Under the pieces are notes generated by a model. It made no database searches. It saw nothing but the letters and a program-made list of their open reading frames with translations, and was not told the origin of the DNA. The position numbers and the translations under genes are program-made. A stretch of DNA of 39,862 bases from Emergencia sp. (lineage in GTDB: Bacteria; Bacillota; Clostridia; Peptostreptococcales; Anaerovoracaceae), in NCBI GenBank assembly GCA_022767345.1, contig JALEOD010000063.1:1-39862 (forward strand), written 5' to 3'. How positions within the stretch are numbered: the first letter of the stretch is position 1; every line of letters starts with the position of its first letter. This document shows, in pieces, positions 1-39,862 of this stretch.

Positions 1-18
1 AGACGAATTGCTTATGGC

Positions 19-50
19 AAGTTAAGATGAGGAAAACCTCATTTTAACTT
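19..50. repeat. 14-bp inverted repeat (hairpin) near left edge
   Basis: Arms at 19-32 and 37-50 pair over 14 bp with a single G-T wobble around an AAAA loop. No T-run follows on either strand, so it is not a standard intrinsic terminator. It would lie in the 5' untranslated region of a transcript started leftward from the promoter at 91-119. Confidence 0.5.
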
Positions 51-90
51 GTACTAAATCTTGACATAGGACCAGTCTATATCAAAACTT

Positions 91-171
91 TGTCTATCTT
101 TACCTTAACATATGGTCAACAGAATATCGATGCAAAATAAATATTCTTTCATTTTTTTATAAATTATCAGT
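91..171 (-). promoter_or_regulatory. Leftward promoter with degenerate LytTR-type box; its gene lies outside the window
   Basis: On the minus strand a -35 TTGACC (114-119) and a weak -10 TAGACA (91-96) are separated by 17 bp. This region aligns without gaps to the promoter at 2597-2677, including the box: TGAAAGAATATTTATTTT here matches TGACCGAATATTTCTTTT there at 15 of 18 positions, at the same distance from the -35. The second, distal half (161-171) is poorly conserved. I infer another target of the LytTR regulator, or a decayed copy, driving a gene to the left of position 1. Confidence 0.5.
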
Positions 172-179
172 ATTCCTTA

Positions 180-208
180 TTCCGAGCCAAATGAATTTTG
201 GCTCGGAA
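180..208 (-). terminator. Hairpin after the small membrane protein gene
   Basis: A perfect 12-bp stem (180-191 with 197-208, loop 192-196) follows the stop of the gene at 267-455. Only a weak T-rich tail is present, so its termination strength is uncertain. It is the only stable hairpin between that gene and the left edge besides 19-50. Confidence 0.55.
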
Positions 209-266
209 CAAGATTTCTATTTCCATAACTGCATAATTTATATTTAGATTCCTTGTGATACCTAAT

Positions 267-455
267 TTAAATGAGATGAAAGAATGCAGCGGTACTTACA
301 ATTAAAAGCGGTGTTCCCACAATAAACCAAAAGTAGTCAATATACTTTCCAACCCTACTGCTCCAACTCTTGTTTCTATACCTATAAATCATGCTGCTCA
401 AAAGCATGCACTGCGTTATTACACATAGTAATAGCGTAAAATTTATTCTCTCCAT
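267..455 (-). CDS. Small two-helix membrane protein, possible immunity protein
   Basis: This 62-residue protein has two hydrophobic helices, about residues 5-25 and 40-60, joined by a short basic loop (RYRNKSWSSR). I do not recognise a named family. The gene starts 12 bp after the stop of the 345-residue secreted protein, behind a good ribosome site (AAAGGA), so the two are almost certainly co-transcribed and translated as a pair. A tiny membrane protein directly downstream of a secreted effector is the usual layout of immunity proteins for bacteriocin-like toxins; this is inference from position and size only. It could equally be an accessory or anchoring subunit. Confidence 0.6.
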   Translation of the reverse strand: MERINFTLLLCVITQCMLLSSMIYRYRNKSWSSRVGKYIDYFWFIVGTPLLIVSTAAFFHLI

Positions 456-467
456 ATCGCAATCCTT

Positions 468-1505
468 TTATTTAATACATCTCAATTCTATCTTCTTTCC
501 TTTATATTGTCTGCCTTCAACCCATCTACCACCTTGATGTTTGTAATATGCCCAGATTTCATAACCTACTGTAACCTGTGTATAGTTATACCCCATTACA
601 TCTGCAATCGTAGCAAACCCTGATACTATCCAAGATATATTTCCTAAAATAGGTATAAATTTAGAGCCTAATTTCTTTACTACAGCTTCAGTAATTTCTT
701 TTTTGGCTGCATAAGTTAATCCTTTTTCAACACTGCCACCTACGAAAGATGCCAAGCTAATTACACTGTTATCTAAAGTGCATCTCGCTGTCTCATCACT
801 TATCTTATGATTCTGCGGTTTAGTTGATGTCGTCGTTACAGTTACAGGATACGCTGTATTGTCAGTTATATCAGCAACCTGTACCAATGTGTTTCCTTCC
901 ACCTCATAGTGCGTATTGATTTTGTTCCCATTCACATCCTCAGCATACGCTGGCTCTATTATAGCAACAATTTCATCTTCTTCATTTAAAATATACACCC
1001 ATCCTTTCTGGCTCTGTTCTTTCTCTTCTGATCCAGCTTTAGCATTAATTATCTCAGCATAATAATCCTCTGATTTCATCAACTTATACCCAAATGGCAG
1101 TTCATGATGAAATGAATAACTTCTAGGCGCTATTTTATCTTTAAGTGTAACATCCGTTTGTATGCTTGTCAAAGGCACACCCTTTTCTTCTCGCTGTAGT
1201 GTTTTGAGTTTCAATGCTGCATGTCGTTCTCCTCCATATGTCATCACCCCTTCCTCTTCTGCAACGCCTTGTTTCAAACCAAGTTCTTTCGGCAGGTGTA
1301 CAGAAATATTCTCACCTTCAAAGGATGAATCCATTACAACAGCGATTTTAGGATTTTCAGGCAAAGTGAAATCAGCCAACATGTCTGGGCTTAAACTTGT
1401 TTTTGTCGATGGATTGACATTCTGTTCGCCTGCAAATGCTGGTAAAATTGTTGTTGCCATTAATGCAACACTTAACAAACAGCTTAAAAAAGTTCTTTTC
1501 TTCAT
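468..1505 (-). CDS. Secreted protein of unknown function with hydrophobic C-terminal domain (bacteriocin-like candidate)
   Basis: The 345-residue product starts with a clear Sec signal peptide (MKKR, hydrophobic core, cleavage near LPAFAG at about residue 25). A middle region (about 190-230) reads like the 'NGN..THYEVEGNTLVQ...YPVTV' segment I recall from other Gram-positive secreted proteins of unknown role. The last 100 residues form a Gly/Ala-rich hydrophobic stretch ending in a basic aromatic tail. The mature chain has exactly two cysteines, one before this domain (ARC) and one three residues from the end (RCIK), so a disulfide may bracket it. The ribosome site (GACGAGG) is weak. Co-transcription with the 62-residue membrane protein suggests an effector and immunity pair. 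An adhesin or structural surface protein is also possible. The 263 bp upstream (1506-1768) show no gene or strong promoter, so read-through from the gene at 1769-2563 is likely. Confidence 0.7.
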   Translation of the reverse strand: MKKRTFLSCLLSVALMATTILPAFAGEQNVNPSTKTSLSPDMLADFTLPENPKIAVVMDSSFEGENISVHLPKELGLKQGVAEEEGVMTYGGERHAALKLKTLQREEKGVPLTSIQTDVTLKDKIAPRSYSFHHELPFGYKLMKSEDYYAEIINAKAGSEEKEQSQKGWVYILNEEDEIVAIIEPAYAEDVNGNKINTHYEVEGNTLVQVADITDNTAYPVTVTTTSTKPQNHKISDETARCTLDNSVISLASFVGGSVEKGLTYAAKKEITEAVVKKLGSKFIPILGNISWIVSGFATIADVMGYNYTQVTVGYEIWAYYKHQGGRWVEGRQYKGKKIELRCIK

Positions 1506-1768
1506 TTCAGACCTCGTCTTTCTTCTTGACTTATTCTGCTTTATGCCTCATAATGAAGATAGAGTTTTTCTTAATATATGTTTTGTGGGTCCAATCACAT
1601 CATACTTTTGAAAAGCTCTTTCTTTTTATCTTCATAAAGCTTCAAGTCTTTTAGTTCTACAATTTGTACCCCTGTTTATCCCAATCCACCTATTTCCTTT
1701 ACATGATGTTCACTCTCCTTTCGCCAGTTTATTTATTTCAAGCAACTACTTAAAATCTGTTTCATTTT

Positions 1769-2563
1769 TTATGATATCTTTGTCAGATTCCAAGACTGTC
1801 TGACCTTAATCTGTTTTGCGGTCTTATTGATTGCCACATAACCGACTGCTGTGTTTAACTTATATTCTGACGGCACCTCTATCCTTCCATCTTTTCCCTT
1901 AAATGTATAATTGCAGTGCATATTTACATCGGACGCTCCAACGGTTTTTGCAGTTCTATCAGTAATTACCGGCTTAGATTTACTACAAGACCCAGTTACA
2001 ACAGACCAACTCACATCCGCAACACCACTGCGTTCCTCTATCCCATCAGCCGATAACGTATAATGATTCTCTAAACTCATACTTGCAGCAACATTGCTGA
2101 TGGTTACGCTCGCCCTTGCTGTAAAGTAGCGATTTCCGTAATCCTTCCACTGGTCGCTGCTGCCGGATGTTGCCATAGGCGAAATCTGAGGAACCTTTAA
2201 GGCTTGCCCCTCTTCTCTGTCGCTGAGTTCCACGGTAAGTGTGCAACCATCGCCTAAATCATAATTTCTAACTGCGTATGCCGCTCCATCAGGAAGCTGT
2301 TTCATCACCAAATCTCTTTCCTGCGAATTCAATAGTTCTACTGCTTCATCCATCTTTTCAGTCATAAATGCGTCCATTACGCCGCTTTCTGTTTCTTCAA
2401 TAACTGCTTTTTCTTCTGACTCTGTCAAATTCTGATTCAAAGCTGCTTTTAACTGCGATACGCTTTGAATTTTAGCTGGCTTACTTTCTGCAAATATACC
2501 AGTTACGGTTAAACTCATCGTCAAGGATAAGATTAGTAAAACATTAAATAATTTTCTCTTCAT
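1769..2563 (-). CDS. Secreted protein of unknown function, LytTR-regulated
   Basis: The 264-residue product has a Sec signal peptide (MKRKLF, hydrophobic core, cleavage near IFAES at about residue 25). An acidic helical region follows (about 30-90), then a beta-rich C-terminal half (about 130-264) with two cysteines (GSCSK and MHCNY). I recognise no family or catalytic motif. It is the first gene after the kinase and has its own regulated promoter carrying the same 18-bp box as the response-regulator promoter, so it is probably a main output of the two-component system. The start is ATG at 2563, behind AAGAAAGG at somewhat long spacing. Codon use and signal peptide look normal, so this is a real gene. 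Confidence 0.75.
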   Translation of the reverse strand: MKRKLFNVLLILSLTMSLTVTGIFAESKPAKIQSVSQLKAALNQNLTESEEKAVIEETESGVMDAFMTEKMDEAVELLNSQERDLVMKQLPDGAAYAVRNYDLGDGCTLTVELSDREEGQALKVPQISPMATSGSSDQWKDYGNRYFTARASVTISNVAASMSLENHYTLSADGIEERSGVADVSWSVVTGSCSKSKPVITDRTAKTVGASDVNMHCNYTFKGKDGRIEVPSEYKLNTAVGYVAINKTAKQIKVRQSWNLTKIS

Positions 2564-2596
2564 TTTATTTTCTGAACCTTTCTTTATTGTTTATGT

Positions 2597-2677
2597 TTTC
2601 TATCTTCACCTTACCACGGGGTCAACAGATTTTCAATCTAAAAGAAATATTCGGTCAATTTTAGAAATATTTGGTCA
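2597..2677 (-). promoter_or_regulatory. LytTR-type direct-repeat operator and promoter of the 264-residue secreted protein
   Basis: Read on the minus strand, TGACCAAATATTTCT (2663-2677) and TGACCGAATATTTCT (2643-2657) are direct repeats with a 20-bp period. They are followed by -35 TTGACC (2620-2625), a 17-bp spacer and a weak -10 TAGAAA (2597-2602). The distal half overlaps the kinase stop codon (TGA at 2675-2677). Paired direct repeats about two helical turns apart, upstream of a weak promoter, are the usual arrangement for AgrA/PlnC/ComE-type LytTR activators. Binding by the local regulator is inferred. Confidence 0.7.
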
Positions 2678-3997
2678 TAATTTTCCTGTTTCTTCCATTT
2701 TTGCGTCTCGCAGTCGTATATTTGTGACTACCATCTGGCTATTCTTGTCATATTCCCACCAGACCCTTCCTCCATTTCTAGCCGCTGCTTCCTGCATATT
2801 CTTTGTGCCGAGACCATGTCTTTCCTTATTTTGCTTCGTTGTAAGAATATATCCATCAGAAATTGCAGGCTCCGTGCTTGCCTGATTCCAAATGGTGATA
2901 AACAGAAAATCGCCCTGATTGCCCACCTTGCACTCTATCACCTGCTCCCCGTCGCATTTACATGCCGCTTCATAAGCATTGTCCAGTGCATTAGACAGAA
3001 TGACGCATAAGTCTGTCATAGCAACTGATATTCGCTCTGGAAAAAAACCATTAAAGTGCAGCTTAATCCCAGCCTCTTTACATTTTTTGTAATACTGATT
3101 CGCAATAGCGTCACAAATCATATTGCCGGTGCTGATGTAGTATGCTCTTTCTTTTACATCGTAAATTTGGCGAAGATATTCCCCCAGTTCTTCCATCTCA
3201 CCTTTGTCATATAAACTTGTCAGAGTATCCAGATGCTTATTGAAATCATGTCTGAATTTTTTCGACTCTTCGTTGGCATCCCCCATCAGGCGATACTGCT
3301 CTACCTGCTCTTCAATGCAGCGTTCCTTTAAAAGCACCTCCTGTTTCAAACGCTTTTTTTGGAAAAAAATAAATACTACCGCAAACATAAAGCCGATGGT
3401 AATAAAAGCAGTTACTGCATCTTTAATTGAATTTGCACCCTGATACACCATTGCATCATCTGTATCTCCTGCACCCAAATGAATCCATTCTAATGGAAAA
3501 ATATCTAGGACAATAGAAAATAATATATATATATAAGAATTTATACTAATAGCCGCATCATGAATTTTGTCTCTCTTATTATAGAAAAGTCTAATTAACA
3601 AACAAAAAAACATAGCTGTAATAACTTGTGCACAAATGGTATACCAGCTAGAATTCGCATAAAATGCACGACTCTTGAAAAGCACTAACATTACACCATC
3701 AGCTAAATGAATAATCGGCATCGTCACCGCAAAGTACGCAACCCCTAACCCAAAAAGATTCCAACGGTTCCCCTTCAATAGAATCATCGGCAAGATACAG
3801 ATACTGTGAGAAAACAGCCATACCACGTTATAAGGCAGCACATCAATGTAGAACAACATCACAACAAAGGTCGCCACAACAATTCCCGCCCCAATAACAA
3901 CAGAGCTGCGAGTTTTCCGAAACTCGCAGCCTAATATAAATCGAAACAGCAAAAATACATTCAGTAAATCCAAAAGTAAAATGATAGCTGTAGTCAT
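2675..3997 (-). CDS. AgrC-type sensor histidine kinase (GHKL ATPase)
   Basis: The 440-residue product has about six membrane helices in residues 1-212, then a coiled linker and a kinase core. Visible motifs are the phospho-accepting His250 in FRHDFNKH, the N-box around Asn336-Asn340 (NALDNAYEAA), and the G-box HGLGTKN at 394-400. This is the HPK10/AgrC-ComD-PlnB class, which senses secreted peptides and phosphorylates a LytTR regulator. It starts 11 bp after the regulator gene, and its ribosome site (AAAGGAG) overlaps the regulator stop. No AgrB processing protease or AgrD propeptide is visible in the window, so the ligand is unknown. Confidence 0.9.
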   Translation of the reverse strand: MTTAIILLLDLLNVFLLFRFILGCEFRKTRSSVVIGAGIVVATFVVMLFYIDVLPYNVVWLFSHSICILPMILLKGNRWNLFGLGVAYFAVTMPIIHLADGVMLVLFKSRAFYANSSWYTICAQVITAMFFCLLIRLFYNKRDKIHDAAISINSYIYILFSIVLDIFPLEWIHLGAGDTDDAMVYQGANSIKDAVTAFITIGFMFAVVFIFFQKKRLKQEVLLKERCIEEQVEQYRLMGDANEESKKFRHDFNKHLDTLTSLYDKGEMEELGEYLRQIYDVKERAYYISTGNMICDAIANQYYKKCKEAGIKLHFNGFFPERISVAMTDLCVILSNALDNAYEAACKCDGEQVIECKVGNQGDFLFITIWNQASTEPAISDGYILTTKQNKERHGLGTKNMQEAAARNGGRVWWEYDKNSQMVVTNIRLRDAKMEETGKL

Positions 3998-4008
3998 GAC
4001 AGTCTCCT

Positions 4009-4743
4009 TTAGATATACTTCTGCACCTTCTCACAGTAAGCTGCATACTTCTCAAAGCATTCCTTTTTTCTGCGCCGGCTGACTGAAAATTCCCTGTCAC
4101 AGGATTCTCCGCCCGGCTTTTCCAAGATACCCCGCAAAAGAATTCTATCATCTCGAAATGTGCTGATATGCTTGCAGTTAATAATCTGTCCGCTGCTGAT
4201 ACAGATAAATCCCAGCGGTTCAAGCCTTGCTGCAAGTTCTTTCATCCTATGCTTGCCGATATTCTTCACATTGCCGTCTTTCAGATGTACATCCGCATAG
4301 CCGGAATCAGCTGTGATCCACAGAATTTCATCTAAACAGCCGCGGCTTCCATCGGGATAAGTAAAATGCTTATTCGCGAAAATCAAATTAACACCTGTAT
4401 CCAGATAAGCAGATAAATCGGAAAATCGCACCGGCTTGATTAAAAATCCGATGACATTGACGTTAAATGCTCTGGACATATTTTCCGGATAGTTGGTCGC
4501 AAAGATAACCAGCGGCCCGTTCCCCCGTCTTGCCAGCTCATTTTTAATCTCAATGCCGTTCACCTCGCCCATCTCTACATCAAGAATCAGAATGTCCGCC
4601 TCCAAAGGCTCTGCCAGAATCTCCTTAGGATTCATTGTAGTCTCTATTTCCGCGGCAATTTCCTTTTCCTGAAAATAACGAATGCACAGCGTTTCCAGCT
4701 TCTGAATTTCACTAATCTGGTCATCACAAATGATAATCTTCAT
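4009..4743 (-). CDS. LytTR-family response regulator (AgrA-like)
   Basis: This 244-residue regulator has an N-terminal receiver domain with acidic pair Asp7-Asp8, phospho-acceptor Asp55 (LDVEMG) and conserved Lys103 (LIKP), and a C-terminal LytTR DNA-binding domain (about 140-240). It is the first gene of a regulator-kinase operon. Its own promoter carries the same 20-bp-period repeat found upstream of the secreted protein at 1769-2563, which implies positive autoregulation, as is usual for quorum-sensing regulators of this class. Start ATG at 4743 follows GGAGGTTACCT. Target assignment is inferred from the shared boxes. Confidence 0.9.
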   Translation of the reverse strand: MKIIICDDQISEIQKLETLCIRYFQEKEIAAEIETTMNPKEILAEPLEADILILDVEMGEVNGIEIKNELARRGNGPLVIFATNYPENMSRAFNVNVIGFLIKPVRFSDLSAYLDTGVNLIFANKHFTYPDGSRGCLDEILWITADSGYADVHLKDGNVKNIGKHRMKELAARLEPLGFICISSGQIINCKHISTFRDDRILLRGILEKPGGESCDREFSVSRRRKKECFEKYAAYCEKVQKYI

Positions 4744-4823
4744 AGGTAACCTCCAAAGGTATTACATATTACGATATCATTTTACCATAAAAGCAAATAT
4801 CAGAAAAGTATCTTCTTTTATCT

Positions 4824-4893
4824 ATTATACAATATGGCAAATCCCCCTACAACAAAAAAGAAATATTCGGTCATTTTTTTCAATATCTGGTCA
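4824..4893 (-). promoter_or_regulatory. LytTR-type direct-repeat operator and promoter of the regulator-kinase operon
   Basis: On the minus strand, TGACCAGATATTGA (starting at 4893) and TGACCGAATATTTCTTTT (starting at 4873) repeat with a 20-bp period. The second half is identical over 18 bp to the box at 2640-2657. A promoter follows: -35 TTGTAG (4847-4852), 17-bp spacer, consensus -10 TATAAT (4824-4829). The box is 11 bp closer to its -35 than at the 264-residue gene, about one helical turn, so it keeps the same face of the DNA. Confidence 0.7.
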
Positions 4894-4916
4894 AGATTTA
4901 GGATATTTTTACATTT

Positions 4917-5624
4917 TTAAGTCAAATCGTAACTGTATTCCAGCAATTTCACCGACTTTTTATATAGCAGCACATTTACAACAATCACTGCTAAATCCAC
5001 AGCAATCCCAATCCAAAAACCGCTTTTTCCAAGCAGCAGCTGCCATTTTGACAGGAAAGTGATGCCGGCTAAGGCTGCTCCAAAAATAATCACAGAAACC
5101 AGCATTGCCAAAAGCATCATGGCCTGCTTGCGCTTTCCGGTAACTACATGACCCAGCGCCAGTTCTACAGTCATAGTCAAAAGGCAAAGGATCGCCGCAT
5201 AAATAAACGGCGTAATCATATCAATGCCGCAGCTGATGCCCACCTGCCACGGCTCCATACCCGCAATCTGCTGTGCGTCCATGCTTCCGCTCAGATACTC
5301 TGCCAAATCGACAAAATGGTTAGGAAGCATCAGCCCTACAGCAAGTCCCATACTGATCAGCCACAAAATACTGCACCAGATTAGAAAAGCAATCAACTTT
5401 CCCGCTGTTAACGCTCTCGCCGAAAAAGGCAGTGTCATCAGCAGCTCTGCGTCGTCGCCAAAAAGTGTTTTCCCATATAGTTTATAAAGGCCATGGCCCA
5501 AAATCAAAACCAGCACAACCATCATCGGCGGCCAAAGAAATATGCCTGTAGCCAGCGCCAGCACCGAACTGCCAATATGACCCGCTAACATTTCCATATG
5601 AATCTGCACAGATTTCATCGTCAT
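4917..5624 (-). CDS. ABC-2-type transporter permease
   Basis: The 235-residue membrane protein has about six hydrophobic helices and no catalytic motif, and looks like a permease of the ABC-2 superfamily that pairs with the ATPase at 6907-7632. The segment 'DDAELLMTLPFSARALTAGK' in the first cytoplasmic loop is typical of these permeases, where it contacts the ATPase. Its ATG overlaps the stop of the preceding WG-repeat gene (ATGA), indicating translational coupling. It is the last gene of the GntR operon. The substrate is unknown; relatives export peptides, antibiotics or act in envelope stress. Confidence 0.75.
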   Translation of the reverse strand: MTMKSVQIHMEMLAGHIGSSVLALATGIFLWPPMMVVLVLILGHGLYKLYGKTLFGDDAELLMTLPFSARALTAGKLIAFLIWCSILWLISMGLAVGLMLPNHFVDLAEYLSGSMDAQQIAGMEPWQVGISCGIDMITPFIYAAILCLLTMTVELALGHVVTGKRKQAMMLLAMLVSVIIFGAALAGITFLSKWQLLLGKSGFWIGIAVDLAVIVVNVLLYKKSVKLLEYSYDLT

Positions 5625-6892
5625 TTTCCTTGCCCCCTTTCCAGCTGCAGTACACCGAATTTTTCCCCTCGAACAACCACAGCCTTTCCGTCTTTCGCCA
5701 GATAAATCTCATCAAAGACAGGTTTCACAATCCATTTGCCCCTCTCATCTGCCACACCGCATTTTTCTCCGTCGCAGATTACTACACGGTCATCTACAAA
5801 ACCAGCTTTCCATCCGGTAAAAAAATCATTCAATGGAAAAACTTCCTCCGACAAAGTCTTTTCAAAAAGGACACGGCCATCTCTGTCAATACAATAAACT
5901 TTCTTTCCGGAAGCATAAATCATCGCTTTCCCCTCGGAAAAATCGGAAGCAAAATCGGCATTCTTTGTTTCAATAACCTGCTTTCCACTCTTGTCAAAAT
6001 ATCCTCTCGGCAAAAGCCCGTTGTCGTTTATATTTCCCTCTATATTGCGTTTTTCCTTAACACCGTAAAATAGACCTTCTGACAGATTGGCAGAAAAGTA
6101 CGTGCTGTCATTAAAGACCGCACCGCCCATGGCAATATTCATATCTTCATCTAAAAACACGGTTCCTGAAACAAATCCCATATATGTTTCGCTGAAAGAA
6201 AAATCTACGATAGCCTTATACCAGCCTTCATACCACTGACTAATCTTAGCGCAAGTATAAGGCAGCTGCTTATACTCTCCGGTCTTCACATCATATAATT
6301 TATTAAACGTATTCACATCATCACCGACAGCTACATAACGGTTATCGACGCCTTCTATTCTTCGTCTCGCAGAAGTCTCTATCATCGTATTCCCCTGCAG
6401 ATCCACCAATCTGTAGCCGCCGTCTTTTCCTTTATGAAGCACTGCGTATGTATCAGACAGTTCCATCAGCACCTCACTCTGCCACAGGTTTTTATTTTTA
6501 AATATGACTTCCTTTTTCTCATTGACATATGTGCTTTGCGTGCCTTCTACAATCTCCCAGATTTCTTTTTCCTTTTCTCCCAGGTAGTCATTGAAAATCC
6601 CATAATCTGACATTGCCGATGTGTTTCTAAAATCTGCCAGTTCCGACGCTCTAACCGCCGGGTCAGCACCTCCTGTATTTCTAAAATAGTAATCAGCATA
6701 ATTAACAACGGTCTGATTTTCAGTCAGCGGCACTTCCCACGTAAACTCCCGCAGATAAGCGATTTCTTCCTCCTGCGCCGAAGCTGCACGCCAGCCTGCT
6801 GCTCCGCAAATTACCGCAAGAGCCAGCACCCCTGCGCCAAGGCCCGCACATATCCATGTCCACTTTTCCGTTCCTTTCAACTTGCCGTTCAT
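5621..6892 (-). CDS. Membrane-anchored WG-repeat protein
   Basis: The 423-residue product has an N-terminal membrane anchor (about residues 12-33) and a long extracytoplasmic part. From about residue 150 it shows degenerate WG (KWG) beta-repeats: 'YRLVDLQGNTMIE', 'GYFDKSGKQVIET', 'YCIDRDGRVLFEK', 'CGVADERGKWIVKPVFDEI' and 'KFGVLQL'. WG repeats are thought to mediate binding. It lies between the ATPase and the permease, starts behind AGGAGG, and overlaps the permease start, so it is probably an extracellular partner of the transporter. The first 130 residues are not recognisable. Function is unknown. Confidence 0.75.
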   Translation of the reverse strand: MNGKLKGTEKWTWICAGLGAGVLALAVICGAAGWRAASAQEEEIAYLREFTWEVPLTENQTVVNYADYYFRNTGGADPAVRASELADFRNTSAMSDYGIFNDYLGEKEKEIWEIVEGTQSTYVNEKKEVIFKNKNLWQSEVLMELSDTYAVLHKGKDGGYRLVDLQGNTMIETSARRRIEGVDNRYVAVGDDVNTFNKLYDVKTGEYKQLPYTCAKISQWYEGWYKAIVDFSFSETYMGFVSGTVFLDEDMNIAMGGAVFNDSTYFSANLSEGLFYGVKEKRNIEGNINDNGLLPRGYFDKSGKQVIETKNADFASDFSEGKAMIYASGKKVYCIDRDGRVLFEKTLSEEVFPLNDFFTGWKAGFVDDRVVICDGEKCGVADERGKWIVKPVFDEIYLAKDGKAVVVRGEKFGVLQLERGQGK

Positions 6893-6906
6893 AAGATTTC
6901 TGCCTC

Positions 6907-7632
6907 CTAAAAAATCTGCTTCACAGCTTCTTCTAAATTACTGCCAAACCTTGCCCGCACATCATCACAAGGCTCAAACATTGCAACACTGCCGTCTTTT
7001 AAAACGATTACCGAGTCAAATAAACGCTCCACCTCTGAAATCAGATGCGTCGCCACCAAAATCGTTCCTTTTGTGTCAAAGCTTTCCAAAATCACATCCA
7101 GCACCTGATCTCTCGCCTTAACGTCCACCCCACCCAGAGGCTCGTCCAGCAAATAAAGACTCGCCTTTCTGCTCATGGCTAAGCTGATTTGCACTTTATC
7201 TATCATGCCCTTTGACATTTCCTGAAAAGGGGTCTTACTGTCTATCTCAAAGCTGTCCATCAGCTGCTCAAAATGTGCCTCATCAAAATCCTCAAAATAG
7301 TTCCTGTAGATTTCTTTAATTTCTCCTGCTGTACGCTTCAGCGAAAAAGCCGGCCGATCCGGCAGATAGGATACTTTCGCCTTGCTGAAAGCACCGGGCC
7401 TCATGCCGTCTATTAAAACTTCTCCCTCATAGCCGGTATAGAGCCCTGCCAAAATTTTCAAAAGCGTAGTCTTGCCGCTGCCGTTAGCGCCCAATAGTCC
7501 GATAATCCGCCCTCTGGAAATTTCCAAATTCACATCCCGCAGCGCCGCCACAGTCCCAAAATTCTTTCTAAGCCCGCAAATCCGCACAATAGGCGGTTCT
7601 TCAACCAAAGTCAATGTTCTTTCCATCATCAT
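6907..7632 (-). CDS. ABC transporter ATP-binding protein
   Basis: This 241-residue ATPase has Walker A (GANGSGKTTLLK), a degenerate signature (EMSKGMIDKVQ in place of LSGGQ, as in many ABC-2 exporters), Walker B (LYLLDEPLGGVD) and the switch His (LVATH). The 5' end has three in-frame ATG codons (7624-7632) behind AAGGGGA, so the start may be off by one or two residues. It lies 6 bp after the GntR gene and presumably powers the permease at 4917-5624. The substrate cannot be read from the sequence. Confidence 0.9.
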   Translation of the reverse strand: MMMERTLTLVEEPPIVRICGLRKNFGTVAALRDVNLEISRGRIIGLLGANGSGKTTLLKILAGLYTGYEGEVLIDGMRPGAFSKAKVSYLPDRPAFSLKRTAGEIKEIYRNYFEDFDEAHFEQLMDSFEIDSKTPFQEMSKGMIDKVQISLAMSRKASLYLLDEPLGGVDVKARDQVLDVILESFDTKGTILVATHLISEVERLFDSVIVLKDGSVAMFEPCDDVRARFGSNLEEAVKQIF

Positions 7633-7638
7633 TTCCCC

Positions 7639-8016
7639 TTATACTGCTGCGCTTTCTTCTGCCTCAGTCCCTCGAAAAAAATCTTCAATCTGCCCTTTAG
7701 AAAAGCCCAGTTCCTTCATTTTCTGCAAAAAATCCCCAACAACTTTCTGCGCTGCTTCCTCACGGGCTGTGTCGATCACACTTCTGTCTTCGGTTACAAA
7801 ACGACCGCTGGTTCGCTCGGAAATCAAAATTCCTTCTCGCTCCAGTTCCGACAGCGCTCTTTGCATCGTATTGGGATTCACCCCAAAGTCTTCCGCAAGT
7901 TCCCGCACTGCAGCCACCTTTGCGCCCGGCGCAAGCTCTCCGGAAATAACTGCCGCCCGAATCTTATCCATAATCTGCATATATATCGGTAGATTCTCGT
8001 TTAAAATCTTATCCAT
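7639..8016 (-). CDS. GntR-family (YtrA-type) transcriptional regulator
   Basis: The 125-residue protein has an N-terminal winged-helix domain (about 10-75; 'LPIYMQIMDKIRAAVISGEL' and 'VNPNTMQRALSELEREG') and a short helical tail of about 45 residues with no ligand-binding domain. This is the YtrA subfamily, which typically represses its own ABC transporter operon. It heads the four-gene operon, and an imperfect dyad overlaps its promoter. The inducer is unknown; several relatives respond to cell-wall antibiotics. Confidence 0.9.
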   Translation of the reverse strand: MDKILNENLPIYMQIMDKIRAAVISGELAPGAKVAAVRELAEDFGVNPNTMQRALSELEREGILISERTSGRFVTEDRSVIDTAREEAAQKVVGDFLQKMKELGFSKGQIEDFFRGTEAEESAAV

Positions 8017-8045
8017 TGGTCGTTTCTCTTTCTCTTTCGTATCAT

Positions 8046-8092
8046 TGTACTATTTAATTAATACAATAATGCAGTTTACCCCCCTTTGTCAA
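8046..8092 (-). promoter_or_regulatory. Promoter and probable operator of the GntR operon
   Basis: On the minus strand -35 TTGACA (8087-8092) and -10 TATTGT (8063-8068) are 18 bp apart. An imperfect dyad, TGTATTA-N6-TAGTACA (8046-8065), overlaps the -10 and start region, the position expected for YtrA-type autorepression. The rest of 8093-8270 is AT-rich with no gene that I can see. Confidence 0.6.
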
Positions 8093-8264
8093 GGATAAAT
8101 TTTGAACATATTTCTATGTATGATTTTACCAGTTTTCAACTTTACTAATTTTGGTTTTCAAAATCCCGATTTCGTCCGCAAAAAGAAACCCTTTTCGGCA
8201 GTTTTGAAAACCCAACTGAATATTTTTGAAAACTTCCAAAATCTGCCATAAGAAAAATAATAAA

Positions 8265-8305
8265 ATAAGAAAAAAAGAACTCTGCACGAAATTCGCACAG
8301 AATCC
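8265..8305 (-). terminator. Intrinsic terminator of ileS
   Basis: A 13-bp stem (8277-8289 with 8293-8305, several G-U pairs in the RNA) is followed on the minus strand by a run of T residues, 18 bp past the ileS stop. Confidence 0.8.
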
Positions 8306-8322
8306 TTTTTCATTACATTATA

Positions 8323-11300
8323 TTATACTCTTTCAACTTTGATACCGGTCTTATGGCCGTTGAGGTCATAGGTTTCCAGTCCGGCAGCTTCTTCGATGGC
8401 AACTGCCAGAGTTTCCTTCTTGATATAATCACAGAAAGTATCCACTGCAGCCTTTACATCGGCGTCGGCTTCCACGAAAATCCTGATGTTATCCATCATT
8501 TCAAAGTCTTCTGCCTTACGCATCTGCTGCACCTTGGAAATCAGCTCTCTCGCAAGACCTTCTGCAGCCAGCTCCGGTGTCACAGTCGTGTCTAAAATTG
8601 TGAACACGTTGTTTTCCATAGCTACTGCGAAGCCTTCTTTTGCATTAATTCTAACATCTACGAAGTCTTTTTCGATTTCAACTTCTTCGCCGTCTAAGTT
8701 CAGCTTCATAGTGCCTTGTTCCAGACGAGCTACCACATCGGCTGCGTTTTCCTTTGCAAGGGCTGCGCCGAAGGCTTTGATATTCTTGCCAAGAACAGGT
8801 CCTGCAACCTTGAAGTTCGGTTTCAAGGTGAAGTTCATATACTGGTCGAGCTCTGCCGCAAAGACAACTTTCTTGACGTTGAGTTCTTCCATAATCAGCG
8901 GTGTCAGATCCTCAATCACCGCCTGATACTTGCCATCTACCAGAATTTCGGAAAGCGGCTGTCTTACCTTGATTCTTTCCTTTTCTCTGGTGCCTCTGCC
9001 CAGTGCAACTAAAGTTCTGACAAGGTCCATTCTTTCTTCAACCTTTTTGTCGATGAGGCTTTCGTCTGCCTTCGGGAAGTATGCCACGTGGACAGTCTCC
9101 TCGCCGGTCAGGTTGGTATAAATTTCGTCAGACAGGAACGGCGCAATCGGCGCAATCAGCTTGGCTGTGCCTACCAGCACTTCGTAAGTGGTCGCGTATA
9201 CACTCTTCTTGTCGTCGGTCATTTCCTCTGCGTAGAATCTTCTTCTCGCACGTCTGATATACCAGTTGGACAAATCTTCCGCAACAAAATCTGTAATCGC
9301 TCTTACGGTCTTCATGTGGTCGTAGTGATCCATGTATTCCGTCACATCTTTTACCAGCTGATTGTATTTGGAAAGAATCCATCTGTCCAGTTCAGGTCTC
9401 TTGTCGTAATCTACAGTCAGTGCCGCAGCATCCACATCGTCCTGATTGGAATACAGCACGAAGAAGTTATATACGTTCTTCAAAGTGCCGAAGAACTTGC
9501 TGACAACGTCGATGAGTCCGTCTTCGTCAAACTTGGTCGGCGTCCAGGCCGGTGATACGGAAAGCAGATACCATCTGGTTGCGTCTGCGCCGTATTTGTC
9601 AAAGAGTTCAAACGGAGAAACGGTGTTTCCTCTGGATTTACTCATCTTCTTTCCTTCTTTATCCAGAATCAGGTCATTAACCAGTACATTTCTGTACGGT
9701 GCTTTGCCCATGATAAAGGTGGAAATTGCCATCAGGGAGTAGAACCAGCCTCTGGTCTGGTCGATACCCTCGCAGATAAAGTCAGCCGGGAACAGCTTTT
9801 CTTCAAAGATTTCTTTGTTTTCAAACGGATAGTGCCACTGTGCAAACGGCATAGCGCCGGAGTCAAACCAGCAGTCCATAACTTCCGGAATTCTGCTCAT
9901 CGGTTTTCCGCAGTGCGGGCATGTGATGTGAACATCGTCCACATACGGTCTGTGCAGCTCGATGGATTCATCGATCTCTTCGATTGCCTTTTCCACCAGC
10001 TCTGCACGGCTTCCGATGCATTCCAGATGACCGCATTCACATCTCCAGATTGGAATCGGTGTACCCCAGTATCTGGAACGGGAAATTGCCCAGTCCTTTA
10101 CTTCTGCCAGCCAGTTTCCAAAACGCTTTTCGCCGACAAATTCAGGGAACCAGTTTACAGTGTTGTTATTTTCAACAAGCTGTTCTTTCAGCTTGCTCAT
10201 TTCGATATACCAGCTCGGCTTTGCATAGTAAACAAGCGGTGTGCCGCAACGCCAGCAGTGCGGGTAGTTGTGCTCCAGTTTTTCCTTCGCGAAAATCTTG
10301 TTCTCACCTGCCAGGTATTTGATAATATCTACATCAAGACCTTCTTCCATAACAAAGCGTCCCGCCCATGGAGTTTCAGTATAGCAGCCTCTCTCATCAA
10401 CAGGCTGCAGCATCGGCAGGTTGTATTTGCGTCCGCACTGATAGTCGTCTTCACCAAATGCCGGCGCAGTATGAACAATACCTGTACCATCTTCTACGGA
10501 AACGTAATCCATGCAGGTCACGAAGAATGCTTTCTTGCCGCCTTCCGGCTTTACAAAAGGCATCAGCTGCTCGTATTCGATATATTCAAGCGCGCTTCCT
10601 TTCATTTCTTCCAAAACTTCATATTTGCCTTCGCCCAGCACTTTGTCTGCCAGCGCTTTTGCAACGTAGAAGATATTGCCCTCATCATCACCCTCGTTCA
10701 TCTTTGCTTTAATGTAGTCGATGTCAGGACCTACGGTCAAAACGGTGTTGGATGCAAGAGTCCAAGGGGTTGTTGTCCATGCCAGGAAATACTCGTTTTC
10801 TGCATCCTTACGTTTAAATTTGCATACCAGTGTATTGACCTTGACTTCTTTATAGCCCTGTGCTACTTCGTGGGAAGCAAGACCGGTTCCGCATCTCGGG
10901 CAGTACGGCAGAATCTTGTGACCTTCGTAAATCAGCCCAGCCTTGAAAAATTCTTTCAGAATCCACCAGCCGGATTCGATGTAGTTATTGTCCAAAGTGA
11001 TATACGGATTGTCTAAATCTACCAGATAACCCATTCTCTCTGTCATCTCTCTCCACATGTCTGTGTAAGTGAAAACAGATTCTTTACACTTCTGGTTAAA
11101 TTCCTTGATACCATATTTTTCGATGTCCTGTTTGCCGCTCATGCCCAGCTGCTTTTCGACTTCGATTTCTACCGGAAGACCGTGGGTATCCCAGCCGGCT
11201 TTTCTGTTGACCTGATATCCCTGCATGGTCTTATAGCGGCAGATGGAATCCTTTAAGGTTCTTGCCATGACGTGGTGAATGCCCGGCTTTCCGTTTGCTG

Positions 11301-11442
11301 TCGGAGGTCCTTCAAAGAATACGAACTTTTCGCCGTCTTCTCTTGCTGTTACGCACTTATGCAGCAGGTCTTCTTTTTTCCATTTTTCGACCTGTTCGTT
11401 CTGTACCTGTGCTACAGGCTTGTCAGATAATTTTTTGAACAT
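8323..11442 (-). CDS. ileS: Isoleucyl-tRNA synthetase, type 2 (eukaryote-like)
   Basis: The 1039-residue enzyme charges tRNA-Ile with isoleucine. Signature 1 reads PPTANGKPGIHHVMAR (residues 47-61), so the class-I HxGH motif appears as GIHH (54-57). The KMSKS loop is present (GKKMSKSRGN, near residue 600). Length and the PPTANGKPG context match the IleRS2 branch (eukaryotic and some bacterial), not the usual bacterial IleRS1 of about 930 residues with PPYANG. IleRS2 enzymes are known for low sensitivity to mupirocin. Expression is under a T-box leader. Start ATG at 11442 follows AAAGGAAG. Confidence 0.97.
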   Translation of the reverse strand: MFKKLSDKPVAQVQNEQVEKWKKEDLLHKCVTAREDGEKFVFFEGPPTANGKPGIHHVMARTLKDSICRYKTMQGYQVNRKAGWDTHGLPVEIEVEKQLGMSGKQDIEKYGIKEFNQKCKESVFTYTDMWREMTERMGYLVDLDNPYITLDNNYIESGWWILKEFFKAGLIYEGHKILPYCPRCGTGLASHEVAQGYKEVKVNTLVCKFKRKDAENEYFLAWTTTPWTLASNTVLTVGPDIDYIKAKMNEGDDEGNIFYVAKALADKVLGEGKYEVLEEMKGSALEYIEYEQLMPFVKPEGGKKAFFVTCMDYVSVEDGTGIVHTAPAFGEDDYQCGRKYNLPMLQPVDERGCYTETPWAGRFVMEEGLDVDIIKYLAGENKIFAKEKLEHNYPHCWRCGTPLVYYAKPSWYIEMSKLKEQLVENNNTVNWFPEFVGEKRFGNWLAEVKDWAISRSRYWGTPIPIWRCECGHLECIGSRAELVEKAIEEIDESIELHRPYVDDVHITCPHCGKPMSRIPEVMDCWFDSGAMPFAQWHYPFENKEIFEEKLFPADFICEGIDQTRGWFYSLMAISTFIMGKAPYRNVLVNDLILDKEGKKMSKSRGNTVSPFELFDKYGADATRWYLLSVSPAWTPTKFDEDGLIDVVSKFFGTLKNVYNFFVLYSNQDDVDAAALTVDYDKRPELDRWILSKYNQLVKDVTEYMDHYDHMKTVRAITDFVAEDLSNWYIRRARRRFYAEEMTDDKKSVYATTYEVLVGTAKLIAPIAPFLSDEIYTNLTGEETVHVAYFPKADESLIDKKVEERMDLVRTLVALGRGTREKERIKVRQPLSEILVDGKYQAVIEDLTPLIMEELNVKKVVFAAELDQYMNFTLKPNFKVAGPVLGKNIKAFGAALAKENAADVVARLEQGTMKLNLDGEEVEIEKDFVDVRINAKEGFAVAMENNVFTILDTTVTPELAAEGLARELISKVQQMRKAEDFEMMDNIRIFVEADADVKAAVDTFCDYIKKETLAVAIEEAAGLETYDLNGHKTGIKVERV

Positions 11443-11494
11443 GTATCTCTACTTCCTTTCTGTGTTTTCGGGTTCGGGGGTATTTCTTCTATAA

Positions 11495-11760
11495 TAAAAA
11501 ATCCCCAACCGAAAATATGATTTCCGATTAGGGACGATTCAATTCTAAACCGCGGTACCACCCTAATTGCAAGTCTCGGACGCATATATGATAATGTGCC
11601 ATCGCGCCTTAAGACCGCCTCTCATTAGTGCGCAGGCTCCGGAGTGATATTCGCTTGCGGCCTCACCGACTGTCTCTCACCATATGACAATCTCTCTGTA
11701 AGGGTATTACGCCGGGCTACTGGTTCCTTCAACGCCTGATATTAAGTTTTATTTACGTAC
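11495..11760 (-). promoter_or_regulatory. T-box riboswitch controlling ileS
   Basis: The minus strand carries the conserved T-box core AGGGTGGTACCGCGG (around 11550-11564), which pairs with the 3' end of uncharged tRNA. A terminator (11502-11534) with a T-run at 11496-11501 follows. Upstream are Stem I elements, including AGTA (near 11720). A candidate specifier ATC (complement of 11646-11648, in GAATATCACTCC) matches isoleucine. Uncharged tRNA-Ile should favour read-through into ileS, which begins about 50 bp beyond the terminator. Confidence 0.92.
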
Positions 11761-11766
11761 CCAAAT

Positions 11767-11795
11767 ATTTTAGCATTGTTTTCTGCGCTTTGCAA
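11767..11795 (-). promoter_or_regulatory. Promoter of the ileS T-box transcript
   Basis: -35 TTGCAA (11790-11795), 17-bp spacer and -10 TAAAAT (11767-11772) on the minus strand place the start just before the T-box Stem I. Confidence 0.65.
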
Positions 11796-11865
11796 GCAAA
11801 ACTTTTGCCGCACAATGCAAGCAAAATGCAAAGCACCAGTATAAACGTATGAAGCTTTTTCTAAC

Positions 11866-12135
11866 AACGTTGACAAATTTCGTTAACCTGCGTATTTTTG
11901 TCAACAGACAGTCTGAATTCCACGGTTAATATGTCCTTAAACATTGCCAAAGTTGACAAAAAAACGAGAATCTGTCAATTTTGTCAACGTTTTTGCCCTA
12001 AAACGTTGACAGCATTGACACTTTTTTTGATTTTTGTCAGTTTTGTCAAAAACACGGTTGATTTTCATCTGTTTTCGAATAGAAATTGAATAAAACGTTG
12101 ACAAAATAAAGGAATTACGGATATTTGTCAACGTT
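11866..12135. repeat. Array of inverted AACGTTGACAAA repeats between ileS and the MFS gene
   Basis: The decamer AACGTTGACA occurs exactly five times in 270 bp: forward at 11866, 12002 and 12094, reverse at 11982-11991 and 12126-12135. At least six further TTGACA-type partial copies are present (for example 11896-11905 reverse, 11951 forward, 12014 forward, 12043 reverse). The copies form successive inverted pairs about 40-50 bp long (11866/11905, 11950/11991, 12002/12050, 12094/12135). The central part also forms a 21-bp inverted repeat with 19 matches (11973-11993 with 12000-12020), flanked by T-runs on both strands. No credible gene lies here. The hairpins could terminate the MFS transcript, bind a protein, or be a small repetitive element. 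Confidence 0.8.
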
Positions 12136-12178
12136 CCCTGACGCTTCGTGGGTTTGCCGTGCTGCCGCACACTGCAGC

Positions 12179-13342
12179 CTACTCTTTCATCACTTTTTCC
12201 GTTTTCCTATGCAATCCGAACGCCATATAAAGCGCCGCGCCTACTGCATTCATCCCGCTGAACAGTGCATATACGCCGGTCGCGCCGAATAGATCCATGG
12301 CTACACCACCTAAAAAGCTGCACAGAATTGTACCGCCATTAGAGCTGACCGCATAAAAAGCTGCAACTGCCAGGGCTATAAGCCGTACATCTACTGCCTC
12401 TGACAGGTATTTTACATATTCCGTCAGCAGAATTCCGTTGACCATGCCCTGCAGGAAGAAAGTCGCCAGAAGAAATGTATCCGATGGTCCAAGGGCATAT
12501 AAACCGAACCGCACCGCTGACAAAACCATGGCAAAGAAAATGGTTTTCTCTCTGGAAAATCTGCGGCAGAGCTTTGGTGCCAATGCCATAAACGGCGCTT
12601 CGCTGCCCACCATCAAAAGAAAAGCCGTGCCTACTCCGGAAACTGTACCGCCGCCTTCCGTGAATAAAAATCCAAAATACGTATTATTTGCCACGTTGCT
12701 CCCCATAACAAAAATACCACAGACAATCAGCTGCAGTGCCCGTTTTTCCGAGAGCAGCGCACTGTAACGAACCCTTTCAGAAGGCTTTCTTTTTCCGTGT
12801 CCAGACTTTTCCACCGCCGAAGCCTTTACCGTCAAAACGGTCAATGCCGCCAGTGAAAAACAAACCGCGTTCATATAGAAAATCGTTTTTAGGCCTAAAA
12901 CGCCGCCAATTTTACCCCCGATAAACACTGCCGCAGCATAACCAACGGCACCGCACAGACGAATGGAAGAGAAATTTTCCTGCTCCGACTCCAAGACCAA
13001 AGCATCAGACATGCCCATGACCGGTCCCTGAAAGAAATACTGAATTCCATAACTGAAAAGAAACAGGATAAACACCCCTGCAATGGAATTTACCAGCGAC
13101 ATCATGCCTGCCAGAATGCAAATCAGCGCAATGACTTTTCTGCCATCCCTGCTGTTGGCATACCGGTCGCCCCAAAAGGTCGCTGCAAACACCGCAATGG
13201 CAGTTGCCAGCGAAGTCACTGTACCAATCTGCGTACCGCTAAAACCGATGCTGCCCATATACTGCCCGATCAGCGGATTCACCACGCCCATCGCGCCGTA
13301 TCCAAAACCGTAAAACAATCTGAATCTGTTCGTCTGTCGCAA
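12179..13342 (-). CDS. Major facilitator superfamily transporter
   Basis: This 387-residue membrane protein has about 12 hydrophobic helices, a central cytoplasmic loop around residue 190 (SGHGKRKPSER), and the MFS-type motif between helices 2 and 3 (WGDRYANSRDGRKV, near residues 57-70). Overall it resembles the LacY/NupG-like MFS_1 group. The start is a TTG at 13342, eight bases after AAAAGGAGAG. It is a single gene, divergent from the DUF421 gene. The substrate cannot be deduced; sugars, nucleosides and drugs are all handled by this group. Confidence 0.85.
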   Translation of the reverse strand: MRQTNRFRLFYGFGYGAMGVVNPLIGQYMGSIGFSGTQIGTVTSLATAIAVFAATFWGDRYANSRDGRKVIALICILAGMMSLVNSIAGVFILFLFSYGIQYFFQGPVMGMSDALVLESEQENFSSIRLCGAVGYAAAVFIGGKIGGVLGLKTIFYMNAVCFSLAALTVLTVKASAVEKSGHGKRKPSERVRYSALLSEKRALQLIVCGIFVMGSNVANNTYFGFLFTEGGGTVSGVGTAFLLMVGSEAPFMALAPKLCRRFSREKTIFFAMVLSAVRFGLYALGPSDTFLLATFFLQGMVNGILLTEYVKYLSEAVDVRLIALAVAAFYAVSSNGGTILCSFLGGVAMDLFGATGVYALFSGMNAVGAALYMAFGLHRKTEKVMKE

Positions 13343-13437
13343 GTCGTTCTCTCCTTTTTACAAAAATTCGTTTCTTCCTAGTATAACAAATCCTTCGCAG
13401 GTACACAATAGAAACATCAAATCTTTGGAGGTGCGTT

Positions 13438-14100
13438 TTGATTATTGTTTGTATTCGAACTTTGATTTTATATCTGATCGTACTGTTTACACTGCGGGTC
13501 ATGGGAAAGTCGGAACTTTCCAAGATGTCAACCTTTCAAATGGTTGTACTTTTTATGATCGCGGAACTGGCTTCAATTCCTATCGATGAGCCGTCTTCTT
13601 CATTAATCAACGGTGCAATGGCAATTTTTACACTGCTTTTTCTGCAGGTGCTCCTTTCCTATATCTCTATTAAAAACGAGAAATTCAAGAATTTTATTAA
13701 CGGCAGGCCCAGTGTAATTATCGATAAAGGCATGATTAATGTCAAAGAAATGCAAAGGCTCCGTATTACCGTCAACGACCTGCTTGAACAGCTTCGTCTG
13801 GGTAACTGCCCTTCTATTTCCGATGTAGAATACGCCGTCATGGAGTCCAACGGAGAACTTTCTATCATTGCGAAAACCGATCAGGAAAAACTGCCGCTGG
13901 TGCTCATCAGCGACGGCATACTCTACGAAGAAAATATGTTAAAGACCGATACCGACTACAACACTCTGCTCTGTATGCTGCAGGCAAAAGGAATCAACGA
14001 TATCAGCGAGGTTTTTGCCGCATTTTACGATGGAAAAAGTATGTTCCATGTCTATCCGATGCCCCAGCATAAACAAAATTTTTCCGGTGAGGTGTACTAA
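13438..14100 (+). CDS. DUF421 membrane protein (YetF/YrbG-like)
   Basis: The 220-residue protein has three hydrophobic helices in about residues 1-78 followed by the soluble DUF421 domain. The family hallmark is 'RVMGKSELSKMSTFQMVVLFMIAELAS', and the soluble part opens with 'GRPSVIIDKGMINVKEM' and 'DLLEQLRLGNCPSISDVEYAVME'. The start is TTG at 13438, five bases after GGAGGT. The stop is immediately followed by the ATG of the DUF4363 gene. These two families often travel together in spore formers. Bacillus relatives have been linked to spore germination or envelope functions, but the molecular role is not settled. Confidence 0.9.
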   Translation: MIIVCIRTLILYLIVLFTLRVMGKSELSKMSTFQMVVLFMIAELASIPIDEPSSSLINGAMAIFTLLFLQVLLSYISIKNEKFKNFINGRPSVIIDKGMINVKEMQRLRITVNDLLEQLRLGNCPSISDVEYAVMESNGELSIIAKTDQEKLPLVLISDGILYEENMLKTDTDYNTLLCMLQAKGINDISEVFAAFYDGKSMFHVYPMPQHKQNFSGEVY

Positions 14101-14484
14101 ATGAAAGCATTGATTACGTCCATCATTTCTCTGGCAATTCTGGTCGGCTGCTGGGGACTCTTTTATCATTACTCCGACCAGAATCTCCACGATATCATCA
14201 CTGAATGTGAAGATGCAGTCATGCCGGCAATTGAAAATGAAAATTGGGATACTGCTTTTGAAGCATTTCAAAGCCAGTATGAAAAATGGCATAACTACAG
14301 AGATAAAGCTCTGTTTTTTCTGGATACCCAGCAGGTCAACGATGCTGACAGCAACTTTGCCAAAACACTGATGTATATTAAGGCAAAAGACGTGTCTAAC
14401 AGCAGCGGCGAACTGCTGGCACTGACAGAGCAGCTTCGCTTTCTACACGAAAATGAAGGGCTTTCTCTTCGCAATATCCTTTGA
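14101..14484 (+). CDS. DUF4363 family protein
   Basis: The 127-residue protein has one N-terminal membrane helix (about residues 4-22) and an extracytoplasmic helical domain with 'HDIITECEDAVMPAIENENWDTA' and 'YEKWHNYRDKALFFLDT'. It matches the DUF4363 pattern I know as a neighbour of DUF421 genes. Its ATG abuts the preceding stop codon, so translation is coupled. Function is unknown; it probably acts as a membrane-bound partner of the DUF421 protein. Confidence 0.85.
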   Translation: MKALITSIISLAILVGCWGLFYHYSDQNLHDIITECEDAVMPAIENENWDTAFEAFQSQYEKWHNYRDKALFFLDTQQVNDADSNFAKTLMYIKAKDVSNSSGELLALTEQLRFLHENEGLSLRNIL

Positions 14485-14491
14485 TACAAAT

Positions 14492-14548
14492 CAAAGACAG
14501 GGCGTTTTCGGCAGTACCATAAGGATTTTCTGCCTGCGCCCTGTCTTT
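14492..14548. terminator. Long hairpin between convergent DUF4363 and rqcP genes
   Basis: Arms AAAGACAGGGCG (14493-14504) and CGCCCTGTCTTT (14537-14548) pair perfectly, and an inner GGCAG/CTGCC stem (14510-14514 with 14530-14534) adds to it. It lies between convergent genes and reaches the rqcP stop codon, so it probably ends both transcripts, though T-runs are short. Confidence 0.7.
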
Positions 14549-14792
14549 AGTCTTCTATAATTTCATACATATCTGCTGCATCTTCCTTGCGGCAGGATTC
14601 TGTCAACTTCAGCACTTTTGCTGTGAGAGAACTGTTCCCGAAAGAAATGTGAATCACATCTCCCTCCTTAACCTCTGCACCGGCTTTTACCACCTTTCCG
14701 TTGATGGACACTCGTTCCTGGTCACAGGCGTCTTTTGCCACGGTTCTTCTCTTAATTAAGCGTGAATTCTTTAAAAACTTGTCGATTCTCAT
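14547..14792 (-). CDS. rqcP: S4-domain RNA-binding protein RqcP (YabO)
   Basis: The 81-residue protein is a small stand-alone S4 domain: 'MRIDKFLKNSRLIKRRTVAK', 'RVSINGKVVKAGAEVKEGD' and 'VIHISFG'. This matches Bacillus YabO/RqcP, which works with RqcH and the 50S subunit in ribosome quality control (Ala tailing of stalled chains). I place the start at 14792, behind AAAGGAACATC; an upstream in-frame ATG at 14831 lacks a ribosome site. Its location downstream of a spoVB-like gene and mazG repeats the yabM-yabN-yabO order. A terminator behind hup (14832-14858) separates it, so it may depend on read-through. Confidence 0.93.
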   Translation of the reverse strand: MRIDKFLKNSRLIKRRTVAKDACDQERVSINGKVVKAGAEVKEGDVIHISFGNSSLTAKVLKLTESCRKEDAADMYEIIED

Positions 14793-14831
14793 GATGTTCC
14801 TTTCTAACCCTCGCACTCCCATAAAAAACAA

Positions 14832-14858
14832 GAAAAAAGGACAACGCAGGGTTGTCCT
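14832..14858 (-). terminator. Intrinsic terminator of hup
   Basis: Stem AGGACAAC/GTTGTCCT (14838-14845 with 14851-14858, five-base loop) is followed on the minus strand by TTTTTTC. It lies 14 bp past the hup stop and upstream of rqcP. Confidence 0.85.
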
Positions 14859-14872
14859 CTGTAAATGCTCTA

Positions 14873-15151
14873 TTATTTGTTTACTGCGTCTTTCAGAGCC
14901 TTACCTGCTTTGAATACAGGAGCCTTGGAAGCAGCGATTTCGATTACTTCTTCCGGTTTTCTAGGATTTCTTCCCTGTCTAGCTTTTCTTTCTCTGGTTT
15001 CAAAAGTACCGAATCCAATCAACTGTACCTTGTCGCCCTTTACCATTGCTTCTTCAACACTTGCAAGAAATGCGTTGATTGCAACTTCTGCATCCTTCTT
15101 GGTGAAATTTGTTTTTTCTGCTACTGCAGCAACGAGTTCAGCCTTATTCAT
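14873..15151 (-). CDS. hup: HU family DNA-binding protein
   Basis: The 92-residue protein is a full HU homologue: '[13 protein letters not shown]', '[24 protein letters not shown]' (the beta-arm with the RNPxKP tip) and '[17 protein letters not shown]'. It dimerises and bends DNA in the nucleoid. It has a strong ribosome site (AAGGAGG) and its own terminator, as expected of an abundant protein. A possible -10 TATAAT at 15171-15176 lies just upstream. It sits between mazG and rqcP, an insertion relative to the Bacillus order. Confidence 0.96.
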
Positions 15152-15190
15152 TATAAAAATCCTCCTTAAAATTATAGATAAGCATTGAAC

Positions 15191-16000
15191 TTATTTTTTC
15201 TTTGCCTCTAGCCAAAGCCTGTCCATCTCCTCAAGAGACATTTCTCCCAAATCCCTGCCCCCTGCTTCTGCAATCTTCTCCATACAGTCAAACCGCTTCA
15301 CAAACTTGGCTGTCGCCTGATTCAGCGCTTCTTCAGGATTGACACGTAAAAATCTGGACGCATTGACCATCGAAAACAGCAAGTCCCCAAACTCTTCAGC
15401 AATCTGCGCTTCATCCTCATCTCTGTAAGCCTCCGAAAGTTCTTCGAACTCTTCCTGTATCTTATCAAAGGGACCGCTAGCATCCTGCCAGTCAAACCCA
15501 ATCTTGGCGGCCTTGCTCTGGACCTTGGAACTTCGAATCAGCGCCGGCAATGCCTTAGGCACCCTGGTAAGCCGGTCGGTATATCTATGTTCCTCGTGCT
15601 CTTGGCTCTTCATATTTTCCCATTTTTCAAGGGCTTTGTCAATAGTTTTTGCATTTTCTTCTAAAAAAATGTGCGGATGTCTGCGAATCATTTTGTCGCA
15701 TTCTTCATTGATGACATCTGTCAGGGTAAAATCCCCTTCATTTTCTGACAAATTGCTGTGAAAAACCACCTGCAGCAGGACATCGCCCAGTTCTTCCCGC
15801 AAATTGGCAGTATCCTGCTCCAAAATGGCATCCACTGCCTCATACGCTTCCTCAAGCATACACTTTGTCAAAGTCTCGTGGGTCTGCTCCCTGTCCCAAG
15901 GGCACTCTTTACGCAGAACCTTTACAATCTCGACAAGACGAGAAAGCGCCTCTGCCTCATTATCTTTTGCTAAATACAGCGCTTCATACTCTTTTTTCAT
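15191..16000 (-). CDS. mazG: Nucleoside triphosphate pyrophosphohydrolase MazG
   Basis: The 269-residue enzyme hydrolyses (d)NTPs to monophosphates and pyrophosphate, cleaning the nucleotide pool. It has two MazG domains: the N-terminal 'CPWDREQTHETLTKCMLEEAYE' and 'LREELGDVLLQVVFHS', then a C-terminal copy with 'FEELSEAYRDEDEAQIAEEFGDLLFS'. Length matches the E. coli two-domain enzyme. The tetrapyrrole-methylase-like domain fused to MazG in Bacillus YabN is absent. It starts 2 bp after the flippase stop, so it belongs to the same operon. Confidence 0.94.
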   Translation of the reverse strand: MKKEYEALYLAKDNEAEALSRLVEIVKVLRKECPWDREQTHETLTKCMLEEAYEAVDAILEQDTANLREELGDVLLQVVFHSNLSENEGDFTLTDVINEECDKMIRRHPHIFLEENAKTIDKALEKWENMKSQEHEEHRYTDRLTRVPKALPALIRSSKVQSKAAKIGFDWQDASGPFDKIQEEFEELSEAYRDEDEAQIAEEFGDLLFSMVNASRFLRVNPEEALNQATAKFVKRFDCMEKIAEAGGRDLGEMSLEEMDRLWLEAKKK

Positions 16001-16002
16001 AA

Positions 16003-17604
16003 TTATTTTACAAACCTTTTCAAAATTTTAATCAGTTTGGTCCCGCCCGGCATGGTTTCAACCTCCGCAAGGGTAATTGCCTTGAACATGAAAATTAAAA
16101 TGACATAGACAATCACGCCAACCATAATCGCAAAGAGTGTCGCGATACTGTTGCCGAGAAAGCCTGCCGCCAGCTTATGGGCCGCGAAAGCGCACACGCC
16201 CATCAGCATAGCCGCAAGGCATGGACGCACATAGGTTAACTCATAATTAAACTTTACCCCTGTGTACTGTTTCACCGACCGGTTGTTTAAAAGCAGCGCG
16301 ACCACATAGGCAAACATAGTGCCCACAGCGGCCCCCTTAATATTGATGTCGTGAATACCTACCAGAATAAAAGTCAGAATGACTTTTCCCACACAACCAA
16401 TGGCCAGGTGAATGACCGGCAGCATCTGTTTGCCGATAGACTGCAGCACGCCGACAGAAGTCTGGGTGATTGCCAGAAAGATGACACTGATTGCCATAAT
16501 CATCAGAGTCGGAACAGCAGCGATAGCGCTGGCCTTCTGGTCTGCATAGAGCAGAATCATAATCGGTTCCGCCAGTGAAAAAATACCGAAGGCACACGGA
16601 AAGGCCATAATCATCGTGGTCCGGTATCCCAGCTGAATGTTTTCCTGTACGCCCTGCTTATTGCGCACCTTAAAGGCCGCTGCAATAGCCGGAACGAGAC
16701 TGACCGCCACCGCCTGGGTAAATACCTGTGGAAACGCAATCAGTGAGTTGCAGAAGCCGCTGAGCAGCCCGTAGAGTGTCTTTGCTTCCTCATAGGACCA
16801 GCCTGTAGCCTGTAGCCTTGTCATAATAATACCTGTATCAATCAATGTCATAATCGGCATAATTTCACTGCCGATGATAATCGGAATCGCAATGCCGACG
16901 ATTTTCCGCAAAATAACGCTGGTCTCTTCGACCTGCTTGTTGTTCAAATCGATTTTTCGATGAATCACTCTGCGGTTCAGCATATAGATGACGACGATGA
17001 TTCCAAGACCGGCAATTGAGCCTGCTGATGCGCCAAAGGACGCCCCTGCTGCGGCTTCTTTCAGACCTGTATCCAAAAGCTTATAAGCAAGAATCAGTCC
17101 CACAATGACGCGAATCAGCTGCTCTGTAATTTCGGATATGGCCGTAGGGTTCATATTCTGCCGCCCCTGAAAATATCCTCGGAAGGCTGAAAACATCGGT
17201 ACAAAGAGCAGCGCCGGCGAAATGGCTTTTACCGCAAGTGCCGCGTCGGGATTTCCCAGCGCTTTGGTAATCGCTTCGCCGCCGAAAAAGCATGCCGCAA
17301 AAGAGACAATTCCAATTCCAAACAGAAGTGATGTGGCAACTTTAAATACTTTATGGGCATTTTTGTACTCGCCTACAGCGATTCGCTCCGATACCATACG
17401 TGAAATCGCTACCGGAATTCCCGCCGTAGACAGGACTAAAAGCGCGCCGTAAATGGTGTACGCAAATCCGTAGTAAGACATACCATCAGCGCCAATCCAG
17501 TTAGTCAGAGGAATTCTGAATACTGCGCCGAGCAGTTTAATAACTACACCTGCAATACCAAGTACTGCCGCACCTTTGATAAACTTATTTCCCTTATTTG
17601 ACAT
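16003..17604 (-). CDS. MOP-superfamily polysaccharide flippase (SpoVB/YabM-like)
   Basis: The 533-residue membrane protein has about 14 hydrophobic helices and the SpoVB/MurJ-type start 'FIKGAAVLGIAGVVIKLLGAVFRIPLTNWIGADGM'. This family flips lipid-linked oligosaccharides such as lipid II across the membrane, and SpoVB acts in spore cortex formation. Position next to mazG and rqcP, and near spoVT, matches Bacillus yabM, a SpoVB paralogue. I cannot separate SpoVB from YabM by sequence alone. It starts 15 bp after the amidohydrolase gene, indicating one transcript. Confidence 0.88.
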   Translation of the reverse strand: MSNKGNKFIKGAAVLGIAGVVIKLLGAVFRIPLTNWIGADGMSYYGFAYTIYGALLVLSTAGIPVAISRMVSERIAVGEYKNAHKVFKVATSLLFGIGIVSFAACFFGGEAITKALGNPDAALAVKAISPALLFVPMFSAFRGYFQGRQNMNPTAISEITEQLIRVIVGLILAYKLLDTGLKEAAAGASFGASAGSIAGLGIIVVIYMLNRRVIHRKIDLNNKQVEETSVILRKIVGIAIPIIIGSEIMPIMTLIDTGIIMTRLQATGWSYEEAKTLYGLLSGFCNSLIAFPQVFTQAVAVSLVPAIAAAFKVRNKQGVQENIQLGYRTTMIMAFPCAFGIFSLAEPIMILLYADQKASAIAAVPTLMIMAISVIFLAITQTSVGVLQSIGKQMLPVIHLAIGCVGKVILTFILVGIHDINIKGAAVGTMFAYVVALLLNNRSVKQYTGVKFNYELTYVRPCLAAMLMGVCAFAAHKLAAGFLGNSIATLFAIMVGVIVYVILIFMFKAITLAEVETMPGGTKLIKILKRFVK

Positions 17605-17619
17605 AATCTCTTCGCTTTC

Positions 17620-18909
17620 TTATAGTTGTTTTAAAATCGCCGCAGTGGCAGCTTCGGTTTCAAAGATTGTCTTTTCGATGTCGATGGTGGTGTATTCCCC
17701 GTCTTTATACAACACCTTTCCATCTGCCATGGTCATGACAATATCACCGTCACTGGCTGAATATACGATATTATTTAACATGTTATGCACCGGATGCATA
17801 TTGGCAGTATCTGTGCGCAGCACCAGCAAATCCGCTTTATTGCCTTCTTTAATCGCCCCGCAGTCACACCTGCCCTGTGCCAGCGCACCGTTTATGGTCG
17901 CTGCCTCAAGGGCCTGCTGCGGCGTTACCACAGTCGGATTTTCCTCCCTGACTTTCGCTAAAATCGCGAAAGTTTTCATTTCTTCAAAGAAATTCAGGTT
18001 GTTGTTGCTGGCCACACTGTCGGTGCCCAGTGCCACAGGAATTTCCCGCTTCAGCATTTCTGTCACATTGCAGATACCGCTGGCAAGTTTTAAATTGCTG
18101 ACCGGATTGGACGCAACGGTCACGCCCTTCTCCTTCAGAATATCAAAGTCCTCGCCTTCGCACCATACGCAGTGCGCGGCGATTGTCGGCACGTCAAAGA
18201 TGCCTAAGTGATTGAAATACTGTGCCGGACTCATACCGCCGCGGCGTTCTTTGCACTGCTCATGTTCTGATTTTGTCTCTGACAGATGCACATGCATCCG
18301 CACCCCTGTTTCCTTTGCCAAATCAGCCACTGCTTTTACCGTTTCTTCGTTGCTGGTATACTCCGCATGAATGCTTGCATCTATGATAATTCTTCCGTTT
18401 TCCGCGCCGTTAAACTGGCTGATTGCATCTCTGGCTTCTGCCATAGACGGGAGCTTTGCAATATCCATACCCATAGGATTTGCCACTGCCCGGGAAATAT
18501 TCGCCTTTGCGCCGCTGTCTGCCACAGCTTTCGCCATGTCCGGAATAAAATAGTACATATCCGAAGAAGATACAATTCCGTAGCGCAGAGATTCCGCCAT
18601 GCAAAGGAGCGTACCCCAATACACCGCACCGCTGTTCAGTCTGTCCTCAAAAGGAAAAATCCTCGTATTGAGCCAATCCATCAGCGCCAGATTTTCCCCG
18701 TAGCCTCTCATCAGCGCCATAGGCGAATGGGCATGGGCATTATAAAAACCGGGCATCAGCAGCCGGTTCTTTCCGCTGTAAATCTCTCCGAAATCTTCTT
18801 TCGGTTCATCTTTACCTACATAAACAATTTGGTCATTTTTTGTACCGACATACATATCGTGTTCAATCTCAAAATTCTGATTCAAGATTGTAATTTCTTT
18901 AAAAAGCAT
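17620..18909 (-). CDS. mtaD: Amidohydrolase, probable 5-methylthioadenosine/S-adenosylhomocysteine deaminase
   Basis: The 429-residue metal-dependent hydrolase has a TIM barrel of the ATZ/TRZ group. Metal and catalytic residues are visible: NAHAHSPM (His59, His61), 'HVHLSETKSEHEQC', AAHCVWCEGED and GTDSVASNNNLNFFEEM. These match the MtaD family, which deaminates S-adenosylhomocysteine or methylthioadenosine to the inosine form in methionine salvage. Related guanine or chlorohydrolase activities cannot be excluded. It heads an operon with the flippase and mazG; start ATG at 18909 follows GGAGG. Confidence 0.85.
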   Translation of the reverse strand: MLFKEITILNQNFEIEHDMYVGTKNDQIVYVGKDEPKEDFGEIYSGKNRLLMPGFYNAHAHSPMALMRGYGENLALMDWLNTRIFPFEDRLNSGAVYWGTLLCMAESLRYGIVSSSDMYYFIPDMAKAVADSGAKANISRAVANPMGMDIAKLPSMAEARDAISQFNGAENGRIIIDASIHAEYTSNEETVKAVADLAKETGVRMHVHLSETKSEHEQCKERRGGMSPAQYFNHLGIFDVPTIAAHCVWCEGEDFDILKEKGVTVASNPVSNLKLASGICNVTEMLKREIPVALGTDSVASNNNLNFFEEMKTFAILAKVREENPTVVTPQQALEAATINGALAQGRCDCGAIKEGNKADLLVLRTDTANMHPVHNMLNNIVYSASDGDIVMTMADGKVLYKDGEYTTIDIEKTIFETEAATAAILKQL

Positions 18910-18937
18910 ATTCTTTCCTCCATCAGGTTATACCGGT

Positions 18938-18966
18938 ATTGTAACATGATTCCCTTTTTATGCCAA
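18938..18966 (-). promoter_or_regulatory. Promoter of the amidohydrolase-flippase-mazG operon
   Basis: -35 TTGGCA (18961-18966), 17-bp spacer and -10 TACAAT (18938-18943) on the minus strand, about 30 bp before the start codon. Confidence 0.6.
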
Positions 18967-19074
18967 TGGTTTTCAAAGGATAAATTATGAAGATTTTATA
19001 AATTCTCCGGTATATTTTTCATAGCAAAGCAAAGACTAGAGATACAATATTTGTAATAAAGGAGATTAAGTTAC

Positions 19075-19566
19075 ATGAAAGCAACTGGAATTGTAAGACG
19101 AATCGATGATCTGGGAAGAGTCGTTGTCCCCAAAGAAATCAGAAGAATACTCAGAATCAGAGAAGGAGATCCTTTAGAAATATATACCGGTGAAAACGGT
19201 GAAATTATTCTAAAGAAATATTCCCCCATCGGCGATATGAGCCAGATTGCAGCGGAATTTGCTGAAACAGCTTCCTCTATTTTAGGAGGGACTGTAGCAG
19301 TCTCCGACACAGACAGTTTTGTGGCTGCAGCAGGTAAACAGAAGCGTCAGTTCGCAAACGACAAAATCGACGCGCAACTGGATCACATCATTCAGGCCAA
19401 GGACAAATTCCAAAGCGGCCGCAAGCTGATCGTCCCTATCATCTCTCAGGGTGATGCCATCGGCTCCATTACCGTCCTTGCACCTGAGGATAAAGAACTG
19501 GGCGAAGCAGAGCTCAAAGCTGCCGAAATCGGCGCTGAATTCATCGCAAAGAGATTATATGATTAA
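19075..19566 (+). CDS. spoVT: Stage V sporulation regulator SpoVT
   Basis: The 163-residue regulator has an N-terminal AbrB-type swapped-hairpin DNA-binding domain (residues 1-50: 'GIVRRIDDLGRVVVPKEIRR', 'GDPLEIYTGENGEIILKKY') and a C-terminal GAF-like domain (about 55-163). It is slightly shorter than Bacillus SpoVT (about 178 residues). SpoVT tunes forespore gene expression under sigma G. Its presence beside mfd and the spoVB-like gene preserves the Bacillus order, but here it is inverted relative to mfd. The ribosome site is AAAGGAGA. I could not assign a clear sigma-G promoter in 18967-19060. Confidence 0.95.
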   Translation: MKATGIVRRIDDLGRVVVPKEIRRILRIREGDPLEIYTGENGEIILKKYSPIGDMSQIAAEFAETASSILGGTVAVSDTDSFVAAAGKQKRQFANDKIDAQLDHIIQAKDKFQSGRKLIVPIISQGDAIGSITVLAPEDKELGEAELKAAEIGAEFIAKRLYD

Positions 19567-19570
19567 TCAG

Positions 19571-19601
19571 AAAGAGTGTGTAGAATGATTGCACACTCTT
19601 T
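19571..19601 (+). terminator. Intrinsic terminator of spoVT
   Basis: Stem AAAGAGTGTG/CACACTCTTT (19571-19580 with 19592-19601) and a T-rich tail, 4 bp past the spoVT stop. Confidence 0.85.
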
Positions 19602-19627
19602 TATCATTATTCCTCTTACCTCTCTAA

Positions 19628-19880
19628 TGCCAACTTCATTGATTTTTTCTCAAATTCTTGCGCCAGGCTCTGCCAATCTGCCAACTTCAATCATTTTCTC
19701 ATCAAATCTTGCACTTCATGACAACTATGATAATTTTTCACAGTGAAATTGCGCCTCCAATGCTGCTTCAGACGGATTCCGCGCAATATCCCGTCAGATT
19801 TCCTCAGATGTTGGCACTTTTCCAATGTGCGACGCCATATTTTCAAAAAAAGTGTCTGGAGTTGGCGCAAAACCTCTGCC
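19628..19880. repeat. Degenerate repeat region between spoVT and the MATE gene
   Basis: Two diverged copies of a segment starting TGCCAACTTCA (19628 and 19679) lie exactly 51 bp apart. Translated on the minus strand they give matching 17-residue units, ARFDEKMIEVGR and ARI(stop)EKINEVGI, interrupted by stops. Inverted copies of the TTGCGCCA and TGCCAAC motifs occur near 19655, 19810 and 19870. No ORF here has a ribosome site or recognisable product. This looks like a decayed coding repeat or a small interspersed element; the region 19602-19960 holds no gene that I can support. Confidence 0.5.
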
Positions 19881-19976
19881 TATCGATGGAGAATCACGAG
19901 GCAGCCAGGCTTGACAACTGCCGCTGCCTTTTGATAGACTAAAATCATCACAGGATTCAGAAGGAGTACTCACACC

Positions 19977-21254
19977 ATGCGCAAACATGCCGTTTTTTTC
20001 TATTATGTAATCCCGTCCGTGCTGGCTTTTGCACTGTCAGGCGTTTATGCCATCGTTGACGGTTTTTTTATTGGAAACAGCATTGGAGATGCAGGTCTTG
20101 CCGCCATCAACTTTGCATGGCCGGTTACAGCCCTTCTGCAGGCGCTGGGCACCGGTATCGGCATGGGAGGCGCGGTACAGTATTCCCTGCATCTTAGCGA
20201 GAACAACCCGAAGAGTTACTTTCACGTAACCACAGTGCTGCTTTTCCTTTCTTCTGTAGCTTCCATGGCGCTCTTTATTTTTGCTTCAAAACCCCTGCTG
20301 GTTCTTTTCGGTGCGGAGGGCGAAGTTTTAAAGATGGGCGAAGCTTATCTGAAAGTCATCGTTCTCGGAGCGGCCTTTCAAATCTTTGGTACCGGCTTTG
20401 TGCCTATGATTCGTAATCTGGGCGGCTCTCTCTTTGCTATGACCGCCATGATCTGCGGATTTTTAACCAATATATTTTTAGACTGGCTTTTTGTCTGGCA
20501 TTTGGAGTGGTCCCTTGCCGGCGCCGCTGCTGCCACCATGATCGGGCAGGGCGTCACCATGATACTGGCGCTTGTTTATCTTGTCAAAAACAAAATCGGC
20601 TTTGCCATACCCGCTTTGCAGATACTGAAAAAACAGGCTGCCGCCATCCTGCGTGTTGCTCTGTCTCCTTTCGGGCTGACCTTTTCGCCCAATATCATAC
20701 TGATTCTCATGAACAAATTTGCTATGATTTACGGCGGTGAAAAGGCGGTAGCATGCTACGCCGCCATCTCCTATATCACCATGATTATCCTGCTTTTGCT
20801 GCAGGGCGTCGGCGACGGCTGCCAGCCTCTGATCAGCCGCTATTTCGGCGAAAAAAAGCTGGACGAATTAAAAAGCACCAAACAAATGGCTTACGGAACC
20901 GCTGTGGTTCTTGCCGCCATCTGCATGGTACTTCTGTTTATGGTTCGTACAAATGCCGCTTCCCTGTTCGGCGCTTCTATTGAGGTTCGTACAGAGGTTG
21001 CCGTAACCCTCCCGTATTTTCTTGCCGGCTTTATCCCGCTGGCATTTGTCAAGGTTACCACTTCGGCATTTTACGCTACAGAACAGAATCGCTTCGCCTA
21101 TATTCTGGTCTACGCAGAACCAGTCTTTTTGCTGGTGCTGCTCCTGGTTCTGCCAAAGTTCTGGGATTTAACCGGCATCTGGATTGCCGCACTTTGCTCT
21201 CAGCTTCTAACTGCCGCAGCCGCAGCTTGTTGTATCAGAATCTCCAGGGCTTAA
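19977..21254 (+). CDS. MATE-family multidrug efflux transporter
   Basis: The 425-residue membrane protein has about 12 helices in two repeated bundles, with typical MATE segments 'SGVYAIVDGFFIGNSIGDAGLAAIN', 'ALGTGIGMGGAVQYS' and, in the second half, 'GVGDGCQPLISRYFGEKK'. MATE proteins export cationic drugs or metabolites by sodium or proton antiport. Start ATG follows AGAAGGAG. Its stop codon overlaps the stop of mfd on the other strand (shared TTAA at 21251-21254), leaving no space for a terminator. The substrate is unknown. It interrupts the otherwise conserved mfd-spoVT adjacency. Confidence 0.9.
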   Translation: MRKHAVFFYYVIPSVLAFALSGVYAIVDGFFIGNSIGDAGLAAINFAWPVTALLQALGTGIGMGGAVQYSLHLSENNPKSYFHVTTVLLFLSSVASMALFIFASKPLLVLFGAEGEVLKMGEAYLKVIVLGAAFQIFGTGFVPMIRNLGGSLFAMTAMICGFLTNIFLDWLFVWHLEWSLAGAAAATMIGQGVTMILALVYLVKNKIGFAIPALQILKKQAAAILRVALSPFGLTFSPNIILILMNKFAMIYGGEKAVACYAAISYITMIILLLLQGVGDGCQPLISRYFGEKKLDELKSTKQMAYGTAVVLAAICMVLLFMVRTNAASLFGASIEVRTEVAVTLPYFLAGFIPLAFVKVTTSAFYATEQNRFAYILVYAEPVFLLVLLLVLPKFWDLTGIWIAALCSQLLTAAAAACCIRISRA

Positions 21255-24200
21255 GCCTTCTGCTCTGCAGACTTCGCACTCTTTTGCTCCTGCAGAATCT
21301 GCAGAAGCTTAACCGTATCCTTCAGCTTCTCTGCCGGTTTTACGGTAAGTCTGATGTAAGGCGCAACACCGCCGTGAACGAAGGCTTTCATTCCAAAAGC
21401 CTGGCTGACATTCATCAGCGCATAGCCGTTCAGCGGATTTTTCTCGCCAAATGCTACAATCACCTTCCCCTGCTGCTCATAAATTCTCTCCACCGCTAAA
21501 TCTTCCGCCAGACTGCGGATTCTTGAAATGCGAACGAGATTCAAAGTCTCCCTCGGCACATCTCCAAAACGGTCCATCATCTCATCAATGATTTCGTCTT
21601 CGTCACTTTCATTTCGCACGGTGGCGATTTTTTTATACATCTGCAGTTTCAGGGTTTCATTTTCAATATACCAGGTCGGAATATTGGCAGTAACCGCAAG
21701 TTCAACAGAGATTTCTTCCTGTCTGTCGTTTACGATTTCACCCTGCAGCCCTCTTATCGCATCATCTACCAGCTTGCAGTAAAGCTCATAGCCGATGTTC
21801 ATCATATGTCCGCTCTGCTCGCTGCCGAGAAGATTTCCCGCGCCGCGAATTTCAAGATCCCGCATAGCAACTTTAAACCCGGCGCCGAACTCTGTAAATT
21901 CCTTGATGGCTTTCAGCCTCTTTTCTGCAACCTCCGTCAGCACTTTATCTTTCTGATACATCAAATAAGCGTATGCCATGCGGTTAGAACGTCCGACTCT
22001 GCCCCGCAGCTGATAAAGCTGTGACAGACCGTACTTATCGGCATCGATGATAATCATCGTGTTGGCGTTGGAAATGTCGATGCCTGATTCGATAATCGTT
22101 GTGGCTACCAGCACATTGTGTTCGCCGTTGATAAAACTGAGCATGACATCTTCCAAAGCGTGTTCATTCATCTGACCGTGTCCCACGCAGACCCGAGCCT
22201 CCGGCACCAGGTCCCTGATATGATCCGCCAGCTTGTTAATGCCGCGCACTCTGTTATATACCACAAAGACCTGACCGCCCCGGTCGAGCTCCCTTGTGAT
22301 AATTTCGCGAATCATGGAATCATCCTGCTCCATCACATAGGTCTGTACCGGATAACGCTCTTCCGGCGGCTCCTCTATCACACTCATATCCTTAATTCCC
22401 GTCAGGGACATATTCAGCGTTCTTGGAATCGGTGTCGCGGAAAGGGTCAGCACATCCACATTCTGTTTCATCTGCTTAATCTTTTCTTTATGGGCCACGC
22501 CAAAACGCTGCTCTTCGTCGATGACCAGAAGTCCCAGATCTTTAAACCTGACATCCTTTGACAGAAGCCTGTGGGTTCCGATGATAAGGTCAATCTGCCC
22601 TTTTTCCAGTTCATCGATAATCTGCGCCTGCTGTGCCTCACTTCGAAAACGTGACAGCATCTCCACCTTCAGCGGAAACTGCTCAAACCGCGACTTCAGC
22701 GTATAATAATGCTGATTTGCTAAAATTGTCGTAGGCACCAGAACTGCCGCCTGTTTTCCGTCGGCGATACACTTAAACAGGGCTCTCGCCGCAACCTCTG
22801 TCTTTCCAAAGCCCACATCTCCGCAAAGGAGTCTATCCATGGCCTGCGGCCGTTCCATATCCTCTTTAATCTCCTCAATGGAGCGAAGTTGGTCGTCGGT
22901 TTCCGTATAAGGAAAGGCCTCTTCAAACTCCTTCTGCCAGACCGTATCCTCGCAGAAGGCATGACCTTTCTGCATCTTTCTCTGGGCGTAAAGCTTTAAA
23001 AGCTCCTGCGCCATCTCCGCAATGGCAGCCTTCGCCTTTGCTTTGGTGGCTTTCCACTCGCCGCCGGAAAGTTTGTTGATTTTAGGTGAAGCACCGTCTC
23101 CGCCGATGTACTTCTGAATCATATCCATCTGCTCCACAGGCACATAGAGCATATCGTTTCCGGCGTACTTGATTTTCAGATAATCCTTCCGCTCACCCTG
23201 CACCGTCAGCTGCTCAAGGCCCAGAAATTTACCGATTCCGTGGTTTTCGTGCACCACAAAATCGCCGCTCTTCATATCGGCAAAGGATTTAATCTGCTCC
23301 GATTTGGTCTTTTTCTTTTTGCGCTTTTTTCTCTGCAGGTTCTGGCCGGAAAAGATATCATTTTCACTGATATAGCAGACCTTCTCCTCCGGAAAATCCA
23401 TGCCGGCGCTGAGTGTCCCCTCTTCAAAAATAATTTTCTCTTCAAGACCTACCCGCTGCGCAAATTCCCGCAGATTATCGATTCGTTCTTTGGAGGAGGC
23501 GACAATGATGATTCTGTACTGCTTTCTGGCGTAATTTAAAAGTTCTCCTTCCAGAATCTCCATTCTGCCGCCGAACTCCACCATCTGTCTGCTCTGCACA
23601 CTATGAACGGCAGAAAAGCGTTCCACGCCTTTAATCGCCTTAGCAAAAGGCGTCAGTACGTAAACACTTTCCTTTTGGTAAATCCGATAAAAGTCTTCCC
23701 TGCCAGAAAGCAGTTCCATGTCCTTCGGCACCACCTGCCCCCGCTCCAGAAGAACTTTAAAATCATCTTTAATTTCCGCGCTTCTCGCGTCGAGAAATTC
23801 GCAAATTCTGTCCGGATCATCTATGATGACTGTGCCGCCTTCCATATAATCCCAAAGGTACTCCGTCTGCTCATAGAAATAATGGAGATAGTTTTCGAGA
23901 AGCTGCAGATTGGACACATTTCTGATATATTCGCAGAGCTCATCTCTGCGCTTTTCAAGGCGTTCTGCCGCCTCTTCAAAGCCTTCGCCCTTTTTCAGAA
24001 GCCGCTTTGCCTGGGCCGTATACTCTTTATGCAAAAGGGCGGCTGCCTCCTCAAAAATTGCCCCATCGGTCAGCATATGCTCTGCCGGATAGATTTCCAC
24101 AAACTGCAGATTTTCTACGGAGCGCTGTGTCTCTATATCAAAACTGCGAATGGAATCCACTTCCGTATCAAAGAGTTCAATTCGATAAGGGAGTTCACCG

Positions 24201-24691
24201 TCCGGTGTAAAAATGTCGAGAATGCCACCTCTGATGGAGAACTGTCCTCTGGTGTCCACAATCTCCATACGCTCATAACCCAATTTCACAAAAGCAGCCT
24301 TTACCTGTTCTAAATTCAGGTCATCACCCAGCGAAATTTTCAGGGAGGATGACTCAAAGTTCCGGTGAGGCGTAATCTTTTTTACGGCAGCAGAAACAGG
24401 CGCTATGACAATGCAATTCTTCTTTGTCCTAAGCGCCTTTAAAATCTTGAGTCTTTCTATGAGCTGATCGTGGTTTCTGGCCTCATAGCGCAGAAAAACC
24501 TGATCTTCTGCCGGCAGCACCAGAATTTCCTTCTCCGAAAAAAAAGAAAGGTCTGATGCCAGCCTCCCTGCCCGGGCGCTGTTTGCTGTAACAATCAGAC
24601 TCTGTCCTTCTTCTTTCAGTATATGGGAAATAACCGGTGCACATCTGCTTTCAGAGATTCCTGAAATATTAATGATTCCCTTATTCTTCAT
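21251..24691 (-). CDS. mfd: Transcription-repair coupling factor Mfd
   Basis: The 1146-residue translocase removes stalled RNA polymerase and recruits UvrA. Domain order is complete: UvrB-like N-terminal region (1-330), CarD-like RNA-polymerase interaction domain (about 480-550, 'SGDFVVHENHGIGKFLGLEQL'), superfamily-2 helicase lobes with Walker A (CGDVGFGKTEVAARA), 'LVIDEEQRFGV' in place of DEAD, the 'LSATPIPRTLNMS' motif, the 'LRGRVGRS' motif VI, and the C-terminal TRCF domain. It overlaps the pth gene by 11 bp at its start, so the two are coupled. Confidence 0.97.
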   Translation of the reverse strand: MKNKGIINISGISESRCAPVISHILKEEGQSLIVTANSARAGRLASDLSFFSEKEILVLPAEDQVFLRYEARNHDQLIERLKILKALRTKKNCIVIAPVSAAVKKITPHRNFESSSLKISLGDDLNLEQVKAAFVKLGYERMEIVDTRGQFSIRGGILDIFTPDGELPYRIELFDTEVDSIRSFDIETQRSVENLQFVEIYPAEHMLTDGAIFEEAAALLHKEYTAQAKRLLKKGEGFEEAAERLEKRRDELCEYIRNVSNLQLLENYLHYFYEQTEYLWDYMEGGTVIIDDPDRICEFLDARSAEIKDDFKVLLERGQVVPKDMELLSGREDFYRIYQKESVYVLTPFAKAIKGVERFSAVHSVQSRQMVEFGGRMEILEGELLNYARKQYRIIIVASSKERIDNLREFAQRVGLEEKIIFEEGTLSAGMDFPEEKVCYISENDIFSGQNLQRKKRKKKKTKSEQIKSFADMKSGDFVVHENHGIGKFLGLEQLTVQGERKDYLKIKYAGNDMLYVPVEQMDMIQKYIGGDGASPKINKLSGGEWKATKAKAKAAIAEMAQELLKLYAQRKMQKGHAFCEDTVWQKEFEEAFPYTETDDQLRSIEEIKEDMERPQAMDRLLCGDVGFGKTEVAARALFKCIADGKQAAVLVPTTILANQHYYTLKSRFEQFPLKVEMLSRFRSEAQQAQIIDELEKGQIDLIIGTHRLLSKDVRFKDLGLLVIDEEQRFGVAHKEKIKQMKQNVDVLTLSATPIPRTLNMSLTGIKDMSVIEEPPEERYPVQTYVMEQDDSMIREIITRELDRGGQVFVVYNRVRGINKLADHIRDLVPEARVCVGHGQMNEHALEDVMLSFINGEHNVLVATTIIESGIDISNANTMIIIDADKYGLSQLYQLRGRVGRSNRMAYAYLMYQKDKVLTEVAEKRLKAIKEFTEFGAGFKVAMRDLEIRGAGNLLGSEQSGHMMNIGYELYCKLVDDAIRGLQGEIVNDRQEEISVELAVTANIPTWYIENETLKLQMYKKIATVRNESDEDEIIDEMMDRFGDVPRETLNLVRISRIRSLAEDLAVERIYEQQGKVIVAFGEKNPLNGYALMNVSQAFGMKAFVHGGVAPYIRLTVKPAEKLKDTVKLLQILQEQKSAKSAEQKA

Positions 24692-25274
24692 CTTTTTCCT
24701 TCTTCGGCTTTGCCTTTTTGGTATTAAACCGGTTCATTGCAATATCCACATCTGATTCTAACATGCACTCAATTGCACCGACTGCTTTAGTTACGGTTTC
24801 TTCCAATACCGGTACTTCTTCCTTAGAAAATCCACCGATTACAAAATCTACCAAATCACCTTTTTTCTGATTTCCGATTCCGATTCTGATTCTCGGAAAC
24901 CGGTCTGACTGCAGCTGGTAAACAACAGATTTCATTCCGTTATGGGTGCCTGCGCTTCCAAACTTTCGAATCCTCAGTGTCCCCAGTTCTATGTCGATAT
25001 CGTCATAAATAACGATGAGATTTTCAGGTTCCAGTTTGTAAAAGTGCATTACCTCGCGAATAGACTCTCCGCTGAGATTCATATAGGTCTGCGGCTTTAC
25101 CAAAAGAACCTTCTGGCCGGCGATTCTCCCCTCGCCGACCAGCGCCTTAAATTTCAGTTTATCTACTTTTATGTCATGTTTTTCCGCCAGCTGGTCTACG
25201 GTAATAAACCCCATATTGTGTCTGGTATTTTCGTATTTTTTTCCGGGATTCCCCAGTCCTGCTATCACATACAT
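24681..25274 (-). CDS. pth: Peptidyl-tRNA hydrolase
   Basis: The 197-residue enzyme releases tRNA from peptidyl-tRNAs that drop off ribosomes. Conserved motifs are 'GLGNPGKKYENTRHNMGF' (Asn and catalytic His near residues 10 and 20), 'KPQTYMNLSGESI', 'YDDIDIELGTLRIRKFGSAGTHNG' and 'RIRIGIG'. The C-terminal tail is lysine-rich. It lies between prs and mfd as in Bacillus and overlaps mfd by 11 bp. Confidence 0.97.
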   Translation of the reverse strand: MYVIAGLGNPGKKYENTRHNMGFITVDQLAEKHDIKVDKLKFKALVGEGRIAGQKVLLVKPQTYMNLSGESIREVMHFYKLEPENLIVIYDDIDIELGTLRIRKFGSAGTHNGMKSVVYQLQSDRFPRIRIGIGNQKKGDLVDFVIGGFSKEEVPVLEETVTKAVGAIECMLESDVDIAMNRFNTKKAKPKKEKDEE

Positions 25275-25301
25275 AACAAATTATATTCCTTTACATGAAA
25301 A

Positions 25302-26252
25302 TTAGTCGAACAATTTGCTTACAGAACCATTGGTGAAAATTCTCGTCATGGCTTCTGCAAAAAGAGGTGCGACGGACAGGAAGGTCATCTTGTCCAGTTT
25401 CTTTTCTTCCGGCATCGGAATGGTGTTAAGCAGAACCAGCTCTTCAATGACGGACTGTTCCAGTCTTTCAACAGCAGGTCCCGATAATACCGGATGTGTC
25501 GCGCAGGCGTAAACCGCCTTTGCACCCAATTCCTTGATGGCATTTGCCGCATTGGAAATGGTGCCTGCAGTGTCAATCATGTCATCGAGAATAATGCAGT
25601 TTTTGCCTTCAATATTGCCGATGATATTCATGATTTCACTCTTGTTCGGCTCCGGTCTTCTCTTATCTACAATAGCAATCGGGCAGTTTAAGTACTGTGC
25701 CATATTTCTGGCGCGTGTTACACTGCCGTGGTCCGGTGAAACAACGCAGACATCTTCAAGGGCTTTATCCTTAAAGTATCTTGCCAGAATCGGCATTCCA
25801 ACCAGATGGTCAACGGGAATATCAAAGTATCCCTGAATCTGATTTGCATGTAAATCCATAGAAACTACTCTGTCAGCACCTGCCGCAACCAGAAGATTTG
25901 CCACAAGTTTTGCTGTAATTGGGTCTCTGGCCTTGGCTTTTCTGTCCTGTCTTGCATATCCGTAATACGGAATAACCGCATTGATTCTGCCGGCAGAAGC
26001 TCTCTTCATAGCGTCTATCATAATGAGCAGCTCCATCAGATTATCGTTTACCGGGTTGCAGGTTGACTGCACGATGTAAACATCAATACCTCTGACCGAT
26101 TCCCAAAGATTGACAGAAATCTCACCATCACTGAATTTCGTCACTGTGGCCTTGCCCAGCGGCTTACCCATAATAGATGCGATTTCCTCCGCCAGCTCCG
26201 TGTGTGAATTTCCGGAAAACACTTTAAAATCCGAAAAAACGCCGTTTTTCAT
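25302..26252 (-). CDS. prs: Ribose-phosphate pyrophosphokinase
   Basis: The 316-residue enzyme makes PRPP from ribose 5-phosphate and ATP for nucleotide, His and Trp synthesis. Visible motifs: '[16 protein letters not shown]', the ATP-binding '[20 protein letters not shown]', the PRPP site '[17 protein letters not shown]' and '[17 protein letters not shown]'. I place the start at the ATG at 26252 (MKNGVFSDF), behind AAAGAGG; an in-frame ATG at 26288 would add 12 residues without homology. It is in the murC-glmU-prs-pth-mfd order. Confidence 0.96.
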
Positions 26253-26300
26253 GTTTCGTACCTCTTTCTTTCTTCGATTGTTTACCAATCATGTTTCTTA

Positions 26301-26996
26301 TTATTTTTTCTTGTATAATCCCTTTTTGGCAGCCCAGCCCGCGATGTTGCGCTGTTTCGCCCTTGCAATAGCCAGCGCGTCCTCCGGAATATCCTCAGTA
26401 ATCGTGCTTCCCGCGGCAACATACGCGCCGTCTTCCACAGATACCGGTGATACCAGATTGGTGTTGCAGCCGATAAAAGCGCCGTCCCCAACCTTTGAGC
26501 GGTGTTTATTTGTTCCGTCATAGTTGACAAAGACTACACCGCATCCTATATTCACATCTCTTCCGACATCCGAATCCCCTATGTAAGTCAGATGAGATGC
26601 TTTTGAACCGTCTCCGAGAGACGAATTCTTGACCTCAACAAAATCTCCCACCTTGCAGTTTTCACCGATGATGCTGCCCGGTCTGAGATAGGCAAAAGGT
26701 CCCACCTTGGTTTCCCTGCCTACTTTACTCTCTGTAATCACCGAGCTCTGTATCTCTGCGCCATCTGCGATGACAGAATCCTTAATTCTCGTATTCTGCA
26801 AAATCGTGCAGCCTTCGCCGATGGAAGTCTGCCCTTCTAAAGTCACACAAGGTCCGATGAGAGTACCGGCGCCGATGGTGACCGTCTCGTCAATATACGC
26901 TGTATTGATATCGACAAATTCTACGCCATTTTCCAGATGGCGAATCGCAATCTGCTTGCGCAGGGCTTCTTTTTCTTTATAATCCAAATATGTCAT
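26301..26996 (-). CDS. GlmU acetyltransferase domain only (left-handed beta-helix)
   Basis: The 231-residue protein matches the C-terminal half of GlmU, beginning in the linker arm (residues 1-35, 'KQIAIRHLENGVEFVDINTAYID') and continuing with hexapeptide repeats of a left-handed beta-helix. Acetyltransferase residues are kept: KASHLTYIGD (His135), FVNYDGTNK (Asn158 to Lys164) and the acetyl-CoA end 'AGSTITEDIPEDALAIAR'. The N-terminal uridylyltransferase half (about 225 residues) is absent, and the 13-bp gap to murC leaves no room for it. It should acetylate glucosamine-1-phosphate; the uridylyl step must come from another gene. A bona fide start behind AAAGAGG argues against a recent truncation. 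Confidence 0.9.
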   Translation of the reverse strand: MTYLDYKEKEALRKQIAIRHLENGVEFVDINTAYIDETVTIGAGTLIGPCVTLEGQTSIGEGCTILQNTRIKDSVIADGAEIQSSVITESKVGRETKVGPFAYLRPGSIIGENCKVGDFVEVKNSSLGDGSKASHLTYIGDSDVGRDVNIGCGVVFVNYDGTNKHRSKVGDGAFIGCNTNLVSPVSVEDGAYVAAGSTITEDIPEDALAIARAKQRNIAGWAAKKGLYKKK

Positions 26997-27009
26997 ATCT
27001 ATTGCCTCT

Positions 27010-28386
27010 TTACTTTTCCATAATTAAATCGCCGACTTTATAAATGTCTCCGGCGCCCATAGTAATGACTAAATCACCTTCTTCTGCGTTTTTCTTTACA
27101 TAATTTGCAATTTCTTCAAAACTGCTCATATAATAAACCCGCTTCTCCGGATACTCTCTCTTGATTTCTTCGGCGAGCTCACTGGAGGAAATTTTATAAA
27201 TATCTTTTTCTCTGGCAGCATAAATATCTGCAAGCAACAAAACATCTGCCTCTTCAAAGGAAGCGGCAAATTCATTGAACAGCGCCAGCGTTCTGGTATA
27301 AGTGTGCGGCTGAAACAGGCACCACAACTTGTTGTGCGGAATGTTGTGCGCGGCAGAGAGTGTCGCTTTGATTTCTGTCGGATGATGTGCATAATCGTCT
27401 ACCAGTTTGACGCCATTTTCGGTGGTTCCGACAATATCAAAGCGTCTCTGCGTTCCTTTAAATGCACCCAGCGTTTCGATGATAACTTTCGGTTCCACGC
27501 CCAGCTGATGACAACATGCGAAAGCACCCACCGCATTGAGGATGTTATGTTCACCCGGTACTTTCAGCTGTACCCTGCCCAAATTTTCTCCCAGATAGTT
27601 TACGCTGAAAACCGGCATACCGTCACTGCCAAAGGATACCTCTGCAATATGATAAGTGCAGTTTTCGTTATAACCATAGGTAATAGCGCTGGGAATGTCC
27701 CTGATAATCTTGCTGACAAAAGGGTTTGCGTCATAAGCGATAATTTTCCCGTCTTCCGGTACTGCCTTAGCAAATCGGTCAAAGGAACTGACGATATGGT
27801 CGATATCTTTAAAATAATCCAGATGATCCGAGTCAATATTCAAAATAACTTCGATTTTGGGACGAAGCTCCAAAAAACTATCCCTGTATTCACATGCCTC
27901 TGTTACAAAGTACTGACCCTGTCCGACTCTTACATTACCGCCAATTTCCGCCAGATTGCCTCCAACCAGAATCGTCGGATCCAGCTTGGCGTTATTTAAA
28001 ATTAAAGAAACCATAGAAGTGGTTGTAGTCTTTCCGTGGGTTCCGCTGATTGCGATACTTTTTGCAAAATCATCCATCAAAGTCCCTAAAACTTCTGCTC
28101 TGCCCGCCAAAGGAATATTCTTTTCTCTGGCTCTGACAATCTCCGGATTTTCTTCCGCAATAGCTGCGGAATACACAATCAGGTCCGCATGTTCTACATT
28201 TGATCCTCTATGGCCTATATAAATTTCTGCACCTTTGCGCTTTAAATTCTCGGTTAAATCTGACTCCTTCATATCTGAGCCGGAAACGTGATAGCCTCTT
28301 GCCAGCAAAATTTCCGCAATGGCGGAAAGTCCCACGCCCCCGATGCCAATACAGTGTATATTTTTATAATCAGTTAACTGAATCAT
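27010..28386 (-). CDS. murC: UDP-N-acetylmuramate--L-alanine ligase
   Basis: The 458-residue cytoplasmic ligase adds L-Ala to UDP-MurNAc in peptidoglycan synthesis. It has the Rossmann motif 'GIGGVGLSAIAEIL' (residues 13-26), the ATP loop 'SGTHGKTTTTSMVS', the metal-binding 'EACEYRDSF' and the C-terminal 'DDYAHHPTEIKATL'. It starts behind GGAGG and heads the murC, glmU-C, prs, pth, mfd cluster. Joining UDP-GlcNAc and peptidoglycan steps in one cluster is sensible, though murC replaces spoVG at the head compared with Bacillus. Confidence 0.97.
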   Translation of the reverse strand: MIQLTDYKNIHCIGIGGVGLSAIAEILLARGYHVSGSDMKESDLTENLKRKGAEIYIGHRGSNVEHADLIVYSAAIAEENPEIVRAREKNIPLAGRAEVLGTLMDDFAKSIAISGTHGKTTTTSMVSLILNNAKLDPTILVGGNLAEIGGNVRVGQGQYFVTEACEYRDSFLELRPKIEVILNIDSDHLDYFKDIDHIVSSFDRFAKAVPEDGKIIAYDANPFVSKIIRDIPSAITYGYNENCTYHIAEVSFGSDGMPVFSVNYLGENLGRVQLKVPGEHNILNAVGAFACCHQLGVEPKVIIETLGAFKGTQRRFDIVGTTENGVKLVDDYAHHPTEIKATLSAAHNIPHNKLWCLFQPHTYTRTLALFNEFAASFEEADVLLLADIYAAREKDIYKISSSELAEEIKREYPEKRVYYMSSFEEIANYVKKNAEEGDLVITMGAGDIYKVGDLIMEK

Positions 28387-28466
28387 CCGTTATTCCTCCA
28401 AATCCAATCTATATTTACTCTATTCTTATAGTTTGACTCTTGTTTCCAAAATTATGTGAATTATCC

Positions 28467-28603
28467 TGCGGCTGGCGCCGTGTAGAATTCTCTGGAATCA
28501 TTATACCGCGACTATTCCGATTTAATATAGAATCGAAAGGAGCGATTCAATGATTCCTTCCTTGCGGCTGGCGCCGTGTAGAATGTTCTGGAATCATTAT
28601 ACC
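28467..28603. repeat. Duplicated 41-bp element upstream of murC
   Basis: Two near-identical copies (28467-28507 and 28563-28603) share TGCGGCTGGCGCCGTGTAGA and CTGGAATCATTATACC, differing in a few bases between these blocks. They lie 96 bp apart. Between them are a GAATCG/CGATTC hairpin and an inverted copy of GGAATCATT. Each copy contains TATAAT on the minus strand, pointing at murC, but neither has a good -35. They may be tandem promoters or a small repetitive element. Confidence 0.7.
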
Positions 28604-29160
28604 ATATTCCAATCAAAAATGTTTATCATTTGTCAAAAAAGTTAAAAGAAAGTTAAAAGAATACTATCATATTTTTTACTCTCCATCTGCGTCTTTTCCT
28701 ATTCGATAAACAGCTGCAATCTGCCTGACAGGCATACATTTCTGCTTGAATTCTGAACAAAATTTTCCGTTGCAGAACTTTACCCTTTGTTGCCTCAAAA
28801 AAAGGAAAGACTTTCAAAGTCAAATCATGAGGTAAGTAAAGATAAGGAATAATTTACAGCAAAAGTATGTTAAGAGAACTCAATAAACTCGAAAATCTCA
28901 AGAAAACGCTACCTGCCTATCAACCCCTATCAAGCCTAGGATTATTTTCACATCTTTTTCATGAAAAAACAGGCTATATCACTCCGCAGAAAAGGCCGTT
29001 AATCCATCTTTTGCATTTTTTAAGTGATTTCCGCTTTTTTTCTGCAAAGCAAAAAATAATTTCAGGTTGTTCCAGCACCATTCTGGTACTGCAGACTTCA
29101 TAATCCAAAAACACCTTGCAAAAGTCCTGATTCTATGATAGACTCTAGTACGTTAGTTTA
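28604..29160. other. Intergenic region without a supported gene
   Basis: This AT-rich stretch between the murC repeats and the glycine riboswitch holds one open frame of 78 codons on the plus strand (28867-29103) with no ribosome site. Its start (ELNKLENLKKTLPAYQPL) faintly recalls the N-terminus of Fic proteins, but it ends without a Fic core. I see no RNA gene or repeat. Confidence 0.4.
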
Positions 29161-29205
29161 TATATCAACTGATTCAATCTTTTTAATCGGTTTGAAAAGA
29201 AACTA

Positions 29206-29296
29206 TCTCTCTGGAGAGAACCGTAAGGTCGCCGAAGGTTTAAGCGAACAGGTCTAAGCAGCCTGTCCGTGATATCTCAGGCAAAGAGGACAGAGC
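29206..29296 (+). promoter_or_regulatory. Glycine riboswitch (single aptamer)
   Basis: Hallmark conserved segments are present in order: CTGGAGAGAACCG, GGTCGCCGAAGG, CTAAGCAGCCTGTC and TCTCAGGCAAAGAGGACAGAG. Only one full aptamer is visible; the bases after it (29297-29330) could form the small 'ghost' partner helix. It precedes a terminator and an AGCS transporter, so glycine should control symporter expression. Confidence 0.93.
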
Positions 29297-29335
29297 CACA
29301 TAGTTCAATCTACATAGCTTATGTCATCCCTCCAG

Positions 29336-29367
29336 AGCCGAATTTACTAAATTCGGCTTTTGTTTTG
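29336..29367 (+). terminator. Terminator of the glycine riboswitch expression platform
   Basis: A perfect 10-bp stem AGCCGAATTT/AAATTCGGCT (29336-29345 with 29349-29358) is followed by TTTTGTTTT. It lies 37 bp before the symporter start, so the riboswitch acts by transcription termination. Confidence 0.88.
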
Positions 29368-29403
29368 CTTTCATTTAATTTACAAGAAAGAGGAGAGGAA
29401 GAA

Positions 29404-30816
29404 ATGAATTTTACAGAATTTCTAAAGGACATCGACGATTTCGTCTGGGGTATTCCCCTTATCGTCCTCATCATGGGTACCGGTATCCTTTTGACATGCC
29501 GGGTCAAATTATTACAGGTCAGAAAACTGGGCAAAGCCCTGAGGTTCATGGTCAGCAATGAAGAAGGCGCAGAAGGCGAAGTTACCAGCTTCGGTGCCTT
29601 TTGTACCGCTATGGCAGCAACCATCGGTACAGGAAACATCGTAGGCGTTGCTACTGCTGTTGTCGCAGGTGGTCCTGGCGCCCTGTTCTGGATGATTGTA
29701 GCCGCATTCCTCGGTATGGCAACCAAGTATTCTGAAGGCGTTCTCGCCATCAAGTACAGAACCATAGACAGCGAAGGTCATGCACTGGGCGGACCGTTCT
29801 ACTATATCGAAAAAGGTATGGGCACAAGCTGGAAATGGCTCGCTAAGCTGTTCGCAGTGTTCGGCATCGGCGCTGGACTTCTCGGCATCGGTACCATCAC
29901 ACAGGTCAACGGTATCGCGTCGGCAGTAAAAAACTTTGCGGATCCCGACAGCCAACACACCATAGCGCTCTTTGGAAATGAATATTCCATCGCAGTCGTT
30001 GCTACCGCTGTCATCGTCGCGGCTGCAACAGCGCTGGTCGTTATCGGCGGCATCAAACGTATTTCCAGTGTAACCACCATCATCGTACCATTTATGGCAG
30101 TTACCTATGTCGTGGTATGCGTTGCCATTATCCTTTACAATATAAAAGAATTCCCTGCAGCCATCGTCACCATCGTGCAGTCCGCCTTTGGCGTAAAAGC
30201 CGTCGCAGGCGGTGCGCTGGGCGCTATGATGGTCGCCATGCAGAAAGGTGTTGCCAGAGGTATTTTCTCCAACGAGGCCGGTCTTGGAAGCGCTCCGATT
30301 GCAGCGGCTGCTGCACAGACGAAGACCAGCGTAAGACAGGGTCTGATTTCCATGACTGGAACCTTCATTGACACTATCGTCATTTGTACCATGACAGGAA
30401 CGACCTTGATTATTACAGGAGCAACTGAACAGGGACTGGAAGGTGCTGAATGCACCGCTTATGCCTTTGGCAAAGGCTTGCCGTGGAGTCAGAGCGCAGG
30501 TGCTTTCATCCTGATGATGTGTCTTTCATTCTTTGCGTTTACAACAATTCTAGGCTGGGACTACTATTCCGAAAGATGTCTGGAATACCTGGCAGGTAAG
30601 AAAAAAGCCGTTCTGATGACATACAAATGGCTTTACATCTTCGCCGTCCTCATCGGACCGTTCCTGACGGTAGAAGCCGTATGGACCATCGCCGATATTT
30701 TCAACGGTCTGATGGCAATCCCTAACCTGATTGCTCTGGTTTGCCTAAGCGGCGTTGTCGCAAAAGAAACAAAAGAGTTCTTTGAAAAGGAATCTCATAT
30801 GCGTCTTGATGCATAA
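29404..30816 (+). CDS. Alanine/glycine:sodium symporter (AGCS family)
   Basis: The 470-residue membrane protein has about 11 helices and AGCS signatures: 'TSFGAFCTAMAATIGTGNIVGVATA', 'GGPGALFWMIVAAFLGMATKYSEG' and 'RGIFSNEAGLGSAPIAAAAA'. It imports Ala or Gly with sodium. The glycine riboswitch upstream points to glycine as physiological substrate. I choose the ATG at 29404 (MNFTEF), preceded by AGGAGAGG; the longer in-frame reading from 29269 would cover the riboswitch and terminator. Confidence 0.95.
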   Translation: MNFTEFLKDIDDFVWGIPLIVLIMGTGILLTCRVKLLQVRKLGKALRFMVSNEEGAEGEVTSFGAFCTAMAATIGTGNIVGVATAVVAGGPGALFWMIVAAFLGMATKYSEGVLAIKYRTIDSEGHALGGPFYYIEKGMGTSWKWLAKLFAVFGIGAGLLGIGTITQVNGIASAVKNFADPDSQHTIALFGNEYSIAVVATAVIVAAATALVVIGGIKRISSVTTIIVPFMAVTYVVVCVAIILYNIKEFPAAIVTIVQSAFGVKAVAGGALGAMMVAMQKGVARGIFSNEAGLGSAPIAAAAAQTKTSVRQGLISMTGTFIDTIVICTMTGTTLIITGATEQGLEGAECTAYAFGKGLPWSQSAGAFILMMCLSFFAFTTILGWDYYSERCLEYLAGKKKAVLMTYKWLYIFAVLIGPFLTVEAVWTIADIFNGLMAIPNLIALVCLSGVVAKETKEFFEKESHMRLDA

Positions 30817-30852
30817 ATCACTTTTGCAAAACCAAATTCAAACCAAATCATC

Positions 30853-30883
30853 CTAAAATACCCGAATGAATCAGATATTTTAG
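30853..30883 (+). terminator. Weak AT-rich hairpin after the symporter
   Basis: Stem CTAAAATA/TATTTTAG (30853-30860 with 30876-30883) with a 15-base loop, 36 bp past the symporter stop. It is AT-rich and lacks a strong T-run, so this is tentative. Confidence 0.35.
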
Positions 30884-30893
30884 TTATTAAATA

Positions 30894-30922
30894 TTGCCAC
30901 ACACTTGAAAATGTTATATAAT
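30894..30922 (+). promoter_or_regulatory. Sigma-A-like promoter of spoVG
   Basis: -35 TTGCCA (30894-30899), 17-bp spacer and consensus -10 TATAAT (30917-30922), 45 bp before the spoVG start. In Bacillus spoVG uses sigma H; no clear sigma-H motif is visible here. Confidence 0.65.
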
Positions 30923-30967
30923 AGAAGAGCCTCTATTGGCAGCATACGGCAAGAAAGGTGGTCAATT

Positions 30968-31261
30968 ATGAACATAACTGATGTAAGAATCCGTAAGATT
31001 AACGATGAGGGAAAAATGAAAGCCGTAGTTTCTATCACATTTGATGACGAATTCGTAGTACATGACATCAAGATTATTGAAGGACAGAACGGACTATTCA
31101 TTGCCATGCCTAGCAGAAAGATGGGAGAAGGTGACTTCAGAGATATCGCACATCCGCTGCTTTCTGAGACTAGAGCCAAGATTAAAGATGCGATTTTTGC
31201 TGAATACGAAAAACTTTTAACGGAAAAAGAATCCGAAGAATGGCCGATATTGAATAACTAG
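30968..31261 (+). CDS. spoVG: Septation/sporulation regulator SpoVG
   Basis: The 97-residue protein is a complete SpoVG: '[21 protein letters not shown]', '[23 protein letters not shown]' and '[14 protein letters not shown]'. SpoVG binds nucleic acids, inhibits septation and affects capsule and virulence genes in Firmicutes. I use ATG at 30968, behind AAAGGTGG; a longer in-frame start at 30905 overlaps the -10 region. In Bacillus it precedes glmU-prs; here it sits about 2.6 kb from murC on the opposite strand. Confidence 0.96.
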
Positions 31262-31274
31262 TTGTATTTTATTT

Positions 31275-31300
31275 AGCTGCTTCGTAAGGAGCAGCTTTTT
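31275..31300 (+). terminator. Intrinsic terminator of spoVG
   Basis: Stem AGCTGCT/AGCAGCT (31275-31281 with 31290-31296) and TTTTT tail, 13 bp after the spoVG stop. Confidence 0.88.
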
Positions 31301-31318
31301 CCATGCACAGAATCCGGC

Positions 31319-31417
31319 ATGGCGGAAATTTCCGATGAAGCCATGATTCGCAGACTGAAAAGCGGACGAAAACGAATCAAAAAATACGTTGGCAATGACA
31401 TAAAAATGTTAAGGTGA
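31319..31417 (+). CDS. Possible 32-residue basic peptide or gene remnant
   Basis: An open frame beginning MAEISDEAMIRRLKSGRKR and ending GNDIKMLR is highly basic and looks coding in composition, but has no ribosome site and its stop lies in the terminator stem at 31411-31436. It sits between the spoVG and pyk terminators. It may be the tail of a lost gene. I recognise no family. Confidence 0.25.
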   Translation: MAEISDEAMIRRLKSGRKRIKKYVGNDIKMLR

Positions 31418-31441
31418 CCTTTTACAAGGTCACCTTTTTCT
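31411..31441. terminator. Bidirectional terminator downstream of pyk
   Basis: A perfect stem AAGGTGACC/GGTCACCTT (31411-31419 with 31428-31436) is followed by TTTTTC on the plus strand and a T-rich stretch on the minus strand. It lies 12 bp past the pyk stop. Confidence 0.85.
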
Positions 31442-31448
31442 CACGTAT

Positions 31449-32867
31449 TTAAGCCTCTACCACTCGAATAATGTTAGTATTTCCCGGCACATCCACAGGA
31501 AGGCCTGCGGTAATTACAATCTTATCGCCATGGTTTAAAAGTTCGGCACTGACGGCCTTACGCACACAATGTGCGAAAAGCTCCTCTATCTCATATCTGT
31601 AGTTTGCCATAATCGGACATACACCCCAAACCAGCGCCAGCTGATGGAAGGTTTTTTCATAAGGCGTTGCACCGATAATTTTAATACTTGGACGGAATTT
31701 AGACATTCTCTTTGCTGTATATCCAGTCTTGGTAATGGCCATAATCGCGCCCGCCTTGATATCCTTTGCTAAAGTACAAGCGGCATGTCCCACTGCATTG
31801 GTCACATCGTCTGCATCCATCTCATGCCATACCATATCCCTTCCTGGTACCGTAGGCTGATCTGCTTCCGCCTGCTTTGCGATTTTCGCCATTGCCTCTA
31901 CAGCTTCTACCGGATACTGCCCCGCCGCAGTCTCTCCGGAAAGCATGACCGCCGTAGTGCCGTCAAATACTGCGTTGGCAACGTCTGTAATCTCTGCTCT
32001 CGTCGGAAGCGGACTTGTAATCATGGACTCCAGCATTTGGGTTGCCGTGATTACAATTTTGCCCGACTGCACACACCGCCGGATAAAGCGTTTTTGAATC
32101 CCTGGCAATTTTTCGTAAGCCACTTCCACACCCATGTCGCCTCTGGCCACCATAATCCCGTCGGCCAGCTGGAGAATCTCCTCAAAATTTTCAATTCCCT
32201 GGGTACTCTCAATCTTTGCAATCAGTTTGATTTCCTGTCCTCCGTTTTCGTCCAGTAAAGTTCTGACTGCGCGGACATCACTTGCCGAGCGTACAAAGGA
32301 TGCCGCAATATAATCCACATCATTGGCAATTCCAAACAGAATATCTGCCCTGTCCTGTTCGCTGAGATACTGCATGTTCAAATTGACATTAGGTAAGTTA
32401 ATCCCCTTATGATTGCTGACCTTGCCGCCGTGCACCACGGTTCCCTTTACATCGGTATCTGTAATTTCAGTTACTTTGATTACAATTTTCCCATCATTGA
32501 TGAGCACCAGATTTCCGCAGGACAATTCTCTCGGAAAATCCTGATATGTTACTGCCGCAATCTCCGCTGTTCCCATCACATCCCGCGTAGTCAGCGTAAA
32601 ATTCTGTCCATCGGCCAGCATCTCTTCCCCGTTCTCAAAATCTCTGAGACGAATTTCCGGTCCCTTGGTATCAAGAAGCACTGCCGCGGGATACCCAAGT
32701 TCATCTCTCACACTGCGGAAAGTCTCTATGGTCTTCTTATGTTCTTCGTGGGTCCCATGGGAAAAATTCACTCTGGCTACGTTCATACCGGCCTCAAGCA
32801 TTTTTTTCAAAGTTTCCCGGTCTCTTGACGCCGGTCCGATGGTACAAACAATCTTCGTCTTTCGCAT
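31449..32867 (-). CDS. pyk: Pyruvate kinase
   Basis: The 472-residue glycolytic enzyme converts PEP and ADP to pyruvate and ATP. Motifs: 'MRKTKIVCTIGPAS', 'NVARVNFSHGTHEEH', 'LLDTKGPEIR', the catalytic 'IKLIAKIEST', 'GIMVARGDMGVEV' and 'TATQMLESMI'. It lacks the extra C-terminal PEP-utiliser-like domain found in Bacillus and many Clostridia (about 585 residues). It is the last gene of an operon with the YbaK-type and zinc-ribbon genes (26-bp and 3-bp gaps). Confidence 0.97.
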   Translation of the reverse strand: MRKTKIVCTIGPASRDRETLKKMLEAGMNVARVNFSHGTHEEHKKTIETFRSVRDELGYPAAVLLDTKGPEIRLRDFENGEEMLADGQNFTLTTRDVMGTAEIAAVTYQDFPRELSCGNLVLINDGKIVIKVTEITDTDVKGTVVHGGKVSNHKGINLPNVNLNMQYLSEQDRADILFGIANDVDYIAASFVRSASDVRAVRTLLDENGGQEIKLIAKIESTQGIENFEEILQLADGIMVARGDMGVEVAYEKLPGIQKRFIRRCVQSGKIVITATQMLESMITSPLPTRAEITDVANAVFDGTTAVMLSGETAAGQYPVEAVEAMAKIAKQAEADQPTVPGRDMVWHEMDADDVTNAVGHAACTLAKDIKAGAIMAITKTGYTAKRMSKFRPSIKIIGATPYEKTFHQLALVWGVCPIMANYRYEIEELFAHCVRKAVSAELLNHGDKIVITAGLPVDVPGNTNIIRVVEA

Positions 32868-32893
32868 ATGTAATTTACCTTTCTCTCACTTTC

Positions 32894-33394
32894 TCAATCC
32901 TCTAAAAAAACCGTATTTCCGGTCTCATGTAAAAATTTCATAAAATCACCTTTGGACAAGGATAAGGTCGCCGTATTGCGGTTGGGATGAAAATTTACAA
33001 GTTCCTTCTCTGGCGCCCTCCCAATTCGTTTGTCCAAAACCACACTGACAAGATGGTCCTGATCGTGAATCAGTCCAAAGGGCGATACACTGCCTGGGGT
33101 CAGCTGCAGCAGGGAAAAAAGTTCCTCCGCCGTTGCAAAACGTATCTTGCTCCATCCGGTCAAATGACGAAACTCTTTTTCATGCATTCGTCTTTCTTCT
33201 GTCAGGATTACTAAAAAATACCTGCCGTCTTTCTTGTCTTTGACCAACAGGTTCTTTAAATTCAGTCCCGGCATAACAAGTCCGGCTTCCTTTGCTTCTT
33301 CTGTTGTAAAAACCGCCGGATGCTCGTGAATCTCATAGTCTGTAATACCAATTTCCTTAAAAACCCGGTATAGTTCCTTTTCGCTATCTGTCAT
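32894..33394 (-). CDS. Stand-alone YbaK/ProX-type aminoacyl-tRNA deacylase (prolyl-tRNA editing)
   Basis: The 166-residue protein is a stand-alone relative of the ProRS editing domain: 'YEIHEHPAVFTTEEAKEA', 'KNLLVKDKKDGRYFLVIL' (with the invariant Lys) and 'GSVSPFGLIHD'. ProX/PrdX proteins hydrolyse Ala-tRNA(Pro) or Cys-tRNA(Pro). Such proteins are common in amino-acid-fermenting Clostridia, where one copy (prdX) accompanies proline reductase. No proline reductase genes occur here. It starts 3 bp after the stop of the zinc-ribbon gene. Confidence 0.88.
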   Translation of the reverse strand: MTDSEKELYRVFKEIGITDYEIHEHPAVFTTEEAKEAGLVMPGLNLKNLLVKDKKDGRYFLVILTEERRMHEKEFRHLTGWSKIRFATAEELFSLLQLTPGSVSPFGLIHDQDHLVSVVLDKRIGRAPEKELVNFHPNRNTATLSLSKGDFMKFLHETGNTVFLED

Positions 33395-33397
33395 TTC

Positions 33398-33799
33398 TCA
33401 TACCTTTCTCTGAAACTCTGCATGACATCTGTGACATTTTACTTTAATCATGCCTTTTCCTTTTGGCGCACGCATTTTCTGCCCACAGCCGGGACACTTA
33501 AAATACGCATAATACCGCCATTCGTACCGCCTCTGCCTGAAAGACTTTCCTCTGGTCAGTTTGAACTTCTGCGCCAGATACCAGTTATTTTCCCGCTCCC
33601 TTTGATAAAGACTTCTGGAAAAAATCCGATAGTAAGCATAAATAAAAACCGCAAGTCCTGCATAATAAAGCAGATTTCCGAAAGTAAACATAGAAACAAT
33701 CATGAAAATCATCGCAACGAGCAATAAAAAACGTCCATATTGATCGATGCCTCTGCGTCCCTGCATAAACTGATACATTCTGTAGCGAAAACCGTTCAT
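33398..33799 (-). CDS. Small membrane protein with C-terminal zinc ribbon
   Basis: The 133-residue protein has two hydrophobic helices (about residues 20-55), a basic helical linker, and a zinc-ribbon C-terminus with CPGCGQK and CHRCHAEF (four cysteines). I place the start at ATG 33799 (MNGFRYR), nine bases after GGAGG; the GTG at 33823 has no ribosome site. Function is unknown; the family is common in Clostridia. It heads the operon with the deacylase and pyk. Confidence 0.8.
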   Translation of the reverse strand: MNGFRYRMYQFMQGRRGIDQYGRFLLLVAMIFMIVSMFTFGNLLYYAGLAVFIYAYYRIFSRSLYQRERENNWYLAQKFKLTRGKSFRQRRYEWRYYAYFKCPGCGQKMRAPKGKGMIKVKCHRCHAEFQRKV

Positions 33800-33889
33800 T
33801 CTCGTATCGCCTCCATCCTTCACCTTTTACTATTATATTATCATATTACGCTCTGTTTGTATATTCTTTATTGCAACTCTGTGAAGATG

Positions 33890-33919
33890 TTGTGATTTTA
33901 TCTGATTTTGTGGTATGAT
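33890..33919 (+). promoter_or_regulatory. Promoter of the Bfd-like gene
   Basis: -35 TTGTGA (33890-33895), 18-bp spacer and -10 TATGAT (33914-33919), 30 bp before the start codon. Confidence 0.5.
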
Positions 33920-33949
33920 ATATACAGTAAAAAATTCGGGGAGGTCAAA

Positions 33950-34141
33950 ATGGACAAGAAATCCAGAGATTATGAAGTATGTCTCTGCTACCACACCACC
34001 CGCGGTGAAGTAGAGGATATCATTAGAGAAAAAAAGATTACCAATTTAAAAGACTTATGCGAAATCGCAAAAGTCGGTGATAAGTGCGGCGGCTGCCGCG
34101 AAGATCTGCAAATGATTCTTGATGATGTGCTGGCGGAATAA
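33950..34141 (+). CDS. Stand-alone Bfd-like [2Fe-2S] protein
   Basis: This 63-residue protein is one Bfd domain. Four cysteines, Cys11, Cys13, Cys46 and Cys49, form the CxC-x32-CxxC ligand set ('CLCYHTTRGEVEDIIRE' and 'KCGGCRED'). Such domains bind [2Fe-2S] and transfer electrons, for example in bacterioferritin iron release, or form part of larger reductases. Start ATG 33950 follows GGGGAGG. Rubrerythrin is convergent just downstream, but no link is proven. Confidence 0.9.
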   Translation: MDKKSRDYEVCLCYHTTRGEVEDIIREKKITNLKDLCEIAKVGDKCGGCREDLQMILDDVLAE

Positions 34142-34157
34142 TCCGCCAGCACTTTTT
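34127..34157 (+). terminator. Intrinsic terminator overlapping the end of the Bfd-like gene
   Basis: A perfect 11-bp stem GTGCTGGCGGA/TCCGCCAGCAC (34127-34137 with 34142-34152), ATAA loop and TTTTT tail. The left arm encodes the last residues of the protein. Confidence 0.92.
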
Positions 34158-34185
34158 CATACTGCAAAGAGCTGTATGCTTCCCT

Positions 34186-34809
34186 TTACGCACCCTGCCC
34201 GCAAGGACAATTCTGTCCAGTATACGGCGCCAGTTCCAGACGAATGAAATAGCCCTGATTATGCTGACACACAGGACAACTCTGCGGTGCTTCTGTCCCT
34301 TCCAAAATATGTCCGCAGTTCAGACACATCCACTTGCAGGACACATCAGATACAAAGAGTTTTCCTGCTTCCATCAAATCTGCCAGATGGCCGATGCGGT
34401 CACCATGTATCTTCTCAATCTCAGCTATCTGCTGAAAAGAACTGGCTATCTGCGGAAATCCCTCCTCCATGGCTTTCTGACCGAACGCCGGATATGCGTC
34501 CTGCCACTCTTCATATTCGTTATGCTGGGCATACCTGAGCAGCTGCACGACAGAATCCGCGATATCCACGGGATATCCTCCGTCGATATGAATAGTCTCC
34601 CCTGCCATATCCTTTAGATGATCGTAAAACACCTTAGCGTGCGCTTTCTCCTGGTCTGCAGTAAAAGTAAATACTGCCTCAACCACGTGCATGCCTGCAG
34701 CCTTTGCCTGCGAAGCCGCAAAGGTATACCGGTTTCTAGCCTGACTTTCTCCTGCAAAAGCACGCATCAAATTGTTCTTTGTCTCACTCATGTTAAAATT
34801 CACTGCCAT
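34186..34809 (-). CDS. rbr: Rubrerythrin
   Basis: The 207-residue protein has an N-terminal ferritin-like diiron domain with ligands in 'AFAGESQARNRY' (Glu21), 'DQEKAHAKVF' (Glu54, His57), 'NEYEEW' and 'EIEKIHGDR'. A C-terminal rubredoxin-like domain carries CLNCG and CPVCQ. Rubrerythrins reduce hydrogen peroxide in anaerobes. An extra C-terminal tail (NCPCGQ) adds two cysteines beyond the usual end. It follows the APC gene by 64 bp. Confidence 0.96.
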   Translation of the reverse strand: MAVNFNMSETKNNLMRAFAGESQARNRYTFAASQAKAAGMHVVEAVFTFTADQEKAHAKVFYDHLKDMAGETIHIDGGYPVDIADSVVQLLRYAQHNEYEEWQDAYPAFGQKAMEEGFPQIASSFQQIAEIEKIHGDRIGHLADLMEAGKLFVSDVSCKWMCLNCGHILEGTEAPQSCPVCQHNQGYFIRLELAPYTGQNCPCGQGA

Positions 34810-34873
34810 TTTACTCCTCCTGTATTTTGATACAGATAGTTTCCTGCAAATGTGCCGCTTTTATTCCATAATT

Positions 34874-36310
34874 TTAAAATATCTCAAGACTTCCGTTCAC
34901 AGCCATTACAATCGCTGCAACCAGTGCAATCATCAGCAGAATGCAGATTACTAAATCCGTCGTTGTCTGAAAATAAGTTTTCCCCTGCTTCTTTCTATTG
35001 TAAAGATACATCAAGGTGCCCGGTGCATAAAGCATAACCGCCGCTAAAATGTAGTTCACACCACTTGCATAGAGCAGCCATGCCCCATAAACAGAACCGA
35101 CAATGGCAATCACCCATGCCCCAAAGACGCTGCCGCCCCGTTCCACACCTTCTCCACGAAATACCAGTTTCAGATAATAAAATGCCGAAAAAACGTACGG
35201 TACCATAATGGCGCTGGTCGACAGCGCGTAAACCGCCTGATAAGTGCTGGCACTAAAGTAAATGACTACAATAAATCCCTGTACAATCAGTGCCGACGTA
35301 ATGACAGACCATGTCGGCGCATGAAAACGGTTAACTTTAGCAAGCCCTGCCGGGAAAGAACCCTGTACTGCAGGACCATAGGCACTGTCCACACATAAAA
35401 TCGTATAAGAAAACATGGCACCGCCTAAAGAGATAATCACTGCAATATTGACAAGCGCCGCACCCCATGGGCCGACAACGGCTTCCAAAAGTCCTGCCAT
35501 CGGCGGGTTGGACAGCTCTGCTAATTCCTCCTGCGGCATAACTCCCATGCTGAGAACCGAAATCACAAAGTATAGTACAAATAAAGACAAGAAAGAAATT
35601 ACTGTAGCCGTCCCTGCTACCTTTGTGTTTTTGCCTCGACCCGAAAGTACAACAGCCCCTTCGATACCGATAAAAATCCATACCGTCGTATATACGGTAG
35701 ATTTTATCTGTTCCATCAGAGAGAGTCCGCCGGCAACACCAGAAAAGTTGTCTAAGAAAATTTCCAGCCTGAATGCTCTTGCAAAAAGAATTGCGGCAAT
35801 CACTGCAATAATCGGCACTGCCTTTGCAATTACAACAATGGCATTGATGGTTACCGCCTCGTTAACCCCGCGCAGTACCAGAAAAGATAAGCCCCAGATA
35901 ATAACGGATGCTGTTAAAAGTGAAATAAAATTGCTGCCGCTGCCAAATACCGGAAAGAAATTTCCCAGCGATGCAAAAAGGAGCGTAATAAAAGATAACT
36001 GCGCAAGCAGCGCACTCATCCAATAGCCCCATGCTGAATTAAAACCTACATATTCGCCAAAGCCCTCTTTGGCATAGCTGTAAATACCGCTGGTCAGTTC
36101 AGGTTTGACCACGCTGAGTTTAAAGAAACACATCGTAAGGCCTAACATCCCCACACCACAGATAGCCCAGCCAATTAAGGTAGCCATCGTATATGCGCCA
36201 CCGGCCGCAAAGTCGCCGGATAAACTAAACACCCCGCTGGCAAGAGTTGTACCCACTGCAAACAGAGTCAGTTTCCCAACGCCTAGTCCTTCTTTATTTT
36301 CCTGATTCAC
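34874..36310 (-). CDS. APC-superfamily amino-acid antiporter (arginine/ornithine type candidate)
   Basis: The 478-residue membrane protein has about 12-13 helices and the APA-group start 'GVGKLTLFAVGTTLASGVFSLSGDFAAGGA', with 'ELTSGIYSYAKEGFGEYVGFNSAWGYW'. This fits basic amino-acid/polyamine antiporters such as ArcD/ArcE or ornithine exchangers. The start is GTG at 36310 behind GGAAGGAG. Its promoter and a structured leader lie between it and the hydrolase gene at 36474-37250. Context suggests exchange of arginine or a methylarginine for citrulline or ornithine; substrate is not proven. Confidence 0.85.
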   Translation of the reverse strand: MNQENKEGLGVGKLTLFAVGTTLASGVFSLSGDFAAGGAYTMATLIGWAICGVGMLGLTMCFFKLSVVKPELTSGIYSYAKEGFGEYVGFNSAWGYWMSALLAQLSFITLLFASLGNFFPVFGSGSNFISLLTASVIIWGLSFLVLRGVNEAVTINAIVVIAKAVPIIAVIAAILFARAFRLEIFLDNFSGVAGGLSLMEQIKSTVYTTVWIFIGIEGAVVLSGRGKNTKVAGTATVISFLSLFVLYFVISVLSMGVMPQEELAELSNPPMAGLLEAVVGPWGAALVNIAVIISLGGAMFSYTILCVDSAYGPAVQGSFPAGLAKVNRFHAPTWSVITSALIVQGFIVVIYFSASTYQAVYALSTSAIMVPYVFSAFYYLKLVFRGEGVERGGSVFGAWVIAIVGSVYGAWLLYASGVNYILAAVMLYAPGTLMYLYNRKKQGKTYFQTTTDLVICILLMIALVAAIVMAVNGSLEIF

Positions 36311-36329
36311 GACTTGTTACTCCTTCCAA

Positions 36330-36430
36330 AAAAGAAATTGACGAAAAAAGTCCGCTCGCTATAAAGTGCGGAGCGCTTTGGGGGATTTGCCCCGCACATT
36401 CTTGCTGATTCGTCTTTTGTTTCGTCAATA
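36330..36430 (-). promoter_or_regulatory. Structured 5' leader RNA of the APC antiporter gene (candidate cis-regulator)
   Basis: The predicted transcript begins about at 36430. Its first ten bases, ATTGACGAAA (complement of 36420-36429), pair with TTTCGTCAAT (complement of 36337-36346) and close a 93-base domain. Inside, GTGCGG can pair with CCGCAC (36366-36371 with 36392-36397), with a nested GGGG/CCCC hairpin. An alternative stem CGCTC/GAGCG (36353-36357 with 36371-36375) touches the first and is followed by TTTTTT. The mutually exclusive stems resemble an attenuator or riboswitch. I recognise no known class. Confidence 0.55.
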
Positions 36431-36436
36431 CCTGAT

Positions 36437-36464
36437 TTTATAGTAAATGATATTCTATTGTCAA
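36437..36464 (-). promoter_or_regulatory. Promoter of the APC antiporter transcript
   Basis: Consensus -35 TTGACA (36459-36464), 16-bp spacer and -10 TATAAA (36437-36442) on the minus strand, just after the hydrolase stop, so the antiporter gene can be expressed separately. Confidence 0.75.
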
Positions 36465-36473
36465 TACTCCACC

Positions 36474-37250
36474 TTAGAATCTTAAGGACAGGCAGGAAAG
36501 TCCGCCGTCAATCTTTCTAAACTCAGAAGTGTCAACAAGTAAAGTCTTATATCCCATATCCTGAACCGCTTTCAACACTGCAGGATAGCCTTCCGGTACG
36601 ATGACTGTATCGTTGACCCAAATGCAGTTTGCTGCATAAGCTTCTTCCTCCGGAATCACATACTTGTTGTATTTCTCAAATTCCGGTTTTGTGATAAATT
36701 CACCGGATACCAGCATATTATTGTTTTCCAGATAGTTTACACCAGTTTTTAGGTGCAGTACTTCTTCCAGTTTTACTTCAGAACAGGTCATGCCGTATTT
36801 CTCCAGAATTTCTGTCAACTGACGGATGCCTTCCTCATTGGTTCTTGCGGATCTGCCAACATAGAAATGGTCTCCCACCATCATTACATCTCCGCCTTCC
36901 AGCGTTCCCGGCTCTGTAATATATTCAATCTGATCCTCAGAAAAGAACTTCTTCACTGCATCAATGATTTCAAACTTCTCGCCGTTTCTGGATTCTGCGC
37001 CTGGATTTGTAATGATTGCGCACTTTCTTGTAATCAGCGCAGGGTCCTCTACAAAGCAGGAATCCGGATATCTTTCATCCGCCGGAAGGACGGTAACATC
37101 CACGTCACACTGCTTCAGCGCTTCAATATAAGAATCATGTTGTTTCAATGCCAGCTCGTAATCAGGAATACCTGGATAGTCTCCGCCAGAAATACCGTCT
37201 TTAATTGCACTGCAAGGTCTTCTGACAATAACGTGATTGAACTTTTTCAT
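36474..37250 (-). CDS. Arginine deiminase-superfamily hydrolase (dimethylarginine dimethylaminohydrolase-like)
   Basis: The 258-residue enzyme has the DDAH/ADI fold signatures: 'LEGGDVMMVGDHFYVGRSAR' (Glu118, Asp121), the catalytic His166 in EVLHLKTGV, and the nucleophile Cys253 in GGLSCLSLRF at the very C-terminus. Size fits DDAH (about 255), shorter than classical arginine deiminase (about 410). DDAH converts methylated arginines to citrulline and methylamines. Arginine or related guanidino substrates are also possible. I start at ATG 37250 (MKKFNHV), behind AAAGGAG. Adjacent to an amino-acid antiporter. Confidence 0.9.
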   Translation of the reverse strand: MKKFNHVIVRRPCSAIKDGISGGDYPGIPDYELALKQHDSYIEALKQCDVDVTVLPADERYPDSCFVEDPALITRKCAIITNPGAESRNGEKFEIIDAVKKFFSEDQIEYITEPGTLEGGDVMMVGDHFYVGRSARTNEEGIRQLTEILEKYGMTCSEVKLEEVLHLKTGVNYLENNNMLVSGEFITKPEFEKYNKYVIPEEEAYAANCIWVNDTVIVPEGYPAVLKAVQDMGYKTLLVDTSEFRKIDGGLSCLSLRF

Positions 37251-37303
37251 AGCGATTTCTCCTTTCAAGCTCATAAAATATAGTTCTCTCTTTCTTGTGA
37301 TAT

Positions 37304-37333
37304 ATTATATACTATATTTTTATCGTTTGTCAA
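37304..37333 (-). promoter_or_regulatory. Promoter of the DDAH-like gene
   Basis: -35 TTGACA (37328-37333) and -10 TATAAT (37304-37309) on the minus strand, 18-bp spacer. Confidence 0.75.
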
Positions 37334-37353
37334 CCGGATTTTCGACGATTTGT

Positions 37354-37383
37354 ATAAAATATTTTATATATAAAATATTTTAT
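37354..37383. repeat. Two identical AT-only palindromes upstream of the DDAH-like promoter
   Basis: The perfect 14-bp palindrome ATAAAATATTTTAT occurs at 37354-37367 and again at 37370-37383, period 16 bp, 21 bp upstream of the -35. They could be operators or an UP-like AT element; low base complexity makes chance possible. The remaining 37384-37535 shows no gene or clear terminator. Confidence 0.6.
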
Positions 37384-37535
37384 GTATGTTTAAAATTGCT
37401 TTGCTGCCATTAGTCTTACCACTTTTTACTGAATTAATACAAATACACATTCTTCAACAAAGGCTTATACAAAAAGACTACCCGTAACACACGATTCGGT
37501 ATCACACAGTCAGTTTCTTACACTGAGTAATGATT

Positions 37536-38063
37536 CTATTTTTGAGGATTGAAAAGTCCCGTCATATCTGTCTGCTCCAGTTCCAGCAGCCGTATTTTTG
37601 TATCGATACCTCCGGCATATCCAGTCAGGCTTCCATTACTTGCCACTACTCTATGGCACGGTATCACAATAGAAATAGGATTACGGCCTACCGCACCGCC
37701 TATGGCCTGCGCAGACATAGAAGGCTTTTCTTCCATCTTTGCAACTCTCTTTGCAATTTCTGCATAAGTCATTGTTTTCCCATAAGGAATTTCCCGTAAA
37801 ATATTCCATACTTTCTGCTGGAATGGGCTGCCGCAAAGCCTTAATGGAAGTTTACAAAGATCTGATTCTTCACCTGCAAAATAAGCAGAAAGCCCGGCCT
37901 TCACCTGCTGAAAAATCTCAAGTTCATCTCTGCGTTGTGCATCCTGCGCCAATCCTTTTGCATAATATTTCTGTTTTTCAATCCATAGCCCTGTCAAATA
38001 CTCGCCGTCAGAAGAAATCAGCAATTTCCCAACTGGTGAATCAAAATAGGTTTTAAATTGCAT
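37536..38063 (-). CDS. ogt: Methylated-DNA--protein-cysteine methyltransferase
   Basis: The 175-residue suicide repair protein moves methyl groups from O6-methylguanine to its own cysteine. The active site is IPCHRVV (Cys136), preceded by the helix-turn-helix 'TMTYAEIAKRV' and 'QAIGGAVGRNP'. The N-terminal ribonuclease-like domain (about 1-75) is typical of Ogt. I choose the ATG at 38063, seven bases after AAGGAG; the ATG at 38069 is too close to it. It is a single gene. Confidence 0.95.
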   Translation of the reverse strand: MQFKTYFDSPVGKLLISSDGEYLTGLWIEKQKYYAKGLAQDAQRRDELEIFQQVKAGLSAYFAGEESDLCKLPLRLCGSPFQQKVWNILREIPYGKTMTYAEIAKRVAKMEEKPSMSAQAIGGAVGRNPISIVIPCHRVVASNGSLTGYAGGIDTKIRLLELEQTDMTGLFNPQK

Positions 38064-38101
38064 ATACATACTCCTTTTTTCAAATTTGCCCCAAAGACGT
38101 C

Positions 38102-38122
38102 AAAAGGAGGGTTTCCCCTCCC
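38102..38122 (-). terminator. Terminator of the surface-protein remnant
   Basis: Stem GGAGGG/CCCTCC (38106-38111 with 38116-38121) with four-base loop and TTTT on the minus strand, 16 bp after the stop at 38138-38140. Confidence 0.75.
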
Positions 38123-38137
38123 TATGACTATTTTCTT

Positions 38138-38892
38138 TTAAGCTTTCTTTCGTCTGGTTCCATATACTGTGCCGCAAAGCCCAAGGACTGCTGCTCCAAG
38201 CACTACAAGCCATGTCAGCATATTCGCTGTATCGCCTGTTCTTGGAATCCACCAAGGCAGCTCATCAGTATTCTCCGACTCATTTTCCTTCAGCATATCC
38301 TGGATTTCACTTGGATCCTTGATGTTCTTATCCGGTTTGCCGTCTCCGTATCTTTCAAATCTTCTTTATCTTTCGTTACAGTCGGTACTGGTGCATTGAT
38401 GAATGGGAACTTAGATACGATCTCATCCAGTGTCGGCGGTTTCGGCTGGTCTTCTGGATCAATACCCGGGGTCTCCCAAGCTACCAACTCTGCCTTTGTA
38501 GAATTTTCAAAGTAATTAGTTCCCTGTACATATTCTGCGGTCACTACGAAACCTCCGGAATCCAGTTCCAGTACTGCCGGATATTTATCTCTCTCAAAGT
38601 CAAAGGTCTTAGCAATACTGCATACATTTCCGGTAACTGTCAATTCATCCGCGCTGCTCTTGCTCAAATCTATCGGTGCGCCGACCTTTACTCCATTGAT
38701 ATAGAACTGTACAAACCCATCCGGTGCTTTGCAGGTAGATGCCGTTCCGTCTTCTGGCTGCACTGTCGCCTTCAGCTGCACTTTCTTAATCCTACCGTAG
38801 CTCAACTTATCTGAAGGATCATCCAGAGTCTGTTCAATCGCATAGGTTGCCTTCACTTCCTCGCAAAAAGCCGTAAATTTACAAAAAAACAA
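38138..38892 (-). pseudogene. Truncated, frameshifted sortase-anchored surface protein
   Basis: The first frame (38892 leftward to about 38345) encodes an Ig-like extracellular module: 'KKVQLKATVQPEDGT', 'GFVQFYINGVKVGAPIDL', 'GGFVVTAEYVQGTNYFENS', then a proline-rich linker. It runs out of phase near 38345-38370. A second frame continues with 'RYGDGKPDKNIKDPSEIQ' and ends in a cell-wall sorting signal: WWIPRTGD, a hydrophobic helix, and RRKKA at 38141. IPRTGD is an LPXTG-like sorting motif. No signal peptide or ATG with a ribosome site exists, so the 5' part is missing. One sequencing error could explain the frameshift but not the missing start. Confidence 0.75.
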
Positions 38893-38910
38893 ATTTCTTT
38901 ACATCTACAA

Positions 38911-38939
38911 ATTATACTCCCACTGTCTATCGTTGTCAA
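38911..38939 (-). promoter_or_regulatory. Consensus promoter in front of the surface-protein remnant
   Basis: Perfect TTGACA (38934-38939), 17-bp spacer and TATAAT (38911-38916) on the minus strand, immediately upstream of the truncated reading frame. Confidence 0.75.
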
Positions 38940-39153
38940 GATGTTGAAACTCTAAGATTTTTCAAGGATTTTCTAACTAAAATCTATTATTTTTCTGGCT
39001 TCAAAAGACAAAGCTGTCACGTGAATGAGCCCGTGTCAGTTTTCTCTATCATTTATTATTTTGTATTGTTACTTTTTCTCAGATCTAATACCACATCCAG
39101 CATCAGAATTGCAATCCATATTATTATGCTGGTCGGTCTCTTTTTTACAACAA

Positions 39154-39186
39154 AAAACGTTGAAATGCAAGTGATTTCAACGTTTT
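39154..39186 (-). terminator. Strong hairpin, probable second terminator after the tRNA cluster
   Basis: A perfect 13-bp stem AAAACGTTGAAAT/ATTTCAACGTTTT (39154-39166 with 39174-39186) is followed on the minus strand by TTG and further T residues. The 200 bp left of it (38940-39153) show no gene. Confidence 0.75.
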
Positions 39187-39204
39187 AAGTCCCATCCGGA
39201 CAAT

Positions 39205-39358
39205 CTATGGTGCGCCATAAGGGCCGCCGCCTTTTCAGCCTCCGTCTTCAAGGCTTTTTTCCTCGACTCCCCTTTCAGTCGTCTCGGACCGCTCGCTGTT
39301 CCTGACTCCACCGGATCCACTCTCTTACGCTCACGCCCTCTTAGGGTTCAAGTCCCTC
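39205..39358. other. tRNA-derived sequence fragments beside the tRNA cluster
   Basis: CTATGGTGCGC at 39205-39215 repeats the 3' border of tRNA-Leu (39410-39420). GGGTTCAAGTCCCTC at 39344-39358 is an exact inverted copy of the tRNA-Leu T-arm (39424-39438). The sequence between is GC-rich with several short inverted repeats and no gene. It does not fold as a tRNA by eye. It may be rearranged tRNA debris or a repeat associated with rRNA operons. Confidence 0.5.
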
Positions 39359-39379
39359 CATTCTACTTGCTCAGTCATA

Positions 39380-39401
39380 GAAAAAAAACACCCGAAGGTG
39401 T
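39380..39401 (-). terminator. Terminator of the rRNA-tRNA operon
   Basis: On the minus strand ACACC-TTCG-GGTGT is followed by eight T residues (39381-39388 on the plus strand as A), 11 bp past tRNA-Leu. Confidence 0.88.
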
Positions 39402-39412
39402 CTCTTTTCCTA

Positions 39413-39495
39413 TGGTGCGCGATGAGGGACTTGAACCCCCACGGTCGCCCGCTAGAACCTAAATCTAGTGCGTCTGCCAATTCCGCCAATCGCGC
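39413..39495 (-). tRNA. tRNA-Leu (anticodon TAG)
   Basis: Acceptor arms GCGCGAT/ATCGCGC, an anticodon loop TTTAGGT between ACTAGA and TCTAG-type arms giving anticodon TAG, a long variable arm, T-arm GGGTTCAAGTCCC, and an encoded CCA. Reads leftward as the last gene of the operon. Confidence 0.95.
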
Positions 39496-39502
39496 ATAAA
39501 AC

Positions 39503-39577
39503 TGGAGCGGAAGACGAGATTCGAACTCGCGACCCTCGCCTTGGCAAGGCGATGCTCTACCCCTGAGCCACTTCCGC
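39503..39577 (-). tRNA. tRNA-Gly (anticodon GCC)
   Basis: Acceptor arms GCGGAAG/CTTCCGC, anticodon loop TTGCCAA between TCGCC and GGCGA, T-arm with GTTCGAATC, and encoded CCA. Seven bases separate it from tRNA-Leu. Confidence 0.96.
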
Positions 39578-39615
39578 ATAAAGTTCAAATGCCGCTAAGA
39601 AAGCGGCACATGTTC

Positions 39616-39690
39616 TGGTGACTCCACCGGGAATCGAACCCGGGTTACCGCCGTGAAAGGGCGGTGTCTTGACCGCTTGACCATGGAGCC
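39616..39690 (-). tRNA. tRNA-Glu (anticodon TTC)
   Basis: Acceptor arms GGCTCCA/TGGAGTC, anticodon loop CTTTCAC between CCGCC and GGCGG, T-arm with GTTCGATTC, and encoded CCA. Confidence 0.96.
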
Positions 39691-39694
39691 TTAA

Positions 39695-39721
39695 GCGGGC
39701 TTTTTCCAGCCCGTTTTTTTT
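39695..39721 (+). terminator. Rho-independent-type hairpin oriented rightward, between tRNA-Glu and 5S rRNA
   Basis: Stem CGGGCT/AGCCCG (39696-39701 with 39708-39713) is followed on the plus strand by eight T residues, opposite to the transcription of the flanking RNAs. It may block antisense transcription into the rRNA operon, or serve as a processing stem in the minus-strand precursor. Confidence 0.6.
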
Positions 39722-39838
39722 AACCGGCAACGTCCTACTTTCCCAGGCAGCTTCCCGCCAAGTATCATCAGCGCTTGAGAGCTTAACTTCTGTGTTCGAG
39801 ATGGGAACAGGTGTATCCTCTCCGCTATTGTCACCGGA
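39722..39838 (-). rRNA. rrf: 5S ribosomal RNA
   Basis: About 117 nt on the minus strand, beginning TCCGGTGACAATAGCGGAG and containing the conserved core CCCATCTCGAACACAGAAG and TGGGAAAGTAGGACG. The ends TCCGG and CCGGT pair as the terminal helix. It is the end of an rRNA operon that continues beyond the right edge. Confidence 0.95.
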
Positions 39839-39862
39839 TTCTCTGCTTGCCTTTTTCAATCC

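What the first reader, a model, noticed from the sequence alone, without database searches (positions are those of the whole stretch)
61..4893. Self-contained LytTR two-component regulon exporting two unknown secreted proteins
An AgrA/AgrC-type pair is followed by two Sec-secreted proteins of unrecognised family and a tiny membrane protein, and the system carries the same operator in front of the regulator and the first secreted protein. This resembles bacteriocin or quorum-sensing regulons, but the effectors match nothing I know. It is the best candidate here for an undescribed system.
Basis: partly seen in the sequence, partly recalled or inferred. Interest (0 to 1): 0.72.

Follow-up and report, generated by a model that had tools for sequence, protein, structure and literature searches.

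The report
Two-component-controlled swappable bacteriocin operon
A gut-type Clostridia genome carries a sensor-regulator pair that appears to switch on its own secreted antibacterial protein and a small membrane protein that probably protects the producer; in related bacteria the same regulators and first secreted gene sit beside different, exchanged effectors.

Summary
Five minus-strand genes (4743 down to 267) encode a LytTR response regulator, an AgrC-like kinase, two secreted proteins and a 62-residue membrane protein. A 20-bp-period direct-repeat operator stands before the regulator and before the first secreted gene (sec1). The exact doublet occurs at one other place in the genome, a looser one at another.

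The second secreted protein (sec2) can be placed: its N-terminal half is the pro-domain of a phage protein annotated as closticin. Across the family this pro-domain joins unrelated C-terminal domains, and a small membrane gene usually follows that changes with the C-terminal class. That is the signature of polymorphic toxin and immunity genes.

Regulator, kinase and sec1 are alike in 45 of 45 pairs among 10 loci; the second secreted gene in 2 of 36 among 9. In the closest relative it is replaced outright. Sec1 matches no family or fold; copies of its 3' end precede further cassettes in two loci.

Best reading: an autoregulated, Sec-secreted bacteriocin locus with exchangeable effector-immunity cassettes. 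Toxicity, processing, signal and sec1's role are untested. A new variant of a known kind.

The parts
4860..4893 (-). operator doublet, 20-bp period, before the regulator
   Evidence: 0 mismatches to the pattern; a doublet at the same position in six other loci
4009..4743 (-). LytTR response regulator, 244 aa
   Evidence: Response_reg 2.5e-11, LytTR 9.6e-7
2675..3997 (-). AgrC-like GHKL histidine kinase, 440 aa, seven hydrophobic segments in a simple hydropathy scan
   Evidence: HATPase_c_5 9.2e-19; AgrC model 4.1e-9, far below its cut-off
2644..2677 (-). operator doublet before sec1 (overlaps the kinase stop)
2597..2625 (-). promoter-like TTGACC-17-TAGAAA of sec1 (read by eye)
   Evidence: 48 bp of this region recur on contig C40 at 98%
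1769..2563 (-). sec1, 264 aa, signal peptide by inspection, recurrent partner of the two-component pair, no known family
468..1505 (-). sec2, 345 aa, predicted preprobacteriocin / polymorphic toxin precursor, signal peptide by inspection
819..1373 (-). sec2 pro-domain shared with a closticin-annotated protein
   Evidence: profile A4, 4.5e-63; phage protein annotated 'putative closticin' 2.2e-46
471..818 (-). sec2 C-terminal domain, class with the KHQGGRWV motif; predicted helices plus long beta hairpin, low confidence
267..455 (-). 62-aa protein with two membrane segments, predicted immunity protein; a 64-aa paralogue (34%) lies on contig C40
91..152 (-). degenerate operator half-site (136-152) and promoter-like TTGACC-17-TAGACA pointing to the contig end
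1..56 (.). end of an insertion sequence at the contig edge (inferred)
   Evidence: 19-base terminal motif TAGTACAAGTYAAAATGAG also at the start of contig C40; that C40 end recurs at the starts of contigs C41 and C48

Best explanation
This is an autoregulated LytTR two-component locus that controls a Sec-secreted antibacterial protein and its immunity protein.

Shown by sequence: the regulator-kinase pair, the same operator before the regulator and before sec1, and a run of genes sec1-sec2-62 aa downstream of it. Sec2 has a pro-domain shared with a closticin-annotated protein, followed by one of many unrelated C-terminal domains. The second secreted gene differs between loci whose regulator, kinase and sec1 are homologous.

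Inferred: the kinase senses an unknown extracellular cue and phosphorylates the regulator. The regulator binds the two 20-bp-spaced repeats, raises its own level and turns on sec1-sec2-62 aa. Sec2 leaves through Sec, a protease frees the ~115-residue C-terminal part, and that part attacks the membrane of competitors. The 62-residue two-helix protein protects the producer. Sec1 is co-secreted and may help delivery or sensing; its role is open. Further operator-promoter modules and a 64-aa immunity-like gene on contig C40 suggest that the regulon continues beyond the insertion sequence as an immunity array.
For: Operator doublet before sec1 in 9 of 11 regulator-kinase loci examined, and also before the regulator in 7 of those 9. 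Genome-wide the exact doublet is at 3 places: regulator, sec1 and C40.

Regulator, kinase and sec1 alike in 45 of 45 pairs each among 10 loci; the second secreted gene alike in 2 of 36 pairs among 9 loci. Closest relative L119: regulator 57%, kinase 45%, sec1 57% identical, no similarity in the second gene.

Sec2 pro-domain profile matches the phage protein deposited as 'putative closticin' (E 2.2e-46) and actinobacterial plasmid proteins annotated DUF4258 and TNT (1.4e-24, 1.6e-18).

20 of 27 family members are followed within 100 bp by a small membrane gene, against 35 of 254 other genes. Downstream genes are alike in 12 of 43 pairs with similar C-terminal domains against 1 of 210 pairs without (permutation 0.0002).

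Closticin 574 is a 309-aa precursor cut to an 82-aa C-terminal bacteriocin (PMC10888436, passages). Enterococcal FsrA (LytTR) controls EntV, a Sec-exported precursor trimmed to 68 C-terminal residues (PMC5454873, passages).
Against: The two lines of evidence meet only in the window: among the regulator-kinase loci fetched, it alone carries a sec2-type pro-domain protein. The pro-domain and immunity evidence comes from loci with other regulators or none. The one link is a weak match of the window's C-terminal class in L045 (E 2.2e-5) and, not significant, C55 (0.15).

Sec1 also occurs without the pair: L037, L039, L052, the weak relatives L040 and L041, and L049 with a regulator only.

The window's own C-terminal domain is not closticin-like: no pair with L077. 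Its 62-aa protein does not align significantly with the 70-73-aa partners of the same class (E 0.25-0.44). 7 of 27 family members lack a small membrane gene within 100 bp (two at contig ends). Close relatives inflate the pair counts.

No toxin family matches sec2 in Pfam, NCBIfam, PHROGs or PADLOC. A cell-free test of one closticin-like bacteriocin of Bacillus altitudinis showed no activity against the two indicators used (PMC10888436, passage). The signal sensed is unknown.
Confidence: 0.7

Rival explanations
1. A self-directed (cannibalism or lysis) toxin locus: the secreted protein kills non-producing siblings, and the membrane protein is both immunity and signal relay, as recalled for SdpC/SdpI of Bacillus subtilis.
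For: Secreted precursor plus small membrane protein plus autoregulation; exchange of effectors between close relatives also fits kin discrimination.
Against: No SdpI/SdpR-type match among the nine genes scanned at the locus (the rest of the genome was not searched for them); the 62-aa protein has only two membrane segments.
Confidence: 0.12
2. A surface or matrix system: sec1 and sec2 are structural or adhesive proteins, and the small membrane protein is an anchor or assembly factor.
For: Sec1 and the sec2 pro-domain are beta-rich in the models; no known toxin domain in sec2.
Against: C-terminal domain class and downstream gene change together; the pro-domain is shared with closticin- and toxin-annotated proteins.
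Confidence: 0.12
3. An agr-type quorum-sensing circuit in which a processed piece of sec1 or sec2 is the pheromone for the kinase.
For: AgrC-like kinase and LytTR regulator; autoregulation; sec1 recurs next to the kinase.
Against: No AgrB in the genome; no small pheromone gene was noticed, though no dedicated search for one was made; sec1 also occurs without the kinase.
Confidence: 0.06

Closest known systems
Closticin 574 and closticin-574-like bacteriocins
   Same: Signal peptide, long pro-domain, C-terminal effector part; pro-domain homologous to a phage protein deposited as 'putative closticin'; architecture as described in PMC10888436 (passages).
   Different: The window's C-terminal domain belongs to another class; control by an adjacent LytTR two-component system; sec1 partner; effectors exchanged between loci. 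Not compared with the closticin 574 sequence itself (paper not held).
Fsr-regulated enterocin O16 / EntV of Enterococcus faecalis
   Same: LytTR regulator controlling a Sec-exported precursor whose C-terminal part is the active peptide (PMC5454873, passages).
   Different: Sec2 has no EntV match in NCBIfam; no AgrB/FsrB-like gene found; regulator and effector sit in one locus here, ef1097 about 800 kb from fsr there.
Polymorphic toxin-immunity systems (CDI, Rhs, LXG and others)
   Same: Conserved N-terminal part, variable C-terminal part, immunity-like gene downstream, displaced cassettes. [quoted passage not shown]
   Different: Effector precursors are short; the gene conserved at the locus and duplicated before displaced cassettes is a separate secreted protein, sec1.
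Streptococcal blp/sil-type bacteriocin regulons
   Same: Recalled: LytTR two-component control, direct-repeat operators, arrays of bacteriocin and immunity genes.
   Different: No double-glycine leader peptide or dedicated ABC exporter-protease noticed among the operon genes; export appears to be Sec-dependent.

Membership tests
Closticin-574-type preprobacteriocin | N-terminal Sec signal peptide | tested here: met
   Read by eye from the translation; no signal-peptide program was available
Closticin-574-type preprobacteriocin | homologous pro-domain of about 180 residues | tested here: met
   Profile A4, with sec2 as first row, matches the 'putative closticin' phage protein at 2.2e-46; the link to closticin 574 itself rests on that deposited name
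Closticin-574-type preprobacteriocin | closticin-like C-terminal bacteriocin | tested here: not met
   Window C-terminal domain not similar to that of L077, the member close to the phage closticin
Closticin-574-type preprobacteriocin | extracellular processing and antibacterial activity | not testable with these tools
   needs a bench assay
Polymorphic toxin-immunity system | conserved N-terminal domain with variable C-terminal domains | tested here: met
   Among 23 members, 253 of 253 pairs alike in the N-terminal domain, 43 of 253 in the C-terminal domain
Polymorphic toxin-immunity system | downstream gene that covaries with the C-terminal domain | tested here: met
   12 of 43 against 1 of 210 pairs, permutation 0.0002; relatedness not controlled
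Polymorphic toxin-immunity system | window's own 62-aa protein homologous to partners of the same C-terminal class | tested here: inconclusive
   No significant alignment; its paralogue on C40 is 34% identical
Polymorphic toxin-immunity system | displaced or orphan cassettes | tested here: met
   Orphan C-terminal fragment with a 62-aa two-helix gene in L076; sec1 3'-end copies before further cassette genes in L118 and L035
Polymorphic toxin-immunity system | toxicity neutralised by the immunity protein | not testable with these tools
   needs a bench assay
agr/Fsr quorum-sensing locus | LytTR regulator with an AgrC-like GHKL kinase | tested here: met
agr/Fsr quorum-sensing locus | AgrB-type processing protein | tested here: not met
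   PF04647: no match in the own genome at E <= 0.01, genome 99.5% complete; none of the 14 control genomes passed the cut-off either, so the controls do not show the search's sensitivity
EntV bacteriocin family | match to the NCBIfam EntV model | tested here: not met
   no NCBIfam hit for sec2 up to E 1; the relative L077 gives only 0.085

The most novel reading that the evidence does not exclude
Closticin 574 is one exposed member of a modular Gram-positive weapon. A Sec-exported pro-domain carries exchangeable membrane-active C-terminal domains, and in this lineage new effector-immunity cassettes enter by recombination at the 3' end of a separate, conserved secreted gene (sec1), while a LytTR two-component system whose operator changes from lineage to lineage keeps every cassette under one switch. 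Sec1 would then be both the recombination anchor and an essential partner of all the effectors.
Probability: 0.35. Interest if true: 0.75.

Novelty: new variant of a known kind. Interest (0 to 1): 0.58.

Why it matters
Closticin 574 is described as an unusual bacteriocin (PMC10888436, passage). If this reading holds, its pro-domain is a general carrier for many different C-terminal effectors, and anaerobic gut-type Clostridia have inducible antagonism loci that current libraries miss (Pfam, NCBIfam, PHROGs, PADLOC). The conserved operator makes the regulon directly findable and testable. The work also suggests a function for DUF2599, which appears here as one of the exchangeable C-terminal domains.

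Tried and rejected
Rejected: the upstream GntR-ABC-WG cassette (4917-8016) as part of the system. Its permease and WG-repeat protein were matched in none of the loci. Its GntR regulator and ABC ATPase gave only generic matches, two of them in loci with the pair (GntR 5e-4 about 1 kb before the regulator in L035; ABC ATPases in L125) and one in L037, which lacks it. The closest relative, L119, has none. Not supported: phage or plasmid carriage of sec1 (0 relatives in viral contigs; 0 in plasmids). Rejected: membership in EntV. Not supported: AgrBD signalling. G110/L042 was dropped as a false sec1 hit; the match covers only the first 66 residues.

Led nowhere: PDB sequence searches of both secreted families (no meaningful hit); Foldseek of both models (no match at E <= 0.001); first genome-collection scan with sec1 alone (0 relatives), repeated with an alignment (10 loci); profile comparison of the 62-aa protein with the 70-73-aa proteins; paper searches on polymorphic toxins with LytTR, on DUF2599, on Emergencia and on closticin with regulators, in whose listings I saw no paper describing this system. 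The listings were capped at 15 and 12 titles of 334 and 57.

Dropped before counts. One search used 27 members whose pro-domain match reaches profile position 170 or more and whose C-terminal part has at least 90 residues; the covariation test used the 23 with a downstream ORF within 100 bp. One search left L125 out (sec1 fragment only) and left G740 out of the second-gene comparison; the second gene of C55 entered as a split ORF. L117, L118 and L120 repeat L043, L045 and L044, and five of the ten loci repeat loci already held; none was counted twice. The scan printed only repeats containing GACC or TGCAAT, chosen after looking. The ORFs are mechanical, not curated genes.

Full report
OBSERVATION. 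Pfam identifies the regulator (Response_reg plus LytTR) and the GHKL kinase; sec1, sec2 and the 62-aa protein have no significant Pfam or NCBIfam match. Both secreted proteins begin with a signal-peptide-like stretch (read by eye). The kinase has seven hydrophobic segments in a simple hydropathy scan.

OPERATOR. The exact doublet (two half-sites, GACC start to start 20 bp) is found at three places in the own genome: before the regulator, before sec1, and on contig C40. The reversed pattern gives none. A fourth place, with three mismatches, on contig C11 is also a clean 20-bp doublet. It lies before a 226-aa membrane protein, beside a 189-aa secreted protein and two tandem 55-60-aa membrane proteins, with no match to the regulator, kinase, sec1 or sec2 within the 19.5 kb read. 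It may be a satellite of the regulon (inferred). In other loci a 20-bp doublet stands before sec1 in L034, L035, L036, L038, L043, L044, L045 and L119, and also before the regulator in L035, L038, L043, L044, L045 and L119. With the window, that is 9 of 11 regulator-kinase loci before sec1, and 7 of those also before the regulator. L036 has TGCAAT in place of GACC. L125, where sec1 is only a fragment, shows a degraded likeness read by eye, and L122 shows nothing convincing. In L034 the regulator starts 132 bases from the contig end. Half-sites differ between loci but agree between the two operators of one locus, as expected if each regulator coevolved with its own sites. That AgrA binds two direct repeats upstream of its promoters is stated in PMC4227749 (passages); the usual 21-22-bp LytTR period is recalled, not from a call.

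CONSERVED CORE, EXCHANGED EFFECTOR. Sec1 is a narrow family: 15 of 349 genomes of the window's family; 10 loci in a scan of the public genome collection, five of them already held, one from Emergencia sp. 1XD21-10 (Emergencia belongs to Anaerovoracaceae); none found in viral contigs or plasmids. Among 10 regulator-kinase-sec1 loci all 45 pairs are alike in the regulator, in the kinase and in sec1, while the second secreted gene is alike in 2 of 36 pairs among 9 loci. The closest relative, L119, has regulator 57%, kinase 45% and sec1 57% identical and nearly the same operator, but its second secreted gene is an unrelated 181-aa protein followed by a 94-aa membrane protein. Sec1 is not tied to the pair everywhere: L037, L039, L052 and the weak relatives L040 and L041 lack it, and L049 has a LytTR regulator but no kinase in its 4.5 kb. 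A paralogous locus on contig C55 of the own genome looks decayed: its sec1 ORF lacks the signal-peptide start and the next gene is split into two ORFs.

WHAT SEC2 IS. Sec2 relatives occur in 13 of 197 family genomes by single sequence and 27 of 349 by a pro-domain profile, but in only 2 of 398 genomes sampled across the phylum, one of them the own genome. They share residues 45-229 and then diverge into different C-terminal classes. One member, L077, is 43.9% identical over 74% of its length to a Paenibacillus phage BN12 stretch that contains a gene deposited as 'putative closticin'. The pro-domain profile matches that protein at 2.2e-46, and also matches actinobacterial plasmid proteins annotated as DUF4258 (1.4e-24) and TNT (1.6e-18) domain proteins (Pfam gives DUF4258 4.5e-4, just under its cut-off). 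DUF2599 forms the C-terminal domain of L084, L086 and L106. Closticin 574 is described as a 309-aa precursor with a probable 27-aa signal peptide and an 82-aa C-terminal active part (PMC10888436, passages). Sec2's own C-terminal domain belongs to a class (KHQGGRWV motif) shared with L074, L075, L097, with fragments in L076 and L094, and weakly with L045, not to the closticin class.

IMMUNITY SIGNATURE. Of 27 members with a complete pro-domain end and a C-terminal part of at least 90 residues, 20 are followed within 100 bp by a membrane protein of at most 260 residues; of 254 other genes of at least 100 residues in the same loci, 35 are. The seven misses are L076, L094, L084, L088, L104 and two at contig ends (L099, L101); L076 and L104 have such a gene 269 and 348 bp on. 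Pairs with similar C-terminal domains have similar downstream genes in 12 of 43 cases, pairs without in 1 of 210 (5000 permutations, 0.0002). Relatedness is not controlled, and some members come from near relatives. The window's 62-aa protein is not detectably related to the 70-73-aa partners of its class, but has a 34%-identical 64-aa paralogue on C40.

WHERE THE TWO LINES MEET. Among the regulator-kinase loci fetched, only the window carries a sec2-type pro-domain protein. The immunity statistics therefore come from loci under other or unknown control, and the operator and core conservation from loci with other effectors. The weak C-terminal match in L045, a regulator-kinase locus, is the one bridge.

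CASSETTE EXCHANGE. In L118 a 187-nt copy of the sec1 3' end (90.9%) lies about 290 nt before a second effector gene, which a membrane gene follows; in L035 a 93-nt copy (94.6%) lies before further cassette genes; in L124 a sec1 3'-end fragment precedes a 73-aa protein with a hydrophobic stretch. This suggests insertion of new cassettes by recombination at the 3' end of sec1. L076 carries an orphan C-terminal fragment with a 62-aa two-helix gene behind an intact relative.

THE OTHER SIDE OF THE CONTIG BREAK. The window begins inside what looks like an insertion sequence. The same 19-base terminal motif faces it at the start of contig C40, and the C40 end is repeated at the starts of contigs C41 and C48. 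C40 then carries an operator-promoter module, the 64-aa paralogue, a 206-aa membrane-anchored protein, and two more modules. One module shares 48 bp (98%) with the sec1 promoter region. The 206-aa protein has relatives inside the corresponding loci L044 and L125. Continuity of C57 and C40 is likely but inferred.

STRUCTURE. The sec1 model (pLDDT 78.8, pTM 0.76; 12 sequences) has N-terminal helices and a long-stranded beta domain carrying the invariant residues; no PDB match at E <= 0.001. The sec2 model (pLDDT 69.2, pTM 0.64) is well defined for much of the pro-domain and poor for the C-terminal part; no PDB match at E <= 0.001.

CONTROL BY OTHER REGULATORS. In 5 of 17 sec2-type loci (L074, L075, L076, L078, L081) a gene of one ECF sigma-like group lies near the effector; for L074 Pfam and NCBIfam confirm an ECF sigma factor, followed by a DUF4367 protein. 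The effector module is therefore not tied to LytTR control; the LytTR-sec1 combination is one way of running it.

MECHANISM AND LIMITS. The membrane-active mode is inferred from the hydrophobic stretch of the C-terminal domain and from the small membrane partner; processing is inferred from closticin 574 and EntV. No expression, activity or signal data exist here.

Noticed in passing
L129 8008-10240 (own contig C11, 90507-92739): A looser operator doublet at L129:9448 precedes a 226-aa membrane protein, beside a 189-aa secreted protein and two tandem 55-60-aa membrane proteins; a possible satellite of the regulon without its own regulator.
   Followed up: partly
L045 6164-7662: An AbiEi/AbiEii toxin-antitoxin pair lies between kinase and sec1, with the operator doublet before sec1 still present.
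   Followed up: partly
L074, L075, L078: ECF sigma gene, an anti-sigma-like gene (DUF4367 in L074), a small secreted ~140-aa protein, a sec2-type effector and a small membrane gene recur together, a second regulatory solution for the same effector type.
   Followed up: partly
L084 6158-7114, L086 2-1183, L106 5964-7010: DUF2599 is the C-terminal domain of sec2-type precursors; in L086 and L106 a 225-253-aa three-helix membrane gene follows directly (not in L084), which suggests that DUF2599 is a toxin domain.
   Followed up: partly
L080 4097-10391: A sister species of the window's genus has two sec2-type effectors, each with its own small membrane gene, plus an effector of the L036/L043/L044 type, but no sec1 match.
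   Followed up: no
L020 196-316 and 1228-1343: Duplication (83%) of a stretch that joins the 206-aa gene's 3' end to an operator-promoter module on contig C40.
   Followed up: partly
window 4917-8016: GntR regulator, ABC ATPase, WG-repeat protein and ABC permease form a separate cassette upstream; the WG-repeat protein lies between the two transporter genes.
   Followed up: no
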